From positions 317,139 through 381,138 of the forward strand of contig HG799466.1 of NCBI GenBank assembly GCA_000531095.1: 64,000 bases of DNA, given 5' to 3'. Positions 1-64,000 of this stretch are shown piece after piece. A program made the position numbers and the translations under genes. Source of the DNA: Gemmata massiliana (GTDB lineage Bacteria > Planctomycetota > Planctomycetia > Gemmatales > Gemmataceae). How positions within the stretch are numbered: position 1 is the first letter of the stretch; the number at the start of each line of letters is the position of its first letter. The notes under the pieces were generated by a model that worked only from the letters and a program-made list of their open reading frames with translations, had not been told where the DNA came from and searched no databases.

Positions 1-1338
1 GTCGGGTTGCCGCTGTTCGGCGCGCTCCCCGGCCCGGGGTTCCTCCAGACCAGTATCGGCGCCGCCGCGAGTGCGGAACTGGCCGTTCCGAAACCGCTGT
101 CGATCGAAACCATGCGCCCGGAACTGATGAAGGTCGCGGTCAAAGACCGGACGAAGGCGCTCGTTTACGGCGGCCGGTCCAACTTCATCGACCCGACCGC
201 GTCGACCGAAAAGGGCGACCTGGCCCGGTTCATCGAAGAGATGGACAAGCTGTCCGAGAAGGGTAAGCCGAAAGACAAGGCCGCGATCGAGAAGTACGTG
301 AAGGAGTTCCGCGAGGCCCGCGGGTTGACCAAGGCGGGTGTCCAGTTCGGCTCCTCGACCGCCGCGCGCGACGAGTGGTCGCTGGAAGAAGACCCCGGGC
401 TGTTCCCGCTCGTGCAGGCCCAAAAAGAAGGCCTCCTGGGCGCCCGTGGCGCGCACGGCGGTAACAAGTACGTCCCGTTCGGGCGCACGTTCTTCTGGGC
501 CATCGACCGCAACAGCCAGAGCCAGCGGTACGTCCCGACGACCGGTGTTTACGTCGCCCGCTCGTACCCCGAGGACGTCCCCCAATCGCACGAGGACGGC
601 CGACCGAACTACATCTACTGGGTGACCGAAGAAGTACCGGCGAAACCGACGACCTTAACCACCGCCCTGGAGACCGTGAAGGCCGCGTGGAAACAGACCA
701 AGGCGCGCGAACTGGCCGGCCAGCGTGCCAACGCGATCGCCGACGCGATCCGCAACAGCACCAAAACCGACGCGGTTCTTGTTACGCAGATTTTGAACGA
801 ACAATTCGATGCCCTTCTGCGAGACGCCGCGGCCAGCGGCGAAAAGGCTCGCAACCGGGTAAAAATGTTCGCGATCAACGGCGTGTGCCCGCTCGCCCCG
901 GTCGACCTGGCCAGTATGAGCCAGGCCGAGGTCACTCAAATGCTCCAGAGCGGCATCAATCCGACGGGCCGCGTCCGGTCGTTCACTCTGACCGAATCGG
1001 CAAACATCCCGTACCCGACACAGGAGATGCTGAACGGCCTGATCGACAACCGCGACAAGCCCGCCAAGACGGTCATCGTGCTCCACGACGCCCCGAAAGA
1101 CACGTACTACGTCGCCACGCTCATCCGGCGCGACCTGAAGTCGCCCGACGACTTCAAGCAGGCCGCCTTCGTACCCGGTGCCCCGGCTCGCGGGGTGGTG
1201 GGGAACTACATGTTCGAGGCCTACTTCAAGTCGCGCCAGTCGGTAGTCGAATTGCTGAAGAAAGAGTTCAAGTACGCGGAAACAGAAGAACAGAAAAAGA
1301 GACTGGACGACAACGCCAAGTCCGGCGGACGCGATTAG
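1..1338 (+). CDS. C-terminal part of a PpiD/SurA-like protein (partial)
   Basis: The frame is open from the first base of the window, so this is the last 445 residues of a longer gene whose start lies outside. No catalytic motif is visible. The segment is charged and largely helical: a Lys/Glu-rich stretch, a helix-rich block around residues 220-290, and a C-terminal part with 'NRDKPAKTVIVLHDAPKD' followed by 'YYVATLIRRD'. This layout resembles the C-terminal region of periplasmic folding proteins of the PpiD/SurA type found in Planctomycetes, but I judge that from general appearance only. Hypothetical protein is the safe label. It ends in TAG and is followed 18 bases later by a strong hairpin terminator, so it is the last gene of its transcript. 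Confidence 0.6.
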   Translation, partial: VGLPLFGALPGPGFLQTSIGAAASAELAVPKPLSIETMRPELMKVAVKDRTKALVYGGRSNFIDPTASTEKGDLARFIEEMDKLSEKGKPKDKAAIEKYVKEFREARGLTKAGVQFGSSTAARDEWSLEEDPGLFPLVQAQKEGLLGARGAHGGNKYVPFGRTFFWAIDRNSQSQRYVPTTGVYVARSYPEDVPQSHEDGRPNYIYWVTEEVPAKPTTLTTALETVKAAWKQTKARELAGQRANAIADAIRNSTKTDAVLVTQILNEQFDALLRDAAASGEKARNRVKMFAINGVCPLAPVDLASMSQAEVTQMLQSGINPTGRVRSFTLTESANIPYPTQEMLNGLIDNRDKPAKTVIVLHDAPKDTYYVATLIRRDLKSPDDFKQAAFVPGAPARGVVGNYMFEAYFKSRQSVVELLKKEFKYAETEEQKKRLDDNAKSGGRD

Positions 1339-1355
1339 TAACGAGCGAGTACGGT

Positions 1356-1396
1356 AAAAGCACAACGCCAGGGACAATCCCTGGCGTTGTGCTTTT
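1356..1396 (+). terminator. Intrinsic terminator after the first gene
   Basis: A perfect 19-bp stem (arms 1356-1374 and 1378-1396) closes on a 3-base loop. The right arm ends in TTTT and the left arm starts with AAAA, so it could work in both directions. The minus-strand gene that stops at 1492 also points at it. Confidence 0.85.
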
Positions 1397-1491
1397 GGCG
1401 ACCGGTCGGTGTTAGCAGAATCCAAATTCTTCTTTGTTTTGGGCAGAATTAACGAACCAACCGGATTCCGAGCACAAACACCCCGCGCACC

Positions 1492-2678
1492 TTACGGCCG
1501 AACCAGGCCGGCCGGAACCGCGGGGTTCGTCTTGCTCTGGATCTTCGTCAGTTCGGCCTGGGCGAGGTCCGCGTGCCGCGTGTTCGGGCACAGCGCCACC
1601 ACTTTCTTCAGACAGACCGCGGCTTCGGTGTCCTGGCCCTTCTTCGACCACGAGTCGGCCAGCGCCATGTACATCGCCGCGGTGCGGTCGTGGAAGTAGC
1701 GAACTGCCTGGACGTTCCCGTTGTTGTATAACTTCGTATAATGTATGCTATACGAAGTTATTACGCGTCCTTCGCCTCGGGCAACTCGGAATAGGCCGCC
1801 GCGATCTGCTCGCACTTCTGCATGCAGTCGTACAGGCGCCCGGTACGGAAATCGTCGCGGGCCACCGCGAGCATGTCCCGCGCGACCCGGAGCCGGCGCT
1901 GTTGGAGCACCTCGGGCCGATCGTTCAGCCCCGCGAGAGCCAGAGCCGCGTCCGAAGCGGCCCGCGTGCCGGCGTAGGTGCGAACCGCTTCTGCGAGCGC
2001 GTCCATTGCTTCCTGGGTCTGGCCGCGCTGTTCGAGTTGCTTCGCTTGGGCCAGTTTGCCGGCCGCGACTTTCTCGACGTCGCCCAGGATCTGTTTCGCC
2101 TTCACGCCCACGGGCTTGTCCCCGGCGTCCTTCGTGATGCCCTTCAGGAGCGTAACGGCCCGCGGGTAGTCGCTCGCGGCCAGAGCCTTCGACGCCTCGT
2201 TGAAGTCGCGCGCGGCCCAGTCCGCCGTGGCGACCGCGGTCACGGTTGCGCTTCATCTGCTCGGCGAGGCGCTCGGTCTCGACGTAGCCCCTCAAATAAA
2301 AAAGCAGTGGATCTTCCCGTCCGGACCGGCGAGCACGGTCGTGGGGTACAACTGCACCTTTAGCGCCTTCGCCAGTTCCGGGGTGCTCCTGGCGTCGAGC
2401 TTCAGCGGGACGAACCCGGTGGCGAGGAGCGGCGCGAGCGCCGGGTCTTTGAGCGGCCCGGCTTCGAGCTTGCGGCAGTAGAAGCAGTCCTCGGTACCGA
2501 CGACAACGAGCAGCGGCAGTCCCTTGTCTTGCGCTTCCTTGCGGGCCGTGTTGTAATCGGTTCTCCAGGTGACCTGAGCCGGGCGAGCGGGCTGCGCGGC
2601 GGCGGGGAGCGCGTGCCAGAGTGCAGCGGCAGTCACGAGCGGAAAGAGGGCGCACAGACGCGAAAAGGGACTAATCAT
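1492..2678 (-). CDS. Thioredoxin-fold/TPR secreted protein, broken by a linker insertion and two indels
   Basis: The start at 2678 gives a signal peptide (MISPFSRLCALFPLVTAAAL, cleavage near AAAQ), then a thioredoxin fold with a CxxC-type motif (EDCFYC) and the cis-Pro loop 'LYPTTVLAGPDGK'. The rest is helical and TPR-like, ending in 'AEAVRTYAG' and 'VALCPNTRHADLAQAELTK'. The frame is broken three times. One T seems missing from the run at 2298-2303, one extra A sits near 2246-2247, and 77 bases of linker plus mate sequence lie at 1689-1765. Correcting all three gives one 369-residue frame (1110 bp including the stop). It is probably a periplasmic thiol-disulfide protein of the thioredoxin-like family. 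No partner is evident. xerC lies upstream on the same strand. Confidence 0.7.
1689..1723. repeat. 35-bp exact copy of 5700-5734 beside the linker
   Basis: These 35 bases are identical to 5700-5734 inside the ABC ATPase gene. The identity stops exactly where the linker begins. This is the mate end of a circularised fragment and is not natural sequence at this place. Confidence 0.85.
1724..1765. other. 454 paired-end linker (contains loxP) left in the assembly
   Basis: Bases 1728-1761 are a perfect 34-bp loxP site: 13-bp arm ATAACTTCGTATA, spacer ATGTATGC, inverted arm. The bases around it extend the match to the 42-base 454 Titanium paired-end linker as I remember it, with one mismatch at 1725. 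The minus-strand translation contains 'ITSYSIHYTKLY', a peptide known as linker contamination in protein databases. It is an artefact and not a recombination site of this organism. Confidence 0.93.
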
Positions 2679-2824
2679 GAAGCGAACCCCTGGTGCCAAT
2701 CGACACGAACAACTTAGCGCCGAACCCCGTTCGGTACTGCCCCGTTGCGCCCCCACACCGCGGGCGCAGCATCGATAAAGGACCAGCGCTAAAACGGAAC
2801 CGAAGCTCGTTCCCACTCCCCCAC

Positions 2825-3729
2825 TCACGACCGGGGGTGGGCCTTCTGGTAGCTCTTCTGGAGTCGTTGCGTAGTAACGTGTGTGTAAACTTGTGTCGTC
2901 GCCAGGCTCTTGTGCCCGAGCAGTTCTTGGACCCCGCGAATGTCGGCGCCCGCGTCCAACATGTGAGTCGCGAAACTGTGTCTCAACGTGTGCGGACTGG
3001 TTCGCGGGTCGAGCCCCGCGGTCTTCAGGTGTTTTTCCAGCAACCGGCCGACGCTGCGAGTGGTCAGCCGGCCGCCCTTGTTGTTCAGGAACACCGCTTG
3101 TGTGTCTTTGCCGGTCCGATGGAGCAAGGCCGAGCGGTCCTCGAGCCACCGCGAGATCGATTTGATGGCGTCCGGCCCAACAGTGCGAGCCGCTCTTTCT
3201 TGCCCTTGCCCCGAACCGTGATGACTCCATCGTTGAGGTCGACGCTCAAAAGGTCGAGACCAACCAGCTCGGAAACGCGAATCCCCGAAGCGTAGAGCGC
3301 CTCTAACATGGCGCGATCGCGCCGCCCCGCCCAATCGCTGTCCGGGGGCGCAACCAACAACTTTTGAATATCCGCGAGAGTCAGGAAGTGTGGGAGCTTC
3401 TTGTCCTGCCGGGGGCCGCGCAGCGCCTGCGCCGGGTTCGATTCGAGTACTCCCTGCCGGCACAGGTACTTCCCGAACGAGCGCACGGCGGCGAGGCGCC
3501 GAGCGATGGTGCTCTTCGCGTAGCCCTGTTCGTGGAGCCACGCGACGAACGAGCGCACCAAGCGCGTGGTCCAGTCCGCGGGATCGATCTGGGATTTCTT
3601 GAGGTGGTCGCGTGCGTACTGGAGCGCCTGCGAGAGATCCTCGCGGTACGACTTTACCGTCTTATCGGATGCGTTCTTTTCCAGGCCGAGGTGGGTGAGG
3701 AATTCGGCGAGCCCTGTTTCGAGCGTCAA
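2825..3729 (-). CDS. xerC: Tyrosine recombinase XerC/XerD (frameshifted)
   Basis: Site-specific recombinase that resolves chromosome dimers at dif during cell division. The N-terminal SAM-like core-binding domain (about residues 5-90, '[20 protein letters not shown]') is followed by the catalytic domain. The catalytic residues are visible: Arg in '[12 protein letters not shown]', HxxR in '[12 protein letters not shown]', His in '[11 protein letters not shown]', and the Tyr nucleophile in 'VYTHV'. The frame changes near 3174-3178 in a GGCCC run. One added base joins 'ERLALLG' to '[10 protein letters not shown]' and gives 301 residues, the usual family length. The start is TTG at 3729. I think the frameshift is a sequencing error. 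XerC versus XerD cannot be settled from sequence alone. Confidence 0.85.
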
Positions 3730-3834
3730 AGCTGTGTCCCGTCCGGGCGAACACCGGCGCCGCGCGTTCCGTTGCGGCGCCTAGTGGGATTGTCCGGTCG
3801 GGGCCGCCCTGCTCCAACAACGAAACGGCTCGGG

Positions 3835-4050
3835 TCACTCTTCGAGCAGGTCGGCCGGGTCCGGTTCGGCCTGCGGGTTGCGAACGCGCTCGGTCAGCAC
3901 CGAGGCGTCGAACCAGTTCAGCGCCACCGCGGGATCGGCCGCCTTGTCGCGAATGTCATCAATGAGCGCGGCCTTGCTGTCGTCGTCGTAGACGAAGATG
4001 AACCGCTCGGTGCCCTTAATCAGAGCGAGAACGTTAAGCTCTTGCGTCAC
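3835..4050 (-). CDS. Small conserved hypothetical protein
   Basis: A 71-residue protein starting at GTG 4050 with 'VTQELNVLALIKGTERFIFVYDD' and ending 'AEPDPADLLEE'. GGAG lies just upstream of the start, and the longer upstream reading has poor coding character. It is acidic at the C-terminus, with no signal peptide or membrane segment. It resembles small conserved proteins seen in Gemmataceae, but I do not know a function. It lies upstream of xerC on the same strand (105 bases away) and divergent from the metal transporter genes. Confidence 0.6.
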   Translation of the reverse strand: MTQELNVLALIKGTERFIFVYDDDSKAALIDDIRDKAADPAVALNWFDASVLTERVRNPQAEPDPADLLEE

Positions 4051-4233
4051 GCGACACTCCCGGCGCGGTCGATGCCACTTACGGTGAATCGGCACGGCGA
4101 GAACACGCACTTCAACCAAAACTCGACAAGAACTCCTGCTTCGCGCAGGCTCTCCAAAATACCGGCACAATCGGCACACTCGGGTGGCTCAAAAACTCAC
4201 AAGTACAACACGAGTTTCCCGGTTCTCGGTACC

Positions 4234-4262
4234 TTGTCTTCAAACGAGGTCCGTGGTACAAT
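4234..4262 (+). promoter_or_regulatory. Sigma-70-like promoter with overlapping inverted repeat
   Basis: TTGTCT at 4234-4239 and TACAAT at 4257-4262 are separated by exactly 17 bases, about 50 bases upstream of the metal-binding protein gene. An inverted repeat CGAGGTC (4245-4251) / GACCTCG (4263-4269) is centred on the -10 element and could be an operator, for example for a metal-responsive repressor. The operator role is inference only. Confidence 0.45.
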
Positions 4263-4312
4263 GACCTCGGTATTACGATGTTATCCCTGCCCGCTCCGAG
4301 GGAGTGCGACTC

Positions 4313-5308
4313 ATGAACAGCGGACAGTTCTGGCTCAAATCGGCGATCATGGGCGCGGTCGTAGCGGCGCTCCCGCTGCTCCTCGTCGGCTGCGGTAACT
4401 CGAACACGGTCAGCGACGCGACGTGGCCCGAGCACCCCGGACCGAAGGTCGTCGTGTCCTTTGCGCCGCTGTACTGCTTCGCGACCAATGTTGCGGGCGA
4501 GGACGCGGTTGTAAAGAATGTGATGACCTCCAAGGGGCCGCACGACTTCGACCCGACCGAAGCGGACGTGAAACTCGTTACCAAAGCGGACCTGTTCTTC
4601 GTTGTCGGCTTGGGTCTGGACGAACAGAAAGCCGACAAGATGAAAAAGGGTTCCGGGAACAGCAAACTCAAAGTCATCGAACTCGGCGAAAAGCTCAGCA
4701 AGGACTGCCTGGAAGAAGGGCGGTGCAACCACGACGAGCACCACGAGGGCGAACACGACCACGGCATCGACCCGCACGTCTGGCTCGGACCCGATCACGC
4801 GATCATGCTGGTGAACATCATCCGCGACGAACTGAAGGCCGCGGACCCGGTCCACGCCGCCGCCTACGATTCCCGCGCCGCCGCCTACGTCACGAAGCTC
4901 AACGCCCTCAAGACCTACGGGTTGGACAAGCTCAAGGACAAGGAAGAGCGCCGACTCGTCACGTTCCACGACTCGCTCGCATACTTCGCGAAGGGGTACA
5001 AGATCCGAGTGAAGGAAGTGCTGACGAAAACCCCCGGTCAAGAACCGGACGCAAAGGAAATGAAGAAGCTGATCGACATTTGCACCAAGAAGGACGCACC
5101 CGTTCGACTGATCGCGACCGAGCCGCAATACTCGACGAGCACCGCGGGCGAAGCACTGCGCAAAGAGTTGGTCGCCAAGGGCGTGAAAGACGCCGAACTG
5201 GTCGAGTTCGACACGCTCGAAACGGTGCGGCCCGAAGACCTGAAGCCGGACTGGTACGAGCGCAAGATGCGGGAAAACCTCGACAAACTCGCCGAGAAGA
5301 TGAAATGA
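4313..5308 (+). CDS. Metal ABC transporter substrate-binding lipoprotein (ZnuA/TroA family)
   Basis: Solute-binding protein that would capture zinc or manganese outside the membrane. The ATG at 4313 has GGAG about 8 bases upstream and gives 331 residues. The N-terminus is a lipoprotein signal with lipobox LVGC (Cys27). Family features are the early strand 'KVVVSFAPLYCFATNVAG', the metal-ligand region 'GPHDFDPTEADV', a His-rich loop 'CNHDEHHEGEHDHG', and 'DPHVWLGPDHAIMLVNII'. The His-rich loop is typical of zinc-binding members. The stop overlaps the start of the ATPase gene (ATGA), so the two are translationally coupled. The permease gene expected in this system is not nearby. Zinc is the likelier substrate. 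Confidence 0.85.
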   Translation: MNSGQFWLKSAIMGAVVAALPLLLVGCGNSNTVSDATWPEHPGPKVVVSFAPLYCFATNVAGEDAVVKNVMTSKGPHDFDPTEADVKLVTKADLFFVVGLGLDEQKADKMKKGSGNSKLKVIELGEKLSKDCLEEGRCNHDEHHEGEHDHGIDPHVWLGPDHAIMLVNIIRDELKAADPVHAAAYDSRAAAYVTKLNALKTYGLDKLKDKEERRLVTFHDSLAYFAKGYKIRVKEVLTKTPGQEPDAKEMKKLIDICTKKDAPVRLIATEPQYSTSTAGEALRKELVAKGVKDAELVEFDTLETVRPEDLKPDWYERKMRENLDKLAEKMK

Positions 5309-6075
5309 GTCTGGCTCTCCCGGTCGTCGTCCGCCCCCTCGTTTCCCTCAGCGATTTGCGCGTGGAACTGGGGGGCAAGCCGATCCTGCGCGGGGTCACG
5401 GCCAACATCGCGCGCGGGTCCATTACCGCGCTGATCGGCCTGAACGGGTCCGGGAAGACCACCCTGCTCCGCGCGCTGGTGAACGAGTACCCGCACAAGG
5501 GAACGATCAAGTTCCACTGCGGGCACGACCACTCGAAGCCGTACCCGGAAGCCATCGGGTACGTGCCCCAGCGCCTCACGCTCGACGCCCGCTTACCGCT
5601 TACCGTCCGGGACTTCCTCGCACTCACGCTCTCGCGGCGCCCGCTCTTTTTTGGCATTTCCAAGAAGGTCGCGGCCAAGAGCCGGGAGATGCTGGAGCGC
5701 GTGGAAGTAGCGAACTGCCTGGACGTTCCCGTTGAGGGGCTGTCGGGCGGGCAGTTACAGCGCGTGTTGCTCGCACTGGCGCTCGAACCACAGCCCGAAC
5801 TGCTGTTACTCGATGAGCCGGCGGCGGGGATCGACTTCAAGGACCAAAAGAAGTTTTACGAGTTGATCGCGACGATCAATCGCGAAACGGGAGTAACGGT
5901 TCTGCTCGTGTCGCACGATTTGAACATGGTGCAGACTTATTCCCACGAGGTGTTGTGCCTACGTAACGGCGCGATCCAGTGTCAGGGAGCACCGAACGAG
6001 ATTCTCACACCAATCAACATGTCTCTGGTCTTTGGTGCGGAAATCCACATGTTCCCGCACCGGTTCGGAAGCTGA
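5305..6075 (+). CDS. Metal ABC transporter ATP-binding protein (ZnuC-like)
   Basis: Cytoplasmic ATPase of a metal importer, 256 residues. Visible motifs are Walker A 'GLNGSGKTT' (45-53), Q-loop 'GYVPQRLTLDA', signature 'LSGGQLQRVLLALAL', Walker B 'ELLLLDEPAAG', and switch His in 'VLLVSHDLNMV'. The insertion 'HCGHDHSKPYPEA' before the Q-loop is unusually rich in possible metal ligands. The C-terminal 'INMSLVFGAEIHMFPHRF' resembles zinc/manganese family ATPases. It begins on the ATGA overlap with the binding-protein gene. No permease gene follows; the next gene is on the other strand. Bases 5700-5734 are copied at 1689-1723 as an assembly artefact. Confidence 0.88.
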   Translation: MSLALPVVVRPLVSLSDLRVELGGKPILRGVTANIARGSITALIGLNGSGKTTLLRALVNEYPHKGTIKFHCGHDHSKPYPEAIGYVPQRLTLDARLPLTVRDFLALTLSRRPLFFGISKKVAAKSREMLERVEVANCLDVPVEGLSGGQLQRVLLALALEPQPELLLLDEPAAGIDFKDQKKFYELIATINRETGVTVLLVSHDLNMVQTYSHEVLCLRNGAIQCQGAPNEILTPINMSLVFGAEIHMFPHRFGS

Positions 6076-6135
6076 TTTTTCGCCGAGGGCATTTGTGGCC
6101 GCGGGTTCGTGTCGAGTGCGAACCCGCCATCCCAC

Positions 6136-6327
6136 TTACGCCAGGGGCGGCCAATCCTTCGCAAGTCCTTCCCGTTCAATCAGTTCCACTTGTTCCTTCG
6201 TGATGTGATACCGAGACGCGATCTCCTTCTTGGAGTCCGCGATCGTCACGGTGCGTGCGTCCTGAACATCAACCAGGGCGTGGAAAATGGACTTTCGCTG
6301 CTGTACTGTCAGTGTCTTGGCAGACAT
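6136..6327 (-). CDS. Small conserved hypothetical protein
   Basis: A 63-residue protein, 'MSAKTLTVQQRKSIFHALVD' at the start and 'EREGLAKDWPPLA' at the end. The middle ('KEIASRYHITKEQVELIE') reads like a helix-turn-helix or short helical bundle, so a nucleic-acid or regulatory role is possible but unproven. Similar short proteins are common in Planctomycetes. It is divergent from the amidohydrolase gene, with a 144-base region between them. Confidence 0.6.
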   Translation of the reverse strand: MSAKTLTVQQRKSIFHALVDVQDARTVTIADSKKEIASRYHITKEQVELIEREGLAKDWPPLA

Positions 6328-6471
6328 TTGGTGTCACTCCAGGTGGTAGCTAAGCAAGTACGAAGGTGCCTATATTTAGTGTACACCCGCCAAGTGACGC
6401 TCTAAGCCCAAATCCTCTCCTTTTCCGCGCTTGTTGCTCACAATTACGCTCTCATCGCGAAAGGTCCGATC

Positions 6472-7875
6472 ATGCTGGCCCGCCGACTTTCCGCGCTCGT
6501 GGTTCTAACTGTTAGCCTCGCTGTTTCCGGTATCGAACCGCGTCGAGAGGCTCCCGACAAACCCTCACAACCCGGCGCGAGCGCGCAACTCAACCCGCCC
6601 GTGGGCTGGGTGAAAAAGCACCTCGCCGAAGTGGACAAGAAGCTCGACGGCGAGATCAAAGACCTCGTCGCGCTCTACCAGCACATCCACGCGAACCCGG
6701 AACTGTCGCTGATGGAGGTAAACACGTCCAAGCGATTAGCGGAAGAAATGAAGAAAGCAGGTTACGAGGTCACCGAGAAATTCGGCGGGAACGGTGTGGT
6801 TGCGGTGCTGAAAAACGGTCCCGGCCCAGTCGTGCTTATTCGCACTGATATGGATGGTTTGCCGATCATCGAGCAAACCGGACTGAGCTACGCGAGCAAA
6901 GTGAAGACGAAGAACCGCGACGGCAACGAGGTCGGCGTGATGCACGCTTGCGGTCACGATATCCACATGGCAACGTGGACCGGCACGGCCCGCGTGCTCG
7001 CGTCGATGAAGGCCCACTGGAGCGGAACGGTGGTGTTCGTGGCTCAGCCCGCGGAGGAAATCGTCGCGGGAGCGAAACAAATGCTCGACGCGGGGTTGTA
7101 CTCCAAGTTCCCGAAGCCCGACTATGCACTCGCGCTGCATTCCGACCCGCTACAACCGGCCGGTTCACTCGGGTACAGCGAGGGGCTCGCACTGGCCAAC
7201 TCCGACACGGTCGACATTCTCGTGAGGGGAAAGGGTGGGCACGGCGCGTCCCCGCACGTAACCATTGATCCGATCGTCCTTTCGGCGCGAATCATTCTCG
7301 ATCTACAGACCATTGTGAGCCGCGAAACGGACCCGCTCGACCCGGTCGTAGTCACGGTCGGATCGATCCACGGTGGTACGAAACACAACATCATCCCGAA
7401 CGAGGTGAAGCTCCAACTCACGGTCCGCACCACGACCAACGCGACACGCGACCGCGTGCTGAAGGCCATCGATCGCATTGCGAAGGCCGCTGCTCTCGGC
7501 GCGAACGCCCCGCCACCGGAAGTCAAAGTGAGCTTGGACGAGTTTACCCCTGCGACTTACAACGACGTGCCACTCGCCCAGAAGTGCGGCGCCCTGTTCC
7601 GCGAGATTCTGGGAGCCGAGAACGTGCGCGGGAACCGCAAGCCGGTGATGGGCGCGGAAGACTTCGGCCGCTTCTCGGAGGGCAAAACGCCGACCTTCAT
7701 GTACTTCCTGGGCACGATCTCGAAAGAGAAGTTCGCCGCAGCCCAGAAGCCCGGCGCCCCCGCACTGCCGGGAATGCATACCGACGCCTACGCGCCCGTA
7801 CCCGAACCGAGCATCCGCACCGGGGTGCGAACGATGAGCCTCGCTGCAATGAACCTGATGCCGAAGGGGAAATGA
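6472..7875 (+). CDS. M20-family amidohydrolase/peptidase, secreted
   Basis: Metal-dependent hydrolase of the N-acyl-amino-acid or IAA-amino-acid amidohydrolase group (M20D), which cleaves an amide bond to release an amino acid. The 467-residue protein starts with a signal peptide (about residues 1-20). Metal-site motifs include 'RTDMDGLPIIEQTGL' (124-138), 'HACGHDIHMA' (158-167) and the acidic catalytic pair in 'QPAEEIVAGAKQML'. The lid/dimerisation region carries 'GGHGASPH'. The C-terminal 'GAEDFGRFSE' holds a further ligand. It is monocistronic, ending at a hairpin shared with tyrS. The natural substrate is unknown. Confidence 0.85.
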   Translation: MLARRLSALVVLTVSLAVSGIEPRREAPDKPSQPGASAQLNPPVGWVKKHLAEVDKKLDGEIKDLVALYQHIHANPELSLMEVNTSKRLAEEMKKAGYEVTEKFGGNGVVAVLKNGPGPVVLIRTDMDGLPIIEQTGLSYASKVKTKNRDGNEVGVMHACGHDIHMATWTGTARVLASMKAHWSGTVVFVAQPAEEIVAGAKQMLDAGLYSKFPKPDYALALHSDPLQPAGSLGYSEGLALANSDTVDILVRGKGGHGASPHVTIDPIVLSARIILDLQTIVSRETDPLDPVVVTVGSIHGGTKHNIIPNEVKLQLTVRTTTNATRDRVLKAIDRIAKAAALGANAPPPEVKVSLDEFTPATYNDVPLAQKCGALFREILGAENVRGNRKPVMGAEDFGRFSEGKTPTFMYFLGTISKEKFAAAQKPGAPALPGMHTDAYAPVPEPSIRTGVRTMSLAAMNLMPKGK

Positions 7876-7887
7876 TCGCGAAGTGTT

Positions 7888-7927
7888 ACCGCGTGTCGCT
7901 GAAGCATTGATGTCAGCGACACGCGGT
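7888..7927. terminator. Bidirectional hairpin between the amidohydrolase and tyrS genes
   Basis: A perfect 15-bp inverted repeat (7888-7902 and 7913-7927) with a 10-base loop lies between two convergent genes. It has no long T-run, but its position fits a shared terminator. Confidence 0.65.
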
Positions 7928-7941
7928 TTGCAAGCGGTGTT

Positions 7942-9159
7942 TCAAGACAGACGCACTCGGAGAATCTTCCGCCCCAATCGCACAACTAGCCCGTCACTAA
8001 CGGGCACGGTCGCTTTCACGTCGGCCGGTTTCGTGCGATCGGGTCCGTAGTTGAACGCTCCTTCGTCGATCTTGCGGCGAGCTTCTCCTTTGCTCGCCGC
8101 GAGCTTCGTTTCAGCGATCAGATCAACAGCGGGCATCGCCCCAGCGACCAAGCTGGTCGCGGGGATCGTGACTTCGGGAATGTTCTCCGGATCACCCTTC
8201 TCCTCGAACTGTTTCCGCCAGTCATCTAATACAGCGGTCGCCCCGGCGTCGCCGTGGTAGAACCGAACGATCTCCGCCCCGAGAGCCTTCTTGGCTTCGT
8301 TCGGCTTACCCATGAGCAGTTCGTTAATCCGCGCCGGCGCGAGATCCGTCAATAACTCGAACCACTCTTTCATCAGCGCGTCGGAGATGCGCATCGTCTT
8401 ACCGAACATTTCCTTCGCGGGTTCGTTCAGGCCAATGTAGTTGTTCAGGCTCTTGCCCATCTTCTTCTCGCCGTCCAGCCCGCGCAGGATCGGCATCGTG
8501 AGGCAAATCTGCGGCTCCTGACCGGACGCGCGCTGGAGGTCGCGGCCGACCATCAGGTTGTAGAGCTGTTCTGTGCCGCCGAGTTCCACGTCGGCCCGGA
8601 TCTCGACCGAGTCCCAGCCCTGCATGAGCGGATACAGGCACTCGTGCAGGTAGATCGCGGTGCCGGCCTTGATGCGGTTCGTGAAGTCGTCGCGCTCGAT
8701 CATCCGCTGGATCGTCGTGTGCCCGAGCAGGCGCAGCACGTCCGCGAAGCCGAACTTCGAGAACCACTCCGCGTTGGGACGCACTTCGGCCTTCGTCACA
8801 TCGACGACTTTCGCGATCTGCGTCAGGTAGGTCTGTGCGTTCTTCTCGATCTGATCGGGCGTCAGCCCCTGGCGGCTCGCGTCGCGCCCGCTGGGGTCAC
8901 CCACGGCGGCCGTCGCGGTACCGATGATGAGCACCGCAGTATGGCCGAGTTCCTGGAACTGGCGCAGTTTCCGCAGCGGAACGGTGTGCCCCAGGTGAAC
9001 GTCGAACCCGGTCGGGTCGATGCCGTACTTGACGCGGAGCGGCTTCCCCGTTTCGCGGCTCTTTTCGAGCTTCTTTTTGAGTTCGGCAGCGGTTTCGGTT
9101 TGCGCGGCGCCGCGCAAAATCACCGCGAGTTGTTCGTCAACCGGGGGGAACGCGGACAT
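7942..9159 (-). CDS. tyrS: Tyrosyl-tRNA synthetase
   Basis: Charges tRNA-Tyr with tyrosine in the cytoplasm. The 405-residue protein has the class I signatures: HLGH (55-58, HIGH motif) in 'GIDPTGFDVHLGH' and KMGKS (233-237, KMSKS motif). The tyrosine-binding region is 'GTAIYLHECLYPLMQGWDSV', and an S4-like RNA-binding domain closes the C-terminus ('ASKGEARRKIDEGAFNYG'). I chose ATG 9159 because GGAG lies 9 bases upstream; the frame can be extended to a TTG at 9174. The KMGKS variant and C-terminal S4 domain suit the TyrZ-like bacterial group. Confidence 0.95.
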   Translation of the reverse strand: MSAFPPVDEQLAVILRGAAQTETAAELKKKLEKSRETGKPLRVKYGIDPTGFDVHLGHTVPLRKLRQFQELGHTAVLIIGTATAAVGDPSGRDASRQGLTPDQIEKNAQTYLTQIAKVVDVTKAEVRPNAEWFSKFGFADVLRLLGHTTIQRMIERDDFTNRIKAGTAIYLHECLYPLMQGWDSVEIRADVELGGTEQLYNLMVGRDLQRASGQEPQICLTMPILRGLDGEKKMGKSLNNYIGLNEPAKEMFGKTMRISDALMKEWFELLTDLAPARINELLMGKPNEAKKALGAEIVRFYHGDAGATAVLDDWRKQFEEKGDPENIPEVTIPATSLVAGAMPAVDLIAETKLAASKGEARRKIDEGAFNYGPDRTKPADVKATVPVSDGLVVRLGRKILRVRLS

Positions 9160-9177
9160 GACGGACTCCGACAAGAG

Positions 9178-9280
9178 GTTTCACCGCAGAGGGCACAGAG
9201 GGCGCAGAGTAAAGACATTCGAGTTTCAGTTTATCTCAATGTCTTTTCTCTGCGCCCTCCGCGCCCTCTGCGGTGAAAAC
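9178..9280. repeat. Imperfect inverted repeat upstream of tyrS
   Basis: Arms of about 40 bases ('TTTCACCGCAGAGGGC' on the left, its near-complement ending 'CCTCTGCGGTGAAA' on the right) flank a short AT-richer centre. This sequence type recurs in many bacterial genomes as a dispersed palindromic repeat. It fills the gap between tyrS and yraN. Confidence 0.65.
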
Positions 9281-9284
9281 GTCT

Positions 9285-9749
9285 TCATGTGAAAAACTGG
9301 AAGCGGCCGGTGGACTCAAAAGCATGAGGGATGTGCCGGACGGTAGGTTCGCGTGCGTGCTCCGGCCAGGCGATCACGAGCACATCGTACCGCACCGCGA
9401 TCTTCCCTAACAACCGCCGGCGGGCCAGGAAACGCGACGTCGCCTCGGTGATCTTCCGCTGCTTGCGGAGGTCCACCGAGGCGGCGGTTTGGTTGATCGC
9501 GTCGTCGCGATCACTGGACGTCGAACGAACCTCGACGATCACGAGCGTTTGGCCGTCGAGCGCGAGCAGGTCGAGTTCGCCCTCGCGGTCCGAAACGTTC
9601 GCCGCGAGGAGCCTGTACCCCAGTTTGCGAACGTACTTGGCCGCGGCCCGCTCACTGCGCCGCCCGAACCACCGTTTCCACCACCGCCAACGAGAGAAAC
9701 CGCCAACCGGCGGTTCCTCGTTCGCGTTTGCGGGATTGGTGCCGGGCAC
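9285..9749 (-). CDS. yraN: UPF0102 (YraN-like) putative endonuclease
   Basis: A 154-residue protein of the UPF0102/YraN family, related to Holliday-junction resolvase folds. The core motif is visible: 'GYRLLAANVSDREGELDLLA' with the ExD residues, then 'TLVIVEVRSTSS' carrying the E-x-(K/R) catalytic site. The N-terminus is Trp/Arg-rich ('GGFSRWRWWKRWFGRRSE'). It is the last gene of the ffh-rpsP-trmD-rplS run, a common place for yraN next to RNase HII or rplS. Its cellular role is not established in the family. Confidence 0.85.
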   Translation of the reverse strand: MPGTNPANANEEPPVGGFSRWRWWKRWFGRRSERAAAKYVRKLGYRLLAANVSDREGELDLLALDGQTLVIVEVRSTSSDRDDAINQTAASVDLRKQRKITEATSRFLARRRLLGKIAVRYDVLVIAWPEHAREPTVRHIPHAFESTGRFQFFT

Positions 9750-9751
9750 GG

Positions 9752-9787
9752 CTTACTTCTTCTTGGCGGCCTCGGCTTCTTTGCGCT
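9752..9787 (-). repeat. Duplicate of the rplS 3' end (copy 2)
   Basis: These 36 bases are identical to 9824-9859, which encode the last residues (RKEAEAAKKK) and stop of L19. The offset is 72 bases, so the copy lies in the same frame downstream of the rplS stop codon. Confidence 0.9.
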
Positions 9788-9824
9788 GGGGACGACCGTC
9801 GAGAACGTCCGCACCGTGCGGGAC

Positions 9825-10331
9825 TTACTTCTTCTTGGCGGCCTCGGCTTCTTTGCGCTCGCGCTTCTTCTTGGCGGACTTGCTCTCGCCGCCCGCGGCG
9901 GTCGCGGCGGCTGCGGCCTCTTGCGCGGCCTTCGCTGCGACTTCGGCGGCCTGCTTCAAGGAGATGTCGATCTGCGACTGGCGCTTGACGTCGTCGCGGA
10001 TCTTGGTCGCCTTACCCACGCGGTCACGCAGGTAGTACAGCTTGGCCCGGCGCACCATACCGGCCTTCTTCACCACGATCTTCGCGATGCGCGGCGAATG
10101 GATCGCGAAGATGCGCTCGACGCCCTCGCCCTGCACCAACCGGCGCACGGTCATGGTTTCGCGGGCGCCACCGTGGTTGAGGGCGATCACGTCGCCCTCG
10201 AACACCTGGACTCGCTCTTTGGCGCCGTCCAGGATCTTCTGGTGAACTTCGATTCGGTCGCCGACCTGGAACTCGGGGATGTCGCTCTTAACGTTGCCGC
10301 TTTCGACTATCTGCATGAGGGGCGAGAGCAT
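9825..10331 (-). CDS. rplS: 50S ribosomal protein L19 with a long Ala/Lys tail
   Basis: Structural protein of the large ribosomal subunit at the interface with the 30S. The core (about residues 6-115) is typical: 'FQVGDRIEVHQKILDGAKER', 'FEGDVIALNHGGARETMTVR', 'SPRIAKIVVKKAGMVRRAKL' and 'YYLRDRVGKATKI'. It is 168 residues, about 50 more than usual. The extra is a C-terminal tail rich in Ala, Lys and Glu, which would be flexible and basic. The 3' end is duplicated 72 bases downstream. It follows trmD by 44 bases in the standard operon order. Confidence 0.95.
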   Translation of the reverse strand: MLSPLMQIVESGNVKSDIPEFQVGDRIEVHQKILDGAKERVQVFEGDVIALNHGGARETMTVRRLVQGEGVERIFAIHSPRIAKIVVKKAGMVRRAKLYYLRDRVGKATKIRDDVKRQSQIDISLKQAAEVAAKAAQEAAAAATAAGGESKSAKKKRERKEAEAAKKK

Positions 10332-10375
10332 AGCCCACCTTTACCTTTCCGCGGCGCGTGTCGCGCGCGTTTGAA

Positions 10376-11134
10376 TCAACTCGGTTTATTTTGTGCGGCA
10401 CCGGCGTCCCGTCCAGTGCTCTCGCTTCCACCGGCCCGGGGGTCGGCAATACGAGGGGTACTGTCTTTGCGGCTCCGCAGTTCACTCTGCTCCCGCCGCC
10501 ACTTCGCAACCGCTTGATGATTCCCGCTCAGGAGAATCTCCGGTACTTCTAGCCCGTTGAACACACGGGGCCGCGTGTACTGCGGGTACTCGATCCGCCC
10601 GTCCTCGCTGTGGGACTCGTCCGCGGCGCTCTGTTCGTGCCCCAGCACGCCGGGGATCAGCCGAATGACCGTGTCGATCAGCACCATCGCGGGGACTTCA
10701 CCGCCGTTGCACACGAAGTCCCCGACGGAGATCTCCAACGGGTTCAGCAGGAGCCGGATGCGGTCATCGAACCCCTCGTACCGACCGCACAGGAGCACCA
10801 GTCGCGGCTCCTGGGCGAGTTTCTCGACGGTTCGCTGCGTGAGCCGCTCGCCCGCGGGCGTGAGCATCACCACTCGACCGGGCAGATCAGCCTTTTGCTG
10901 CACCGCCTGAACGCAGTCTATCACCGGTTGGGCCATCAGAACCATACCGGGGCCGCCGCCGAAGGGCCGGTCGTCCACCCGCTGGTGCTTGTCCTGGGTC
11001 CAGTCACGCATGTTCCAGGCGTGGACCTGAACCAACCCGGCCTGGATTGCGTCTTCGAGAAGGCTCTGCCGCACGTACCCGTCGAAAATGCCGGGGAACA
11101 GTGTGAGCACGTCGAAGCGGATCGTCCGGTTCAT
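10376..11134 (-). CDS. trmD: tRNA (guanine-N1)-methyltransferase
   Basis: Methylates G37 of tRNAs that read CNN codons, using S-adenosylmethionine, and so prevents +1 frameshifting. The 252-residue protein shows SPOUT-fold motifs: 'FDVLTLFPGIFDGYV', 'DDRPFGGGPGMVLMAQPV', 'LLCGRYEGFDDR' and the knot 'SVGDFVCNGGEVPAM'. The C-terminal part has 'YPQYTRPRVFNGLEVP'. A Ser/Arg-rich tail of about 25 residues ends the protein. It starts 8 bases after rpsP in the operon. Confidence 0.96.
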   Translation of the reverse strand: MNRTIRFDVLTLFPGIFDGYVRQSLLEDAIQAGLVQVHAWNMRDWTQDKHQRVDDRPFGGGPGMVLMAQPVIDCVQAVQQKADLPGRVVMLTPAGERLTQRTVEKLAQEPRLVLLCGRYEGFDDRIRLLLNPLEISVGDFVCNGGEVPAMVLIDTVIRLIPGVLGHEQSAADESHSEDGRIEYPQYTRPRVFNGLEVPEILLSGNHQAVAKWRREQSELRSRKDSTPRIADPRAGGSESTGRDAGAAQNKPS

Positions 11135-11142
11135 GGCGCAAT

Positions 11143-11475
11143 TCAGCCGGTGGGCGCGGTGGCCTCAGCAGCCTTCTTCGCGGCTTCTTCGGCGGCCTTC
11201 GCAGAGTTGGCCGCTTCGATGTCTTCCCACTTCTTCATGAAGTTCTTGAAGATCGCTTCGCAGTGTTCGGACGCCTTCGCGCCGACGCTCTTCCAGTACT
11301 TGATCCGCTCCGGAAGGAGCGTAACGCGGTCGCCCTTTTCCTTCACGTGCGGGTCGTAGGTGCCCAGTTCTTCGATCACCTTGCCGTCGCGCGGTTGACG
11401 GTGGTCGATGGCCACGATGCGGTAGTAGTGCCGGTGCGTCCGGCCCATTTGCTTCATTCGGATGCGAACAGCCAC
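11143..11475 (-). CDS. rpsP: 30S ribosomal protein S16
   Basis: Small-subunit assembly protein, 110 residues. I chose GTG at 11475, which gives the family start 'VAVRIRMKQMGRTHRHYYRI'; the longer upstream reading is not coding-like. 'VIEELGTYDP' and 'ERIKYWKSVGAKASE' are typical. The C-terminal tail 'ANSAKAAEEAAKKAAEATA' is an Ala/Lys/Glu extension similar to the one on L19. It lies between ffh and trmD on the same strand. Confidence 0.95.
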   Translation of the reverse strand: MAVRIRMKQMGRTHRHYYRIVAIDHRQPRDGKVIEELGTYDPHVKEKGDRVTLLPERIKYWKSVGAKASEHCEAIFKNFMKKWEDIEAANSAKAAEEAAKKAAEATAPTG

Positions 11476-11600
11476 GGAAAATCCCCTCGACCCAACAATT
11501 CGCAGAAGAACTGGAATGATAGCAATGGGGGCAAGAATTGACCACGCCCAGAGACGAATTTGGCGAACCGGCCCACGTGCGTAGTGAGCCGCGACCGCAC

Positions 11601-11745
11601 CCGTCTTTCCGGGCGAACCCCGCCCGCAAGGGCGGCGGGTAAAGTTCATGGCTCAGTTGGCTACCACAACCTATGTCAACAACTACGCTTGCATCTACAG
11701 GAGGCACCCGCCGCCCTTGCGGGCGGGGTTCGCCCGGAAAGACGG
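11601..11745. repeat. 40-bp perfect inverted repeat with 65-bp centre (MITE-like)
   Basis: Arms 11601-11640 and 11706-11745 are perfectly complementary over 40 bases and enclose 65 bases without a gene. The right arm touches the ffh stop codon. A degenerate relative with the same CCGCCCTTG(C/T)GGG core lies at 25523-25612. The structure suits a small non-autonomous element or palindromic repeat family. The remaining bases of the ffh-rpsP gap hold nothing else I recognise. Confidence 0.75.
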
Positions 11746-13191
11746 TTACCGGCGCTTCTCTTTCTTCTTGCGCTCGTCGGCACGCTCTTTGGCGCTCTTG
11801 CGGTGACCGGTATCACCCTTGAGCTTCATGTTGTCCATGCCGCCGGGCATGAACGCCCCCATCTTACCCATGCCCGTGACCATCTTCAGCCGCTGCCACA
11901 GCGACATCGACGCCATCTGCTTCATCAGCACGCGAACCTGGCCGAACTGTTTGAGGAACTGGTTCACCTCGTGCGGTTCGACACCGGCCCCCTTCGCGAT
12001 GCGGCGCCGGCGCGGGGTGTCAATGATGTCGGGGTCAGCCTTCTCCTTCTTGGTCATCGAGTCGATCATGCCCTGGACGCGCTTCAGCGCGACTTCCGGG
12101 TCTTCGCCCGCGGGGATCATGTCGGACATGCCGGGCATCCGGCTAATCATGTCCTTCATGCCCATCTTGGCGATCTGCTCGAACTGCTTGCGGAAGTCGT
12201 CGAGCGTGAAGTTACCCTTCTGAATCGCTTCCTGTTGCCGCTGGAGTTCCTCCTGCGACATTTCCTGCTGGATGCTCGCGATTTTCTCGACGATCCCCAT
12301 CATGTCGCCCTGGCCGAGGATGCGCCCGGCCATGCGTTCGGGGACGAAATCTTCGAGCTTATCGACCTTCTCGCCCATACCGACGAACTTGATCGGTACG
12401 CCGGTGACCCCCTTGATCGAGAGGGCCGCCCCACCGCGTGCGTCGCCGTCGAGCTTGGTCAGGATGCAGGCATTCAGTTCGAGGGCGTCGTTAAACGCCT
12501 TCGCGACGTTCGCGGCCTCCTGACCGATCATCGCGTCCACGACGAGGTAGCATTCGTCCGGCTTCACCAACTTGTCGATGCGCTGAAGTTCGGCCATCAG
12601 ATCGGCGTCGATCTGGAGCCGGCCCGCGGTGTCCAGGATCACGATGTCACAGAGCGTGCGTTTGGCTTGCGCGACCGCGTTGCGGCACACGTCGACGGGG
12701 TTCGTGGCTTCGCTGTAAACCGGCACGCCGATCTGCTCGCCGAGCGTTTTCAACTGCTCGACCGCACCGGGGCGCTGCAAGTCGGCCGCCGCGAGCATCG
12801 GCTTGCGGTTCTGGCTTTTTAGCGTTAGTGCGAGCTTCGCCGCGGTGGTCGTCTTACCGGAACCCTGGAGACCACAGAGCATCAGCACAACGGGCCGGTC
12901 CGAGCGCTGCGGGATCTTGTGATCCACCGGCCCCATGAGGGCCACAAGCTCTTCGTAAACGTTCTTGACGATCTGCTCGGACGGGTCCACCTTCGCGAGC
13001 ACGTCCTGGCCGAGCGACTTGGCCTCGACGCGGGCGATGAAGTCGCTGGCCACGTTGAAGTTAACGTCGGCTTCGAGGAACGCCCGGCGCACCTCGCGCA
13101 ACCCGTCTTTGACGTTCTCAGCGGTCAAGCGCCCGCGCCCCTTGAGCTTCTTGAGCGCCTCGCCGAGCGACTTCGTGATGCCTTCAAACAT
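11746..13191 (-). CDS. ffh: Signal recognition particle protein Ffh
   Basis: SRP54-type GTPase that binds signal sequences and targets ribosomes to FtsY at the membrane. It has 481 residues in three parts: the N helical bundle (1-90), the G domain with P-loop 'GLQGSGKTTTAAKLA' (107-121), 'DTAGRLQ' (187-193) and 'TKLDGDARGGAALS' (245-258), and the Met-rich M domain (about 330-460, 'KMGMKDMISRMPGMSDMIP'). The C-terminus is very basic. It is first in the run ffh-rpsP-trmD-rplS-yraN, as in many bacteria. Confidence 0.97.
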   Translation of the reverse strand: MFEGITKSLGEALKKLKGRGRLTAENVKDGLREVRRAFLEADVNFNVASDFIARVEAKSLGQDVLAKVDPSEQIVKNVYEELVALMGPVDHKIPQRSDRPVVLMLCGLQGSGKTTTAAKLALTLKSQNRKPMLAAADLQRPGAVEQLKTLGEQIGVPVYSEATNPVDVCRNAVAQAKRTLCDIVILDTAGRLQIDADLMAELQRIDKLVKPDECYLVVDAMIGQEAANVAKAFNDALELNACILTKLDGDARGGAALSIKGVTGVPIKFVGMGEKVDKLEDFVPERMAGRILGQGDMMGIVEKIASIQQEMSQEELQRQQEAIQKGNFTLDDFRKQFEQIAKMGMKDMISRMPGMSDMIPAGEDPEVALKRVQGMIDSMTKKEKADPDIIDTPRRRRIAKGAGVEPHEVNQFLKQFGQVRVLMKQMASMSLWQRLKMVTGMGKMGAFMPGGMDNMKLKGDTGHRKSAKERADERKKKEKRR

Positions 13192-13515
13192 GCGCTACCG
13201 CCTGAACCGGGAAACGAAGCGTGCCGACGCGAAACCGACAGATTACTTTAAGATAATGCCGAGTCGGGTTCAACGGGACCGAAAGCCGAGCCGTTCTCGC
13301 CGGGTATGGTCTCAAGAGCGGTCACGGATTAACGCGGATAAATACAGATCAGGACAGAGGGCCGAAGAATTTTGACAGGATCAACAGAATTTACGGGATT
13401 GAAGATGCGGTTTTCTCTTGATCCTGTTCGTCCTGTCGATCCTGTCAAAATTCTTCGGCCTTCGAGTCCGCGCTGTCCACAACCGTTCTTTACTGCGACA
13501 TCCACAGGAGGCGTC
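13192..13515. repeat. Intergenic region with a 22-bp inverted repeat
   Basis: This 324-base gap between the divergent ffh and beta-propeller genes contains perfect arms 13360-13381 and 13439-13460 (GGCCGAAGAATTTTGACAGG and complement). The sequence between them is built from GATCCTGTC-like units. It resembles the 'acaggat' palindromic repeats scattered through planctomycete genomes. Promoters for both genes must lie here but I cannot place them. Confidence 0.65.
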
Positions 13516-14895
13516 ATGCGATTGTTCTGGAGCCTGGTCGTAACTGTCGCGAGCGCGGGCGCTACCAAGGCCGAAGACTGGCCGCAGTGGTTGGGTACGA
13601 AGCGGGACGGCGTGTGGCGCGAAACCGACCTGGTCGAGAAGTTCCCACAAAGCGGGCCGAAGCAGGTCTGGAAGACGGAAGTCGGCGTGGGTTACGCCGG
13701 CCCCGCGGTCGCGAACGGCAGGGTGTTCCTCCTCGATCTCGTGCCGGCCGCCGACGCCAAATTACCGGAGAGCGGGTTCGCCAAGGGAAAGGTGTCCGGC
13801 AAGGAGCGCGTGCAGTGCCTCGACGCGGCCACCGGCAAGAGGGTGTGGGCGGTCGACTACCCGGCCGAGTACACGATCAGTTACGCCGCCGGCCCGCGCT
13901 GCACGCCCACAGTAGACGGCGATCTGGTTTACACGCTCGGCGCGATGGGCGATCTGAAGGCGCTCAGCGCCGCAGACGGCAAAGTCGTCTGGTCGAAGAA
14001 CTTCATGAAGGACTACAACGCCTCACTGCCCGTGTGGGGTTTCTCGTCGCACCCGCTCGTCGATGGCGACAAACTCATTTGTCTGGCAGGCGGGTCGGAC
14101 GACCGGCTCGTGATCGCGTTCGACAAAAAGACCGGTAAGGAATTGTGGGCGTCGCAGAGCTGCCAGGGCGACTTCGGCTACAGCCCGCCGATGATCTACG
14201 AGTTCGGCGGGAAGCGCCAGCTCATCATCTGGCACACGCGAGCCGTCCTCGGACTGGAGCCCGAAACCGGCAAGCGCCTGTGGCGCGTCGACTTCGACGT
14301 GCGCTACGCCCTCACCGCGCCGACGCCCCGGAAGGTCGGGGACGACAAGCTGTTCATCACTTCGTTTTACAACGGCTCGATGCTGTTGAAAGTGGGCGCA
14401 GATAAGGCCGACATCGTGTGGAAGAGCAAGGCGAAGGGCGAGACACCGGATCTCACCACCGACCTGAGTTCGATCATGGCGACGCCCGTTATCGTCGGCG
14501 ATAACATTTACGGCGTGTGCAGCTACGGGCAGTTGCGGTGTATCGAGACGAACACCGGCAAGCGCGTGTGGGAGTCCATGCTCGCGACCCGCGGGAAGCG
14601 CACCCCCGAGAAGATCGCCGCGGCCCCCGAGCCGGACGGCAAGGAGCGCTGGAGCCTCGCGTTCCTGATCCCACAGGGCGACCGCTACTTCCTCTTCAAC
14701 GAGCAGGGCGACCTCATCATCGCGAAGCTAACGCCGAAGGGGTACGAGGAGATCGACCGCGCGCACATCATCGAGCCGACGAACTCGATGGCCGGCAACG
14801 GGCGCCTCGTGGTGTGGATGCACCCCGCGTTCGCCAACAAGTGCGTGTTCGCGCGCAACGACAAGGAACTTATCTGCGTGAGCCTGGCGAAGTAA
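13516..14895 (+). CDS. Secreted PQQ-like beta-propeller repeat protein
   Basis: A 459-residue protein with signal peptide 'MRLFWSLVVTVASAGATKA' and AGGAGG at 13506-13511 before ATG 13516. It opens with 'EDWPQWLGTKRDGVWRETD', the typical start of planctomycete outer-membrane-assembly-like propellers. Repeats of the PQQ/BamB type follow: 'CLDAATGKRVWAVDYPAE', 'ALSAADGKVVWSKNF', 'AFDKKTGKELWASQS' and 'CIETNTGKRVWESML'. This fold may bind PQQ in dehydrogenases, but no dehydrogenase active site is visible. A binding or scaffold role outside the membrane is more likely. It is monocistronic and followed by a strong hairpin. Confidence 0.85.
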   Translation: MRLFWSLVVTVASAGATKAEDWPQWLGTKRDGVWRETDLVEKFPQSGPKQVWKTEVGVGYAGPAVANGRVFLLDLVPAADAKLPESGFAKGKVSGKERVQCLDAATGKRVWAVDYPAEYTISYAAGPRCTPTVDGDLVYTLGAMGDLKALSAADGKVVWSKNFMKDYNASLPVWGFSSHPLVDGDKLICLAGGSDDRLVIAFDKKTGKELWASQSCQGDFGYSPPMIYEFGGKRQLIIWHTRAVLGLEPETGKRLWRVDFDVRYALTAPTPRKVGDDKLFITSFYNGSMLLKVGADKADIVWKSKAKGETPDLTTDLSSIMATPVIVGDNIYGVCSYGQLRCIETNTGKRVWESMLATRGKRTPEKIAAAPEPDGKERWSLAFLIPQGDRYFLFNEQGDLIIAKLTPKGYEEIDRAHIIEPTNSMAGNGRLVVWMHPAFANKCVFARNDKELICVSLAK

Positions 14896-14942
14896 CTGCT
14901 CCGCAACACGAACCGATTCAGTCGGAAGTGGATGTAAAAGAC

Positions 14943-14987
14943 CGGAGCGGACGGAATCGGGCATCTTGCCCGATTCCGTCCGCTCCG
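14943..14987. terminator. Perfect 21-bp hairpin between the propeller gene and tRNA-Glu
   Basis: Arms 14943-14963 and 14967-14987 pair perfectly around a 3-base loop. It sits 47 bases after the plus-strand gene and just beyond the 3' end of the minus-strand tRNA, so it can serve both. The central GGGCATCTTGCCC motif recurs in inverted form near 61.2 kb. Confidence 0.7.
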
Positions 14988-14997
14988 AACGTTCAGA

Positions 14998-15070
14998 TGA
15001 CCCTATCGGGATTTGAACCCGAGTTTTGGCCTTGAGAGGGCCACGTCCTAGGCCACTAGACGATAGGGCC
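14998..15070 (-). tRNA. tRNA-Glu (anticodon CTC)
   Basis: The complement of this interval folds as a 73-base tRNA. Acceptor arm GGCCCTA pairs with TAGGGTC (one G-T), the D-arm is GTCTAGTGGCCTAGGAC, the anticodon stem is TGGCC/GGCCA with loop CTCTCAA, and the T-arm is TCGGG-TTCAAAT-CCCGA. The anticodon is CTC, reading GAG (Glu). The CCA end is not encoded; the discriminator is A. Confidence 0.95.
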
Positions 15071-15210
15071 GCATTCTAATGTTTTTCTAGGCGGTTGAAC
15101 GGTCAATGTCAAGGTATCGGCGCCTTCGCGTCGGTACAGTTGCGCCTGGGATCGCGGCCCCGTCCACACAACTACCTGAGCGGGCCGCCGGCGGCCCGCT
15201 CAGAACTCGA

Positions 15211-17769
15211 TTAACCCCACGTCACCATGCCCGGCTCGAACAGGTGCGGCAGGTTCGCGTTCTTCGGCAGCACGCGGACCCCGAACCCGAACTGGCCACT
15301 CGCGCGACACGGAACTTCGCCCGCGAACAGCACGCTCGCTCCGCCCCCAGAGCCGTTCGACTCCAGCGGGAGCGACTTCGGGTCAGCGATGTCGCCTAGC
15401 GCGTCGAGCACGCCATAGCACAGTTGAACCTCGACGTCGTCGGGACGCAGGGTACCGAGGTTGACTCGCACCTTTACCGGGAATGTCGCGCCCACGCGGA
15501 GCGCCTCGCCCGTCGGGGCGTCCACGGCCTCGATTCGCACCTGACCCCATTCGCTCCCCACGCGCCGGCGCCACGCGGCCAGTTCCTTCGCGCCCTGGAG
15601 GTGGTTCGCGCTCAGTTTCGCCGCGCGCCGGTGGCTCGGCACGTAGCACCGCTCGGTGTACTGCTCCACCATCCGGTTCGTGTTGAACACCGGCACGAGG
15701 CTCATGATCGAGCGCTTCATGCGCCGGATCCACTCGCGCGGGAGCCCGCCCGCGTCGCGCTTGTAGAACGTCGGCGCGATGTCCTGCTCGATGAGATCGA
15801 GCAGCGCGCGGCTCTCGACCTCGTCCTGGTACGCGAGGTCGGTGTACTCCTCGCCCGCGCCGATCGCCCAGCCGTTGTCGCCGTCGTACCCCTCGACCCA
15901 CCAGCCGTCGAGGATGCTCAGGTTCAGCCCGCCGTTGCCGCAAATCTTCATGCCGCTCGTGCCCGACGCTTCGAGCGGGCGGCGCGGGTTGTTGAGCCAC
16001 ACGTCCACGCCCTGCACGAGGTACCGCGCGACGCTCATGTCGTAGTCCTCGATGAACACGACGCGCTTGCGGAACTCGGGCTTGCGCGACTGCTGCACGA
16101 CGCGCTGGATGAGTTCCTTCCCGCCGCGGTCCTGCGGGTGAGCCTTGCCCGCGAAGATGAACTGCACCGGGCGGTCCTTGCTGTTTACCAGGGCCGCGAT
16201 GCGCTCCGCGTTGCGGAAAATGAGGTCGCCGCGCTTGTAGGTGGCGAACCGGCGCGCGAACCCGATCGTCAGCGCGTCCGGATCGAGTACCTCGTCGGCC
16301 CCCTCCACTTCCGAGGGCGGCGATCCACGGCGCTTGAGCTGCGCACGCAATCGCGCCCGGGCCAGCGCGACGAGCCGCTCGCGCCCGCGCTCGTGCGTGC
16401 GCCACAATTCGCCGTCCGGGATGTGCTCCACTCGCTTCCAAATGGCGAAGTCGGTCGGGCGCTCCTCCCACTGGATGCCGAGGTAGCGATCGTAGAGCTG
16501 TGCGAACTCCGGCGCGAGCCAGCTCTGCGTGTGGACGCCGTTGGTGATGCTGGTGATCGGCACCTCGCCGGCGGGCAGTTCGGGCCACAGTTCCTTCCAC
16601 ATCCGGCGCGACACGCTGCCGTGCAGTTTGCTCACACCGTTGGACACGTTGGCCACTTTGAGCGCCAGGACCGTCATCCCGAACGGTTCCTGCTCGTTGC
16701 CGGGGTGCTGGCGCCCCAGCGCGACGAGCGCGTTCCGGTCGAGCCCCATCTTCGCCGCGTACTCACCGAGGTACTGTTCCGCCATGTGGATGGGGAACGA
16801 GTCGTTGCCCGCGGGCACCGGGGTGTGCGTGGTGAAGCACGTCCCGGCTTTGACGGCCTCGTAAGCGGTCGCGAAGTCCAGCCCCTCTTCTTCGATCAGG
16901 AGCCGGATGCGCTCCAGCCCGGTGAACGCGGCGTGCCCCTCGTTCATGTGGCACACGGTGGGCATCTTGTTCATCGCCCGCAGCGCGCGGATGCCGCCGA
17001 TCCCGAGGATGATTTCCTGCTGGATGCGCGTGTGCTGGTCGCCGCCGTAGAGCTGCGCCGTGATCGCCCGATCCTCGGGCTTGTTCTGCGGAATGTTCGC
17101 ATCGAGCAAGTAGAGCGGCACGCGCCCAACCTGGATGTGCCACACGCGCAGCGCCACCTCGCGCCCCGGGAGCGGTACCGTGACCGTGAGCGGCGCGCCG
17201 GTGGAGTCGAGTTCCGGTGTGAGCGGCAGGGTGAAGAAGTCGTTCTCCGGGTACCGCTCCTGCTGCCAGCCGTCCACGTTGAGGTACTGGCGGAAGTACC
17301 CCTCGCGGTACATCAGCGTGATGCCGGTAAGAGGCAGCCCGAGGTCGCTGGCGCTCTTGAGGTGGTCGCCGGCCAGCACCCCCAGGCCACCCGAATACAC
17401 CGGCACGCTCTCGTGAATACCGAACTCGGCCGAGAAGTACGCGATTTGGGCCTTGTCCCCGGCGTGGTGCTCCTGGTACCACGTCGGGGCATTCAGGTAG
17501 TGGTCCAGTGCCCGGGCCACGCGGTCCATGTGCGCCAAGAACCCGTCGTCGTGCTCGAGTTCCTCGAAGCGGCTCTGGTCGGTTGAACCGAGCAGGCGGA
17601 TCGGGCTGTGGTCGAGCGCCTCGAACAAGTCCGGGTTCACGCGCCGGAATAGCGCGACCGCGTCCGCGTTCCAACACCACCAGAGGTTGTACGCGAGTGC
17701 CTGGAGCGGACGGAGGCGGTCGGGAAGGCGGGGCAGAACCGTGAACGAGCGGATAGAGCGGCCGGCCAT
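15211..17769 (-). CDS. glgP: Alpha-glucan (glycogen) phosphorylase, GT35
   Basis: Releases glucose-1-phosphate from glycogen or maltodextrin using pyridoxal phosphate. I chose ATG 17769 (MAGRSIRSFTVLPRLPDRL); the upstream extension is not coding-like. It is 852 residues and belongs to the shorter type with the N-terminal DUF3417-like block 'ALAYNLWWCWNADAVALFRR'. Catalytic features are 'YFSAEFGIHESVPVYSGGLG', 'HMNEGHAAF', 'THTPVPAGND' and the PLP/phosphate region 'RRPLEASGTSGMKICGNGGL' with 'NLSILDGWWVEGYDGDNGWA'. It lies near the sugar-nucleotide pyrophosphorylase genes, suggesting a glycogen and surface-sugar neighbourhood. Confidence 0.93.
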   Translation of the reverse strand: MAGRSIRSFTVLPRLPDRLRPLQALAYNLWWCWNADAVALFRRVNPDLFEALDHSPIRLLGSTDQSRFEELEHDDGFLAHMDRVARALDHYLNAPTWYQEHHAGDKAQIAYFSAEFGIHESVPVYSGGLGVLAGDHLKSASDLGLPLTGITLMYREGYFRQYLNVDGWQQERYPENDFFTLPLTPELDSTGAPLTVTVPLPGREVALRVWHIQVGRVPLYLLDANIPQNKPEDRAITAQLYGGDQHTRIQQEIILGIGGIRALRAMNKMPTVCHMNEGHAAFTGLERIRLLIEEEGLDFATAYEAVKAGTCFTTHTPVPAGNDSFPIHMAEQYLGEYAAKMGLDRNALVALGRQHPGNEQEPFGMTVLALKVANVSNGVSKLHGSVSRRMWKELWPELPAGEVPITSITNGVHTQSWLAPEFAQLYDRYLGIQWEERPTDFAIWKRVEHIPDGELWRTHERGRERLVALARARLRAQLKRRGSPPSEVEGADEVLDPDALTIGFARRFATYKRGDLIFRNAERIAALVNSKDRPVQFIFAGKAHPQDRGGKELIQRVVQQSRKPEFRKRVVFIEDYDMSVARYLVQGVDVWLNNPRRPLEASGTSGMKICGNGGLNLSILDGWWVEGYDGDNGWAIGAGEEYTDLAYQDEVESRALLDLIEQDIAPTFYKRDAGGLPREWIRRMKRSIMSLVPVFNTNRMVEQYTERCYVPSHRRAAKLSANHLQGAKELAAWRRRVGSEWGQVRIEAVDAPTGEALRVGATFPVKVRVNLGTLRPDDVEVQLCYGVLDALGDIADPKSLPLESNGSGGGASVLFAGEVPCRASGQFGFGVRVLPKNANLPHLFEPGMVTWG

Positions 17770-17870
17770 GCAGACGTCCTCGTGCCGTGAGTTAGGTGGC
17801 GCGAAGGGTGGCGCAAGAAAGAGAGGGGGAACCACCCGCGGGAAGTAATTTAGACAAATTGCGGCGAGTT

Positions 17871-18350
17871 TCAATTCGGTGCGGGGAACGATGTTGGGTC
17901 GGAACCGCTTTCGCCGGAGTCGCTGCCGTAGGGGGGGCACCCGGCGTCGAGGTACCCCTGCAAGATCATCTGCGCCGCAACCCGATCGACCTTCGCCTTG
18001 CGCTTCTTTTGGGTCAACTTCGCTTCGCGCAAAACGTCTTCCGCGGCCGACGACGTGAACCGCTCGTCCCACATCACGAACGGCAGTTTCGCGAGGTCCG
18101 CGAGCCACTGGGCGAACGCCCGCGCCTCGCGCGACATCGGGCTCTCCTCGCCGCTCGCGTGGAGCGGCAGCCCGACCACGATGCCCACGAATTTCGAGCG
18201 CGCGACGAGATCCGCGAAGAACGCCTGCTTCCCGGCGTCGTTCGCCTGCGTGCCCACCGGCGACGCGATCACGCGGTCCGGGTCGCAGACGGCGATCCCG
18301 ATGCGCTTGGTGCCGTAGTCGATGCCGAGGAGGGCGCCGCGGGAACCTAC
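17871..18350 (-). CDS. ruvX: Holliday junction resolvase-like RuvX/YqgF (start unclear)
   Basis: RNase H-fold protein of the YqgF/RuvX family, thought to act in rRNA processing or junction resolution. The family start 'LLGIDYGTKRIGIAVCD' is present, followed by 'VGIVVGLPLHASGEESPMS', 'LPFVMWDERFTSSAAEDVL' and 'KVDRVAAQMILQGYLD'. No ATG, GTG or TTG lies upstream in frame before a stop near 18443. The GTG at 18272 would remove the first catalytic Asp. I placed the end at 18350 (codon GTA) as the likely true 5' limit. A palindromic G/C-rich repeat abuts this point and may have replaced, or hidden by a miscall, the start codon. A Ser/Asp-rich tail ends the protein. Confidence 0.75.
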   Translation of the reverse strand, partial: VGSRGALLGIDYGTKRIGIAVCDPDRVIASPVGTQANDAGKQAFFADLVARSKFVGIVVGLPLHASGEESPMSREARAFAQWLADLAKLPFVMWDERFTSSAAEDVLREAKLTQKKRKAKVDRVAAQMILQGYLDAGCPPYGSDSGESGSDPTSFPAPN

Positions 18351-18468
18351 CCCCCCGGCCCCTCCCTCGAGGAAGGGAGAGCTGGCGCGCGAAGCTGCCG
18401 TGCTTGAGGCGACGTCTGTCGACAGTTCTTTCTCCCCTTCCCTTCAGGGGGGGGGCCGGGGGTAGGTT
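18344..18468. repeat. Imperfect C/G-rich palindrome between ruvX and manC
   Basis: Left arm 18344-18380 (AACCTACCCCCCCGGCCCC...) and right arm 18431-18468 are near-complementary and contain C and G runs up to nine long. The rest of the gap to 18591 has more C/G-rich and CCCCTAACC-like sequence. No gene is visible. It resembles a dispersed palindromic repeat. Confidence 0.6.
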
Positions 18469-18591
18469 GTGACTCTAACCCAAGGGGAGAGGGGCTTAAA
18501 ACCGGTGCCTGCGGTGCGCCGGCTTCTGTTTTTGGTTCTGTTCCCCGTTCCTTCTTAGGGAAGGGGGTTAGGGGGTTAGGTTCTGCCGCAC

Positions 18592-19680
18592 TCACGTGTA
18601 CTCCCCGCGCCCGGTCTTCTTCAGTGCGTCCACGATTTCCTTCACCTTGTCCTCGTGCTTGCGGTCGGCGACGAGGATCGCGTTGCCGTTTTGGATAATC
18701 AGCAGGTTACTTACGCCGTAAGTAGCGATGAGCTGGCCCGGGTCGCCGACGATCACGCACTTGCTCGTTTCGATGCCACAGTGGAGCGCCTGAACGGTGT
18801 TGTGGTCGGCGTCCTGCGGGTTCCGGCGCTCGAGCGCGAGCCAGCTCCCCACGTCGTCCCAGGTGTACGGAGCGCCCAGCACGAGCACGTTGCCGTCGGC
18901 CGCAGCCCCCTGCATCACGGCGTAATCGATGCTCTTCTTTTCGGCCTCGTGGTACGACGTGTGGAGTGCTTCGGGCCAAGAGGATGTGCCCCACGAGGCC
19001 GCGATTCGAGTCACGACCTCGTGAATCGAGGGCTTCCGAACGCGCAACTCGTTCAGAATGGTGGCCGGCTTCCACACGAAGATGCCGCTGTTCCAGTCGT
19101 AGACACCGCTAGCGACGAACTCCTCGGCTTGCGGGAACTGTGGCTTCTCCTTGAACTCGGCGACGCGGAACGCCGAGACGCCCTGGCGCGTGCCGGCCGG
19201 TTCGCCGCGCTTGATGTACCCGTACCCGGTCGAGGGGAACGTCGGGCGGATGCCGAACGTCACGAGCTTGTCCGGCGCGTCCGCGATGAACTGCTCGGCC
19301 GCGTGGAGCGCGCGCTGGAACTCGCGTTCCGGCTCGATGACGTGGTCCGCGGGCATCACCGCGATGGTCGCGTCCGGGTCGGCCTTGTGAATGATGGCCG
19401 CGCCGAGCCCCACGCACGGGGCCGTGTCGCGCCCCTCCGGCTCCCCGATGATGTGGTCGTGAGCCAGTTCGGGCAACTGGACCGCAGTCTCCGCGGCGTA
19501 TTGTTCGCCCGTGATGACCCAGGTCCGCTCCGGCGGGATCTGCGCCGAGACGCGATCAACCGTGCTCTGGAGGAGCGTGCGGTCCCCGCTGAACGTGAGG
19601 AACTGTTTGGGCCGTTTTGTTCGGCTGCGGGGCCAGAACCGCGTTCCGCCGCCGCCGGCCATTATCATCGCGTGAAGCAT
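18592..19680 (-). CDS. manC: Mannose-1-phosphate guanylyltransferase
   Basis: Makes GDP-mannose from mannose-1-phosphate and GTP for glycan synthesis. The 362-residue protein has the nucleotidyltransferase signature 'MIMAGGGGTRFWPRSRTKRP' followed by 'KQFL'. Other motifs are 'AVMPADHVI', 'GYGYIKRGEP', 'VAEFKEKP', 'WNSGIFVWKP' and 'SIDYAVMQ'. The C-terminal 'YTWDDVGSWLAL' is also typical. It lacks the fused isomerase domain of longer bifunctional forms. It lies between ruvX and a UDPGP-family gene on the same strand. Confidence 0.93.
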   Translation of the reverse strand: MLHAMIMAGGGGTRFWPRSRTKRPKQFLTFSGDRTLLQSTVDRVSAQIPPERTWVITGEQYAAETAVQLPELAHDHIIGEPEGRDTAPCVGLGAAIIHKADPDATIAVMPADHVIEPEREFQRALHAAEQFIADAPDKLVTFGIRPTFPSTGYGYIKRGEPAGTRQGVSAFRVAEFKEKPQFPQAEEFVASGVYDWNSGIFVWKPATILNELRVRKPSIHEVVTRIAASWGTSSWPEALHTSYHEAEKKSIDYAVMQGAAADGNVLVLGAPYTWDDVGSWLALERRNPQDADHNTVQALHCGIETSKCVIVGDPGQLIATYGVSNLLIIQNGNAILVADRKHEDKVKEIVDALKKTGRGEYT

Positions 19681-19728
19681 GAGGAGATCCGTTCCGTGGG
19701 GCGCAAAGGAGTTCCGCGCCCGGTCTCA

Positions 19729-21108
19729 TTACTTAAATACTGTCGGTTCGACAATCTTGACGGGTTCACTGCCGCGGAGTTTTTCGGCGAGTTGTTCCGC
19801 GTCGAGTGCGAACAGAGGGGACACTTCGACCGCGTGGCCGTGTGTGTCGATCCCGGCGCGCCGGAGCCAGTCCGCGTGCAGTGCGATTTGTGCGGTCCGT
19901 GCGGTTTCGGGTGAGTCCGCCCCGCTCGCGTTCTTGATCGGCGCGAATTCCTCGGCCCGCAGCGTTTCGACCGCGAGCCACCGGTCCGCGTGCGGCAGTG
20001 CGTCGAAGATAAAGCGCTCGAACTTCACCGCGTTCGGCTCCTTCGGCGCGGGGACGGTCTGGCCGGTTTGCGGGTCGAAGTGCGCAACCGCCTTGAGCGC
20101 GGCTCGGTACGGCAACGATCCGGCCGCCGTGCGCGTGACGCGCCCAAGGAACGCTACGCTGAACAGGTGGATCGCCGGGCTACCCGCGCGGAACCGGAGT
20201 TCGCCGGTCGGCTCACGCTCTTCCGCGAGGGGCTTGGGCAGCAGCATGTACTCGATGATCGAGCAGCGCCCGTTCGCGGACACCAGCACGCCGACTTTCT
20301 CCTCCGGCGCGGTCTTCACCACGACCTTCGACGACGCCTCGGAGTTCGCCGCGATGTGGCGCCCGATGAACCCGGGATCGAGCACCTTCACCAGCGGGTT
20401 ATCGACCTGGAAGTACGAAACGTGCTTCACCGCGCGCGCGACGAGCGCCCGGAGCGTACCGCTATCGGCCAGCGCGGTGAGCGTGCCGCCGTGCCCGTTC
20501 GGGCTGAGGAAAAGCTTGCCCGGGGCCTCGAAAAGAAGTTTCCCCGTGCGCGGGCACACCGCGGGCATCGTGCCCTGCTGGAAGAACGTAACCTGTTCGG
20601 GCGCGAGTCCGAAGTTATTGTGCTCGGCGAAAAACGCCCGCGTGGGGGCGTCAGTCGCGGGGCTGGTCATAATGAGGAGCGGGACCGCGTGCCCGTACCG
20701 GCGGCCCGTGGCCAGCACCTTCTCCGCGTGGATCTGAAAGAGCGGCGCGCCCGAAATTGCCCCGGCCGGGAACATGCCCTTCGGCTGGAGCGCCCCGAGT
20801 CGGCTCCCCTGTCCGCCGGCAACGAGTAGCGCCGCAACCTGGCCGCGTCGGAGCGCATCCGCCCCGCGCGATTGCTCTTCCGCAGTGAACGCAGCAGGGG
20901 TGATCGAAACCGGCTCGAACTGCGCGGGGAGTGATTCGGTCGCGTTGGCCCGTTCGCGCAGGGTAGCTAATTCCGCGAGATCGAGGGCCTCGAGCTGCTG
21001 AATCAGGGTCGCGCGTACCTCTGGAGCGAGTGAATCCCAGCCGAGCAGTGCGTGTTCCTGCCCGTGGGTTCGCAGCCGGGCGGCGAGTTCGGCGGGGGGA
21101 GAAGTCAT
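19729..21108 (-). CDS. UDPGP-family nucleotidyltransferase (UDP-sugar pyrophosphorylase)
   Basis: A 459-residue protein of the UTP-glucose-1-phosphate / UDP-N-acetylglucosamine pyrophosphorylase family, which joins UTP to a sugar-1-phosphate. The nucleotide motif is 'LLVAGGQGSRLGALQPKGMF'. Further motifs are 'HAVPLLIMTSPATDAPTRAF', 'FFQQGTMPAVC', 'SPNGHGGTLTALADSG' and 'HVSYFQVDNPLVKVLDPGFI'. The layout, with the early helical N-terminus 'LAARLRTHGQEHALLGW', fits the eukaryote-like AGX/UAP1 type, so the substrate may be GlcNAc-1-phosphate. It is 48 bases upstream of manC and probably cotranscribed. Confidence 0.85.
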   Translation of the reverse strand: MTSPPAELAARLRTHGQEHALLGWDSLAPEVRATLIQQLEALDLAELATLRERANATESLPAQFEPVSITPAAFTAEEQSRGADALRRGQVAALLVAGGQGSRLGALQPKGMFPAGAISGAPLFQIHAEKVLATGRRYGHAVPLLIMTSPATDAPTRAFFAEHNNFGLAPEQVTFFQQGTMPAVCPRTGKLLFEAPGKLFLSPNGHGGTLTALADSGTLRALVARAVKHVSYFQVDNPLVKVLDPGFIGRHIAANSEASSKVVVKTAPEEKVGVLVSANGRCSIIEYMLLPKPLAEEREPTGELRFRAGSPAIHLFSVAFLGRVTRTAAGSLPYRAALKAVAHFDPQTGQTVPAPKEPNAVKFERFIFDALPHADRWLAVETLRAEEFAPIKNASGADSPETARTAQIALHADWLRRAGIDTHGHAVEVSPLFALDAEQLAEKLRGSEPVKIVEPTVFK

Positions 21109-21140
21109 CGTGCCTCTTTGTCAGTGCAGGAACGGGCGGA

Positions 21141-21944
21141 CTAGAACGTGAACTTCAGCCCATCGTAGGCCGGCTCGACGCCCTTCGGGAGCGTGCGCAT
21201 CAGTTCGTCGTACTCCATCGTGTGGGCCATGTGCGTGAAGTACGCCCGGCGCGGCTTGATGCGCTCGATGGCTTCGAGCGCCTGCTCCACGTTAAAGTGC
21301 GACGGGTGCGGCTTGCCCGGTTTAAGCGCGTCGATCACGAGCACGTCGAGGCTCTCCAGGAGCGGCCAACTCCGGTCCGGGATAGCGCTCACGTCGGTGC
21401 AGTACGCGACGTCGCCGATGCGGAACCCGAACACGTTGAACCGCCCGTGGACGAGCGGGATCGGGGTGAACCGCTGCCCCAGTACCTCGAACGAGCGCTC
21501 ATCGATCCGCTGGAGCGTGAGGCGCGGGACCATGCCAACAGGCAGATCCTCGCTCCCGGGAGCAAAAACATAGGCGAACGCCTGGCGGATGATCTCTTCC
21601 GTCTCGTCGGTGCAGTAGATCGGGAGCGGGCCGTTGAGTTTGACCGGGAAGATGCGGAGGTCGTCGAGCCCGAACAGGTGGTCGACGTGGTAGTGCGTGT
21701 ACACGACCGCGCTGACGAGCTTGATGTTCTCGCGGAGCAGTTGCAGCCGCATCTCGGGGGCGGTGTCGATCAGGATGTGCCCCGCGGCGGTACTAATGAG
21801 CACCGAGCAGCGGTAGCGGTGGTTCTTGGGGTTCGTGGAGGTGCAGACGTGACAGTCGCAACCGAGCATCGGCACCCCCATTGAGGTGCCGGTGCCGAGG
21901 AATGTGAACGTGCGCGTGCCGGTTTGCGTGTCGGTTTGCATCAC
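21141..21944 (-). CDS. MBL-fold metallohydrolase (PhnP-like)
   Basis: A 267-residue metallo-beta-lactamase-fold hydrolase. It begins with 'FTFLGTGTSMGVPMLGCDCH' and a Cys-rich loop ('CDCHVCTSTNPKNHRYRCS') like that of PhnP-type phosphodiesterases, where it can bind a structural zinc. The catalytic metal motif is HYHVDH (84-89). Later ligands include 'IPLVHGRFNVFGFRIG', 'YCTDVSAIPD' and 'HPSHFNVEQALE'. The likely reaction is hydrolysis of a cyclic or nucleotide phosphodiester; the substrate is unknown. It is 32 bases upstream of the UDPGP gene and probably in the same operon. Confidence 0.85.
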   Translation of the reverse strand: MMQTDTQTGTRTFTFLGTGTSMGVPMLGCDCHVCTSTNPKNHRYRCSVLISTAAGHILIDTAPEMRLQLLRENIKLVSAVVYTHYHVDHLFGLDDLRIFPVKLNGPLPIYCTDETEEIIRQAFAYVFAPGSEDLPVGMVPRLTLQRIDERSFEVLGQRFTPIPLVHGRFNVFGFRIGDVAYCTDVSAIPDRSWPLLESLDVLVIDALKPGKPHPSHFNVEQALEAIERIKPRRAYFTHMAHTMEYDELMRTLPKGVEPAYDGLKFTF

Positions 21945-22059
21945 GCTGCTATTTCACCGGCGGAGGGCGGAAGTGACAAGGGGTCGCCCTCGCGCCGCCG
22001 AAGCTCTGCGTTCTCAATTGTACCCACTCGTATTAACGAGCGGGTACTTAACTTCGACA

Positions 22060-23658
22060 CTACCGGCCCCAATCCCCCGCATCGGCCCCCCCGGCCGGGC
22101 GCCCGCTGGGACGGGCGGCTTCCAGGTGGACCTGCTTGTACCCGCCGGTCGCCATGAAGTAGAGGATCAGCAGCAGGAACCCGACCGCGAGGGCCGCGGG
22201 GATAAGAGCAGTGACCTCAAGAGCAGACTTGCCGCCCACGATGTTCGACTCCTGGACGCGCGGCTTGTCCTCTTCGGCGTGGGACTTAGCGGTCTGCCAC
22301 CAAGCGTTGAGTTTCTCCAAGTTCTCGTCCTTTTTGCCGGCGCTCTGGAGTTTGGCGAGGTCCGCGGCGAGTTGCTCGCCGTTGTCCATCAGAACACCCT
22401 TCTTCGCGCCGTCCAGCCCGACCACCTTCGGGAAGATGCCCGGAATCGGGAACCCGTTCTCCGCACCCGACTTGTACCGCTCGTAAGTACCGGGGCTGTT
22501 GTCCTGGAGCTTTTTGCTCGCGTACAGATCCTGCTCGAACCCGATCCCGGGGCCACCGAGCAACCCGGCCGAGATCATCCCGATCCCGCCGCTCACACCC
22601 AGCGCGAGCGCGCCGCCCTTCGGGAACCGTTCGGAGATCACCCCGAGCAGCGTGGGCCAGTAGAACGTCTTCCCGATCCCGTAGACCGTGACCGCGGCCA
22701 TCCACGGCCAGATCGAGTCGGTGAACGACTGCCCGAGCATCCACAACCCGGCCACGCCCAGCACGGCGCTAATGAAAAGCAGCCCGACCGGGTTGATCTT
22801 CTCGACGATCGGCCCGGCGAAGAACCGCAGCGTGAACATGAGCACGTTCGTCCAGATGAAAGCCAGCAGTGCCTTATCCGGGCTGGCGAGTACGGCCTTG
22901 GTAATGTCCACGATCCAGCTATCGGTGCCGAGTTCGACGTACCCGACCAGCGCGTGCAGCACGAACAGGAACAGCAGGATCGGGGACAACAAGGTGATAA
23001 CCATCGTGCCAACCGGAACGCCCGAAGACTTGGCCTCCGAGTGCGGGAACTTCCGACCGAACATCATCGCGCCGTACACGAGTACCGGCAACAGCACGAT
23101 GCCCCAGCGGATCTGCCAGCCGATGCCGCCCACCTGGTTCAGCCCCAGCCCCACCAGGGCGCCAAGGACCAACCCACCGGGCCACCCGGCGTGGAGAATG
23201 TTCAGCCAGTGCGTCTTGTTCTTGGGGAACAAGGTCGCGGTCAGCGGATTGATGACGGCCTCACACGTCCCGTTTGCCAACGAGAACGTGAACTGCCCGA
23301 TGAACAAACACCAATACGCGCCCTCTTTCCCGCTACTCTGGAACGCGAACGGCGCGGCCAGGGTTGTGAGAACCGCGATCAGGTGGAGGAAGAACGCCAC
23401 CACCATAAGCTTCCCGTACCCGAACAGGTCGGTGAAGAAGCTGAAGAAGATGATCGCAACACCGAACCCGGCCAGTCCCATCCCAGTGACCTGGCCCAAC
23501 TCGGTTTGGGTGAACCCGTAGTCCTTCCCCCAATTCGCAATAATGTCGGACCGAATGGAGAACCCCATACCGGCCGCAATCAGGGTGAAAAAGCTGGCCC
23601 AGAACAGAATCTTCTCGTTCAGGCCGGGAGAATTACCGGGAGAGGACGCGCTACTCAC
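22060..23658 (-). CDS. MFS transporter with a periplasmic or cytoplasmic insert
   Basis: A membrane transporter of the major facilitator superfamily, 532 residues from GTG 23658 (GGAG 7 bases upstream). The N-terminal helix is 'EKILFWASFFTLIAAGMGFS', and 11-12 hydrophobic segments follow. The first-half loop 'DLFGYGKLM' resembles the MFS motif A. An unusual hydrophilic insert of about 110 residues ('FEQDLYASKKLQDNSPGTYE' to 'EEDKPRVQESN') lies before the last helix ('LIPAALAVGFLLLILYFMAT'). I cannot name the substrate. It has its own start region and does not overlap the neighbouring genes. Confidence 0.85.
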   Translation of the reverse strand: MSSASSPGNSPGLNEKILFWASFFTLIAAGMGFSIRSDIIANWGKDYGFTQTELGQVTGMGLAGFGVAIIFFSFFTDLFGYGKLMVVAFFLHLIAVLTTLAAPFAFQSSGKEGAYWCLFIGQFTFSLANGTCEAVINPLTATLFPKNKTHWLNILHAGWPGGLVLGALVGLGLNQVGGIGWQIRWGIVLLPVLVYGAMMFGRKFPHSEAKSSGVPVGTMVITLLSPILLFLFVLHALVGYVELGTDSWIVDITKAVLASPDKALLAFIWTNVLMFTLRFFAGPIVEKINPVGLLFISAVLGVAGLWMLGQSFTDSIWPWMAAVTVYGIGKTFYWPTLLGVISERFPKGGALALGVSGGIGMISAGLLGGPGIGFEQDLYASKKLQDNSPGTYERYKSGAENGFPIPGIFPKVVGLDGAKKGVLMDNGEQLAADLAKLQSAGKKDENLEKLNAWWQTAKSHAEEDKPRVQESNIVGGKSALEVTALIPAALAVGFLLLILYFMATGGYKQVHLEAARPSGRPAGGADAGDWGR

Positions 23659-23960
23659 TAGCGTCTCCGTGTTGAGAGGGTCGGTACGTGCGAGTGAAAA
23701 AACGAAGCCGTGCCGGGCGAGTGTATCAACCGCCCGACACGGCTGCCAGAGAAAAGGCGCCGCGTTCGCGCCGGGCGCCGGGTTGCACACCTCACAGCCG
23801 CGCGACGTAAGTTCCAGACGACTTGTGTGGTTCGTTCGGTAAGCCGGGTTTCGTTAGTAACAGCGCGCCGAACCCGAGACGTGATCCGCTATCACAGAAC
23901 AGGAAAGCACTCGCAGTCGATGGCACCGCCCTGCAAAGATGCGGCCCCCGTGAACGAGCC
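23659..23960. other. 302-base intergenic region with one hairpin
   Basis: Lies between the MFS gene and the TIGR03067-type gene, both on the minus strand. It holds an imperfect 14-bp hairpin (23706-23719 / 23731-23744, one mismatch) that could terminate the upstream gene. I see no coding sequence. Confidence 0.5.
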
Positions 23961-24398
23961 CTACGGGGTCAACCGCTTGAACACCAAAACGACCAAACCC
24001 GAACCCGGCTTAGTCGAGAACTCGGTCGGCCGCTCCGTGCCGGCTTGCCCCTGGCAGATGCGGAGCGTGTTGCCGTCGAGTTCGTAGATGCAGCGAGTGA
24101 CTTTACCCTTGTTTGGACCGTCCACGGTGTCCATGTCGATGGCCTTAACACGGCGTGTGGCGTCCACTATGTACGCGCCCGAAACCGGCTGATCGGTCGA
24201 GATCAGGTACGTGCGCCCGGTTAGTGCCAGTTTCACTCGGTTCAACTGCTCGCCCGACACCTGTACCATTTCCGAATCGGCGGACGTTAGTACCCATACG
24301 CCAACGAGTTGCTCCTGGTCCGTCGGCTTCGGCGGTGCCTTCGGAGGTTCTGCGAACACCGGTGACGCGGCCAGAACCAAGAAGACGACCACCCGCAT
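23961..24398 (-). CDS. Secreted TIGR03067-type protein
   Basis: A 145-residue protein with signal peptide 'MRVVVFLVLAASPVFA'. The mature part, 'DQEQLVGVWVLTSADSEMVQ' through 'YELDGNTLRICQGQAGTERP' to 'GLVVLVFKRL', has the pattern of the Planctomycetes-typical TIGR03067 domain, a lipocalin-like beta protein (W in the first strand, 'LRICQ', 'FKR' at the end). Function is unknown in the family. The longer reading upstream of ATG 24398 was rejected because the signal peptide begins at this Met. Confidence 0.8.
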   Translation of the reverse strand: MRVVVFLVLAASPVFAEPPKAPPKPTDQEQLVGVWVLTSADSEMVQVSGEQLNRVKLALTGRTYLISTDQPVSGAYIVDATRRVKAIDMDTVDGPNKGKVTRCIYELDGNTLRICQGQAGTERPTEFSTKPGSGLVVLVFKRLTP

Positions 24399-24501
24399 GA
24401 CATCTCTCCCGGCAATACGACGCAGAGGCACCAACGCGCCCTCGTATAGACCGCGCCTCCGGGAGCCGCAACCCCAGCCGTTTCACCTGTGTTCTGATCG
24501 C

Positions 24502-25404
24502 TCACACTTTAATGGTTTCGCCGGTCCCGTGGTTCGCGCTGCTCCGGTTCGCAGCCTCGATGAACGCGACGATTTCGATCGTTTCCGCGATGTCTAGCGG
24601 AGCCTTCCCCGTTTTGAACATCTCCACGACCTTCTTGAGTAGTTCACGGTAGATGAACTTGCTCGGCACCGTGACCGCCTGGACGCCCTTTTCGGCGAAC
24701 CCCGTGAAGCCGAAGCCGGTCGCCGGGGCGCGCGTCCCGCGGACGGTCGCCACGCGCCCGTCGGCCCACTGACCCGTTACGACGTCCGCGCCCTTTTCGC
24801 TCGTGCAGGTGACGCGCTTGCACCCCGGTCCCATGAGCGTGTACAGCATCTCGACCGCGTGGATGCCGTAATGGAACAGCCCCGCGTTGCGCTCCGGAAT
24901 GGGCGAGTGGGACGCGGGGCCGTACACCACGCAGCCCGCGATTTTGCCGTGTTTCGCGTCCGCGGCGTACTCGACCACCTCCGGCGCATACCGGAGTGAC
25001 GACGACGAAAATAGCGGGAGTTTCTTCTTCGCGGCCAGGTCCGCGATCTTCTTCGCGTCAGCGAGCGAACAGGCGTAGGGTTTGTCGACGAAGCACGGGA
25101 CACCGGCTTCGAGGAACGGCTTGGCGCGCTCGTAGTGAACGGTGCCGTCCACGGCCTCGATCAGCACCCCGTCCACCTTGCCGATCATGTCGGCAGGCTT
25201 GTCGACGAGCGCGACCCCGTATTCTTTCATCTCCTTGGCATAGCCCTCGATGCGCTCGGGCGAGAGCTTCGATTCGCCCGAGCACCCGACCACAACCTTC
25301 GCACCTTCCACGAACTGCTCTGCGTCCTTGCCGATGTGGTTCAGCCGCTTGGTGAACTCGACGCAGTGCGACGTGTCGAAGTCGAGGATGCCGAGCTTAA
25401 TCAT
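24502..25404 (-). CDS. Gfo/Idh/MocA-family oxidoreductase
   Basis: NAD(P)-dependent dehydrogenase-like protein, 300 residues. The N-terminal Rossmann part has 'IKLGILDFDTSHCVEFTKRL', which lacks the usual GxGxxG but keeps the family layout. It continues with 'DKPADMIGKVDGVLIEAVDG' and the family marker 'VPCFVDKPYACSLADAKKIA', which contains the EKP-like DKP motif. The C-terminal half is a beta-sheet domain ('FHYGIHAVEMLYTLMGPG'). No signal peptide is present. Families like this act on sugars or inositols, and the substrate is unknown. It stands alone between the TIGR03067 gene and a repeat-rich gap. Confidence 0.85.
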   Translation of the reverse strand: MIKLGILDFDTSHCVEFTKRLNHIGKDAEQFVEGAKVVVGCSGESKLSPERIEGYAKEMKEYGVALVDKPADMIGKVDGVLIEAVDGTVHYERAKPFLEAGVPCFVDKPYACSLADAKKIADLAAKKKLPLFSSSSLRYAPEVVEYAADAKHGKIAGCVVYGPASHSPIPERNAGLFHYGIHAVEMLYTLMGPGCKRVTCTSEKGADVVTGQWADGRVATVRGTRAPATGFGFTGFAEKGVQAVTVPSKFIYRELLKKVVEMFKTGKAPLDIAETIEIVAFIEAANRSSANHGTGETIKV

Positions 25405-25716
25405 TGGGAGGGTACTCGCACGGATGTAACACGGGGTGGGTGCTCAATCTGAATCTACGGTCCGGCCGGTCGCAAGCACCATCCGGTCGCTTTTGGTTCG
25501 TCGACAGCCTCGCGCGAGCACAACCGCCGCCCTTGTGGGTGGGGTACCAGGTTTTTGCGAAGCGGGCTACGACCACGAGCGCGCCCCGCAAGGGCGGTGG
25601 GTACTTCGGCTCCCAAAAGGTGGTCGCAGTTGCCCGGCATTGTAACGCAACGGCTCGTCATTAGAGTGAACCCGCAGTGCCCTCGCGAGCGCGCGGTTCG
25701 ACATCGAGACACTGAG
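25405..25716. repeat. 312-base intergenic region with a degenerate palindromic element
   Basis: Imperfect complementary arms near 25523-25544 and 25592-25612 share the CCGCCCTTG(C/T)GGG core with the perfect 40-bp repeat at 11601-11745. I take it as a decayed member of the same family. No gene or RNA is visible. Confidence 0.6.
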
Positions 25717-26577
25717 ATGCAGCAACTTCCGTCGCCCGCGTCCGAAGTTCCACTCCTGGAATGGCTGCTCCACGCACTCGCGCCGATGAACCGCACGCGC
25801 GTGAAACAGGTGCTGCGCTCCGGGCGCGTCGCAGTTAACGGCGCTCCAATCACCCGGCACGACCACCCGGTGCGCCCGGGTGACCAGATAACCATCGCAC
25901 GCGACGCACCCGCACCGGCCGCAGATCTGGCCGGGATCGCCATCGTTCACGAGGACGCGCACCTCATCGTGATCGACAAGCCCTCCGGACTGCTCACCGT
26001 GGCCACTGAATCGGAGAAGACGGACACCGCGTTTGTGCGGCTGAGTACGCATCTCGCCGCGCGTAACGCCGGGCGCCCGTTCGTCGTTCACCGGCTCGAC
26101 CGCGACACGTCCGGGTTGCTCCTCTTCGCCCGTAGCGCCGAGGTTCGCGACCAACTCCAGGCAGACTGGGAGGACGTAACCAAGACCTATCTCGCGGTGG
26201 TGGAGGGGACACCGTCCCCGGCCCGAGGAACGGTCGAGAACTTTCTGACCGAGGGGCGAGACTTGCGCGTGCGGGCGGGACGCACCCCGGGCAAGGACGC
26301 GAAGCGCGCGGTAACGCGGTACCAGACGCGCGAGGCGCGCGGGCGGTACGCGCTCGTGGAGGTGGAACTGGAAACCGGGCGCAAGCACCAGATCCGGGTT
26401 CACATGGCAGGGTTGGTGTGCCCGGTCGCGGGTGACAAGATGTACGGCGCGACCACCGATCCCGCACGCCGATTGTGTCTGCACGCTTGGCGCCTCGCGT
26501 TCGACCACCCGTTCAGCGGCACGCGAGTAGAAGTGGAATCCCCCTTCCCCACCGCGCTCGCGCGGATCGTGGGGTAA
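25717..26577 (+). CDS. RluA-family 23S rRNA/tRNA pseudouridine synthase
   Basis: Converts uridine to pseudouridine in structured RNA. The 286-residue protein carries an N-terminal S4-like RNA-binding domain (about 10-65, 'MNRTRVKQVLRSGRVAVNG') and a PseudoU_synth_2 domain. The catalytic motif HRLDRDTSG (125-133) has the nucleophilic Asp128. Other family features are 'IVIDKPSGLLTV', 'KTYLAVVEG' and the C-terminal 'LETGRKHQIRVHMA'. RluC/RluD-like action is likely but the target base cannot be read from sequence. It starts at ATG 25717 and ends before a convergent hairpin. Confidence 0.9.
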   Translation: MQQLPSPASEVPLLEWLLHALAPMNRTRVKQVLRSGRVAVNGAPITRHDHPVRPGDQITIARDAPAPAADLAGIAIVHEDAHLIVIDKPSGLLTVATESEKTDTAFVRLSTHLAARNAGRPFVVHRLDRDTSGLLLFARSAEVRDQLQADWEDVTKTYLAVVEGTPSPARGTVENFLTEGRDLRVRAGRTPGKDAKRAVTRYQTREARGRYALVEVELETGRKHQIRVHMAGLVCPVAGDKMYGATTDPARRLCLHAWRLAFDHPFSGTRVEVESPFPTALARIVG

Positions 26578-26631
26578 GAAAACGTGTTCGAGGTTCGGCA
26601 GAACTCTGGTGTGAGAATTGGAGAAATGAGC

Positions 26632-26675
26632 GATCGGTGCGGGGACGGGGAACAAGCCCGGTCCCTGCACCGATC
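26632..26675. terminator. Hairpin between convergent rluA-like and redoxin genes
   Basis: A 15-bp stem with one mismatch (26632-26646 / 26661-26675) plus an inner GGG/CCC pairing lies between the two convergent stop codons. Confidence 0.6.
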
Positions 26676-26727
26676 AGATCCTAATGTGCAGAATCACTGC
26701 CGTAACTTCTGCGACACATAGCAAAAA

Positions 26728-28578
26728 TCACTTCCCGAACAGCGAGCCGTGCGGAGTGACAAGCCGAGTGGCCTTGCTCTCCGTCGAGACGCCCAGGAAC
26801 ACGAAGCACATCTCGTTCGTCGTCTGCTCCCCGAACCGAACCGTTTGCGGCGGTGAACTCGGGTTGTGGGGATTGCTGGCGGAGTTGTCGTAGGTCGCAC
26901 GCACTCGCAATACAGTCCCCTTTGGTAACTTCATCGGCTCCTTGAGTTCGTACTGCTCCTGCCAGTTGTAGTCCCACGCCGGGATTCGCACGAGTGTCTG
27001 CTCTTTCCCGTCGGGAACGGTCGCGGTCATTTCGATGTCCTTGCCGAGCAAGTGCATGTGCGGCGACAGTCGGTACAGCGTCACGTCCTCGGTCAGTTTC
27101 CAGGACGAATCGACTTTGAACTCCTTCTCCCCGGCCGGGATTGAGAGGAACACGCCGGTTGCGGGGATCGAGCGGAACGGTTGTTTCACGGGTGTTTTGG
27201 CAAAATACAGTCCGATCTTGGTGCGGTCCTTCTCTTCTTTCCCGGTGCGGTGGTAGTGGAACTGCACGCACACATCCGCGCCCTTTGGGAGCTTCTGGCC
27301 GATGCCGTCGGGAAGTTTCTTCGGGATCGCTCCCGGTGCCCACCCACCGAGCATCCCGCTGCGATCGGGAAAGAAGCCCCACCCCATACTCACCGGGTAC
27401 CCGGGGCCGTGGTCCGCATCATCCGCTTTCGGCTTCGCTTTGGCCTGAAGCGCGCGGGCCTTGCCCGACGTATCGACCAACTGGAGCGTGTGGTGAACGA
27501 CACGCGGGTTCCCCGGCTTCACCTCCATCGCAACCACGAACTTGTCTTCGGGCAGGTTCGTCGGAAACACCACCACGCGGAAGTGGTCCTTGCCGCTGGC
27601 CGCGATCGTCGTCTCGGCCGGAGCCTCGAGGACGAGGTCCGGTTCACCGAGCGTCCACCCTTCGGGAAATTTCGGCGCCGCGGGCGCGTCCTTCGGATCA
27701 CCTTCGAGCTTGCCCCCGGCGATCCACTTCTCGACCGTCTTCACCGCCTCGTCCGGGATCGCCCGCGCGCCGGTCAGGAGCGGGTTCGGGGCCGGCTTCC
27801 AGGGCGGCATCCGCTTCGCGTGCATCTCCTCGAGTGATGTGTCCGCCCACTTCGCCACCTGCTTGTAGTTCACGAGGCTGAACGGCCCCACTTGGTCAGG
27901 ACGGTGGCACGACTGGCAGTAATTCTGCATGACGGGCAGCACATCCTTGTAGAAGGTCACCGGGGCGTCGGCCGCAGCGTCCTTCTTCACCGGATCGGGG
28001 ATCGGGCATCCCAGCGCCTTCGTTTCTGGCACGCTCACCGCTTTCCCCGCGAGGATCTCGTCGAGTGCCGTGGTGAGGTCGTGTCGCGAAACGGTGGCCT
28101 TCGGTTTCATCCGCGCGGAGTACCCGTCGTCGATCCGCCCGCGGTACCGCACCACGAACTTCTCGTCCAGAATCACGACTTCCGGTGTGGTCTTGGCGCC
28201 CAGCGGGGCAGTGGCCGCGTGGGTCGGGTCGCGCAGCACCGTGAAGGGGATCTTGTACTCCTTCGTGTGCTTGGCGACGCGCTCCGCGGATTCGTCCGGG
28301 TCCGCGTGGATTCCGACGACCACGACGCCCTTATCCGCGAACTTGGTGGCGACATCCGCGAGTGCGGGAACGTACCCATTGGACATCGGGCACTCGCACG
28401 ACAGAAACGCGAAGACCACTGCCTTCGCCTTCTGGTCCGCGAGCGCCCACTTCTTGCCAGCGGGGTCGGTGAGTGTGAAGTTCGCGACGGACTTCGGGTC
28501 GGATTTGGGTTCGGCGGGCGCTCCGATGAGTGGTACCGCGCAGGCGAGAATGATCGGCACAACGAGCAGGCGTTTCAC
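26728..28578 (-). CDS. Redoxin-cytochrome c-copper type II monooxygenase fusion, secreted
   Basis: A 616-residue exported protein with three parts. After the signal peptide (MKRLLVVPIILACAVPLIGA), a redoxin domain carries CECP (61-64) and 'VVVVGIHADPDES'. Next comes a c-type heme site CQSCH (221-225) with 'KRMPPWKP' after it. The C-terminal half resembles copper type II ascorbate-dependent monooxygenases: VHHT (361-364), HYH (441-443), H507-x-H509 ('PHMHLL') and a late Met in 'TNEMCFVF'. These fit the CuA and CuB ligands, so it may pass electrons from the heme to copper. The substrate is unknown. Upstream on the same strand are an ECF sigma factor and a membrane protein gene. Confidence 0.85.
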   Translation of the reverse strand: MKRLLVVPIILACAVPLIGAPAEPKSDPKSVANFTLTDPAGKKWALADQKAKAVVFAFLSCECPMSNGYVPALADVATKFADKGVVVVGIHADPDESAERVAKHTKEYKIPFTVLRDPTHAATAPLGAKTTPEVVILDEKFVVRYRGRIDDGYSARMKPKATVSRHDLTTALDEILAGKAVSVPETKALGCPIPDPVKKDAAADAPVTFYKDVLPVMQNYCQSCHRPDQVGPFSLVNYKQVAKWADTSLEEMHAKRMPPWKPAPNPLLTGARAIPDEAVKTVEKWIAGGKLEGDPKDAPAAPKFPEGWTLGEPDLVLEAPAETTIAASGKDHFRVVVFPTNLPEDKFVVAMEVKPGNPRVVHHTLQLVDTSGKARALQAKAKPKADDADHGPGYPVSMGWGFFPDRSGMLGGWAPGAIPKKLPDGIGQKLPKGADVCVQFHYHRTGKEEKDRTKIGLYFAKTPVKQPFRSIPATGVFLSIPAGEKEFKVDSSWKLTEDVTLYRLSPHMHLLGKDIEMTATVPDGKEQTLVRIPAWDYNWQEQYELKEPMKLPKGTVLRVRATYDNSASNPHNPSSPPQTVRFGEQTTNEMCFVFLGVSTESKATRLVTPHGSLFGK

Positions 28579-28642
28579 GTTTGTTCTCCAAAGTTGCGGA
28601 CGAGCCGCTTATCAGGAGAACAACCCGCGGCACTCACCCCAG

Positions 28643-29593
28643 TTACATCCCGCGAAACACGATTTCGCCAATTTGCTGAATCAGGAGGCGCCGACGCAGG
28701 TTCGGCTTGGTGCGATCGTGGACTAGCGCCCCGGGCTTGATGTGCCCCTCCGGGGTGAACACCGCGTCGTCCTTGGAAACAGTTTCGAGCAGCGCGAACG
28801 TGAGCGCCGTAGTGCCCTCGCCGAGCGACTTTCGGCGCACCACGAGCGAGCGCACGACTTTAGTCTGTTTCTCGATCACCAACTCGGCCGACGCGATGTG
28901 TAGCGGGCGCACGTCCCCACGGCGCACGGCGGTCACGGAGTAGGTGTCCGCGTCGCGCGCCGGGGGTTCGGCCCAGGTGAGATCGAAGTCCGCGAGCACC
29001 TCGTCGAGCAGCGAGCCGAGTTCGAGTTCGTGGATCTTGACCGCGTTGCGGAGCGCGACGGGCAACTCACTTTCGTCGAACGCCACGGCCCCCTCGGTAG
29101 TCGGCGCGACCCACACGCGCCCAGATCCGTCGCTGCCCCACGACCCGCGCCCGCCAAAGCCGGGCTGGACATAGAACCGGTCGCCGCGTGTACAGAGGAT
29201 GCGCGGGCTGGTGTCGAGCGCGAGGAGCGGGAACGCTTCGCGCAAGCGCGGGGGAAGCTCGATCGTTACGCGATAGCACCGCGTATCGGTTCGAGTGTAA
29301 GCGTCGCGTGCGCCCTGAACGACCTGCGCGGGCGACGCGACTACCTCGCGCGGGCCTGAGAGCGTGACGACAGCAATCAGTACCGCCGCGGCCAGCCCCA
29401 CGAATCCAACCACCGACGCCACCCGGCGCCACGAGCGCCCGCCTCGCGCCGGTTCCGCATCTGCCGCAAACCGGGCCAGAAGTCGATCGGCCATTTCCCG
29501 ACCGTCAATCCGCGTCGCTTCCGCATCGAGTTGCGCGCGAACGAGTTCGTCGATTCCCGGTTCGGGTTCAGGAAACGAATTGGGTGGAAGCAT
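28643..29593 (-). CDS. Membrane protein likely to regulate the adjacent ECF sigma factor
   Basis: A 316-residue protein from ATG 29593. The N-terminal 65 residues are helical and acidic ('DELVRAQLDAEATRIDGREM'), then comes one membrane segment (about 62-84, 'VASVVGFVGLAAAVLIAVV'). The C-terminal domain outside the membrane is beta-rich with 'FYVQPGFGGRGSWGSDG' and 'VERGDV'-like charged loops. The N-terminal acidic helix plus one helix, next to an ECF sigma gene, suggests an anti-sigma factor. I do not see the zinc-binding ZAS motif. The gene lies 195 bases after the sigma gene and upstream of the redoxin fusion on the same strand. Confidence 0.55.
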   Translation of the reverse strand: MLPPNSFPEPEPGIDELVRAQLDAEATRIDGREMADRLLARFAADAEPARGGRSWRRVASVVGFVGLAAAVLIAVVTLSGPREVVASPAQVVQGARDAYTRTDTRCYRVTIELPPRLREAFPLLALDTSPRILCTRGDRFYVQPGFGGRGSWGSDGSGRVWVAPTTEGAVAFDESELPVALRNAVKIHELELGSLLDEVLADFDLTWAEPPARDADTYSVTAVRRGDVRPLHIASAELVIEKQTKVVRSLVVRRKSLGEGTTALTFALLETVSKDDAVFTPEGHIKPGALVHDRTKPNLRRRLLIQQIGEIVFRGM

Positions 29594-29787
29594 CACAGGT
29601 TCTCGCGCACGAAGCCCGCGAAAGGTTCGCGGGCCAGAAGCGGTCGGAGCATTATTAACTCTGCCTTGAGCCCACCTCACTCAGCACACACGATGCTGGT
29701 AAGACAGGTGCAAGGCTTAAAACCGAAGCCAAACGTTAACAGCAAACGCGGTCGGCAATAGAGAACAACCCACGCCGCGCAAGGCGG

Positions 29788-30366
29788 TTACACCTTTTCG
29801 TCGGAATCCACAATGTTGCGCAACGACTCCAGTTCGCGGGCAAGCGCCTGGCGCCCGCGGTGAACGAGGACGCCCGCGTTGGTCGCGGACACGCCCAGCG
29901 CTTCACCGATCTCCTCTTTCGACATCCCCAGCGCCCGCAACTCGATCGCGGCCCGCTGGAGCGGCGGGAGCACTTGCAGTGCGTCGCGTATCGCCTGTTC
30001 GAGTTCGCGGTGCTGAAGGATTTGTTCGGGCCGCAGTGCCACCGGATCGGCCACAGTAATCGGAGCGTCGTCGAGGTGGGAGGAATCGAGGCTGAGGAGA
30101 GCTTTTTCGCGCGTCGCCTGGTTGATGCACAAATTCGAGATGGCCCTGAAGAGGATCTTCACGCCGTCCCGTTCGAGGTCATAAGCATCCGCCCGGCGGA
30201 GTAACCGGTAGAAGCACTCTTGAACCACGTCATCGGCCCGCGACTCATCGTGTACGAGGGACCGGGCGTAAGCGATCGCACGCGGGCCGACCGCGGCAAC
30301 CCACGCTCCGAAGCGCTGTCGTTGTTCGTTCGTCAACATCGCGGTCGTTCCCGGGTCCGCCCACAT
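29788..30366 (-). CDS. ECF-type RNA polymerase sigma factor
   Basis: Extracytoplasmic-function sigma factor of 192 residues from ATG 30366. Region 2 is 'AIAYARSLVHDESRADDVVQ' followed by 'ECFYRLLRRAD'. Region 4 is 'LPPLQRAAIELRALGMSKEE' with the helix-turn-helix 'IGEALGVSATNAGVLVHRGR'. A shorter start at ATG 30339 is also possible. The gene is upstream of a single-span membrane protein and a redoxin/copper enzyme, all on the minus strand, so it may control envelope redox genes. The neighbouring plus-strand sdh genes start about 160 bases away. Confidence 0.85.
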   Translation of the reverse strand: MWADPGTTAMLTNEQRQRFGAWVAAVGPRAIAYARSLVHDESRADDVVQECFYRLLRRADAYDLERDGVKILFRAISNLCINQATREKALLSLDSSHLDDAPITVADPVALRPEQILQHRELEQAIRDALQVLPPLQRAAIELRALGMSKEEIGEALGVSATNAGVLVHRGRQALARELESLRNIVDSDEKV

Positions 30367-30528
30367 CCTATCAACCGCGTCCAGCAAAACAGGTTCCGGG
30401 TACAAAAGACATTCAATCTCAGGCCAACACCGCTCGTCTGTTTCCTTCCGTAAAAACTTGCACCCGTTCGACTGTACGCATATCATCGAATTTCACAGTT
30501 CAGGATTCTCCCTCACCCTGAGCGTGGC

Positions 30529-31332
30529 ATGGCGAGTACCCCTCTCCCGGTTCTCCGGCAAAGGTCGTTCGGCGAAACAGCGCGGCGCGACCGCTGGTGG
30601 CTCCAGCCGTTGCTCGTGTTCCTTGGGCTCGGCACGTTCCTCGTGTACGCGAACTGGGCCGCGTTCCAAGGCACGCACTACACTTACGGCCCGTACCTGT
30701 CGCCGTTCTATTCACCGGAACTGTTCGGCAACTCACCTCATGCGTGGTTCGGTCCGCAGCCAGCATGGTGGCCGGACTGGTTGCTGTTCTCGCCCGCACT
30801 CATCATCCTGTGGGCGCCTGCGGGATTCCGCCTCACCTGCTACTACTACCGCGGCGCGTACTACAAGGCGTTCTGGGCCGACCCGCCCAATTGCGCCGTC
30901 GGCGAACCGCGGAAGCACTACATCGGCGAGAGCAACTGGCCGCTGCGAATCCAAAACGTTCATCGCTACTTCTTGTACCTCGCGATTCTGTTCTTGTTCA
31001 TGCTCGCATACGACGCCCTCTCCGCGTTCTGGTTCAAGGACGAGAACGGCAAGGGTGGCTTCGGCATCGGGGTCGGCTCGCTCGTACTCACCACAAACGT
31101 GGTTCTGCTCACCTGTTACACGCTCGGGTGCCACTCACTGCGTCACCTCGTCGGCGGCCGGCGCGACTGCCTCTCGACGTCACCGCTGTGCCACAAGGCT
31201 TACAAGGGGTGTAGCGCGCTGAACAAGCGGCACATGCTCTGGGCGTGGGTGAGCCTCGTGGGAGTAATGTTCGCCGACGTCTACGTGCGGCTCTGCTCGA
31301 TAGGCGTGTGGACCGACGTTCGCATTCTTTGA
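30529..31332 (+). CDS. Succinate dehydrogenase cytochrome b-type membrane anchor
   Basis: Membrane subunit of complex II, 267 residues. Five hydrophobic segments are visible at about 26-46, 84-103, 148-166, 180-200 and 236-257. His residues that could hold heme b or quinone lie in 'NVHRYFLYL' (145) and 'TLGCHSLRHLVGG' (202 and 206). The five-helix single-subunit layout is like type B anchors. It is directly upstream of sdhA and sdhB. It differs enough from well-known SdhC proteins that I infer the role partly from position. Confidence 0.75.
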   Translation: MASTPLPVLRQRSFGETARRDRWWLQPLLVFLGLGTFLVYANWAAFQGTHYTYGPYLSPFYSPELFGNSPHAWFGPQPAWWPDWLLFSPALIILWAPAGFRLTCYYYRGAYYKAFWADPPNCAVGEPRKHYIGESNWPLRIQNVHRYFLYLAILFLFMLAYDALSAFWFKDENGKGGFGIGVGSLVLTTNVVLLTCYTLGCHSLRHLVGGRRDCLSTSPLCHKAYKGCSALNKRHMLWAWVSLVGVMFADVYVRLCSIGVWTDVRIL

Positions 31333-31392
31333 TCTGAGTCTGCCCGCTCGGTACGGACTTGTGTTTCAATCACCCGGCCGGAGTCCGGATTC

Positions 31393-33257
31393 ATGTCTGT
31401 CGAGTTCCAGACTCACGAACACGACGTGGTCGTAATCGGGGCCGGGGGCGCGGGGCTCCGGGCCGCGATCGAGGCGAGCGCGGCCGGTGTGTCGGTCGGG
31501 TTGGTGTGCAAATCACTGCTCGGTAAAGCTCACACCGTGATGGCCGAGGGCGGAATCGCGGCGGCGCTCGCGAACGTCGATAACCGCGACAACTGGAAGG
31601 TCCACTTCGCCGACACGATGCGCGGCGGGCAGTACGTCAACAACTGGCGGATGGCCGAACTTCACGCACGAGAAGCGCCGGACCGCGTGCGCGAACTCGA
31701 AAAGTGGGGCGCGGTGTTCGACCGCACGCCCGACGGCAAAATTCTGCAGCGAAACTTCGGCGGGCACAAGTACCCGCGCCTCGCGCACGTCGGCGACCGC
31801 ACAGGCCTCGAACTGATTCGCACGCTCCAGGACCACGGCATTCACCGGGGCATCTCGGTGTACATGGAGCGCACCGTGATCCGGTTGCTGAAGACCGGGG
31901 AGCGCGTGAGTGGCGCGCTAGCCTACGACCGCGAGCGCGGCCGGTGGACCGTGTTTCGCGCAAAGGCCGTCGTGCTCGCGACCGGCGGGATCGGGAAGGC
32001 GTACAAGATCACGTCGAACTCGTGGGAGTACACCGGCGACGGGCACACGCTAGCCTACGACGCGGGGGCGGAACTCATCGACATGGAGTTCGTGCAATTC
32101 CACCCGACGGGCATGGTGTGGCCGCCGAGCGTGCGCGGCATCCTGGTCACCGAGGGCGTGCGCGGCGAGGGCGGGGTACTACGGAACAATACGGGCAATC
32201 GGTTCATGTTCGGCGACATCCCGGACAATTACCGCCCCAAACCGCGAAGGACGAAGAAGAAGGCTTCCGCTACGTGCTCGGCGACAAGGAGGCCAACCGC
32301 CCGCCGGAACTGCTCACGCGCGATCACGTGGCGCGATGCATCGTGCGCGAGGTGCGCGAAAGGCGCGGGAGCCCGCACGGGGGCGTGTTCCTCGAACTGC
32401 AAACGTTCGCCGAGTGGTACGGCAAGCGCGCGAAGAAGTTCGACGCGGCCGAACACTGGAAGAAGAAATTGCCGAGCATGTACCACCAGTTCAAGGAACT
32501 CGGCGGGCTGGACATCACGAAGGAGCCGATGGAGGTCGGCCCGACGACACACTACATGATGGGCGGCGTCCGCGTCGATGCGGACACGCAGATGTCGCGC
32601 GTCCCCGGGCTGTTCGCGTGCGGCGAGTGCGCGGCCGGGATCAACGGCGCGAACCGCCTGGGCGGGAACTCGCTCTCCGATCTGCTCGTGCTCGGCAAGC
32701 GCGCGGGAGAATTCGCCGCAAAGTACGCTCGTGAGCAAAACTCTGCGGGAACCGTTCCCGCGGAGCAAGTCGATTCGGCTGCGAAGTGGGCACTGGCCCC
32801 GTTCGATCGTGACGCATCGGAAAACCCGTTCAAGGTGCAACAGGACTTGCAGGACATGATGCAAGACCTAGTCGGGATCGTGCGGAAAGAAGACGAGATG
32901 CTGCGTGCTCTCGACGGGCTGGAAAAGCTCCGCGCCCGCGCCGCAAAGGTGCAAGTCACCGGGAACCGCGAGTACAACCCCGGCTGGCACACCGCGATGG
33001 ACCTTCACAACCTCCTGACCGTTTCCGAAGCCGTGACGCGCGCCGCGATCCTGCGCAAGGAGAGCCGCGGGGCACAGTTCCGCGACGATTACCCGAAGAA
33101 GGACAACGCGAAATTCGGAAAGGTGAACAGCATCATCGCAAAGGGCGCCGACGGCACGATGCAGATCCGCCTGGAACAGATTCCGCCCATGCCCGACGAG
33201 CTGAAAGACGCCATCCGTGCGGAAGCGAACGGTGTGCTTCCGGACGAGCTGAAATGA
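31393..33257 (+). CDS. sdhA: Succinate dehydrogenase flavoprotein subunit (frameshifted)
   Basis: Oxidises succinate to fumarate with covalently bound FAD. The dinucleotide fold is 'VVVIGAGGAGLRAAIEAS' (12-29), and the FAD/substrate region has 'KAHTVMAEGGIAAAL', 'ATGGIGKAYKITSN' and 'FVQFHPTGMVWPPS'. The C-terminal part has 'RVPGLFACGECAAGINGANR' and 'RLGGNSLSDLLVLG'. The frame changes at the CCCC run 32235-32238: 'DIPDNYRP' must join 'QTAKDEEEGFRY'. One added C restores a 621-residue protein of normal size. I regard it as a base-call error. sdhB follows after 59 bases. Confidence 0.9.
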
Positions 33258-33316
33258 ACAAACTGTAGGGTTCGCAGGGCTCCCGCCTTGTGACCCCTAA
33301 TGTGGGAGCGCTCCGA

Positions 33317-34090
33317 ATGTCCACGACGTTCCGCATCTGGCGGGGGGACGCCACGAAAGGCGAGTTCCGCGACTACACCGCCGAAGCGGGCGAGGGGATG
33401 GTCGTTCTCGACGCCGTTCACCAGATCCAGGCCACGCAAGCACCGGACCTCGCGTGTCGGTGGAACTGCAAAGCGGGGAAGTGCGGGTCGTGCTCCGCCG
33501 AGATCAACGGCGCGCCCAAGCTCATGTGCATGACGCGCCTCGACGACCTGCCGCCGGACGAGATCGTCATCGTCGAGCCGATGCAGGCGTTCCCGTTGGT
33601 GAAAGACTTGGTCACGGACGTGTCGTGGAACTACGAGGTGAAGAAGCGCATCAAACCCTTCCGCCCCCGGAAGCCCGACGCCCCCGACGGCACCTGGCGC
33701 ACGGCGCAAGAAGACGCCGACCGCGTGCAGGAGTTTCGCAAGTGCATTGAGTGCTATCTCTGCCAGGACGTGTGCCACGTGCTGCGCGACCACCACAAGC
33801 ACGCCGAGTTCATCGGCCCGCGGTTCCTCGTGTACTCGGCCGCACTGGAGATGAACCCGCTCGACACCGCGGACCGCGTGCGCGACCTGAAAGAGACCCA
33901 GGGTATCGGCTACTGCAACATCACGAAATGTTGCACGAAGGTGTGCCCCGAGCACATCGCCATCACAGATAACGCGATCATCCCGTTGAAGGAGCGTGTC
34001 GTGGACGAGTTCTACGACCCGGTGATGAAACTGATCCAGTTGGTGTTCCGGCCCCGGAAGAAGGAGGAACTGGGGGGAACGGCGGATTGA
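33317..34090 (+). CDS. sdhB: Succinate dehydrogenase iron-sulfur subunit
   Basis: Carries electrons from FAD to quinone through three Fe-S clusters. From ATG 33317 it has 257 residues. The [2Fe-2S] domain shows 'CRWNCKAGKCGSCSAEINGA' and a later Cys in 'KLMCMTR'. The C-terminal ferredoxin-like part has 'FRKCIECYLCQDVCHVLRDH' and 'GYCNITKCCTKVCPEHIAIT'. The order anchor-sdhA-sdhB on one strand makes a complete complex II operon. A small helical protein gene follows after 47 bases. Confidence 0.94.
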   Translation: MSTTFRIWRGDATKGEFRDYTAEAGEGMVVLDAVHQIQATQAPDLACRWNCKAGKCGSCSAEINGAPKLMCMTRLDDLPPDEIVIVEPMQAFPLVKDLVTDVSWNYEVKKRIKPFRPRKPDAPDGTWRTAQEDADRVQEFRKCIECYLCQDVCHVLRDHHKHAEFIGPRFLVYSAALEMNPLDTADRVRDLKETQGIGYCNITKCCTKVCPEHIAITDNAIIPLKERVVDEFYDPVMKLIQLVFRPRKKEELGGTAD

Positions 34091-34137
34091 GGCACGAACC
34101 GTGTTTCGTATCGACGCAATCGCGTCGGGAGGGCGCA

Positions 34138-34644
34138 ATGAACCTGGAACTCAAGACCCTGCGCCGGGAAGCGATCCCGGCCGCACTCGAAAAGGCGCAC
34201 CGCTACCGGCTCCTCAACGAACCGGAGCAGGCCGAGAGCATCTGCGAAGACGTGCTCCGCATCGACCCGGACAATCAGGCCGCACTCGCGTCACTGATCC
34301 TCGCGCTCACCGACCGCTTCGGGAGCCCGCGCCCGGTCCCCCCGCGATACGTCCGCGAATTGCTGCCGCGGCTGACCGGCGACTACGAGCGCGCGTACTT
34401 CGCCGGGATCATCGCCGAACGCGAAGGGATCGCGTGGCTGCGATCCAGTCAGCCGCGGTCCGGCGAGGCCGCGTTCGTGTGCTTCCACGACGCAATGAAC
34501 CATTTTGAAACGGCCGAAGCGCTCAGCCCGCCGGCCAACGACGACGCGCTCCTGCGGTGGAACAGTTGCGCCCGGATGATTATGAAGCACCCCGACGTCT
34601 ACCCGTCTGAGGAAACCACGACCGAGGTCTACGTCGGCGACTGA
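34138..34644 (+). CDS. TPR-like hypothetical protein
   Basis: A 168-residue cytoplasmic protein, preceded by GGGAGGG before ATG 34138. The N-terminal half has a TPR-like helical pair, 'KAHRYRLLNEPEQAESICED' then 'VLRIDPDNQAALASLILALT'. The rest includes 'FVCFHDAMNHFETAEALSPP', again repeat-like. It lacks a signal peptide. It follows sdhB closely on the same strand, so it may be the last gene of the sdh transcript, ahead of a hairpin at 34685. Its function is unknown; a helper of complex II is only a guess from position. Confidence 0.7.
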   Translation: MNLELKTLRREAIPAALEKAHRYRLLNEPEQAESICEDVLRIDPDNQAALASLILALTDRFGSPRPVPPRYVRELLPRLTGDYERAYFAGIIAEREGIAWLRSSQPRSGEAAFVCFHDAMNHFETAEALSPPANDDALLRWNSCARMIMKHPDVYPSEETTTEVYVGD

Positions 34645-34684
34645 TCTGGCACCGACGCGGCCACTGTCAAGACGCGCACGCCAA

Positions 34685-34710
34685 CCGAGTCGAGGTTAGC
34701 TTCGACTCGG
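34685..34710 (+). terminator. Hairpin after the sdh-associated gene
   Basis: A perfect 9-bp stem (CCGAGTCGA at 34685-34693, complement at 34702-34710) with an 8-base loop, followed within ten bases by GGGGCATTTTC. The rest of the gap to 34920 shows no gene. Confidence 0.55.
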
Positions 34711-34920
34711 CGGGGCATTTTCGTAACCAGTGACCCATCCATCACATCGAACGCGGGTGCCCACATTTCGGGCTCAACACTCAGGCTAACTCCAAAAGCA
34801 ACGAACGGTGCGCCCGTTCGCGTCCGGCTGGAGCGGCGACCGTGGCAACCGCGACGGGGCTTTTGACGTAATCATCTCTACAATCACACGACTGGCAGAA
34901 ACGAACTCGGAGCTTGCGAG

Positions 34921-37845
34921 ATGTCGGACCCGGTGCCCCTCCCCGCACCCCTCCCGCCCCCGAAACCAACTCGCCGAACGCCGTGGGGCTACTGGGCCGA
35001 CGCGGTTCTCGCGTTCGCGGTTCTCGCGTTCGCGTTCCTCGCGGGGTCGTTCGTCGCGCGGAATTCGGACGTCTGGCTGCACCTCGCGACCGGGCGCCTC
35101 GTATCGCAGGGCGCGTACCACTTCGGCACGGACCCGTTCGCGTACACCACGGCCGACAAATATTGGGCGAACCACGCCTGGCTCTTTGATCTGGGCCTGT
35201 ACCTCGCGTTCAAGTGGTTCGGGGGTGCCGGTTTGGTGGTACTCAAGGCACTCGCGGTCGCTGGGACCGCGGGTGCGATGTGGGTGACGGCGCGCGGGCG
35301 CGGGGCGGTTTGGCCCATAGCCAGTTGCCTGCTCCTCGCCGTTCTCGCTTGCGGCCCGCGGTTACTCCTTCAACCCACAATTGCGTCGCTCTTGTTGCTC
35401 GCGGTCGGTTTGTGCTGTCTGCGTGCGGGCGGCCGAGCACTGGTCGCGATACCGGTGCTGACCGCCGTTTGGGTGAACCTCGATGCGTGGTTCTTCCTCG
35501 CTCCCGCGCTGGTCGTGCTGTTCTGGCTCGGCCGGCGAATTGACCCGCAGCGAGCGACTCTTCCGGCGTGGCCGAACTGGTTGGTACCAGCGACGTTCGG
35601 CGCGTGTCTGCTCAGCCCTCACCACGTTTTCGCGTTGCGGTTGCCGCTGGAATTGTCTCCGGCGGTGTGGTCGAGCGAGTTCGTGTCCGACCCACGGTTC
35701 GCAGGGGTGTTCGTGTCACCGTGGCACGCCTCGACACTCGGCGCGGCCGGCGGGTACAACCTCGCTGCGTGGGCGTTCTTCGTGCTTCTCGCGCTGGGGA
35801 TCGTTTCCTTTGCAGCGAACCGCACGGCTGTGCTGAGCTGGCGCGTGATGGTGTGGGTACCGTTTGCGTTACTGGCGGCGTGGCAGGCGCGATTGATCCC
35901 GTTCTTCGCGGTCGTAGCCGGGCCAATTACCGCGCTGAATCTGCGAGAAGTGATTTCCGAAACGTCGCTCCCGCGCTTCGGGCGCGGGTTCGCGCTGATC
36001 GGCAGTTCAGCGCTTCTCGTTCTGGCGTGGTTCGGGTGGACGACCGGCTTCTCAAACCGCGACCGCGCTCCGGCTTGGGCCGTTCACACCGATCCGACAC
36101 TCGCGCGTGCAGCCGAGGGAACTTCCGCCGCTCGCCAGCAGAGTGGGTTCACACCCGACAGAGTGCTCGCGACGCACCCCGACGCCGGGCACTATCTCGC
36201 ATGGTTCGCGCCCGGTGAACGATACTTCCTCGATTCGCGATTGCACTTGTTCACACACGTGGCAGGTGATTTCGCAGCAGCCTCGCGTGCGGTCCGATTG
36301 CTCGGCGAACCCGGCCCTGGCGACGCGCGCCAACTGGACGACTTCGGCGCGGTTCTGCTCTACGACCCGGACGGCGGACGAATGACCCGTGCGCTCCGCG
36401 CGACAACCGGCACCGACAGCACGTGGGCGCTCGCGCGCGTCGACGGCGGGGCCGTCCTCCTCGCGCGAAACGCTACGAGTTCGCGCCGATTCGACCCCGA
36501 GCGCGAGGCGTTCAACGGTTCCCCAGCTCCGCTGCCGATCGCGGGAACCGGCCCCGCGACCCTAGCCGAACCGGAGCTGGCGTGGTGGATTGCGACCCGA
36601 ACCGTGGGGCGGTCCGGGTCGTGGGAAGCGGACGCGGCCACGATTTATCTCCGAATGTTTGAAAGCGGCTCCTCGCGCGAGCCGGCGCTGCCGCTACTCG
36701 CGGTCCGCACGGCCCGAGCGGGCGCCGAGGTCGACCCCAACGACCCGATCGCGTGGCTGGCCCTGGCGCGCGCGTACAGCACCCTCGGCGAGCGCACTTG
36801 GGAGCGCGAAGCGAGCACCGGGCTGACGCCACTCGAACACGTCCGACAGGTGCAAATCGCCACGGCTCTCGTTCAAAGTGTGCTCCTGAACCCGGACTCC
36901 GTGCCGGCCCGTGAGAGCCTCGCCGCGGTCTTCCTGCGCCGGAACATGCTCGACAGCGCGCACCCGCACGCGGTCCAAGCGCTGCGCCTGGTGCGCCGCT
37001 CGGGACCGGGTGCGGGTGCAACGCTCGAAGCGTTCGGCGAACGGGTCGGGCGCCTCAACGCGCTGGTCGATCAACTCGAAGCCGGGATTCAAGACGGGGA
37101 AAATCGGTACCTGATTCGCACGATGGGGCTGGCCGGTGATCCACTGGCGCGGGCGCGAATCGCGCTCGAACTGGGGCTGTCACAAAAAGCCATTGATGTG
37201 CTGCGCACGTCGCACCCGGACCTCTACGGCGGTGCGGGTTTGGGGTTACTCGCCGACCTGCTCCTCCAGTCCGGACAGGCGGCCGAGTGCCGGGTGCTAC
37301 TCGACCGCGCGGAGCTCCGCCGCAACCCGGACGTACTCGGGATCGCCACTTTGCCCCGCGCCGCGGACCCGAACGGGTATAATTGGGCGTACCAACTGCC
37401 GACCTACGACTGGCTCGACCTGTGCCAGTGTGCGGCCGTCGGCCGGTACCCCAGTGCGACCGAAGCCGTTGACCGGATTTGCGCGCGTTTGAACGCGGAA
37501 GAACAAAGCCAAGCACAATCAGTTGCGACGAGCGGTGCGGCCCTGTTCGTTCTGGAAATCGGAATAGGAGCGCCACCGATCCCGGTACACGCTCGCCTGA
37601 GCCGAGCGCGAGATCGGGCGCGATTCACTGAGGTACTGGTGCAGGTCAAATCCCTGTCCACTGCCCAGGCCGATCTCACGACACTCGCTGGGGTACTCGA
37701 ACTCGAGCGCGGAGCACCCAGTGCCGCATTGAGCCGGTTCAAAAGTGCGCAAACGCTGTACACGCCCACAAAGAGTATGGGGCTCGCGGCCCCAGGCGCG
37801 CCGCTGGCTTCACGGTATTATGAAGTACTCAACAAATATCGTTAG
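34921..37845 (+). CDS. Large membrane protein with TPR-like C-terminal half
   Basis: A 974-residue protein. The N-terminal Pro-rich stretch (1-25) is followed by about nine or ten hydrophobic helices up to residue 400, with a short conserved-looking piece 'SDVWLHLATGRLVSQGAYHF' then 'GTDPFAYTTADKYWANHAWL' near the first helices. This resembles planctomycete relatives of membrane glycosyltransferases (DUF-type 'oligosaccharyl' proteins), but no catalytic motif is certain. The C-terminal 500 residues are TPR-like ('DPNDPIAWLALARAYSTLGE' and later 'AGLGLLADLLLQSGQAAECR'). I give no function. It precedes the FG-GAP lipoprotein gene by 43 bases and may be cotranscribed. Confidence 0.65.
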   Translation: MSDPVPLPAPLPPPKPTRRTPWGYWADAVLAFAVLAFAFLAGSFVARNSDVWLHLATGRLVSQGAYHFGTDPFAYTTADKYWANHAWLFDLGLYLAFKWFGGAGLVVLKALAVAGTAGAMWVTARGRGAVWPIASCLLLAVLACGPRLLLQPTIASLLLLAVGLCCLRAGGRALVAIPVLTAVWVNLDAWFFLAPALVVLFWLGRRIDPQRATLPAWPNWLVPATFGACLLSPHHVFALRLPLELSPAVWSSEFVSDPRFAGVFVSPWHASTLGAAGGYNLAAWAFFVLLALGIVSFAANRTAVLSWRVMVWVPFALLAAWQARLIPFFAVVAGPITALNLREVISETSLPRFGRGFALIGSSALLVLAWFGWTTGFSNRDRAPAWAVHTDPTLARAAEGTSAARQQSGFTPDRVLATHPDAGHYLAWFAPGERYFLDSRLHLFTHVAGDFAAASRAVRLLGEPGPGDARQLDDFGAVLLYDPDGGRMTRALRATTGTDSTWALARVDGGAVLLARNATSSRRFDPEREAFNGSPAPLPIAGTGPATLAEPELAWWIATRTVGRSGSWEADAATIYLRMFESGSSREPALPLLAVRTARAGAEVDPNDPIAWLALARAYSTLGERTWEREASTGLTPLEHVRQVQIATALVQSVLLNPDSVPARESLAAVFLRRNMLDSAHPHAVQALRLVRRSGPGAGATLEAFGERVGRLNALVDQLEAGIQDGENRYLIRTMGLAGDPLARARIALELGLSQKAIDVLRTSHPDLYGGAGLGLLADLLLQSGQAAECRVLLDRAELRRNPDVLGIATLPRAADPNGYNWAYQLPTYDWLDLCQCAAVGRYPSATEAVDRICARLNAEEQSQAQSVATSGAALFVLEIGIGAPPIPVHARLSRARDRARFTEVLVQVKSLSTAQADLTTLAGVLELERGAPSAALSRFKSAQTLYTPTKSMGLAAPGAPLASRYYEVLNKYR

Positions 37846-37888
37846 AACGCGCCGGTCCGCACTCATCGCTCTCTGATTGAGGTCGTTC

Positions 37889-39463
37889 ATGGTTTCTTAT
37901 CGCCGCTGGCTCGTTCTGTGCCCGGTCGTGGTTGCGGGGGCGCTCGCGGCCCTCGTGGGTTGCGGAGGCACTTCGACCACACCGCCCACGCAGCCGGACG
38001 CACCCGAACCAACACCGACCGCCCTGCCCTCCGACATGGAGGCCCAGGTCCACAACTTCTGTGGCGGTTCGTGCCACGCCTACCCGCCACCCGATTCGTT
38101 CCCGAAACGCCACTGGCGCGCGGAGGTCGAGCGCGGGTTCCGGTTCTTCGACCAATCCGGGATGAGTACCGTCCCGCCGAAGCTCGCGCACGTCGTCCGT
38201 TACTACGAAGAACGGGCCGCGGACGAGTACACCCCGCCACAAGTGGCCGCCTCGTCCCGTCCGCTCGGGGTCAACCTTGAGCCCGTGAGCTACCCGCCCC
38301 CGGCCGGGGACCGCCCGATGATTTCACACGTTAACCCGGTCAAGTTGCCCTCCGGCCGGGTCGACGCCGCGGCCCTTGCCCGCGCGCCGTTCACGCTCGT
38401 CGCGTGCGACATGCGCGGCGGGCGGGTGCTCGCGCTGGACCCGACTGCCGCAGCCCCGGCGTGGCGAGAGTTGGTGCGGGTTCCGAACCCGGCCCACGCC
38501 GAGGTGCTCGACCTCGACGGCGACGGGGTACTCGACTTGCTCGTCGCGGACCTCGGTAGCTACCCGCCGACCGACCGCAAGTGCGGGAGCGTGGTTTGGG
38601 CTCGCGGGCGGGCCGACGGCTCGTTCCAGCCGATCACTCTACTGAAGAACGTGGGGCGCGTTGCCGACGTGCGGGCGGCTGACTTCCGCGGCACCGGGAA
38701 GCTCGACCTGGTGGTCGGGGTATTCGGGCTCCACACCGTCGGCGAAGTGCTGTTTCTGGAGAACCGAACCACGGACTGGAACCAACCCGACTTCGTGCCA
38801 ACTACTGTTGATGCGCGCCCGGGTGCGATTCACGTTCCGGTCGCGGACCTCAACGGCGACGGCCGCCCGGACTTCGTCGCCCTCATTGCACAGGAACACG
38901 AGATGGTTGTCGCGTTCCTCAACGAAGGCGGCGGCAAATTTGGGAAGAAAGTGCTGTACCGAGCCCCGCACCCCGGGTGGGGCAGCAGCGGCATCCAACT
39001 GGTAGACCTAAACGGCGACGGAAAGCTCGACGTCCTGTACACGAACGGCGACATCCTTGATGAGCCGTACTTGTGGAAGCCGTACCACGGGGTTCAGTGG
39101 CTGGAGAATAAAGGCGATCTGACGTTCGAGCACCGGCGAATCGCACCCATGTACGGGGTGCACAATGCGGTCGCCGCGCGGGTGACCGGCGGGCCGCTCC
39201 CCGACATCCTTGCGGTCAGCTTCCTGCCGGCCGACAAGTTCCCCGATCGCGCGACCAAGCGAGCGGACGCGGTGGTACTGTTCGAGCAGGTCGCGCCCGG
39301 GAAGTTCGAGCGGCACGTGCTCGCGAGCGTGCAGTGCGACGCGGTCGTCTGCGCGGCCGCCGACCTCTACCGGTCCGGACGGAACGATCTGGTGATCGGG
39401 AACTTCAGCAGCCCAACGACCGATCACCCGGTAACGATCTGGAAGAATCACGGGAAGAAGTAG
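37889..39463 (+). CDS. FG-GAP/VCBS-repeat lipoprotein with a CX3CH motif
   Basis: A 524-residue lipoprotein. Lipobox LVGC puts the lipidated Cys at 25, and ATG 37889 has GAGG upstream. Residues 58-63 read CGGSCH, three residues between the Cys pair, followed by 'AYPPPDSFPKRHWRAEVERG'. Related planctomycete proteins carry a CxxCH-type site here, so this may be a non-standard heme c site or a degenerate one. The rest is a beta-propeller of FG-GAP repeats with Ca-binding-like loops, for example 'LDLDGDGVLDLLVADLG', 'DLNGDGRPDFVAL' and 'DLNGDGKLDVLYTNGDI'. It lies downstream of the large membrane TPR protein gene and points toward two minus-strand TPR genes. Confidence 0.8.
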   Translation: MVSYRRWLVLCPVVVAGALAALVGCGGTSTTPPTQPDAPEPTPTALPSDMEAQVHNFCGGSCHAYPPPDSFPKRHWRAEVERGFRFFDQSGMSTVPPKLAHVVRYYEERAADEYTPPQVAASSRPLGVNLEPVSYPPPAGDRPMISHVNPVKLPSGRVDAAALARAPFTLVACDMRGGRVLALDPTAAAPAWRELVRVPNPAHAEVLDLDGDGVLDLLVADLGSYPPTDRKCGSVVWARGRADGSFQPITLLKNVGRVADVRAADFRGTGKLDLVVGVFGLHTVGEVLFLENRTTDWNQPDFVPTTVDARPGAIHVPVADLNGDGRPDFVALIAQEHEMVVAFLNEGGGKFGKKVLYRAPHPGWGSSGIQLVDLNGDGKLDVLYTNGDILDEPYLWKPYHGVQWLENKGDLTFEHRRIAPMYGVHNAVAARVTGGPLPDILAVSFLPADKFPDRATKRADAVVLFEQVAPGKFERHVLASVQCDAVVCAAADLYRSGRNDLVIGNFSSPTTDHPVTIWKNHGKK

Positions 39464-39476
39464 ACGCGCCGGGCGG

Positions 39477-40754
39477 TCATTCTTTGCCAGCGGCCGCCCG
39501 GGCGCGGTGCTCCTCGGCCCTCGCACGCTCCCCGCGCGACTCGTAGTACGCGGCGAGTGCCAAATGGGACGCCCGGTGTTCCGGGTCGAGCTTGAGGGCC
39601 CCGAGGAGCCAGCGCTCGCCCACGTCCCCGCGGCCGGTTTGGATCAGCAACTGCCCCATTTCAAAGTGGAGCGCCGGGTCGAGCGGGAACTCGGCGAGCT
39701 GGCGGCTCTGTAGTTCGGTGAGCCGCGCGACCCGGTCCTTGATCTCGTCGGCCTTGAGCCCCTGCACGCGGGCCTCTTCGGACTTCCCCTGTTGGCGGAG
39801 CGCCTCGAACAGGAGCCACTGAGCCTGGTAGTCCTCTGGCATCGCGACCGCGGCGCGCCGGAGCCATTGTTCCGCGTCGGCCTTCCGGTCCTCGGTCATC
39901 GCGAGTTGCCCGCGGGTACGGAGGCACGGGCCGTCGTCCGGATGGCGCTCGAGGGTCTCATCGAGCAGCCGGCGCGCCTCGTCGCGCCGACCGAGAAAGT
40001 TGTAACACCGCGCCAGCCGAGCCACGAGCCCGGGGTCGTCGGGGTGCCGGGCGCGGAGTACCTCCAGGTTCCGGGCGGCCTCCTCGTACCCGCCCAGGGA
40101 GATGACCGCGTCCGCGAGGCGGCGCCGCGCGTAATCCCGGCCCGGATCGAGGTCGAGAACCCGGCGAAAATCCTCGGCCCCGCGCACCGCACCGCGCCCG
40201 ATCACATAGGTTTCCCCGCGAAGTTCGAGCGCCCGGACGTTGTCCGGGCTCCGCTGCAGCCACGCTTCGAGACAGGCCATCGCGTCGAGGATGCGGTACA
40301 CCCGCAGGTACCCCATAGCGAGCGCCTCCCACACCAGCGGCCCGGCGGCCCCGGGCGCTTCCGCGGCCCGGTTCTGGAGGTACACCTCGACCTCCCGCAT
40401 GTTCCCGCTCGCGGCCTGCACTAGCGCCCACTCGAACGCGGTTTCGTCGGTCGCCTGCCCCAAATTGCTTTGGGCCGCGCGAAGCTCGCGGCGCGCGCCC
40501 TCGACGTCGCCGTCCTGCCACGCCGCGCGGCACGCCGCGAGCCGGACCGGTGCGCGACCGCCCCACAGACGCGCGCACGCCGCCAATTCGCGGCGCGCCG
40601 CCGCCGGGTTGTGCCGCGCTAGTGCGGCGCGGCCGGCTCGGAGTCGGGACCACGCCCACACGTTCGGGGCAACCACGACCACCACGATTACGACCGCCGC
40701 GAGCCCGATCGCGCCCCGGCGCGTGGCGAAGACCTTCAAGAGCCGACGAATCAT
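39477..40754 (-). CDS. Membrane-anchored TPR protein
   Basis: A 425-residue protein with one N-terminal membrane helix (about 13-35, 'GAIGLAAVVIVVVVVAPNVW') and at least six TPR-like helical pairs after it, for example 'DAMACLEAWLQRSPDNVRAL', 'EAARNLEVLRARHPDDPGLV' and 'WLLGALKLDPEHRASHLALA'. TPR arrays bind partner proteins. It is 22 bases after another TPR protein gene on the minus strand, so the pair is probably cotranscribed. No enzymatic domain is visible. It converges with the FG-GAP lipoprotein gene, with only 13 bases between the stop codons. Confidence 0.75.
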   Translation of the reverse strand: MIRRLLKVFATRRGAIGLAAVVIVVVVVAPNVWAWSRLRAGRAALARHNPAAARRELAACARLWGGRAPVRLAACRAAWQDGDVEGARRELRAAQSNLGQATDETAFEWALVQAASGNMREVEVYLQNRAAEAPGAAGPLVWEALAMGYLRVYRILDAMACLEAWLQRSPDNVRALELRGETYVIGRGAVRGAEDFRRVLDLDPGRDYARRRLADAVISLGGYEEAARNLEVLRARHPDDPGLVARLARCYNFLGRRDEARRLLDETLERHPDDGPCLRTRGQLAMTEDRKADAEQWLRRAAVAMPEDYQAQWLLFEALRQQGKSEEARVQGLKADEIKDRVARLTELQSRQLAEFPLDPALHFEMGQLLIQTGRGDVGERWLLGALKLDPEHRASHLALAAYYESRGERARAEEHRARAAAGKE

Positions 40755-40776
40755 GGTTGGCCTTAGAACGAACGGT

Positions 40777-42156
40777 TCAAGGGGTCTGCGGCCGGGCAGA
40801 CAATTGTTTGGCTACCGCGCGGTGCCGGGCGGCAAGGGCCGGTTTGTCCAAGTCGCGGTAAAGGACGACGAGTGACTGGTGCGTCGGCAAGTGCTCCGGG
40901 TCGGCTTGCAGCGCGGCGTCGAACCACCGCAGCGCTTCCCGCACCTGCCCCGCGCGGAGCGCGATGTGCGCGAGTTCGTGGAGGAGCGCCGGGTCGCGCG
41001 GGTTCCGTTGGAGCGGCCCCTGGACCAGCGCCAGGACGCGCTCGTTGTCAGCCTCAAGTTGTTTGATCGTCTCGTATTCGCGCTTGGCCTCGGCCTGCTG
41101 CCTGTTGCGAGCGAGCGCGAGTGCGTACTGGTGCCGCGCCGCAACGTTCCCGGGGTCATTCTTGATCGCGCGACCGAGGTAGTCGACGGCCGCTTGTTCG
41201 TCGCCCTCGGCCAGCGCCCGCGCCCCGCGCTCGAGGAGCGCGTCCGAGTTATCCGGGTGCCGGAGCAGGCAGTCGTCGAGCGCGACTCGCGCTTCGGCCG
41301 TGCGCCCTTGGAGGGAGAGAGCTTTCGCCCACAGGATGTGGACCTGGGCGTTGTCCGGGAGCCGCTCGCGTAACACCACTAACTGTTCGATCGCGTCCTC
41401 CCCGTTCCGCCGGTTGACGAACAGGGTCGCTAGACGGAGTCGCGCTTCGAGCAGATCCGGGTCGAGTTCGAGAACCCGACGGTAGGCCGCGATCGCGTGC
41501 TCGAACCCCATTTGGCTCTCGAGGAACTTGCCCCGGAGCAACAGCGCGAGCGTGTCATCGGGGTCTTGGTCGAGCCACTCACCGAGTGCGTTGTGGGCTT
41601 CCAAGTATCGGTACCGTGTCATCAGCCCCGCGACGACCGCCTCGCGCGCGAGGCGCGCATGTGGACCGCCCGCGCTAATATGGGACCGAATCGCTGGAGC
41701 CGTCGTGTCTACGTCCCCCAGGTAGGCTCGGTGGTAGAGCAACTCAAAGGCCAGAGTCTCGTCTTGGCCGTAAAGCTGGTCGTAACGTTCGAGAGACGTG
41801 TCTGCCGAGGCCGCGTCCCCGGTGCGACGGGCGATGCGGGCAGAAAGCACGAGAACCTCACGTTGGTCCGGCCACAACCACTGGCAGTGCCGGAGGCGCC
41901 CAGCGGCCTCCGCATTGTGCCAGCGGTCGGCGGCCCGCTCCGCCGCTCTCAGATTGTTTGTAAACCAGAACCAGGCGCTCCCAACAACAAACAGCGCGAC
42001 CAACGCGAGCAGCGCAACGGCCCAAAAAGGGCGGCGCCGAATGAACCGGACGGGAGCGAGAAAGAACCGAGCCACCCGCCCGGGGCGGCGCATCCCCCCA
42101 AGCGCCGGGTTCAGTTCCAACGGGGGAGAGGTCGCGTCGAGGTTTGGTGCTGACAT
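40777..42156 (-). CDS. Membrane-anchored TPR protein
   Basis: A 459-residue protein with one N-terminal helix (about 43-66, 'FWAVALLALVALFVVGSAWF') and a TPR array through the rest ('AYRRVLELDPDLLEARLRLA', 'LDDCLLRHPDNSDALLERGA' and 'WFDAALQADPEHLPTHQSLV'). It shares its architecture with the next gene downstream (39477-40754), suggesting a paralogous pair or two parts of one complex. The gene upstream on the same strand is a small lipoprotein 30 bases away. Confidence 0.75.
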   Translation of the reverse strand: MSAPNLDATSPPLELNPALGGMRRPGRVARFFLAPVRFIRRRPFWAVALLALVALFVVGSAWFWFTNNLRAAERAADRWHNAEAAGRLRHCQWLWPDQREVLVLSARIARRTGDAASADTSLERYDQLYGQDETLAFELLYHRAYLGDVDTTAPAIRSHISAGGPHARLAREAVVAGLMTRYRYLEAHNALGEWLDQDPDDTLALLLRGKFLESQMGFEHAIAAYRRVLELDPDLLEARLRLATLFVNRRNGEDAIEQLVVLRERLPDNAQVHILWAKALSLQGRTAEARVALDDCLLRHPDNSDALLERGARALAEGDEQAAVDYLGRAIKNDPGNVAARHQYALALARNRQQAEAKREYETIKQLEADNERVLALVQGPLQRNPRDPALLHELAHIALRAGQVREALRWFDAALQADPEHLPTHQSLVVLYRDLDKPALAARHRAVAKQLSARPQTP

Positions 42157-42186
42157 GAAGGAACTCGGCGGGCGACTGCACTGCGG

Positions 42187-42728
42187 TCATTTCAACGTGA
42201 TGTCAAACGTCGGCTGCCCGCTTTTCACGGTGACGCTCAGCGTCGTCGTCTCGGCCTTCGAGTACTCGTTCGGGATTTGAACGTACTTGGCCGCATTCGC
42301 AGCAGCCATCGCCGCGGGCGGACCGCCGGGAGTGTACCCCGAATCTTTGCCGGCGCCTTCCGGTGGCTTATTTTCTTTGACTTTCGCCAACGGATTCTCG
42401 GGGCCTCCGCCCTTCGCTCCGCCCTTTGAAGTCATCCCGGCGCTCCCGGTTGGTTTGCTTCCCTTGAGCGACTCGGTTTCTACGCAAACCTTGTATTCGC
42501 CTGCGAGCACACCGGGCATTGTATACGTGCCGTCCTCTTGAATGGTCGCGGAAAACGTCGGTCCCTCCCCGGCGGCCACAAAGGTCACGAACCCGCCTTT
42601 GAGGGCCTTGCCGTTGTAACTGACCTTACCGGACATGTCCTGCTTTCCCCCACCGCACCCGCTGAAGAAAAGAATCAGAGAGCAGAGGATAGTTGCACAG
42701 AAAATCCGTTGGAAAGAAGCTCGCATCA
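42187..42728 (-). CDS. Small lipoprotein with carboxypeptidase-regulatory-like fold
   Basis: A 180-residue lipoprotein from ATG 42728 (GGAG upstream). Lipobox FSGC places lipidated Cys at 24. The mature part begins 'MSGKVSYNGKALKGGFVTFV' and has 'IQEDGTYTMPGVLAGEYKVC', the transthyretin/carboxypeptidase-regulatory beta-sandwich typical of hundreds of planctomycete lipoproteins. A Gly/Pro/Lys-rich region follows and the C-terminus is 'ETTTLSVTVKSGQPTFDITL'. It lies between a DUF1559 gene and two TPR genes on the same strand. Confidence 0.85.
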
Positions 42729-42813
42729 GCGTAGCTCCGAAGAGAGGAATTGAACGAGAAACGGGTCCGGACAACCGGACCCGAAGTTAGACTTTACTTT
42801 GATAGCGGAGAAC

Positions 42814-43719
42814 TTACCAGTTGCTCCCGAGAACTTCGCCACCGTTCGGCGTGAGCGCGGACCAGAATGTGGCGCCACTTACGCCGGACGAAACACCGCG
42901 GACGCTACCATCAGCCAGTGCAACCAGAACCGTACCGGTGTGCATCGAGCTCGCGCGCCCGGCGTCAGCTTGGGCCGGAGAACCTCGCACGTTGAATTGG
43001 GGGACAGCCGCCGCGCCGGTCGGGTACCCGAGGTCGGCGTCCGCGGTGACCGAACCCCAGTCCGGCCAGAAGTTGTCCGTGTAGTTACCGGAGCTCGTGA
43101 GCGACACCTTCTCGACGTAGATGATCGTGTTCGAGGTACCGTCGGTAATGTTGGCCGGGTACTTCCGGTAGCCCTGCGGCCCCCAGTAGGTGTTGCCGCC
43201 GACGAGTTGGGAGTTGATCGCGTAGCTCGTTCGCCCGCGACCGCCGTTGTTCGACGTGAGCGTGGCGTCCGACGGGCAGCCGTATGTCTTGATGACCGCC
43301 GTCTGGAGCTCCGCTCCGCTCGGGCCGCCCCACGCAGAGTACGTGGGCAGGTTCCCGTTCCGGTCGTCGATGAAACCGGCCGAACCGTCGGACTTCTTGT
43401 AGCTCTGGTCGTACCAGTTCTTTTGTTCGATGAACGGGAGCAGGTGCACGAAGTGGCCGCCGTGCCCGTTACCTGAAGTTGCTCGGAAGCTGGGGTAGAG
43501 ACCGAGAGACATCGGCATGTTGCCGTTGTTCGTGTCCGCCATGTTGATGAAGCCCAAACTCAACTGCTTGAGGTTGTTCGAGCAGGACATGCGAGCAGCC
43601 GCTTCACGAACTTTTTGAACAGCCGGCAAGAGCAGACCGATGAGGATCGCGATAATTGCGATAACGACTAGTAGCTCGATCAGTGTAAAAGCGCGTCGTC
43701 GGGAGAGCGGAGTCGGCAC
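42814..43719 (-). CDS. DUF1559 prepilin-type N-terminal cleavage protein
   Basis: A pseudopilin-like protein of 301 residues from GTG 43719, with GGAGG 7 bases upstream. The type IV pilin leader '[20 protein letters not shown]' (prepilin peptidase cleavage before Phe) is followed by '[20 protein letters not shown]', the DUF1559 hallmark. The C-terminal end has '[20 protein letters not shown]', also typical. These proteins are amplified in Planctomycetes and are probably envelope-bound. It is the first gene of a minus-strand set with a lipoprotein and two TPR proteins, divergent from the CRTAC1 gene. Confidence 0.9.
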
Positions 43720-43990
43720 TGAGAACCTCCAGAAAGGATCAGAGATGGGTTGGACCACCCAGATTACTATGAAAACGGACGGACCCCATAATGAAAGCGA
43801 GTACGGGGCATCTACCTCACAAAAAGCTATCCTCACACATCCATCATGTCAACACCAAATATCATGTCAACACCAAATCCTGTACCTCCACCGCAATCCC
43901 GCGACCGCTCGCTCTCTTCCCATCCGCGTTCTGCTATCCTCAAATTACGATAGATAGATGTTTCATTTCATAACTCTCCGAGGTCATCGC
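43720..43990. promoter_or_regulatory. Divergent AT-richer promoter region with tandem 18-bp repeats
   Basis: Between the divergent DUF1559 and CRTAC1 genes lies AT-rich DNA, unlike the rest of the window. It contains two perfect adjacent 18-bp copies of ATCATGTCAACACCAAAT at 43843-43860 and 43861-43878. A tandem operator or binding-site array is plausible. No gene is visible. Confidence 0.45.
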
Positions 43991-45787
43991 ATGTCCGTCC
44001 CGAGTGATTCGCACGTCCGGAGATTTCGAGTAATTATTGTTAGAACCATTACCGTTAATGTTTTCATCACGGGAGTGTTGGTCGCGGTGTCCGCGTGCTC
44101 GGCCCCACCCGCTTCAACCACCGCGCCCTCACGGATTGAAGAGGAGGCCCCCGGCCCTGCGCCCTTCGCGGACGCGACCGCCCACAGCGGCATCAGCCTC
44201 ACCTACCGCAATGGGGAGGACGCCGGGAACTTCGCCATCATCGAATCGCTCGGGGGCGGGGCGGCGCTCATCGATTTCGACGGGGACGGGCTACTGGACG
44301 TGTTCCTGCCGGCCGGCGGGCATTACGAGGGGAAAAAGGTACTCGGGCACCCGTGCAAACTGTACCGCAACCTCGGCGGGTTCAAGTTCGCGGACGTTAC
44401 CGCCAGCGTGGGTCTGGATAAGGTCACGTTCCAGTACAGCCACGGCGCGGCCGCGTTCGACTACGACCGCGACGGGTGGCCCGATCTGCTCGTTACCGGG
44501 TACAATCGGCTCGTGCTCCTTCACAACGAACCGAACCCCGCCGGGGGGCGCAAGTTCGTGGACGTGACGCCGAGGTCCGGGCTGAACGACACCCTGTGGT
44601 CCACGTCGGCCGCGTGGGGCGATCTCGACGGGGACGGGTACCCGGAAATTTACGTGTGCCACTACGGGAACTGGGGCTTCGACACCAACCACCCCACCGA
44701 CTGCACCTACGACGGCAAAACCCGCGACGTGTGCCAGCCGGCGAAGTTCAAACCGCTCCCGCACACGCTCTACCAGAACAACCGCGACGGCACCTTTACC
44801 GACGTCACGCAGAAAATGAAGCTGCGAAAGGACGGCAAGGGGATCGGCGCGCTGCTCGTGGACGTGAACAACGACGCGCGCCCGGACATCTACGCGGCCA
44901 ACGACACCGACGACAACTTCCTCTACATGAACAGCGGGAAGCGCGGTGAACTGGCACTCGAAGAAGTGGGGCTGTTCGCCGGGGTCGCGCGCGACGACCG
45001 GGGGATCGCGAACGGGAGCATGGGGCTCTCCGCGAGCGACTACGACCGCACCGGGCGCGCCTCGATCTTCGTCACCAACTACGAGAACGAGCTCCCGGCC
45101 CTCTACAAGAACCAGAGCACCGACCGCCAGGTGCGGTTCCTGCACAACACGGTCCCGAGCGGGATCGGGGCCATCGGCGGGAACTACGTGAGCTGGGGCA
45201 CGGGGTTCTTCGACTCCGATCTCGACGGCTGGGAAGACGTCATGATCGTTAGCGGGCACGCGATCCGGTTCCCGACGAAGATCGACCGGCGCCAGAAGCC
45301 GGTCCTCCTGAGCAACCAGCGCGGGAAGTTCAAGCCACTCGCCAGCAGCGAGTGGCCGTACCTCCGCGACCCGCACAACGCCCGCGGGTTGGCCCTTGGG
45401 GATCTCGACAACGACGGCAAGATCGACGCGATCGTGAGCCACCTGAACGAGCCGGTTGCTGTGTTGCGGAACGTGATCCCGACCGAGGGGCGGCATTGGG
45501 TGGGAATCAAACTGATCGGCGCGAAGAATGCCGATATCGTGGGCGCGCGAATCGTGATCGAAACGGCCGGCGGGAAACAAACGAAGTTCGCCCAGGGCGG
45601 CGGCAGTTACGGCACCACGAACGACCCGCGCCTGCACTTCGGTCTGAGCGCGGATGCCACGATCAACAAGGTCACTGTTTACTGGCCGTCGGGTAAAGTC
45701 GAAGAGATCGCGGGCTTGGAGCCGGATGCTTACTGGATGGTGGCGGAAGGCGAACCGAAGCCCAAGAAGGTGGAAGCAAAGCCGTAA
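43991..45787 (+). CDS. CRTAC1 / ASPIC-UnbV family lipoprotein
   Basis: A 598-residue protein from ATG 43991, preceded by GAGG. The N-terminus is a long lipoprotein-type signal ending 'LVAVSAC'. The body is an FG-GAP/VCBS beta-propeller with Ca-binding-like loops, such as 'ALIDFDGDGLLDVFLPAGG', 'DYDRDGWPDLLVTGYN' and 'WGDLDGDGYPEIYVCHYGN'. The C-terminal part ('IGAKNADIVGARIVIETAGG' to 'KVTVYWPSGKVEEIAGL') is the ASPIC/UnbV domain. Families with this layout are abundant in planctomycetes and may bind carbohydrate or protein; the partner is unknown. A clear hairpin terminator follows. Confidence 0.88.
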   Translation: MSVPSDSHVRRFRVIIVRTITVNVFITGVLVAVSACSAPPASTTAPSRIEEEAPGPAPFADATAHSGISLTYRNGEDAGNFAIIESLGGGAALIDFDGDGLLDVFLPAGGHYEGKKVLGHPCKLYRNLGGFKFADVTASVGLDKVTFQYSHGAAAFDYDRDGWPDLLVTGYNRLVLLHNEPNPAGGRKFVDVTPRSGLNDTLWSTSAAWGDLDGDGYPEIYVCHYGNWGFDTNHPTDCTYDGKTRDVCQPAKFKPLPHTLYQNNRDGTFTDVTQKMKLRKDGKGIGALLVDVNNDARPDIYAANDTDDNFLYMNSGKRGELALEEVGLFAGVARDDRGIANGSMGLSASDYDRTGRASIFVTNYENELPALYKNQSTDRQVRFLHNTVPSGIGAIGGNYVSWGTGFFDSDLDGWEDVMIVSGHAIRFPTKIDRRQKPVLLSNQRGKFKPLASSEWPYLRDPHNARGLALGDLDNDGKIDAIVSHLNEPVAVLRNVIPTEGRHWVGIKLIGAKNADIVGARIVIETAGGKQTKFAQGGGSYGTTNDPRLHFGLSADATINKVTVYWPSGKVEEIAGLEPDAYWMVAEGEPKPKKVEAKP

Positions 45788-45795
45788 ATCACTTC

Positions 45796-45833
45796 AGGCG
45801 CTGCGGACAGTGAGTAAGATCCGCAGCGCCTTT
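45796..45833 (+). terminator. Intrinsic terminator after the CRTAC1 gene
   Basis: A perfect 12-bp stem (45796-45807 / 45820-45831), 12-base loop, then a short T-run, nine bases after the stop codon. The remaining 400 bases to 46234 hold nothing else that I recognise apart from the promoter side of the next gene. Confidence 0.8.
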
Positions 45834-46234
45834 ACCACAAACCGAACGCAACACCGCAACAGTCAAACAACAACCGCCCCGGCAACTCATAGCCGGCGCG
45901 ATTCCAACTCAGAACCACCGCACCTCAACTCGGATCGTTCCACGCCCCGCTCCACGCCCGGTTCCGAAGTTGGTCCATTTCAGGCATTTCGGGCACGTTA
46001 TGGCAGCGCGTTCCCACGTCTGCGCGAGTGGATTTCGTGAAAACGACTCGCGCCCACCGCGAATTCTCATCCCGCGTTGAAACAAAGCGATGAGAAACGG
46101 GTCCAAAAGCTCGGAAGTTGAGGTGATGCGCGGTTACGGACCGTATTGCGCCGTCGCGTGAGCTAGAGTCGGAAGGGGCGGTGCGAGGTTTCGGCACGCA
46201 CGGACCCACCAACCGCCGAGTATTGAGTCGCCGT

Positions 46235-47965
46235 ATGCCCCGCCGGATCGAACTATCCTCAGCGCCCCTGGACCCGAACGGTCCCAGTGCGTTCGCGGCT
46301 GCGTTCACGGGGCCGTATTCCGTCGGGCTGACTCTGGGGATTAGCGTTCTCATCCCGATCGTGCTCGTAGCAATCGTACTTCGGGTCCGGCGCAAGCGCC
46401 GCCGACCTGTGGCACCGCTCAGTGACACCGTCCCCGTCCCACCCGCGCGCCCGGTCTACACGCCACCGCCCGAATCCGACGCGATCTTCCGACTCCTGTT
46501 CGAGCACCACCCGGCGCCCGCGTGGGTGTTCGACGAGGACTCGCTCCGGTTCGTCGCGGTCAACGACGCCGTGCTCCGTCGGTACGGGTACACGCGCGAC
46601 CGGTTCCTCGCACTCAAGATCCGCGACGTGTGCCCGGACGAGGACGCGGACCGACTCATCGGCGCCCCGTGCGGGCCGCTCCAGTGGCGGCACCGGATCT
46701 CGTCGGGCGCCCTCATCGCGATCGAAGTGACCTCGCACCGCATCACGAGCGACGGGCGGCTGCTCCGGTTGGTCGTGGCCAGCGACGCGATCGATCGCCG
46801 AAAGGCGGAAGGCGCACTCAAAGAACGAGACGACCTGCTCCACGACGTCCTCACGAACGTGCCGTGCGCCGTGTCGTGGAAGGACCGCGCGTCCATTTAC
46901 ATCGGGTGCAACGACCAGGCCGCGCGCGACCACGGGCTGACCGTCCCGGGCGAGGTGATCGGCCAGACGGACTACGACCTCGCGCGCGTCTCCGAAGAGG
47001 CCGAGAGCGTCCGGGCCAGCGACCTGCGCGTCATCGAGTCCGAGGAACCACTGCTCGACGTGGAAGAAACCCGCACGCTCACGGACGGAACAAAAGTAAC
47101 GTTCCTGACGAACCGCGTTCCGCTCCGCGACTCGGCCGGGCGCGTCGTCGGGGTCGTGGGTGTGGCGCAGAACGTGACCGAGCGCAAGCGCCTAGAAGAC
47201 GAACTGCGGCACTCGCAGAAGATGGAAGCGGTCGGCCGCCTCGCCGGGGGCGTCGCGCACGACTTCAACAACCTGCTCACGATCGTCACCGGCAGCGTCC
47301 ACCTCATCCGCTCCCTTCCACCCGGCGACACGTCGCTCGGCAGCTACGTCGACGAGATCCAGGGCGCGGTCGATCGGGCCACGGCCCTGACGCGCCAGCT
47401 CCTGGCGTTCAGCCGAAAGCAGCCGTCGCGCCCCGAGGTGCTCGATCTGAACGATATCGTTACGGGGTTGGTGAGCCTCCTGCGTCGGCTCCTCGGAAAC
47501 CGTGTCACGATCCGCACCGATTTGGCCACCGAGCCGGTTCGCGTCCGGGCCGACCGCGGGCACCTGGAACAGATCCTGATGAACCTCGCGGTGAACGCGC
47601 GCGACGCGATGCCCAGTGGGGGCGCGTTGACCATCGCGACCGCCCCCGACATTGCGAACCAGTTCGCCCGGCTCACCGTCAGCGATACCGGAACGGGCAT
47701 GTCGGACGAGGTAAAAGCCAAAATCTTCGAGCCGTTCTTCACCACGAAGGAGATCGGCAAGGGTACGGGCTTGGGTCTGGCAACGGTCCACGGCATCGTG
47801 CAGCAAGCCGGGGGCGGGATCGAGGTCACGTCCACCCTGGGCACGGGAACGACGTTCGCGATCCGGCTCCCGTGGTGCTCGACGCCGCCGCCCCCACCGT
47901 CTGGTACGCTTACCCCCCTCGCACACGCTGTCCCACGCCACAATCAGGTCATACGACCGGGGTAA
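46235..47965 (+). CDS. Sensor histidine kinase with PAS domains (C-terminus cut by an insertion)
   Basis: A membrane sensor kinase. ATG 46235 begins the frame, and one hydrophobic segment lies at about 29-50 ('VGLTLGISVLIPIVLVAIVL'). PAS domains follow at about 82-190 and 200-320. The HisKA motif 'GRLAGGVAHDFNNLLTI' puts the phospho-acceptor His at 342. The ATPase domain has 'LAVNARDAMPSGGALT' and 'VSDTGTGMSDEVKAKIFEPF' with '[20 protein letters not shown]'. The coding frame continues past the in-frame TAA at 47963 into a receiver domain (ending 48628) if the 252-base insertion at 47925-48176 is removed. The real gene is therefore likely one hybrid kinase of about 713 residues. Confidence 0.85.
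   Translation: MPRRIELSSAPLDPNGPSAFAAAFTGPYSVGLTLGISVLIPIVLVAIVLRVRRKRRRPVAPLSDTVPVPPARPVYTPPPESDAIFRLLFEHHPAPAWVFDEDSLRFVAVNDAVLRRYGYTRDRFLALKIRDVCPDEDADRLIGAPCGPLQWRHRISSGALIAIEVTSHRITSDGRLLRLVVASDAIDRRKAEGALKERDDLLHDVLTNVPCAVSWKDRASIYIGCNDQAARDHGLTVPGEVIGQTDYDLARVSEEAESVRASDLRVIESEEPLLDVEETRTLTDGTKVTFLTNRVPLRDSAGRVVGVVGVAQNVTERKRLEDELRHSQKMEAVGRLAGGVAHDFNNLLTIVTGSVHLIRSLPPGDTSLGSYVDEIQGAVDRATALTRQLLAFSRKQPSRPEVLDLNDIVTGLVSLLRRLLGNRVTIRTDLATEPVRVRADRGHLEQILMNLAVNARDAMPSGGALTIATAPDIANQFARLTVSDTGTGMSDEVKAKIFEPFFTTKEIGKGTGLGLATVHGIVQQAGGGIEVTSTLGTGTTFAIRLPWCSTPPPPPSGTLTPLAHAVPRHNQVIRPG
47732..47924. repeat. 193-bp direct repeat, copy 1
   Basis: Identical to 47984-48176. It encodes the end of the kinase ATPase domain and the Pro-rich linker. 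The copies are separated by 59 bases of unrelated sequence. Confidence 0.9.
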
Positions 47966-47983
47966 TTCCCACGTGGTCGCGGT

Positions 47984-48176
47984 CCGTTCTTCACCACGAA
48001 GGAGATCGGCAAGGGTACGGGCTTGGGTCTGGCAACGGTCCACGGCATCGTGCAGCAAGCCGGGGGCGGGATCGAGGTCACGTCCACCCTGGGCACGGGA
48101 ACGACGTTCGCGATCCGGCTCCCGTGGTGCTCGACGCCGCCGCCCCCACCGTCTGGTACGCTTACCCCCCTCGCAC
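47984..48176. repeat. 193-bp direct repeat, copy 2
   Basis: Identical to 47732-47924 with an offset of 252 bases. The genuine gene continues from the end of this copy into the receiver domain. Confidence 0.9.
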
Positions 48177-48628
48177 CGCTCTCCGCGCGCCCCGGGCGCT
48201 CGGTGCTGCTCGTTGAGGACGAAGAACGGGTGCGCAAACTGGTTCGAGGTACGCTGGAAGGCTGGGGGTACGCGGTCACCGAAGCCGATCGCGCGGAAGA
48301 AGCTCTGGGGCTGCTCGCGGTCAGTCGCGAGTTCGATCTGCTCGTTACGGATCTCGTGATGCCCGGAATGGACGGGCGCGAACTGGCGGCCCGCGTGCGC
48401 GCGGAGCGCCCCGGCACCGCCATCGTCTTCATCTCCGGGTACGTCCCGGACCTGAAGCGCCTCGACGGGTTCTCCGACGGGGTGTTCCTGCCCAAACCGT
48501 TCACCCCGTTCGATCTGCTCCGGTGTGCGGAGCGGGCGCTGCGCCAGCGGAAAGCGAGCGAAGCGCACGCCCACACTGCGGTCCCCGTGCCGGTTCCCGG
48601 CTCTCCCGTGGGGGCACAGGAACTATGA
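47984..48628 (+). CDS. Receiver domain end of the hybrid kinase (broken off by the duplication)
   Basis: The frame continues here in the same phase as the kinase, through the repeated ATPase end and then a receiver domain from about 48200. Receiver features are the acidic pair '[10 protein letters not shown]', the phospho-acceptor Asp in '[13 protein letters not shown]' and the Lys in '[12 protein letters not shown]'. The stop overlaps the next gene start (ATGA at 48625-48628). This is the C-terminal part of the upstream kinase and not a separate gene. It would be one protein if the 252-base insertion is an artefact. Confidence 0.75.
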
Positions 48629-49818
48629 CGCGCCGCGTGCTACTCGTAACCGAAGACCCGATCGCGCACGTCGCGCTGCAGGACACGTTCTCCCCGCTCT
48701 CGGCGGAGTGGGGCGCGGACTTCTCCCGCGGCGGCCCCGAGGCGATGAATTACCTGAAGCGACCGGGCTACGATGCCCTGATCGCGGACGCGCACTTGCC
48801 CGCCAACGGGTGCGCGGAACTGCTCACGGAAGCCCGGCGCCGGCACCCGCCGATGGCGCGGATCGTGCTCGCGTCCCCGGGCCGAATGGAAGTGATCGGA
48901 CTGGTCACGCTCGCCCACCGAATGCTCCCGAAGATGTGCCCGGCGGCCGAGTTGATCGGCGCGATTCAGCGGGCGCACTCCTTGCGCGAGTTGCTCGGCA
49001 GCCCGTCCCTCGCGGCCCTCGTCGGTCGGCTCGCGAGCGTTCCGGCACTGTCCGCGGTCTACACGCGGATCGCGGAAGAACTCGCGTTCCCCGATTTCTC
49101 GCTCGCGGCCGTCGGCGGGTTGGTGTCACAAGACGTCGGGATCGCGGCCAAGTTGCTCCAGATGGCCAACTCCGCACTCGTCGGGCTGCGCAAACCGGCC
49201 TCGACGCCGTCCCAGGCGGTGCGCATTCTGGGCGCGGACCTGACGCGCACGCTGGTCCTGGCTGTCGATTTGTTTTCGCGCTACAACCCGCACGCACTCA
49301 AGCCGTTCTCGATCGAAGCGCTGTGGGACCGCAGCCAGGCCGTCGGGGAGCTTGCGGCGACCATCGCTGCGGCCGAGCGCGCCGAGGAACAGGTGGTGCG
49401 CGAGTCGGCCCTGGGGGGATTGTTCCTCGACATCGGGCGCCTCACGCTCGCGAGCCAACTCACCGGGCCGTACAAGGAAATTCTGGCCCTGATGCGCAAG
49501 GAGAACCTGGACGCGGCCGAGGCCGAGCGCCGGGTGCTGGGAACCTCTCACGCCGAAGTCGGGGCGTACCTGCTCGGACTTTGGGGGATGCCCGACGGAT
49601 TGGTCGAAGCGGTCGCGTGGCACCACAACCCGTCCGGCTGCCCCGGCAGCGCATTCACCCCGCTCACCGCCGTTCACGCAGCGGACACGATCCTCGCGGA
49701 AGGCATCAAGGTGAACCCCGATTGGGCCTACCTGGAGCGCCTCGGGCTACGCGACCGATACGCAACGTGGCGGAAATTGTGGCAGGAGCGCACGACGCGC
49801 GACGAGCGCGAGGCTTGA
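48625..49818 (+). CDS. HDOD-domain protein with receiver-like N-terminus
   Basis: A 397-residue protein overlapping the kinase stop by ATGA. The N-terminal 120 residues have receiver-like layout ('[20 protein letters not shown]', then '[19 protein letters not shown]'), with an Asp in the phospho-acceptor place. The HDOD domain covers about 130-380: '[20 protein letters not shown]', '[19 protein letters not shown]', '[20 protein letters not shown]' and '[14 protein letters not shown]'. HDOD proteins act in signalling as HD-GYP-related output or scaffold modules, often with kinases. It is the natural output partner of the hybrid kinase and the second gene of that pair. Confidence 0.88.
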
Positions 49819-49896
49819 GACGGGAATTCCGGCGCGCGGTCGCGTGCTCAACACTTCTCTGCGCGAACGGCTTAAAAAACGGAAATCGAGCACCGA

Positions 49897-49926
49897 AAAA
49901 GCGCCCGATGTTGTTTACGTCGGGCG
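49897..49926 (-). terminator. Intrinsic terminator of the flhX/fliK-like operon
   Basis: Read on the minus strand: stem CGCCCGA / TCGGGCG (49920-49926 and 49902-49908), an 11-base loop containing the stop codon of the small gene, then C and TTTTT. Confidence 0.75.
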
Positions 49927-50184
49927 GTTAACGCGGTTCAGGAACGCAAGAATCGCGGCCACCGCGCGGTACACCTCGGGCGGGATCTCTTGATCGAGAT
50001 TCAGCCGGCTCAGAACCTGCACGAGCGTCGGGTCCGAGCGCACGGGCACAGCGTTCTTTTGTGCCAGTTTGAGAATTTGTTCCGCGGTGCGCCCCTTCCC
50101 CTTCGCAATCACGGTGGGGGCTTTGTCGCGCGCGGGGTCGTAACGGAGTGCGACGGCGCGCTTCTGTTGCGGTTTCTCGGCCAT
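49915..50184 (-). CDS. FlhB C-terminal homologue (FlhX-type)
   Basis: An 89-residue protein matching the cytoplasmic C-terminal part of FlhB, the export substrate-specificity switch, without the membrane domain. It has 'AVALRYDPARDKAPTVIAKG', 'AEQILKLAQKNAVPVRSDPT' and 'LNLDQEIPPEVYRAVAAILA'. The cleavage motif NPTH is absent; the protein starts just after that point in FlhB. Such FlhX/YlqH-type proteins can replace the cleaved FlhB fragment. It pairs with the fliK-like gene upstream, as ylqG-ylqH do in Bacillus. The full flhB lies at the end of this window. Confidence 0.85.
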   Translation of the reverse strand: MAEKPQQKRAVALRYDPARDKAPTVIAKGKGRTAEQILKLAQKNAVPVRSDPTLVQVLSRLNLDQEIPPEVYRAVAAILAFLNRVNRPT

Positions 50185-50185
50185 A

Positions 50186-51712
50186 TCACACTCTCACATC
50201 CAATAGAGAAGCAAGGGCGGCCGGGCGCCCGGACATCATAGCGGAGGACTGTACCCGCGTTCGAGGAGGGAGATCGGCGACCGCGCGCACGTCGAGGAAC
50301 ACTTCACCGAATCCCTCGGTTTGCAACTCCGAATGCAGTTCGGGCAGCGCCGCACTCACGCGCTCGCGCACCGCGGCCCGGTCGAGGTAAATCGCGGCCC
50401 GGAAACTGTCGCCGGCCAACCCCGCGTCGATCCACGTCTCCCCGAGTTCGCTCAGCGGCACGTGCATGAGCATCCGGAAGCGCCCCCCCCGGCGCTCCGT
50501 GTCGGCGTCGTCCGCTTGTTGGTCTTCCGCCTCGACGGACAGGTGAAGCGTGCGCCACTGGTCGCGGTCCGGGAACGGAACCTGAAGGATGTACGGCGTG
50601 CCCGTTGCTTGCGCGAGCGTTTGCGTCGCCTGTTGCGACTCGATCCCGTCAAGTGTGGCTTTCGCGGCCGGAATCTGGGACGCGACGCCCAACTCGCGCG
50701 CCGTCTGCAGCAACCGCAGCAGATCGCCCTTGAGATCCGCCTTCAGTTCGTGTGCGACATCGGTCTTCGGCGCCGCGGCGTTTGTCGGCGCGGAGTCCTT
50801 AACCGGTGCAGAGTTATTCTTGGTCGGAGCTTGGTCTTCTTTAAGAGCGGAGGCCTTAGACGCGCTCGCGTTTGAAGGATCCGAGACCGAAGCCCGCGCC
50901 GGGTCCGGATCAGCAAGCCGCGCAAGTTTGGCTTCAAACTGAATCCCGCCGTTCTGAACGAGGTTCTGAAGTTCGGTCGCGTTCAACACGCGGGGTTCGC
51001 TCGGCACAAGGGCTCGGATCGTGTCGCGCACCGCAACGGCAGCCTCGCGGACGGGAGCAGGAACGACCGGAGCGGGTTCGGCCCCGTCGGTCTGCGGTTG
51101 CGGCTCGATCAGCGCTTTAAGTTCGGCCTGAAGGGGTTTGAGGTTCGTTGCGAGTTCGGGCGCGGGCGTCGCGCGAATAATCGCCGTCGCGATTTCCGTG
51201 GGCAGAGCCGGGGTCTCCGCCGGAACCTTGAGCGTGAGCCCCGTTGGGGTGTTCTTGACCTCCAGAATGAATCGCCCCGGCAGAAGCGGGTCGCGCGTGG
51301 TCGCGGTCTGTTCCTGTCCCTCGATTTGCACGAGCACGCGCCCGTCGGGTAGCGCTGCGGTGACGTCCACGACCTTGAGCTGCGTCGACCCCATCGGAAC
51401 GTTGGGCGGGGCCTGCGGTTTTGTCTCACGCGCCGCCGGGGTCGCGATTTCCAGCGTCCCGTTCCCGGATTTCGGCACCCGCACGAAAAGTACCGACCCG
51501 GCCTGAAGCCCCACGGACGGGCTGACCGTGAGGGACTGCCCGTTCACGTTCAGGACCGCGTCGCGCGGGTTCACCTGCGTCACGGTCGCTTGCAAAAGCG
51601 AACCGAGGGGAACCGCGGTGAGGTTCCCGGCCAAAATGCGCACGCTCGCCGCGGACGCCGTTTGCGCGGGCGGCGGGGGAGGGAGTACGATTTCGGTCGC
51701 GTTGATTTGCAT
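50186..51712 (-). CDS. FliK-like flagellar hook-length control protein
   Basis: A 508-residue protein of FliK/YlqG-like layout. The N-terminal part has 'LTAVPLGSLLQATVTQVNPR' and a beta-rich section with 'GQSLTVSPSVGLQAGSVLFV'. The middle is Ala/Pro/Lys-rich and low in complexity. The C-terminal globular domain includes 'PYILQVPFPDRDQWRTLHLS' and 'VHVPLSELGETWIDAGL'-like sequence, as in FliK C-terminal domains that contact FlhB. The next gene, two bases away, is the FlhX-type protein. Both are divergent from flgB. I infer the FliK role from layout and neighbourhood. Confidence 0.65.
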   Translation of the reverse strand: MQINATEIVLPPPPPAQTASAASVRILAGNLTAVPLGSLLQATVTQVNPRDAVLNVNGQSLTVSPSVGLQAGSVLFVRVPKSGNGTLEIATPAARETKPQAPPNVPMGSTQLKVVDVTAALPDGRVLVQIEGQEQTATTRDPLLPGRFILEVKNTPTGLTLKVPAETPALPTEIATAIIRATPAPELATNLKPLQAELKALIEPQPQTDGAEPAPVVPAPVREAAVAVRDTIRALVPSEPRVLNATELQNLVQNGGIQFEAKLARLADPDPARASVSDPSNASASKASALKEDQAPTKNNSAPVKDSAPTNAAAPKTDVAHELKADLKGDLLRLLQTARELGVASQIPAAKATLDGIESQQATQTLAQATGTPYILQVPFPDRDQWRTLHLSVEAEDQQADDADTERRGGRFRMLMHVPLSELGETWIDAGLAGDSFRAAIYLDRAAVRERVSAALPELHSELQTEGFGEVFLDVRAVADLPPRTRVQSSAMMSGRPAALASLLDVRV

Positions 51713-51832
51713 AATTTCTACTTTAGCCTATCTTTTGCGATTCTGCCGAATTCGCGCCAAATGCCCGTACATCCCTCATCGCCAGCGCGATTGGTTCAAG
51801 TTCGCGCGTGAATCTTCCGACTTATCACCCAC

Positions 51833-52183
51833 ATGGAAACCAATTTACCCGGCCTGAGCGGGTTGACGCAGTTGCTCGATACGAGCGCCCTGCGGCACCG
51901 CGTCATTGCCCAAAACGTTGCGAACGTGAACACGCCCGGCTACCGCCGGCAAACGGTCGCGTTCGAGTCCGATCTCGCGCGAGCGCTGGCCTCGCCCACG
52001 AGCGACGCGCCGGTGCGGTCGCGCGTCGTGACCTCCGACGGCCCGGAACGTGCCGACGGCAACACGGTCGACATCGACCGCGAGATGAACGACATGAACA
52101 AGAACGCGCTTCTGTACCAGGCCGCGACCCAGATCATGGCGAGCCGCATCGCCTCGCTGCGGGCCGCGATCGCCGGGCGCTAG
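51833..52183 (+). CDS. flgB: Flagellar basal-body rod protein FlgB
   Basis: Proximal rod protein of the basal body, 116 residues, first gene of the rightward flagellar cluster. The typical N-terminal helix with 'RHRVIAQNVANVNTPGYRRQ' is followed by a Ser/Asp-rich middle. The C-terminal helix 'EMNDMNKNALLYQAATQIMA' pairs with it. No strong ribosome-binding site is visible before ATG 51833. flgC follows after 21 bases. Confidence 0.94.
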   Translation: METNLPGLSGLTQLLDTSALRHRVIAQNVANVNTPGYRRQTVAFESDLARALASPTSDAPVRSRVVTSDGPERADGNTVDIDREMNDMNKNALLYQAATQIMASRIASLRAAIAGR

Positions 52184-52204
52184 CGCGAACCTTAAGGAGC
52201 ACAA

Positions 52205-52636
52205 ATGCCCTTTAACGACCTCTTTGCGGCCACGGCCATCAGCAGTTCCGGCATGTCGGCCGAGCGGCTGCGGATGGAAGTCGTCGCGAACAATATCGCG
52301 AACGCCAATACCACCCGGTCCGCGAACGGCGGCCCGTACCGTCGGCAGGACGTGGTGTTCGCCGAGGTGCTCGGCGCGGCCCGGGGCTGTCCCGGCGGGA
52401 ACCTGCGCGGGGTAGAAGCGGTCGAGATGATCGAAGACCCCAGCGACCTGCCCAGCGTGTACCAGCCCGGGCACCCGGACGCGGACGCCGCGGGCAACGT
52501 GCGGATGCCGAACGTCCAGCTCCCGATCGAAATGGTCAACCTGTTAACCGCGGCGCGGGCTTACGAAGCGAACCTGCGCACGTCCCAAACGTTCCGCCAA
52601 ATGAACGAGCAGGCGCTCGCGCTGCTCCGGGGGTAA
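52205..52636 (+). CDS. flgC: Flagellar basal-body rod protein FlgC
   Basis: Proximal rod protein, 143 residues. It begins 'MPFNDLFAATAISSSGMSAE' and 'RLRMEVVANNIANANTTRSA' follows. The middle has 'GPYRRQDVVFAEVL' and the end 'MVNLLTAARAYEANLRTSQT', all rod-family motifs. The linker GHPDADAAGNVRMPNVQLPI is standard. A purine-rich AAGGAG precedes the start. It sits between flgB and fliE in the normal order. Confidence 0.95.
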   Translation: MPFNDLFAATAISSSGMSAERLRMEVVANNIANANTTRSANGGPYRRQDVVFAEVLGAARGCPGGNLRGVEAVEMIEDPSDLPSVYQPGHPDADAAGNVRMPNVQLPIEMVNLLTAARAYEANLRTSQTFRQMNEQALALLRG

Positions 52637-52639
52637 GCC

Positions 52640-52948
52640 ATGCCAGTCGATTCCATCGCGACCGTCGCCCCGCTCACGCGGCTCCAACCGCTCGTCGCCC
52701 CGCAAGCGCTGGCCGAGGCCCCGTCCTCGGTTCCGTTCGCGGGCGTGTTGAACGGCGTCCTCGCGGGCAACGCCCAGGCCCAGGTTACTGCCGACAACGC
52801 CGTCCGCGACCTCGCGGATGGGACCGCGCAGGATCTGCACACGGTCAGCCTCGCGGTCGCTCAGGCCGACATCTCGTTCCGGCTGATCCTGGAACTGCGC
52901 AACCGGCTCGCCGATGCGTTCCAGGAAGTGACCCGCATGCAAGTGTAA
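52640..52948 (+). CDS. fliE: Flagellar hook-basal body protein FliE
   Basis: Connects the MS ring to the rod. 102 residues, starting 3 bases after flgC. The C-terminal half has the family pattern 'AVRDLADGTAQDLHTVSLAV' and 'AQADISFRLILELRNRLADA' ending 'FQEVTRMQV'. The N-terminal half is poorly conserved, as usual. A GC-rich hairpin lies between fliE and fliF. Confidence 0.9.
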   Translation: MPVDSIATVAPLTRLQPLVAPQALAEAPSSVPFAGVLNGVLAGNAQAQVTADNAVRDLADGTAQDLHTVSLAVAQADISFRLILELRNRLADAFQEVTRMQV

Positions 52949-52957
52949 CGAGCAGTT

Positions 52958-52984
52958 CGTCGGGCGGGCTCCGCCCGCCCGACG
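52958..52984 (+). repeat. 12-bp GC-rich hairpin between fliE and fliF
   Basis: Perfect arms 52958-52969 and 52973-52984 around a 3-base loop, without a T-run. It could attenuate read-through into fliF or be a dispersed repeat. Confidence 0.5.
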
Positions 52985-53034
52985 CGGATTCGGTGACCGG
53001 AACGGCCCCTGGACCAGACTCGATCGGGTGACGC

Positions 53035-54569
53035 ATGGAAGCTTTGAACCGCCTACTTGCCCAAACGCGCGCGTACTGGGCGGGCCTGAGTGCCGGGCGC
53101 CGCGTGGTGCGGTGATCGGCGCGCTCGGTATCGTCGTCGCGCTCGCGGCGGTTGCGTACCTGTCGCCGGGCGCGCACTACGTACCGATCTCGCAGGGGCC
53201 GCTGTCCCCGGAAGAGGTCGCGGCGATGCGGGCCAAGCTCACCTCGGACAACATCACGAACCGCCTCGTGAGCGGCGGCACGAACCTCGAAGTACCGGAA
53301 GAGCGGTACGCCGAAGCGGTGGTCTCGCTCGCCTCGGGCGGCATCCCGGCCCGCGGCGGGAAGGGCTACGAGTTGTTCGACGAGACGTCGCTCATGACGA
53401 CGCCGTTCGTTCAAAGCGTGAACTACCAGCGGGCGCTCCAGGCCGAACTCGCCCGCTCGATCATGCAAATGGAAGCGGTGCAATCGGCCCGGGTCATCAT
53501 CGCCAAACCGGAGCCGTCCCCGTTCGTCCGCGACCAAAAGCAGCCGACCGCCAGCGTGGTCATCAAATTAAAACCGCGGGCGCGGATGGCCACGGCGACC
53601 GCGGCCGGTATCGTCTCCCTCGTCGCACACAGCATCGAAGGGTTGCGCCCGGAAAACGTTACGGTTATGGAGACCGGGGGCCGGTTGCTCTCGGACCCGC
53701 ACGCGGCCGACCGCGGGAACTTACCCACCCCCCAGCTCGAATATCTGGAGAAACTGGAGACGTACCTCTCGACAAAAGCCGAGGAAATGCTGGCAAAAAC
53801 CCTCGGGCCGGGGCGGGCCGTTATCCGGGTCAATGCGGACATCAACTTCCAGAAAATCAAAGAGCGATTGAAAACTTATTCGCCAGATGGGAAAGTAGCG
53901 TGGGCCGAGCGGACCGCGAACTCGACGAGCTCTGGCGGAGCGGCCCGTGGACCCGCAGGGGCCGTTAGTAACGTGACTCGCGCCGGCGGCACGCCAGCCA
54001 GCGCGAGCGGCAGTAGCGGCACCGCGAAAGAAGAGGTGATTCAGACCGATTACCTCGTGTCCGAGACGATTCGCGACATCGAGGATACCCCCGGGGCCGT
54101 GAACCGACTGAGCGTCGCGGCCATCGTCGACCTGACACCGCAAGGCGAGGGCCAAACGGTCATCAGCGCGACAGATGCTGAAGAAATCATTAAGCAGGCT
54201 GTCGGGTTTCGCGTCGGTCGCGATAATGTTACACTGGCGCGGGCGCCGCTCACCGGGTTGGGTATAACAGAGCCGGACGACACGCTGGTCAAGCTCCAAC
54301 GCTTCCAAACCTATGTGAGCTTGGCGCGAAACCTCAGTGTTGCCGTGGCGACCGTCCTGGCAATCCTTGTAGCCGCGCTGCTCGTGCTCCGCCGCCGCCG
54401 GGTTCCGGACTTGGCTGAAATGAACGCCGCAGCCCAAGCAGCCGCTCAAGCCGCTGCCGAGGAAGAGCGACGAAATACGGAACGTAATCGGTTCCAAGAC
54501 CTGGCCCGGAACGACCCCCGCCAAGTGGCCGATGTGTTCCGCCTGTTGGTTGGCGAACCTGCTACTTGA
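53035..54569 (+). CDS. fliF: Flagellar MS-ring protein FliF (frameshifted)
   Basis: Forms the inner-membrane MS ring. The true start is ATG 53035 ('MEALNRLLAQTRAYWAGLSA'), which the frame loses at a GTGGTGCGG run near 53104-53112. One added G joins it to 'VIGALGIVVALAAVAYLSPG', the first membrane helix. The extracytoplasmic part has 'YVPISQGPLSPEEVAAMRAK', 'GGIPARGGKGYELFDETSLM' and 'RALQAELARSIMQMEAVQSA'. The second helix is near the C-terminus ('VAVATVLAILVAALLVLRRR'). The corrected length is 511 residues. I regard the shift as a base-call error. fliG follows, with its start uncertain. Confidence 0.9.
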
Positions 54570-54602
54570 TGACCCTCTTGATCGTAGACGTGGCTCCTAC
54601 TG

Positions 54603-55553
54603 GTGCTATGGATGGCCAACGCTCCTGGTGAAGATGTCGCGGTCCTTTTGCTGCGAGCCTTGCCCGCGGACGTCGCCGAGAATGTTCTCGGTCAGATGGG
54701 CGCGGACGACGGCGAACGGCTCCGGACCAAACTGCGCACGGCGCCGGTCGAACCGCCGCCCGCGAACGACCTCGACGCGGCGGTCGCTCAATTTTTCGAT
54801 ATCCAACGGATCGCCCAGCGCATTACGGCGGCCTCGGCTCCTCCCGCGCCCACGGAACCGGCGGAACCCGAACCGCCCGTGAGCCCGATCGAAGAGCTCA
54901 AGACGGTTTCGGCCGAACAACTCGCCCGCGCCTTGGATGGTGAGTCGTCCGGGGCGATCGCGATGCTCCTCTCGTCCCTCGACGCGAAGACGACCGGTAA
55001 CGTGATCCGACGGCTCCCTCCGGATATTCGGCCCGATATTGCTCTGCGACTCACGAAACCCGGGCCACGGAACCTGGCCCTCCTGCAACCGCTCGCCAAG
55101 GCGGTTCTGGAGAAGGTCTACAAGCTCAAGGACGTCCCGCCGGAGCCGTCACAAGAGGAACTGATCCAGAACCTCGCCGACATGCTCCGCACGTTCCCGC
55201 GGACCGACCGGACGCCCGTTGTTCTCAAACTCGAAGAGACCGATCCCGAACTGGCGACTCGAGTTATTGAGAAGCTGTACCGGATCGAAGACATCATGCG
55301 TATCCCCGACCGGCAGGTTCAAATGCTGCTCGGGAAGCTGGACGTAAAGACCGTCGCGGTCGCACTCAAGGGTGCGGCCCCGGCGATCCGCCAAAAAGTC
55401 ACCTCGAACATGTCCAGCCGGTCGAAATCGGTTCTGGAAGAAGAAAGCGAGCTTCTCGGGTCCATCGCCGATTCGGTGGTCCGCGAAGCCCAAACCACCG
55501 TTCTCGCCGCGATCCGAAAGGGCGAAGAAGACGGCCAGATCACGATGGATTGA
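54603..55553 (+). CDS. fliG: Flagellar motor switch protein FliG
   Basis: C-ring protein that binds FliF and generates torque, 316 residues from GTG 54603 (ATG 54612 is the next choice). The N-terminal domain has 'DVAVLLLRALPADVAENVLG', the middle 'LDAKTTGNVIRRLPPDIRPD', and the C-terminal torque helix lies in 'LYRIEDIMRIPDRQVQMLLG' followed by 'KLDVKTVAVALKGAAPAIRQ' and 'NMSSRSKSVLEEESELLG'. The start is uncertain. Another frame has ATG 54569, overlapping the fliF stop, but it stops after 20 codons, so a lost base may lie near 54600. Confidence 0.85.
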   Translation: MLWMANAPGEDVAVLLLRALPADVAENVLGQMGADDGERLRTKLRTAPVEPPPANDLDAAVAQFFDIQRIAQRITAASAPPAPTEPAEPEPPVSPIEELKTVSAEQLARALDGESSGAIAMLLSSLDAKTTGNVIRRLPPDIRPDIALRLTKPGPRNLALLQPLAKAVLEKVYKLKDVPPEPSQEELIQNLADMLRTFPRTDRTPVVLKLEETDPELATRVIEKLYRIEDIMRIPDRQVQMLLGKLDVKTVAVALKGAAPAIRQKVTSNMSSRSKSVLEEESELLGSIADSVVREAQTTVLAAIRKGEEDGQITMD

Positions 55554-55909
55554 TCGCAAAATCAGTTGCAGTCACATTTTTTGTGCCTCGGCGGTCCGTT
55601 TACCTTCGACAATGGGTGAACGGGCCGCCGAACCGTTTGTGCCGGCCACCTCGCGCGCCCGCATAGCCTTTTCACTCCCACCATAACTTTCTTGGTTCGG
55701 CTCGAATTGGACCCTTCCTGACCTTCCAATTTTGCCGAAAATCCCGTTCCCCTCACGCTCTCGCGCCGAACCTGAGCCATTGTGGAATTGTTCACTTTCT
55801 GCCACGGAATCCCTTGCGGAAATCCCCCCTCGCGGGTATCCGCTCACCGGGGTCTCGGGTCGCCCGAACCGCACTCGCGCGGGGGTTGAAAGTGAGTGAA
55901 GGGGGTCAC

Positions 55910-56599
55910 ATGCGGTCCACACCGGTTGCCCACCGGGGAAATGCTCCCGGATCGCACGAGTTCCGCGTCCGGTTCTCCCGGCGCCTCCGAGACGCTCGCA
56001 TCGTCGAGGCCAAGGAAGTCGCAGTCGTTCCTCCGCCACCGGCGCCCGCAGCAGTAACAGTTCCGCCCCCTGCCCCGCAACCGCAACCGGTACCCGCCGC
56101 GGCACCGCCGACGGATTTTTGGACCACGAACGCCGGCCGCGAAATCCGGGCCGACCGCGAGCGCATCGAAGCCGTGCTCGCGAACGTGAAAACCACCGTC
56201 GAGGGCATCCGCACCGAGCGCGCGGACATGCTCCGCGAGTGGCAACGGGCCGCGATCGAACTCGCACTCACGCTCACAACCCGACTCTTACACGAACAGG
56301 TCGAAGCCGGCACGTTCCCGATCGAGGGCAAGGTGCGCGACATGATCGCGCAGCTCGGCGACGACACCGCTGTTACGGTCCGACTGAACCCCACGGACCT
56401 CGCGCTGCTCACCCAACGACTCGGCGGGGAGCCGCTGTTACCCGATCAAACCGGCCCGCGACTCGTACCGGATGCGAATCTGGGCCGCGGGGACTGTCAG
56501 GTTGAAGGCCGCGAGTCCATGCTCCTCTCGGACGTGACCCGCGAGCTCGAAGAAATTCGCGACGAACTATTACGGAGCCTGAAGAATGCTCGGTCTTGA
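55910..56599 (+). CDS. fliH: Flagellar assembly protein FliH
   Basis: Regulates the FliI ATPase at the export gate, 229 residues from ATG 55910 (GAAGGGGG before it). The Pro/Ala-rich N-terminal half, a helical coiled stretch 'ADRERIEAVLANVKTTVEGI' and the C-terminal 'AAIELALTLTTRLLHEQVEA' plus 'VTVRLNPTDLALLTQRLG' fit FliH. The frame extends further upstream but without coding character. The 3' end overlaps fliI by 14 bases. The gap from fliG (356 bases) shows no gene. Confidence 0.82.
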   Translation: MRSTPVAHRGNAPGSHEFRVRFSRRLRDARIVEAKEVAVVPPPPAPAAVTVPPPAPQPQPVPAAAPPTDFWTTNAGREIRADRERIEAVLANVKTTVEGIRTERADMLREWQRAAIELALTLTTRLLHEQVEAGTFPIEGKVRDMIAQLGDDTAVTVRLNPTDLALLTQRLGGEPLLPDQTGPRLVPDANLGRGDCQVEGRESMLLSDVTRELEEIRDELLRSLKNARS

Positions 56600-57902
56600 T
56601 ATGCCCGCGATGAACCGGAGCATCGTACAGACGCCCCTCTACCGCATGGGCGGTCGGCTGAAGAGCGTCACGGGACTGATGACCTGCAACATTCCCGCGG
56701 CCGTCGGCGACCACTGTGCGATCCTCCCCAACGACGGCGAACCCGTCCTGGCCGAGGTGATCGGGTTCGAGAACGACCAGGCGTACCTCGTGCCGTTCGA
56801 CGCGGCCGAGAACTTGCGGCCCGGGATGGCGGTGCTCCGAAAGGGCAAGGGCCTGATGGTCCCGACCGGGCGCAACCTGCTCGGCCGCGTGATCGACGGT
56901 CTGGGGCGCCCGCTCGACGGCAAGGGGCCGATCACCGACTGCCCGCTGCGCCCGGTCAACCGCCCGGCGCCGCCCGCGATGGAGCGCCAGCGGATCCGCG
57001 AGCCGTTCGTAACCGGGGTCCGCGCGATCGACAGCATGCTCACCTGCGGCGGCGGCCAGCGCGTCGGGATCTTCGCCGGGTCGGGCGTCGGTAAGAGCAC
57101 GCTCCTGGGCGAAATCGCCAACGGGTCGCAGGCCGACGTGAACGTGATCGCCCTCATCGGCGAGCGCGGGCGCGAAGTGGCCCCGTTCCTCGAAGACGTC
57201 CTCGGGCCGGAGGGCATGGCCCGGTCCGTCGTGATCGTGGCCACGTGCGAGCAGACCCCGCTCATGCGGGTGCGGGCCTCGCAAGCCGCCATCGCCATCG
57301 CCGACTACTTCCGCGGCGAGGGTCAAAACGTCCTCTTCGTCATCGACAGCCTGACGCGGCTCGCGATGGCCCAGCGCGAACTCGGGCTCCTCCTGGGCGA
57401 ACCCCCCAGCAGCCGGGGGTACACCCCCAGCGTGTTCCAGACCCTCGCGAACACCGTGGAGCGCCTCGGCAACGCGGCCGTCGGCGGAATCACCGCCCTG
57501 CTCACCGTTCTCGTCGACGGCGGCGACATGGACGAGCCGATCGCGGACTACGTCCGCGGGCTGGTGGACGGCCACATCGTACTGGACCGCAAGATCGCCG
57601 AGCGCGGGTTCTACCCGGCCATCGACGTCTCGCGGAGCGTCAGCCGGGTCGCGACCGACGTGGTGGACCGCGAGTTCTCGAAGGCGGCCCGCAAGGTCCG
57701 CGCGATCATGGCCACGCACGCGGAAGTGCTGGACCTGATCCGCATCGGGGCCTACGTCCGCGGGTCCAGCCCGCAGGTCGACAAGGCCATCGAACTGATG
57801 CCGAAGCTCGAAAAATTCTTGAAGCAGGACGTGGGCGAGCGGGCCACGTTCGAGGAGACCCGGACCGGTCTGTTCCAGATTGCGGCCGCCTGGCCCTTCT
57901 GA
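56586..57902 (+). CDS. fliI: Flagellum-specific ATPase FliI
   Basis: Hexameric export ATPase, 438 residues. Walker A 'GSGVGKST' (165-172), 'IALIGERGREV', Walker B 'NVLFVIDSLTRLAMAQREL' and the C-terminal 'YPAIDVSRSVSRVATDVVDR' are visible. The N-terminal beta-barrel has 'AVGDHCAILPNDGEPVLAEV'. It belongs to the F1/T3SS ATPase family and is translationally overlapped with fliH. A stem of 13-bp arms (57924-57936 / 57962-57974) follows before fliJ. Confidence 0.96.
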   Translation: MLGLDMPAMNRSIVQTPLYRMGGRLKSVTGLMTCNIPAAVGDHCAILPNDGEPVLAEVIGFENDQAYLVPFDAAENLRPGMAVLRKGKGLMVPTGRNLLGRVIDGLGRPLDGKGPITDCPLRPVNRPAPPAMERQRIREPFVTGVRAIDSMLTCGGGQRVGIFAGSGVGKSTLLGEIANGSQADVNVIALIGERGREVAPFLEDVLGPEGMARSVVIVATCEQTPLMRVRASQAAIAIADYFRGEGQNVLFVIDSLTRLAMAQRELGLLLGEPPSSRGYTPSVFQTLANTVERLGNAAVGGITALLTVLVDGGDMDEPIADYVRGLVDGHIVLDRKIAERGFYPAIDVSRSVSRVATDVVDREFSKAARKVRAIMATHAEVLDLIRIGAYVRGSSPQVDKAIELMPKLEKFLKQDVGERATFEETRTGLFQIAAAWPF

Positions 57903-57923
57903 TCGCACGAGAATTTTCACTCC

Positions 57924-57974
57924 CCCGCGGGCACACCCGGTTCTCCACACATGAGAACTGAGTGTGCCCGCGGG
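57924..57974. repeat. Inverted repeat between fliI and fliJ
   Basis: Perfect 13-bp arms CCCGCGGGCACAC / GTGTGCCCGCGGG, with a second inner stem (TTCTC / GAGAA). It may be a palindromic repeat or a transcription pause. Confidence 0.5.
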
Positions 57975-58097
57975 CGTTCCGCCCGGGCGCGTGCTACGAT
58001 ACCGGAAGCCCGGCACTCGGGTTCGCCCCGAGCCGCTCGCACTTGACAAGCTCCCGCCGGTTCGCCATAACCCCGGCACCAACGGAGGTGCCTCGCC

Positions 58098-58583
58098 GTG
58101 AAACGATTCGAGTTCTCATTGGACCGACTGCTTCGCGTCAAGAAGCAACTCGAGCACGTCGCCGAACTCGAACAGCGGCGCGCGCAGGAAGCGACCGAGC
58201 GCGCCCGCGCCACGCTCCTCGCGCTCCGGCACCAGCTCGACCGCATCGCCGAGAAGATCACCTCGTCGGTCGGGAGCGTGATGGCCCCGCAGCAGTGGGC
58301 GTCCGCGTCCGACATGGCCGAGCGCGTCGACGTCTCGATCCGCGCGTCCGAGCAAGAGGTCGCGGCGGCCGAGCAGCGGCTCCACACCGCGGCCCAGGAG
58401 CGCGCCCAACTTGCGACCGAGGTCGAAGCGCTCTCCACGCTCCGCCGGCAGCAGGTCGAGAAGTGGCAACAAGAAGCTCAAAAATCCGATCAGAACCAGC
58501 TCGACGAACTCATTCAGCAGCGGTGGCAAGCAGCCCAGAACGCGCCGAGCGTGGCGCTGTATCAGGCCGAACCCGCCGCGTAA
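58098..58583 (+). CDS. fliJ: Flagellar export chaperone FliJ
   Basis: Coiled-coil export chaperone and stalk-like partner of FliI, 161 residues. It is almost entirely helical with heptad-like repeats: 'KRFEFSLDRLLRVKKQLEHV' at the start, then Glu/Arg/Gln-rich helices. The opening 'FEFSLDRLLRVKK' is the family hallmark. The start ATG 58098 follows a 195-base gap. The next gene is 27 bases away. Confidence 0.85.
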   Translation: MKRFEFSLDRLLRVKKQLEHVAELEQRRAQEATERARATLLALRHQLDRIAEKITSSVGSVMAPQQWASASDMAERVDVSIRASEQEVAAAEQRLHTAAQERAQLATEVEALSTLRRQQVEKWQQEAQKSDQNQLDELIQQRWQAAQNAPSVALYQAEPAA

Positions 58584-58610
58584 CGACCCGACCCGCGAGC
58601 GGAGCCCGAC

Positions 58611-59357
58611 ATGAAAAACTTGATCTTTTTGGGCGCGATCGCCCTCCTCCTGTTCTCGCTCTCGGCCGCGCTGTCGCTGTGGCTCAACCAGTCGCGCCAG
58701 CAGCAGGAAACCGCCGAGAAGGATAAAGAGAAGGAGAAGGGCGATAAGCCGACCCTGAAGCCCGGCCCCTCGGGAGACTCCTCGAAGGATCCCGTGGAAC
58801 CCAAGACGATCCCCAAGATCCCGCAATCGAACATGGGGCCGAACGTGGGCGCGCTCGACCACCAGGCCCAACTGGAGCGCAAAGCGCTGCAGATCTCGCT
58901 GGTGCTCCAGGACGTGCAGGCCCAGCGCGAGGCCACCGACGCCCTGCTCCGCCAGGTCACGACGGAACTGAAGACCGCCACGAAGAACCCCGAGCCGGAA
59001 CCGAAGGCCGTGGAGGATCTGAAGAAGCGGCAGGCCGAGGACCGCGCGAACGAGATCAAGAACTACGAGAAACTGGCCGCCGTGTACGACGCGATGACGC
59101 CCGAGGGCGCCGCACCGATCCTGAAGCAGATGGCCGAGTCCGGGACCGGGAAGATGGAGCAAGCGGCCCAGATCCTGGTCCGGATGAAGGAGCGCAACAC
59201 GGCGCGGTTAATGGAAGCGCTCGGCGACCCGGCCCTCGCCGCTCAACTCATGGACAAGGTGCGCCAGTTGAAGGCGCTCAACGCCGCGAGCGCGGCCCCG
59301 GGGGTTGCCCCGGCACCGACACCGAGCGGGGCGACACCCGGTCGCCCCTTACAGTGA
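58611..59357 (+). CDS. MotE-like flagellar protein
   Basis: A 248-residue membrane-anchored protein. One helix (about 4-24, 'LIFLGAIALLLFSLSAALSL') is followed by a charged Lys/Glu/Pro-rich linker, a coiled region ('LERKALQISLVLQDVQAQRE') and a C-terminal domain like the MgtE N-domain / MotE family ('YEKLAAVYDAMTPEGAAPIL', 'QAAQILVRMKERNTARLMEA'). MotE-type proteins sit in flagellar operons and help stator function. The role here is inferred from layout and position. Its stop codon overlaps an alternative GTG start for the next gene. Confidence 0.7.
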   Translation: MKNLIFLGAIALLLFSLSAALSLWLNQSRQQQETAEKDKEKEKGDKPTLKPGPSGDSSKDPVEPKTIPKIPQSNMGPNVGALDHQAQLERKALQISLVLQDVQAQREATDALLRQVTTELKTATKNPEPEPKAVEDLKKRQAEDRANEIKNYEKLAAVYDAMTPEGAAPILKQMAESGTGKMEQAAQILVRMKERNTARLMEALGDPALAAQLMDKVRQLKALNAASAAPGVAPAPTPSGATPGRPLQ

Positions 59358-59383
59358 CGAACCACCCGACTCGAGAGGGCACG

Positions 59384-59881
59384 ATGCCCGCCGCAAAACA
59401 ATCCGGTTCCGTTCGCATTCCCCCCGTGCTCATTGGTGCGGGGGTTCTCGTCGTCGCACTCGGCTTCGTCCTCCCGGCGTTCGTTTCGACGCCGATCCCG
59501 CTCCCCGACGCCCCACCGCAAGCCACCGAAGGGGCCGGCGCGTTCGCGCCGCGGCTGGCGCAAGCGCCGAACACCAAAACACCGGGCAGCGTCGCACTCG
59601 GTCTCCTGCAACTCGTCGTCGCGCTGGTGGTGGTGTGCGGGCTGTGCGTCGTCACCACGCGGTGGCTCGGTCGGAAGCCCGCACCTGTTGCCGAGCAGTC
59701 GATGCGCGCGATCACCTCACTCCGCGTCGGACGGTGCGTGGTCCACCTCGTGCGCGCGGGCGACCGACGCATGCTGATCGGGACCGACATTACCGGCGTG
59801 AAAGCACTCGTCGAACTCCCTGGCCCAGAACCCGAACTCCCCGCCCCCGCCCAGGCGACTTCCGTTAATCGCGCGGTGTGA
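59384..59881 (+). CDS. fliO: Flagellar biosynthetic protein FliO
   Basis: Membrane factor needed for stability of FliP during export-gate assembly, 165 residues. An N-terminal helix (about 14-36) and a second at about 73-95 ('LGLLQLVVALVVVCGLCVV') lead to the short cytoplasmic domain 'RAITSLRVGRCVVHLVRAGD' and 'RRMLIGTDITGVKALVELP', as in FliO. I chose ATG 59384 (GAGAGGG before it); GTG 59354 overlaps the previous stop. It is separated from fliP by a long gap and a hypothetical gene. Confidence 0.78.
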   Translation: MPAAKQSGSVRIPPVLIGAGVLVVALGFVLPAFVSTPIPLPDAPPQATEGAGAFAPRLAQAPNTKTPGSVALGLLQLVVALVVVCGLCVVTTRWLGRKPAPVAEQSMRAITSLRVGRCVVHLVRAGDRRMLIGTDITGVKALVELPGPEPELPAPAQATSVNRAV

Positions 59882-60275
59882 GGGCCGGAGCGTCACTAAC
59901 ATCGGCTAACATTTTGGCCCTACGGGGGGACCGGGCCGCCCCCATTTTCTCCGCAACTCACTTACAAGAAACGCTTTACAACCAAATCTCGCCGCTTCAT
60001 CGAGTGGCCTAAAGGCTAACAACCGCTAACATTCTCCCCATTTTGGCGATCACATTTCAGACTCCAACCGTCACTGGACACCCGTCACTACCATTTTACG
60101 CATCCAGTGAACAAAAAATCACATTTTCACGGCTTCAGTCGTTGTTTTTCATCTCGAACGAGCCATTTCTCGTTATTCGGGGATTCCGCCCGTGTAACGG
60201 TTCTGTCACGCGAGTAATCGGTTCGGTGTCGCGGGTCGTCTCGTTTTGCCCACATCACACCACACCGGAGCCCCC
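59882..60275. other. 394-base AT-richer intergenic region with repeated GCTAACAT-like units
   Basis: Lower in G+C than its surroundings. Two related stretches (about 59895-59920 and 60014-60046) carry GCTAACAT followed by ATTTTGG-like sequence. A short plus-strand reading frame is present but has no coding character. I see no RNA gene that I can support. Confidence 0.4.
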
Positions 60276-61073
60276 ATGACCGCCCGATTGCTCACCGCCG
60301 CTGTGATGGTCGCATTGTCTGCAAACCTGGCATTCGCCACGTCGATCCGCTTCATCCCGGTCCCGGAACGGGTCGCCGGTGCCGATATCGTGGCTGTAGG
60401 AACGGTGACGAACATCGAAGAAAAGGCGATCGAGGCCGAACAGTTCAATGGCGGTAACAAGATCCGGTTCCGGATCGCGGTCGTAAAGGTGTCCGACCGG
60501 ATTCTCGGGGGCGAAGAGGTAACCCACCTGCGCGTCGCGTTCGTACCCAAAGAGGATCAACCCAACGACGGGCTGAAAATCGGAACCCCGGTACTCGCGA
60601 AGGACGAAGAGGTGCTCCTGTTCCTGCGCAAGCGCTCGGACGAAGGGTTCTACCGGCTCGGCGGCTATTTCGGCGCGGTCAAGAAGGCCAACAAGTTCGA
60701 CGACTCCATCAAAGAAGCCAAAGCCGCCGCCAAGATCCTGGCCGACGCGGACAAGGTGCTGAAGTCGAAAGACCAAACCGAACGGATGACGGCCGCGTGG
60801 CTGGTTACGACGCGCCACCGCCGGCACCCGGCCGATGTGGTCGTCGGCAAAACGTCCGAGGAACCGATCGGAGCCGACGAGAGCCAGGCGATCATCGAAG
60901 GGCTGCTCGTTCTGGCCGAAAAGAATTCGGATGCTTTTTACATGACGGCCCACTCACTGAACCTGACGCGCGAAGAGGGCTTCGGACCCAACTTCACCCC
61001 CGATAAGGCCAAAGTCTGGCTGAAAGACAACGCGAAGACGTACCGAATCAAGAAAGTCGTCCCAGTAAAGTAG
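60276..61073 (+). CDS. Secreted hypothetical protein
   Basis: A 265-residue protein with signal peptide 'MTARLLTAAVMVALSANLAFA'. The mature part has a beta-rich stretch 'RVAGADIVAVGTVTNIEEKA', then 'VLAKDEEVLLFLRKRSDEGF' and a helical C-terminal half. It interrupts the fliO-fliP gene order, although it is on the same strand. No known domain is recognised. The neighbourhood gives no firm clue. Confidence 0.65.
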   Translation: MTARLLTAAVMVALSANLAFATSIRFIPVPERVAGADIVAVGTVTNIEEKAIEAEQFNGGNKIRFRIAVVKVSDRILGGEEVTHLRVAFVPKEDQPNDGLKIGTPVLAKDEEVLLFLRKRSDEGFYRLGGYFGAVKKANKFDDSIKEAKAAAKILADADKVLKSKDQTERMTAAWLVTTRHRRHPADVVVGKTSEEPIGADESQAIIEGLLVLAEKNSDAFYMTAHSLNLTREEGFGPNFTPDKAKVWLKDNAKTYRIKKVVPVK

Positions 61074-61093
61074 CAAGCCCACCACAGAGCACC

Positions 61094-61163
61094 CACCCGC
61101 TCGTTAACACTCGCGGTTCGCCTGGAGCTTTCTGGGCGAACCGCGAGTGTTAACGAGCGGGTG
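61094..61163. repeat. 29-bp perfect inverted repeat after the hypothetical gene
   Basis: Arms 61094-61122 and 61135-61163 (CACCCGCTCGTTAACACTCG... and complement), loop 12. Beyond it, up to 61348, lies a second imperfect palindrome with GCGGGCA/TGCCCGC units like the hairpin at 14943. No gene is visible in this 275-base gap. Confidence 0.65.
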
Positions 61164-61348
61164 AAGTTACGGGATCACGGGGCATGTTGCCCGCCCTCTT
61201 ACCACTACCGGAGAGCGGGCAAGATGCCCGCGGTCCCAGGCTCCCCATCTCCGCTCATAAGTTCACGAACTCGCGCACATCTTGTCCGCCTTGACTCGTC
61301 TCACCACTCGCGATAAACACCGCCCCCGAACGCACGGAGGCGCAGTTC

Positions 61349-62026
61349 ATGGGCGACATCGCCGACTTCATCAACAGCCCGAACGGGCTGAACTTCCAGA
61401 ACCTGTCGCCGCCCGTGCAGATGGCCCTGATGCTCGGGCTGTCCACGCTGCTGCCCGCGGCGCTGATGACCATGACGTGCTTCACGCGCGTCGTCATCGT
61501 GCTCTCGTTCGTGCGCCAGGGACTGGGTACTCAGAACGTACCGCCCAACCTCGTGCTGACCGGGCTCGCGCTGTTCATCACGCTGTTCATCATGCAGCCG
61601 ACGTTCGCGGAGATCGATCAGAAGGCGTACCAGCCGTATGTGCAGAAGCAAATGACCGGCCCGCAGGCGCTGAAGATCGGTAGCGACATCTACAAGCGGT
61701 TCATGCTCCAGCAGACGCGAAAGCAAGACCTCGCGCTCTTCCTGCACCTGTCGAAGAACACGACCGTCGAGCACGCGGAAGACACCCCGTTCCTCACCGT
61801 GATCCCCGCGTTCCTCATCAGCGAACTGAAGACCGCGTTCATCATGGGGTTCTGCATCTACCTGCCCTTCCTGATGGTGGACCTCGTGGTGTCCAGCATC
61901 CTGACCTCGATGGGTATGGTGATGATGCCGCCGATCACGATCTCGGCGCCGTTCAAGATCCTGCTGTTCGTCCTCGCGGACGGGTGGCACCTCGTGTCCT
62001 ACGCGATCGCGCTGAGCTACGGGTGA
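61349..62026 (+). CDS. fliP: Flagellar biosynthetic protein FliP
   Basis: Core membrane protein of the export gate, 225 residues. Helices include 'VQMALMLGLSTLLPAALMTM' and 'CIYLPFLMVDLVVSSILTSM'. The family signatures 'CFTRVVIVLSFVRQGLGTQN' and 'PFLTVIPAFLISELKTAFIM' are present, with 'MGMVMMPPITISAPFKILLF'. No signal peptide extension is seen. It is separated from fliQ by 133 bases containing a palindromic repeat. Confidence 0.95.
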   Translation: MGDIADFINSPNGLNFQNLSPPVQMALMLGLSTLLPAALMTMTCFTRVVIVLSFVRQGLGTQNVPPNLVLTGLALFITLFIMQPTFAEIDQKAYQPYVQKQMTGPQALKIGSDIYKRFMLQQTRKQDLALFLHLSKNTTVEHAEDTPFLTVIPAFLISELKTAFIMGFCIYLPFLMVDLVVSSILTSMGMVMMPPITISAPFKILLFVLADGWHLVSYAIALSYG

Positions 62027-62039
62027 AGCCTCAAGATCC

Positions 62040-62094
62040 GTGGCACGGGCCTCCGGCCCGCGGAAGCACGGCACGGGCCAGAGGCCCGGGCCAC
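62040..62094. repeat. Palindromic repeat between fliP and fliQ
   Basis: Arms around GTGGCACGGGCCTC and its near-complement (GAGGCCCGGGCCAC, one mismatch) fill the gap. The GGCAC(A/G)GGCCT core recurs at 63331-63398. Confidence 0.55.
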
Positions 62095-62159
62095 GAACTG
62101 GGTAGCAAGAGCCTGACGAACCATACGGCAAGCAGAACGTCCCGGGTGCGGAGCGCCAG

Positions 62160-62429
62160 ATGACAACCGACCACGTGATACGGATGACCCAGGAGCTGTT
62201 CCTGGTGGCGCTGGTGGTGGCCATGCCCGCGCTGGTGGTGAGCCTCGCCGTCGGGATGCTCGTGAGCATCTTCCAGACGGTGACGAGCATCCAGGACCAG
62301 ACGCTCAGTTACGTCCCGCGCATCATCCTGGTGGGGCTGGTGCTCGTGGTCACGCTCGGGTTCTCGTTCCAACAGGCGGTCGCGTTCACACAACGCATGA
62401 TCTCCTACGCCGCGGGGAAAGGCACGTGA
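62160..62429 (+). CDS. fliQ: Flagellar biosynthetic protein FliQ
   Basis: Small export-gate membrane protein, 89 residues, two hydrophobic helices ('LFLVALVVAMPALVVSLAVG' and 'IILVGLVLVVTLGFSFQQAV'). 'GMLVSIFQTVTSIQDQTLSY' between them is characteristic. Its TGA overlaps the fliR start in GTGA. Confidence 0.94.
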   Translation: MTTDHVIRMTQELFLVALVVAMPALVVSLAVGMLVSIFQTVTSIQDQTLSYVPRIILVGLVLVVTLGFSFQQAVAFTQRMISYAAGKGT

Positions 62430-63196
62430 CCATCTCCGGTGTAGCTCTGGGGCTCCTGATCGCGCGGATCGGCGCGTTCGTTGCCGTTATGCCGCTGTTC
62501 TCGGGCCGCGCCCCGCGCTCGGTCCAGGCGGGCATGGTGATCGTGTTCGCGGCGTTCTACATCGGACAGGCCAGTTCCGACCTCGGCACCCTCCCGGCCG
62601 GGAGCCTGCGCGAGGTCGATCCCATCCGCTACGGGCTCGTAATCACGCGCGAAGCGCTGATCGGGGCCGCGATGGGGTTCGCGTTCGGGCTGTTCCTCCT
62701 GCCGGGCCGGATCGCCGGCGAGTTCGTGACGCAGCAGATCGGGTTGAACATCTCGCCGCAAGTCGGCCCCACGGGAACCGATTCGGCCGGCCCGCTCACG
62801 AACATCCTCGAAACCGCCGGCGCCCTGATCTTCCTGATCGCGGACGGGCACCACGTGGTTCTCGCGGTGTTCCACTCCTCGTTCGCGGCGCTCCCGCTCG
62901 GCGGGTCCGCGATACCGGAGGCCGGTCCGATGGTGACCGGTTTGGCGAGCGCCTACGAAATGGGGCTGCTCCTCGCCGCGCCACTCGCGCTGTGCCTGTT
63001 CCTGTTGGCGATCACGCTCGCGGTGATGGCCCGGGCCGCACCGCAACTGAACATCTACTCGGTCGGTTTCACGCTCCAGGTGTTTGTTGCGCTCGTTGCG
63101 GGACTGGTGCTGGTTCCGGAGTTCGTGAACACCCTGCTCGCGATCACCGGGCGCACGGGCGAGATGCTGCCCAAGTTGCTGGCAGGTCACGGGTAA
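62426..63196 (+). CDS. fliR: Flagellar biosynthetic protein FliR
   Basis: Export-gate membrane protein, 256 residues, GTG start at 62426 overlapping the fliQ stop. It has five or six helices, beginning 'ISGVALGLLIARIGAFVAVM' with 'PLFSGRAPRSVQAGMVIVFA'. 'GLVITREALIGAAMGFAFGL' and 'APQLNIYSVGFTLQVFVALV' are family motifs. It forms the gate with FliP and FliQ. Confidence 0.94.
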   Translation: MTISGVALGLLIARIGAFVAVMPLFSGRAPRSVQAGMVIVFAAFYIGQASSDLGTLPAGSLREVDPIRYGLVITREALIGAAMGFAFGLFLLPGRIAGEFVTQQIGLNISPQVGPTGTDSAGPLTNILETAGALIFLIADGHHVVLAVFHSSFAALPLGGSAIPEAGPMVTGLASAYEMGLLLAAPLALCLFLLAITLAVMARAAPQLNIYSVGFTLQVFVALVAGLVLVPEFVNTLLAITGRTGEMLPKLLAGHG

Positions 63197-63330
63197 CAAT
63201 GCAGGGAGTTTAAACGAGCCGCGACCACAAGGGAGCGGTCGCAGAGACCCCAGCAGCAACAGTAGATGGCGACCCGTTGTTAGTTGTTTTCTGTAACCGG
63301 CCGCTGTGAGGCCGCGTGTGGAGTGTGTTT

Positions 63331-63398
63331 GTTGTTCGTGGCACAGGCCTCTGACCTGTGGAGGCGCTCACCGGCCAAAGGTCTGTGCCACGAACAAC
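63331..63398. repeat. Palindromic repeat in the fliR-flhB gap
   Basis: Arms 63331-63349 (GTTGTTCGTGGCACAGGCC) and 63380-63398 pair with one mismatch. The 309-base gap 63197-63505 holds no gene. Confidence 0.6.
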
Positions 63399-63505
63399 AG
63401 GCCACAAACGAACTCGGGACCGGCTCGCGAAAAATCTGGCGGCGTTTGGTAATTCCCTGGTGACTGGTGGCTCATCGGGCACGGTCATTCCCGAAAGGGT
63501 GACGA

Positions 63506-64000
63506 GTGGCTGACGAAGTCGACGACGAATCAAAAACAGAAGATCCGACACCGCGTCGGCGCGAGGAGGCGCGCCGACAGGGTCAGGTGCCGTTTAGTGC
63601 GGAACTGGTCGGAAGCCTCGTACTCGTCGTCGGCGTGGTCGGCCTGTCGAACCTCGGGCCGGACGTCTGGAACGCTCTCATCAACATCTTTCGTCACGAC
63701 CTCCCCCGGGCATTTCGGCCCGACTTCAACATCGAAATTGCTGTGGAACTCATGGCCCGCACGGGGCTCCGGGCGCTCGCCGCGCTCCTGCCCTTCTTCG
63801 GGCTGTTGCTCGCCGTAGGCGTGGCCGCGAGCGTCGCGCAGGTGGGGTTCCAGATCAACACGGAAAAGCTCGAACTGAATTTCGACAAGCTGAACCCGGC
63901 CACCGGGTTGACCCGACTGTTCTCCACCGCGGCGCTGGTCCGCGGGTTGCTCACGATCCTGAAGGTGATCGCGCTGGGCGTGGTCGCGTATGTCGTGCTC
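63506..64000 (+). CDS. flhB: Flagellar export protein FlhB (partial, runs past the window)
   Basis: N-terminal 165 residues of FlhB, the export substrate-specificity switch. GTG 63506 has AAAGGG about 10 bases upstream. The opening 'DDESKTEDPTPRRREEARRQ' then 'GQVPFSAELVGSLVLVVGV' is the family hallmark. Helices follow at about 35-55, 85-110 and near the window end, and the stretch 'FDKLNPATGLTRLFSTAAL' is the conserved region linked to the export gate. The NPTH cleavage site would lie outside the window. Confidence 0.93.
   Translation, partial: MADEVDDESKTEDPTPRRREEARRQGQVPFSAELVGSLVLVVGVVGLSNLGPDVWNALINIFRHDLPRAFRPDFNIEIAVELMARTGLRALAALLPFFGLLLAVGVAASVAQVGFQINTEKLELNFDKLNPATGLTRLFSTAALVRGLLTILKVIALGVVAYVVL

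Follow-up and report, generated by a model that had tools for sequence, protein, structure and literature searches.

Inside a thioredoxin-like gene of Gemmata massiliana, about 1.1 kb from open reading frames for a tyrosine recombinase, lies a perfect copy of loxP. The question raised by this locus, which lies in a 64,000-nucleotide stretch of contig HG799466.1 (hereafter the window), is whether the site belongs to a working Cre/lox element of the organism or is a residue of how its genome was sequenced.

The loxP site and its flanks

The loxP match is complete (34/34 bases) and is the only copy in the window; none of 100 shuffled controls contained a match, even with up to three mismatches allowed. 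The surrounding bases, 1724-1765 of the window (positions 318862-318903 of contig C5 of the genome), are identical at 41 of 42 positions to a mate-pair linker that we take to be the 454 Titanium paired-end linker; the sole mismatch, T for C at linker base 2, is probably a sequencing error. In the passage of PMC5199103 that deals with adapters, the 42 letters and their reverse complement are the mate-pair adapters screened for, with no mention of 454 in that passage, and an excerpt of PMC3253782 describes a Roche 454 paired-end kit in which Cre-LoxP is used and the junction is marked by a linker. A literature search with the linker letters gave a match in a guppy paper only.

The 35 bases preceding the linker (1689-1723) are identical to 5700-5734, on the same strand and with a shift of +4011 (Table 1). 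Since the collinear place in a relative, G008, within an ABC transporter gene, has 34 of the 35 bases of 5700-5734, the latter is the native copy and 1689-1723 the transplanted one. When a fragment running from s to e is circularised via a linker, a read across the junction has the order end e, linker, start s; a copy of the left flank is therefore expected downstream and a copy of the right flank upstream, both on the same strand. The copy in the window lies in this direction, and the inferred fragment is 3969 bp long, as against the nominal 3 kb of the library in the main text of the published genome report (PMC4672568). The limits of the block carry an uncertainty of up to three bases because CGT at 1689-1691 is present at the native place too in the relatives measured, and these three bases may be native in the window.

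Table 1. Features of the window that bear on the origin of the loxP site
Feature	Position	Strand	Basis or remark
Host gene (thioredoxin-like and C-terminal parts)	1495..2774	-	tblastn with relatives; limits approximate; coding sequence interrupted by the block
False ORF reading through linker and mate	1492..2655	-	ORF list, translation; contains VITSYSIHYTKLYNNGNVQAVRYFH
Foreign block, 77 bases (mate scrap and linker)	1689..1765	.	Replaces about 69 native bases
Mate-end copy of 5700-5734	1689..1723	+	35/35 identical, shift +4011
Paired-end linker	1724..1765	+	41/42 bases; taken to be 454 Titanium
Perfect loxP core within linker	1728..1761	+	34/34
Tyrosine recombinase ORFs	2825-3541 and 3085-3729	-	ORF list; about 1.1 kb from loxP
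Native place of mate end, in ABC transporter ATP-binding gene	5700..5734	+	34/35 bases in G008; ABC_tran domain
Inferred circularised library fragment, 3969 bp	1766..5734	+	1766 is the start of one mate, 5734 the end of the other

An earlier note on this DNA had described a perfect loxP, a 42-base linker matched at all but one position, an identical 35-base copy 4011 bases away in the same orientation, and the order expected of a circularised fragment. All of these were borne out, as was its claim that the linker yields a false peptide: VITSYSIHYTKLY is the translation of one linker frame and lies in the minus-strand ORF at 1492-2655. The papers listed in a search for this peptide were judged, from that listing, to concern laboratory constructs.

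Comparison with natural loxP sites sets this site apart. Viral loxP copies (74, in 72 stretches) mostly lack the linker flanks: 68 have neither, 5 have both and 1 has one, and 59 of the 74 have flanks of the type TAAG...TAGG or CAGG. The site in the window shares all 34 bases with bacteriophage P1 loxP, but its flanks are TTGT and TACG, not P1-type, and it interrupts a conserved chromosomal gene. To the 42-nt Cre-lox paired-end linker, by contrast, the likeness extends over 41/42 bases, with nine exact copies elsewhere in the genome and a mate-pair order of flanks, and the T at linker base 2 is the one difference. Used as a query, the 42-mer matched 14 records among annotated phages, mostly P1-like, and 673 among plasmids, mostly from Escherichia.

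Had loxP recently entered the chromosome from a P1-like phage or plasmid, or been engineered into the strain on purpose, its identity with P1 loxP, a site that P1-like records do carry, would be explained. We give either event only a very slight chance, in that the flanks are wrong (on which ground P1-like insertion was rejected), 1489-7873 is, outside the 77 bases, collinear with the chromosome of G008 at 93.4%, and the approximately 60 scattered pieces in this genome, some with mate copies, do not resemble the traces of a prophage or of engineering.

Recurrence in the genome and its sequencing source

The assembly, which comprises 9,269,192 bases in 22 contigs, contains 24 perfect loxP copies and 23 places that match the 42-mer with at most three mismatches, nine of them exactly; two 18-base parts of loxP occur at 51 and 30 places. 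In the fetched stretches we distinguish 60 linker pieces: 46 align with a score of at least 30 and 10 with 18-29, and the remaining 4 are weaker and may match by chance. Many copies are shortened or lie near N gaps; such a gap is present within 300 bases of 22 of the 60 pieces, and of 162 among 5000 positions drawn at random from these stretches. Exact loxP was found in none of 58 other genomes, ranging from the same genus up to the same class.

A flank copy was counted when exact, at least 20 bases long, at most 6 bases from the linker, more than 1 kb away and inside the fetched stretches. Ten of the 60 linker places have one, all ten on the same strand and in the mate-pair direction (5 left-flank copies lie downstream and 5 right-flank copies upstream, shifted by 1466 to 6104 bases), whereas 2000 random positions in the same stretches gave 17 such copies of mixed directions, one of them inverted. 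A looser BLAST search revealed 3 more places with a copy over 1 kb off in the mate-pair direction (L017, L021 and L046; 82 to 94% identity), as well as copies less than 400 bases away, in both directions. Counted against the artefact reading are the 50 of 60 places at which the fetched stretch contains no exact flank copy adjoining the linker and, with respect to mate-pair direction, repeat-rich L024 (C6:134062), where the looser search gave a 76.9% match to the left flank 2478 bases upstream.

The ends of some loxP copies likewise count against that reading, TACG being replaced by GC in 9 of the 24 copies (L011, L012, L014, L018, L020, L022, L026, L029 and L030) and by other bases in 4. TCGT precedes loxP in 7 of the 9 GC-ended copies, and loxP followed by GC also occurs in Sediminibacterium salmoneum and Actinobacillus seminis. 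In 2 of the 3 copies in A. seminis, the GC end gives way to repeated A or T and then to what looks like 454 primer B, so that GC could be where an adaptor has its outer end.

The tyrosine recombinase beside the site invites a different explanation, i.e. that the organism has a Cre-type system of its own, of which this would be a true loxP-like site, acted on by the enzyme 1.1 kb away. The collinear G008 locus has Phage_integrase and Phage_int_SAM_1 domains (the scan being of G008), and the former is in keeping with such a system, as are the 24 perfect loxP copies. Yet the recombinase stretch is collinear in G008 and G012, both of which, like the rest of the 58 relatives, are without loxP; the flanks are those of the 42-nt linker, many copies are shortened or near N gaps, and the site interrupts a conserved gene from which about 69 bases are missing. 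This explanation is highly improbable, and a real Cre/lox element using the nearby recombinase was rejected, given that the relatives retain the recombinase without loxP; the adjoining gene could be misleading as a hint of a living lox system. Less credible still is a planctomycete with dozens of true loxP sites, dispersed by a recent spread in this strain alone and acted on by a chromosomal tyrosine recombinase; flanks specific to the linker, the direction of the mate copies and the shortened copies beside gaps all but exclude it. There is a length difference from G008 at about 3179, where the recombinase falls into two ORFs.

According to the main text of PMC4672568, G. massiliana was sequenced from 454 Titanium 3-kb paired-end and XL+ shotgun libraries and assembled with Newbler 2.8, giving a draft of 22 scaffolds, 9,249,437 bp, 64.07% GC and one 16S gene; a search of that text for linker, trim and loxP found none of them. 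The assembly analysed here fits this draft in scaffold count, overall size, GC (64.4% both in the fetched stretches and in the window) and 16S count (one match), and we take it for the published assembly or a near version of it; it is approximately 20 kb larger, which we count against the correspondence. Differences in length from G008 at 2247-2300, 3179 and 3835, several of them in or beside single-base runs, are likely pyrosequencing errors, with real divergence also possible; the thioredoxin-like gene changes frame around 2247-2300.

The same kind of artefact might instead derive from another Cre-lox mate-pair library with the same 42-nt linker, in keeping with the adapter passage of PMC5199103, in which mate-pair libraries were screened for both 42-nt sequences and 454 goes unmentioned. 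We regard this as very unlikely, though less so than any reading in which the site is real, considering that the fitting published project lists 454 libraries (main text of PMC4672568) and that some length differences from G008 fall in or beside single-base runs, as in pyrosequencing, divergence again being possible.

Native bases missing from the host gene

Searches by tblastn with relatives divide the host gene into a block in frame -1, from 2774 or 2768 to 1764, and a block in frame -3, from 1710 to 1495; a Thioredoxin_7 domain was found at the collinear G008 locus. Between the places corresponding to 1689 and 1766, all 4 relatives measured (G008, G012, G001 and G002) have 68 bases, so that the native stretch is 69 bases (23 codons) if 1689 is counted with the block, and where the window has 1689-1723 these four differ in sequence from the mate copy. 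A pattern search of 19 relative loci found a gap of exactly 22 residues between the gene halves in 17; G014 and G023 gave no pattern match, and G023 has 22 residues by hand measurement. The gene is present in 26 of 41 genomes, i.e. 25 relatives and the genome itself, and loci were obtained for 19 relatives, 18 of which were taken by tblastn, with a clean pair of blocks in 12. The exceptions were G007, in which the second block crosses the junction, and G002, G005, G009, G010 and G014, for which the wrong ORF was apparently taken.

The 77 foreign bases therefore replace some 69 native ones, in a replacement rather than a clean insertion; a simple 77-base insertion was rejected, as the relatives have 69 native bases there. 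The earlier note had held that removing 1689-1765 restores the reading frame, which stands as arithmetic (the halves lie in -1 and -3, and 77 is 2 modulo 3), the frame being restored because the native bases lost make up complete codons. As a repair, removal does not stand: it leaves the gene without 23 codons, approximately 69 native bases that are conserved in relatives, and the true gene is therefore not the two flanks joined.

Compared with relatives, native sequence is replaced at three sites, i.e. in the window, at L034 and at L020. At L034, 175 bases (the linker and a 137-base mate, with a 4-base overlap with the next block) replace 147 G008 bases, and in G008 the match to this mate lies 1.3-1.4 kb off. 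L020 has 38 linker bases in place of 30 of G008, and 46 in place of 38 of G012; no mate was found there in the comparison with these two relatives. Two further linker sites gave only partial or scattered matches to G008.

We put at roughly 98% the probability that the block is an unremoved 454-type paired-end linker with a scrap of mate sequence, replacing about 69 native bases, and thus a sequencing artefact. That it is a data artefact mimicking Cre/lox, as had been proposed from the sequence, is supported by the linker flanks, the recurrence, the absence from 58 relatives, the direction of all ten flank copies and the fitting 454 project; the organism most probably has no Cre/lox element. 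A 454 Titanium-type paired-end read would have run from the mate end (5700-5734) through the linker into the mate start at 1766. The splitting step would have missed the linker, leaving the read unsplit, and the assembler may then have treated it like any other read at the margin of a presumably thinly covered stretch, so that 77 bases of mate and linker stand where about 69 bases of the thioredoxin-like gene belong.

Linker-type sequence in other public records

At least 102 public contig stretches contain loxP. Among the matches listed, the 130 copies divide into 102 with linker flanks on both sides, 17 with one and 11 with neither, and copies of linker type on one or both sides occur in 12 of 19 organisms. 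TCGT-loxP-TACG is shared by Candidatus Paracaedibacter symbiosus, the Rickettsia endosymbiont of Diachasma alloeum, Legionella tunisiensis and others. The site studied here differs from those in other linker-bearing genomes in that it lies inside a scaffold, in a 64-kb window without any N, and so passes for real sequence. On sequence grounds, the linker artefact is present in a number of public genomes; a literature search by title and start of abstract found no earlier account of it there.

Although ordinary as biology, the case deserves attention, given that other public genomes contain the linker too. Users of affected genomes should be aware that loxP matches and peptides such as ITSYSIHYTKLY are technical. 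Such blocks can also replace native bases, and masking or cutting the linker alone therefore leaves an in-frame but wrong gene.

Linker-like sequence also occurs in viral records. In Lactococcus phage Q33 (JX564242.1, 17546-17584; L262, 3001-3039), TCGT-loxP-TAC stands at the end of the annotated portal gene, the end of which (17551) falls inside the linker-like stretch; here too, in a reference phage, the linker artefact is the probable explanation. The excerpted part of PMC5301393 was not found to state how phage Q33 had been sequenced. Four IMG/VR viral contigs (L187, L223, L225 and L232) have linker-type rather than P1-type flanks.

In Nonomuraea gerenzanensis (NZ_LT559118.1), 6 places match the linker query. 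Salinispora oceanensis (NZ_KB911579.1; L147) has 4 loxP copies alternating with AGATCGGAAGAG, which we take to be an Illumina adapter, and this case looks like a different Cre-lox mate-pair artefact. An Aeromicrobium contig (L138, 1776-3032) and an Alicyclobacillus fastidiosus plasmid (L142, 1397-2651) share 1257 bases at 99.8% identity, including GAAT-loxP-TAGC; a Rahnella plasmid matches 98% of this stretch, parts of which are found in at least 5000 plasmid records, and it is perhaps cloning-vector sequence.
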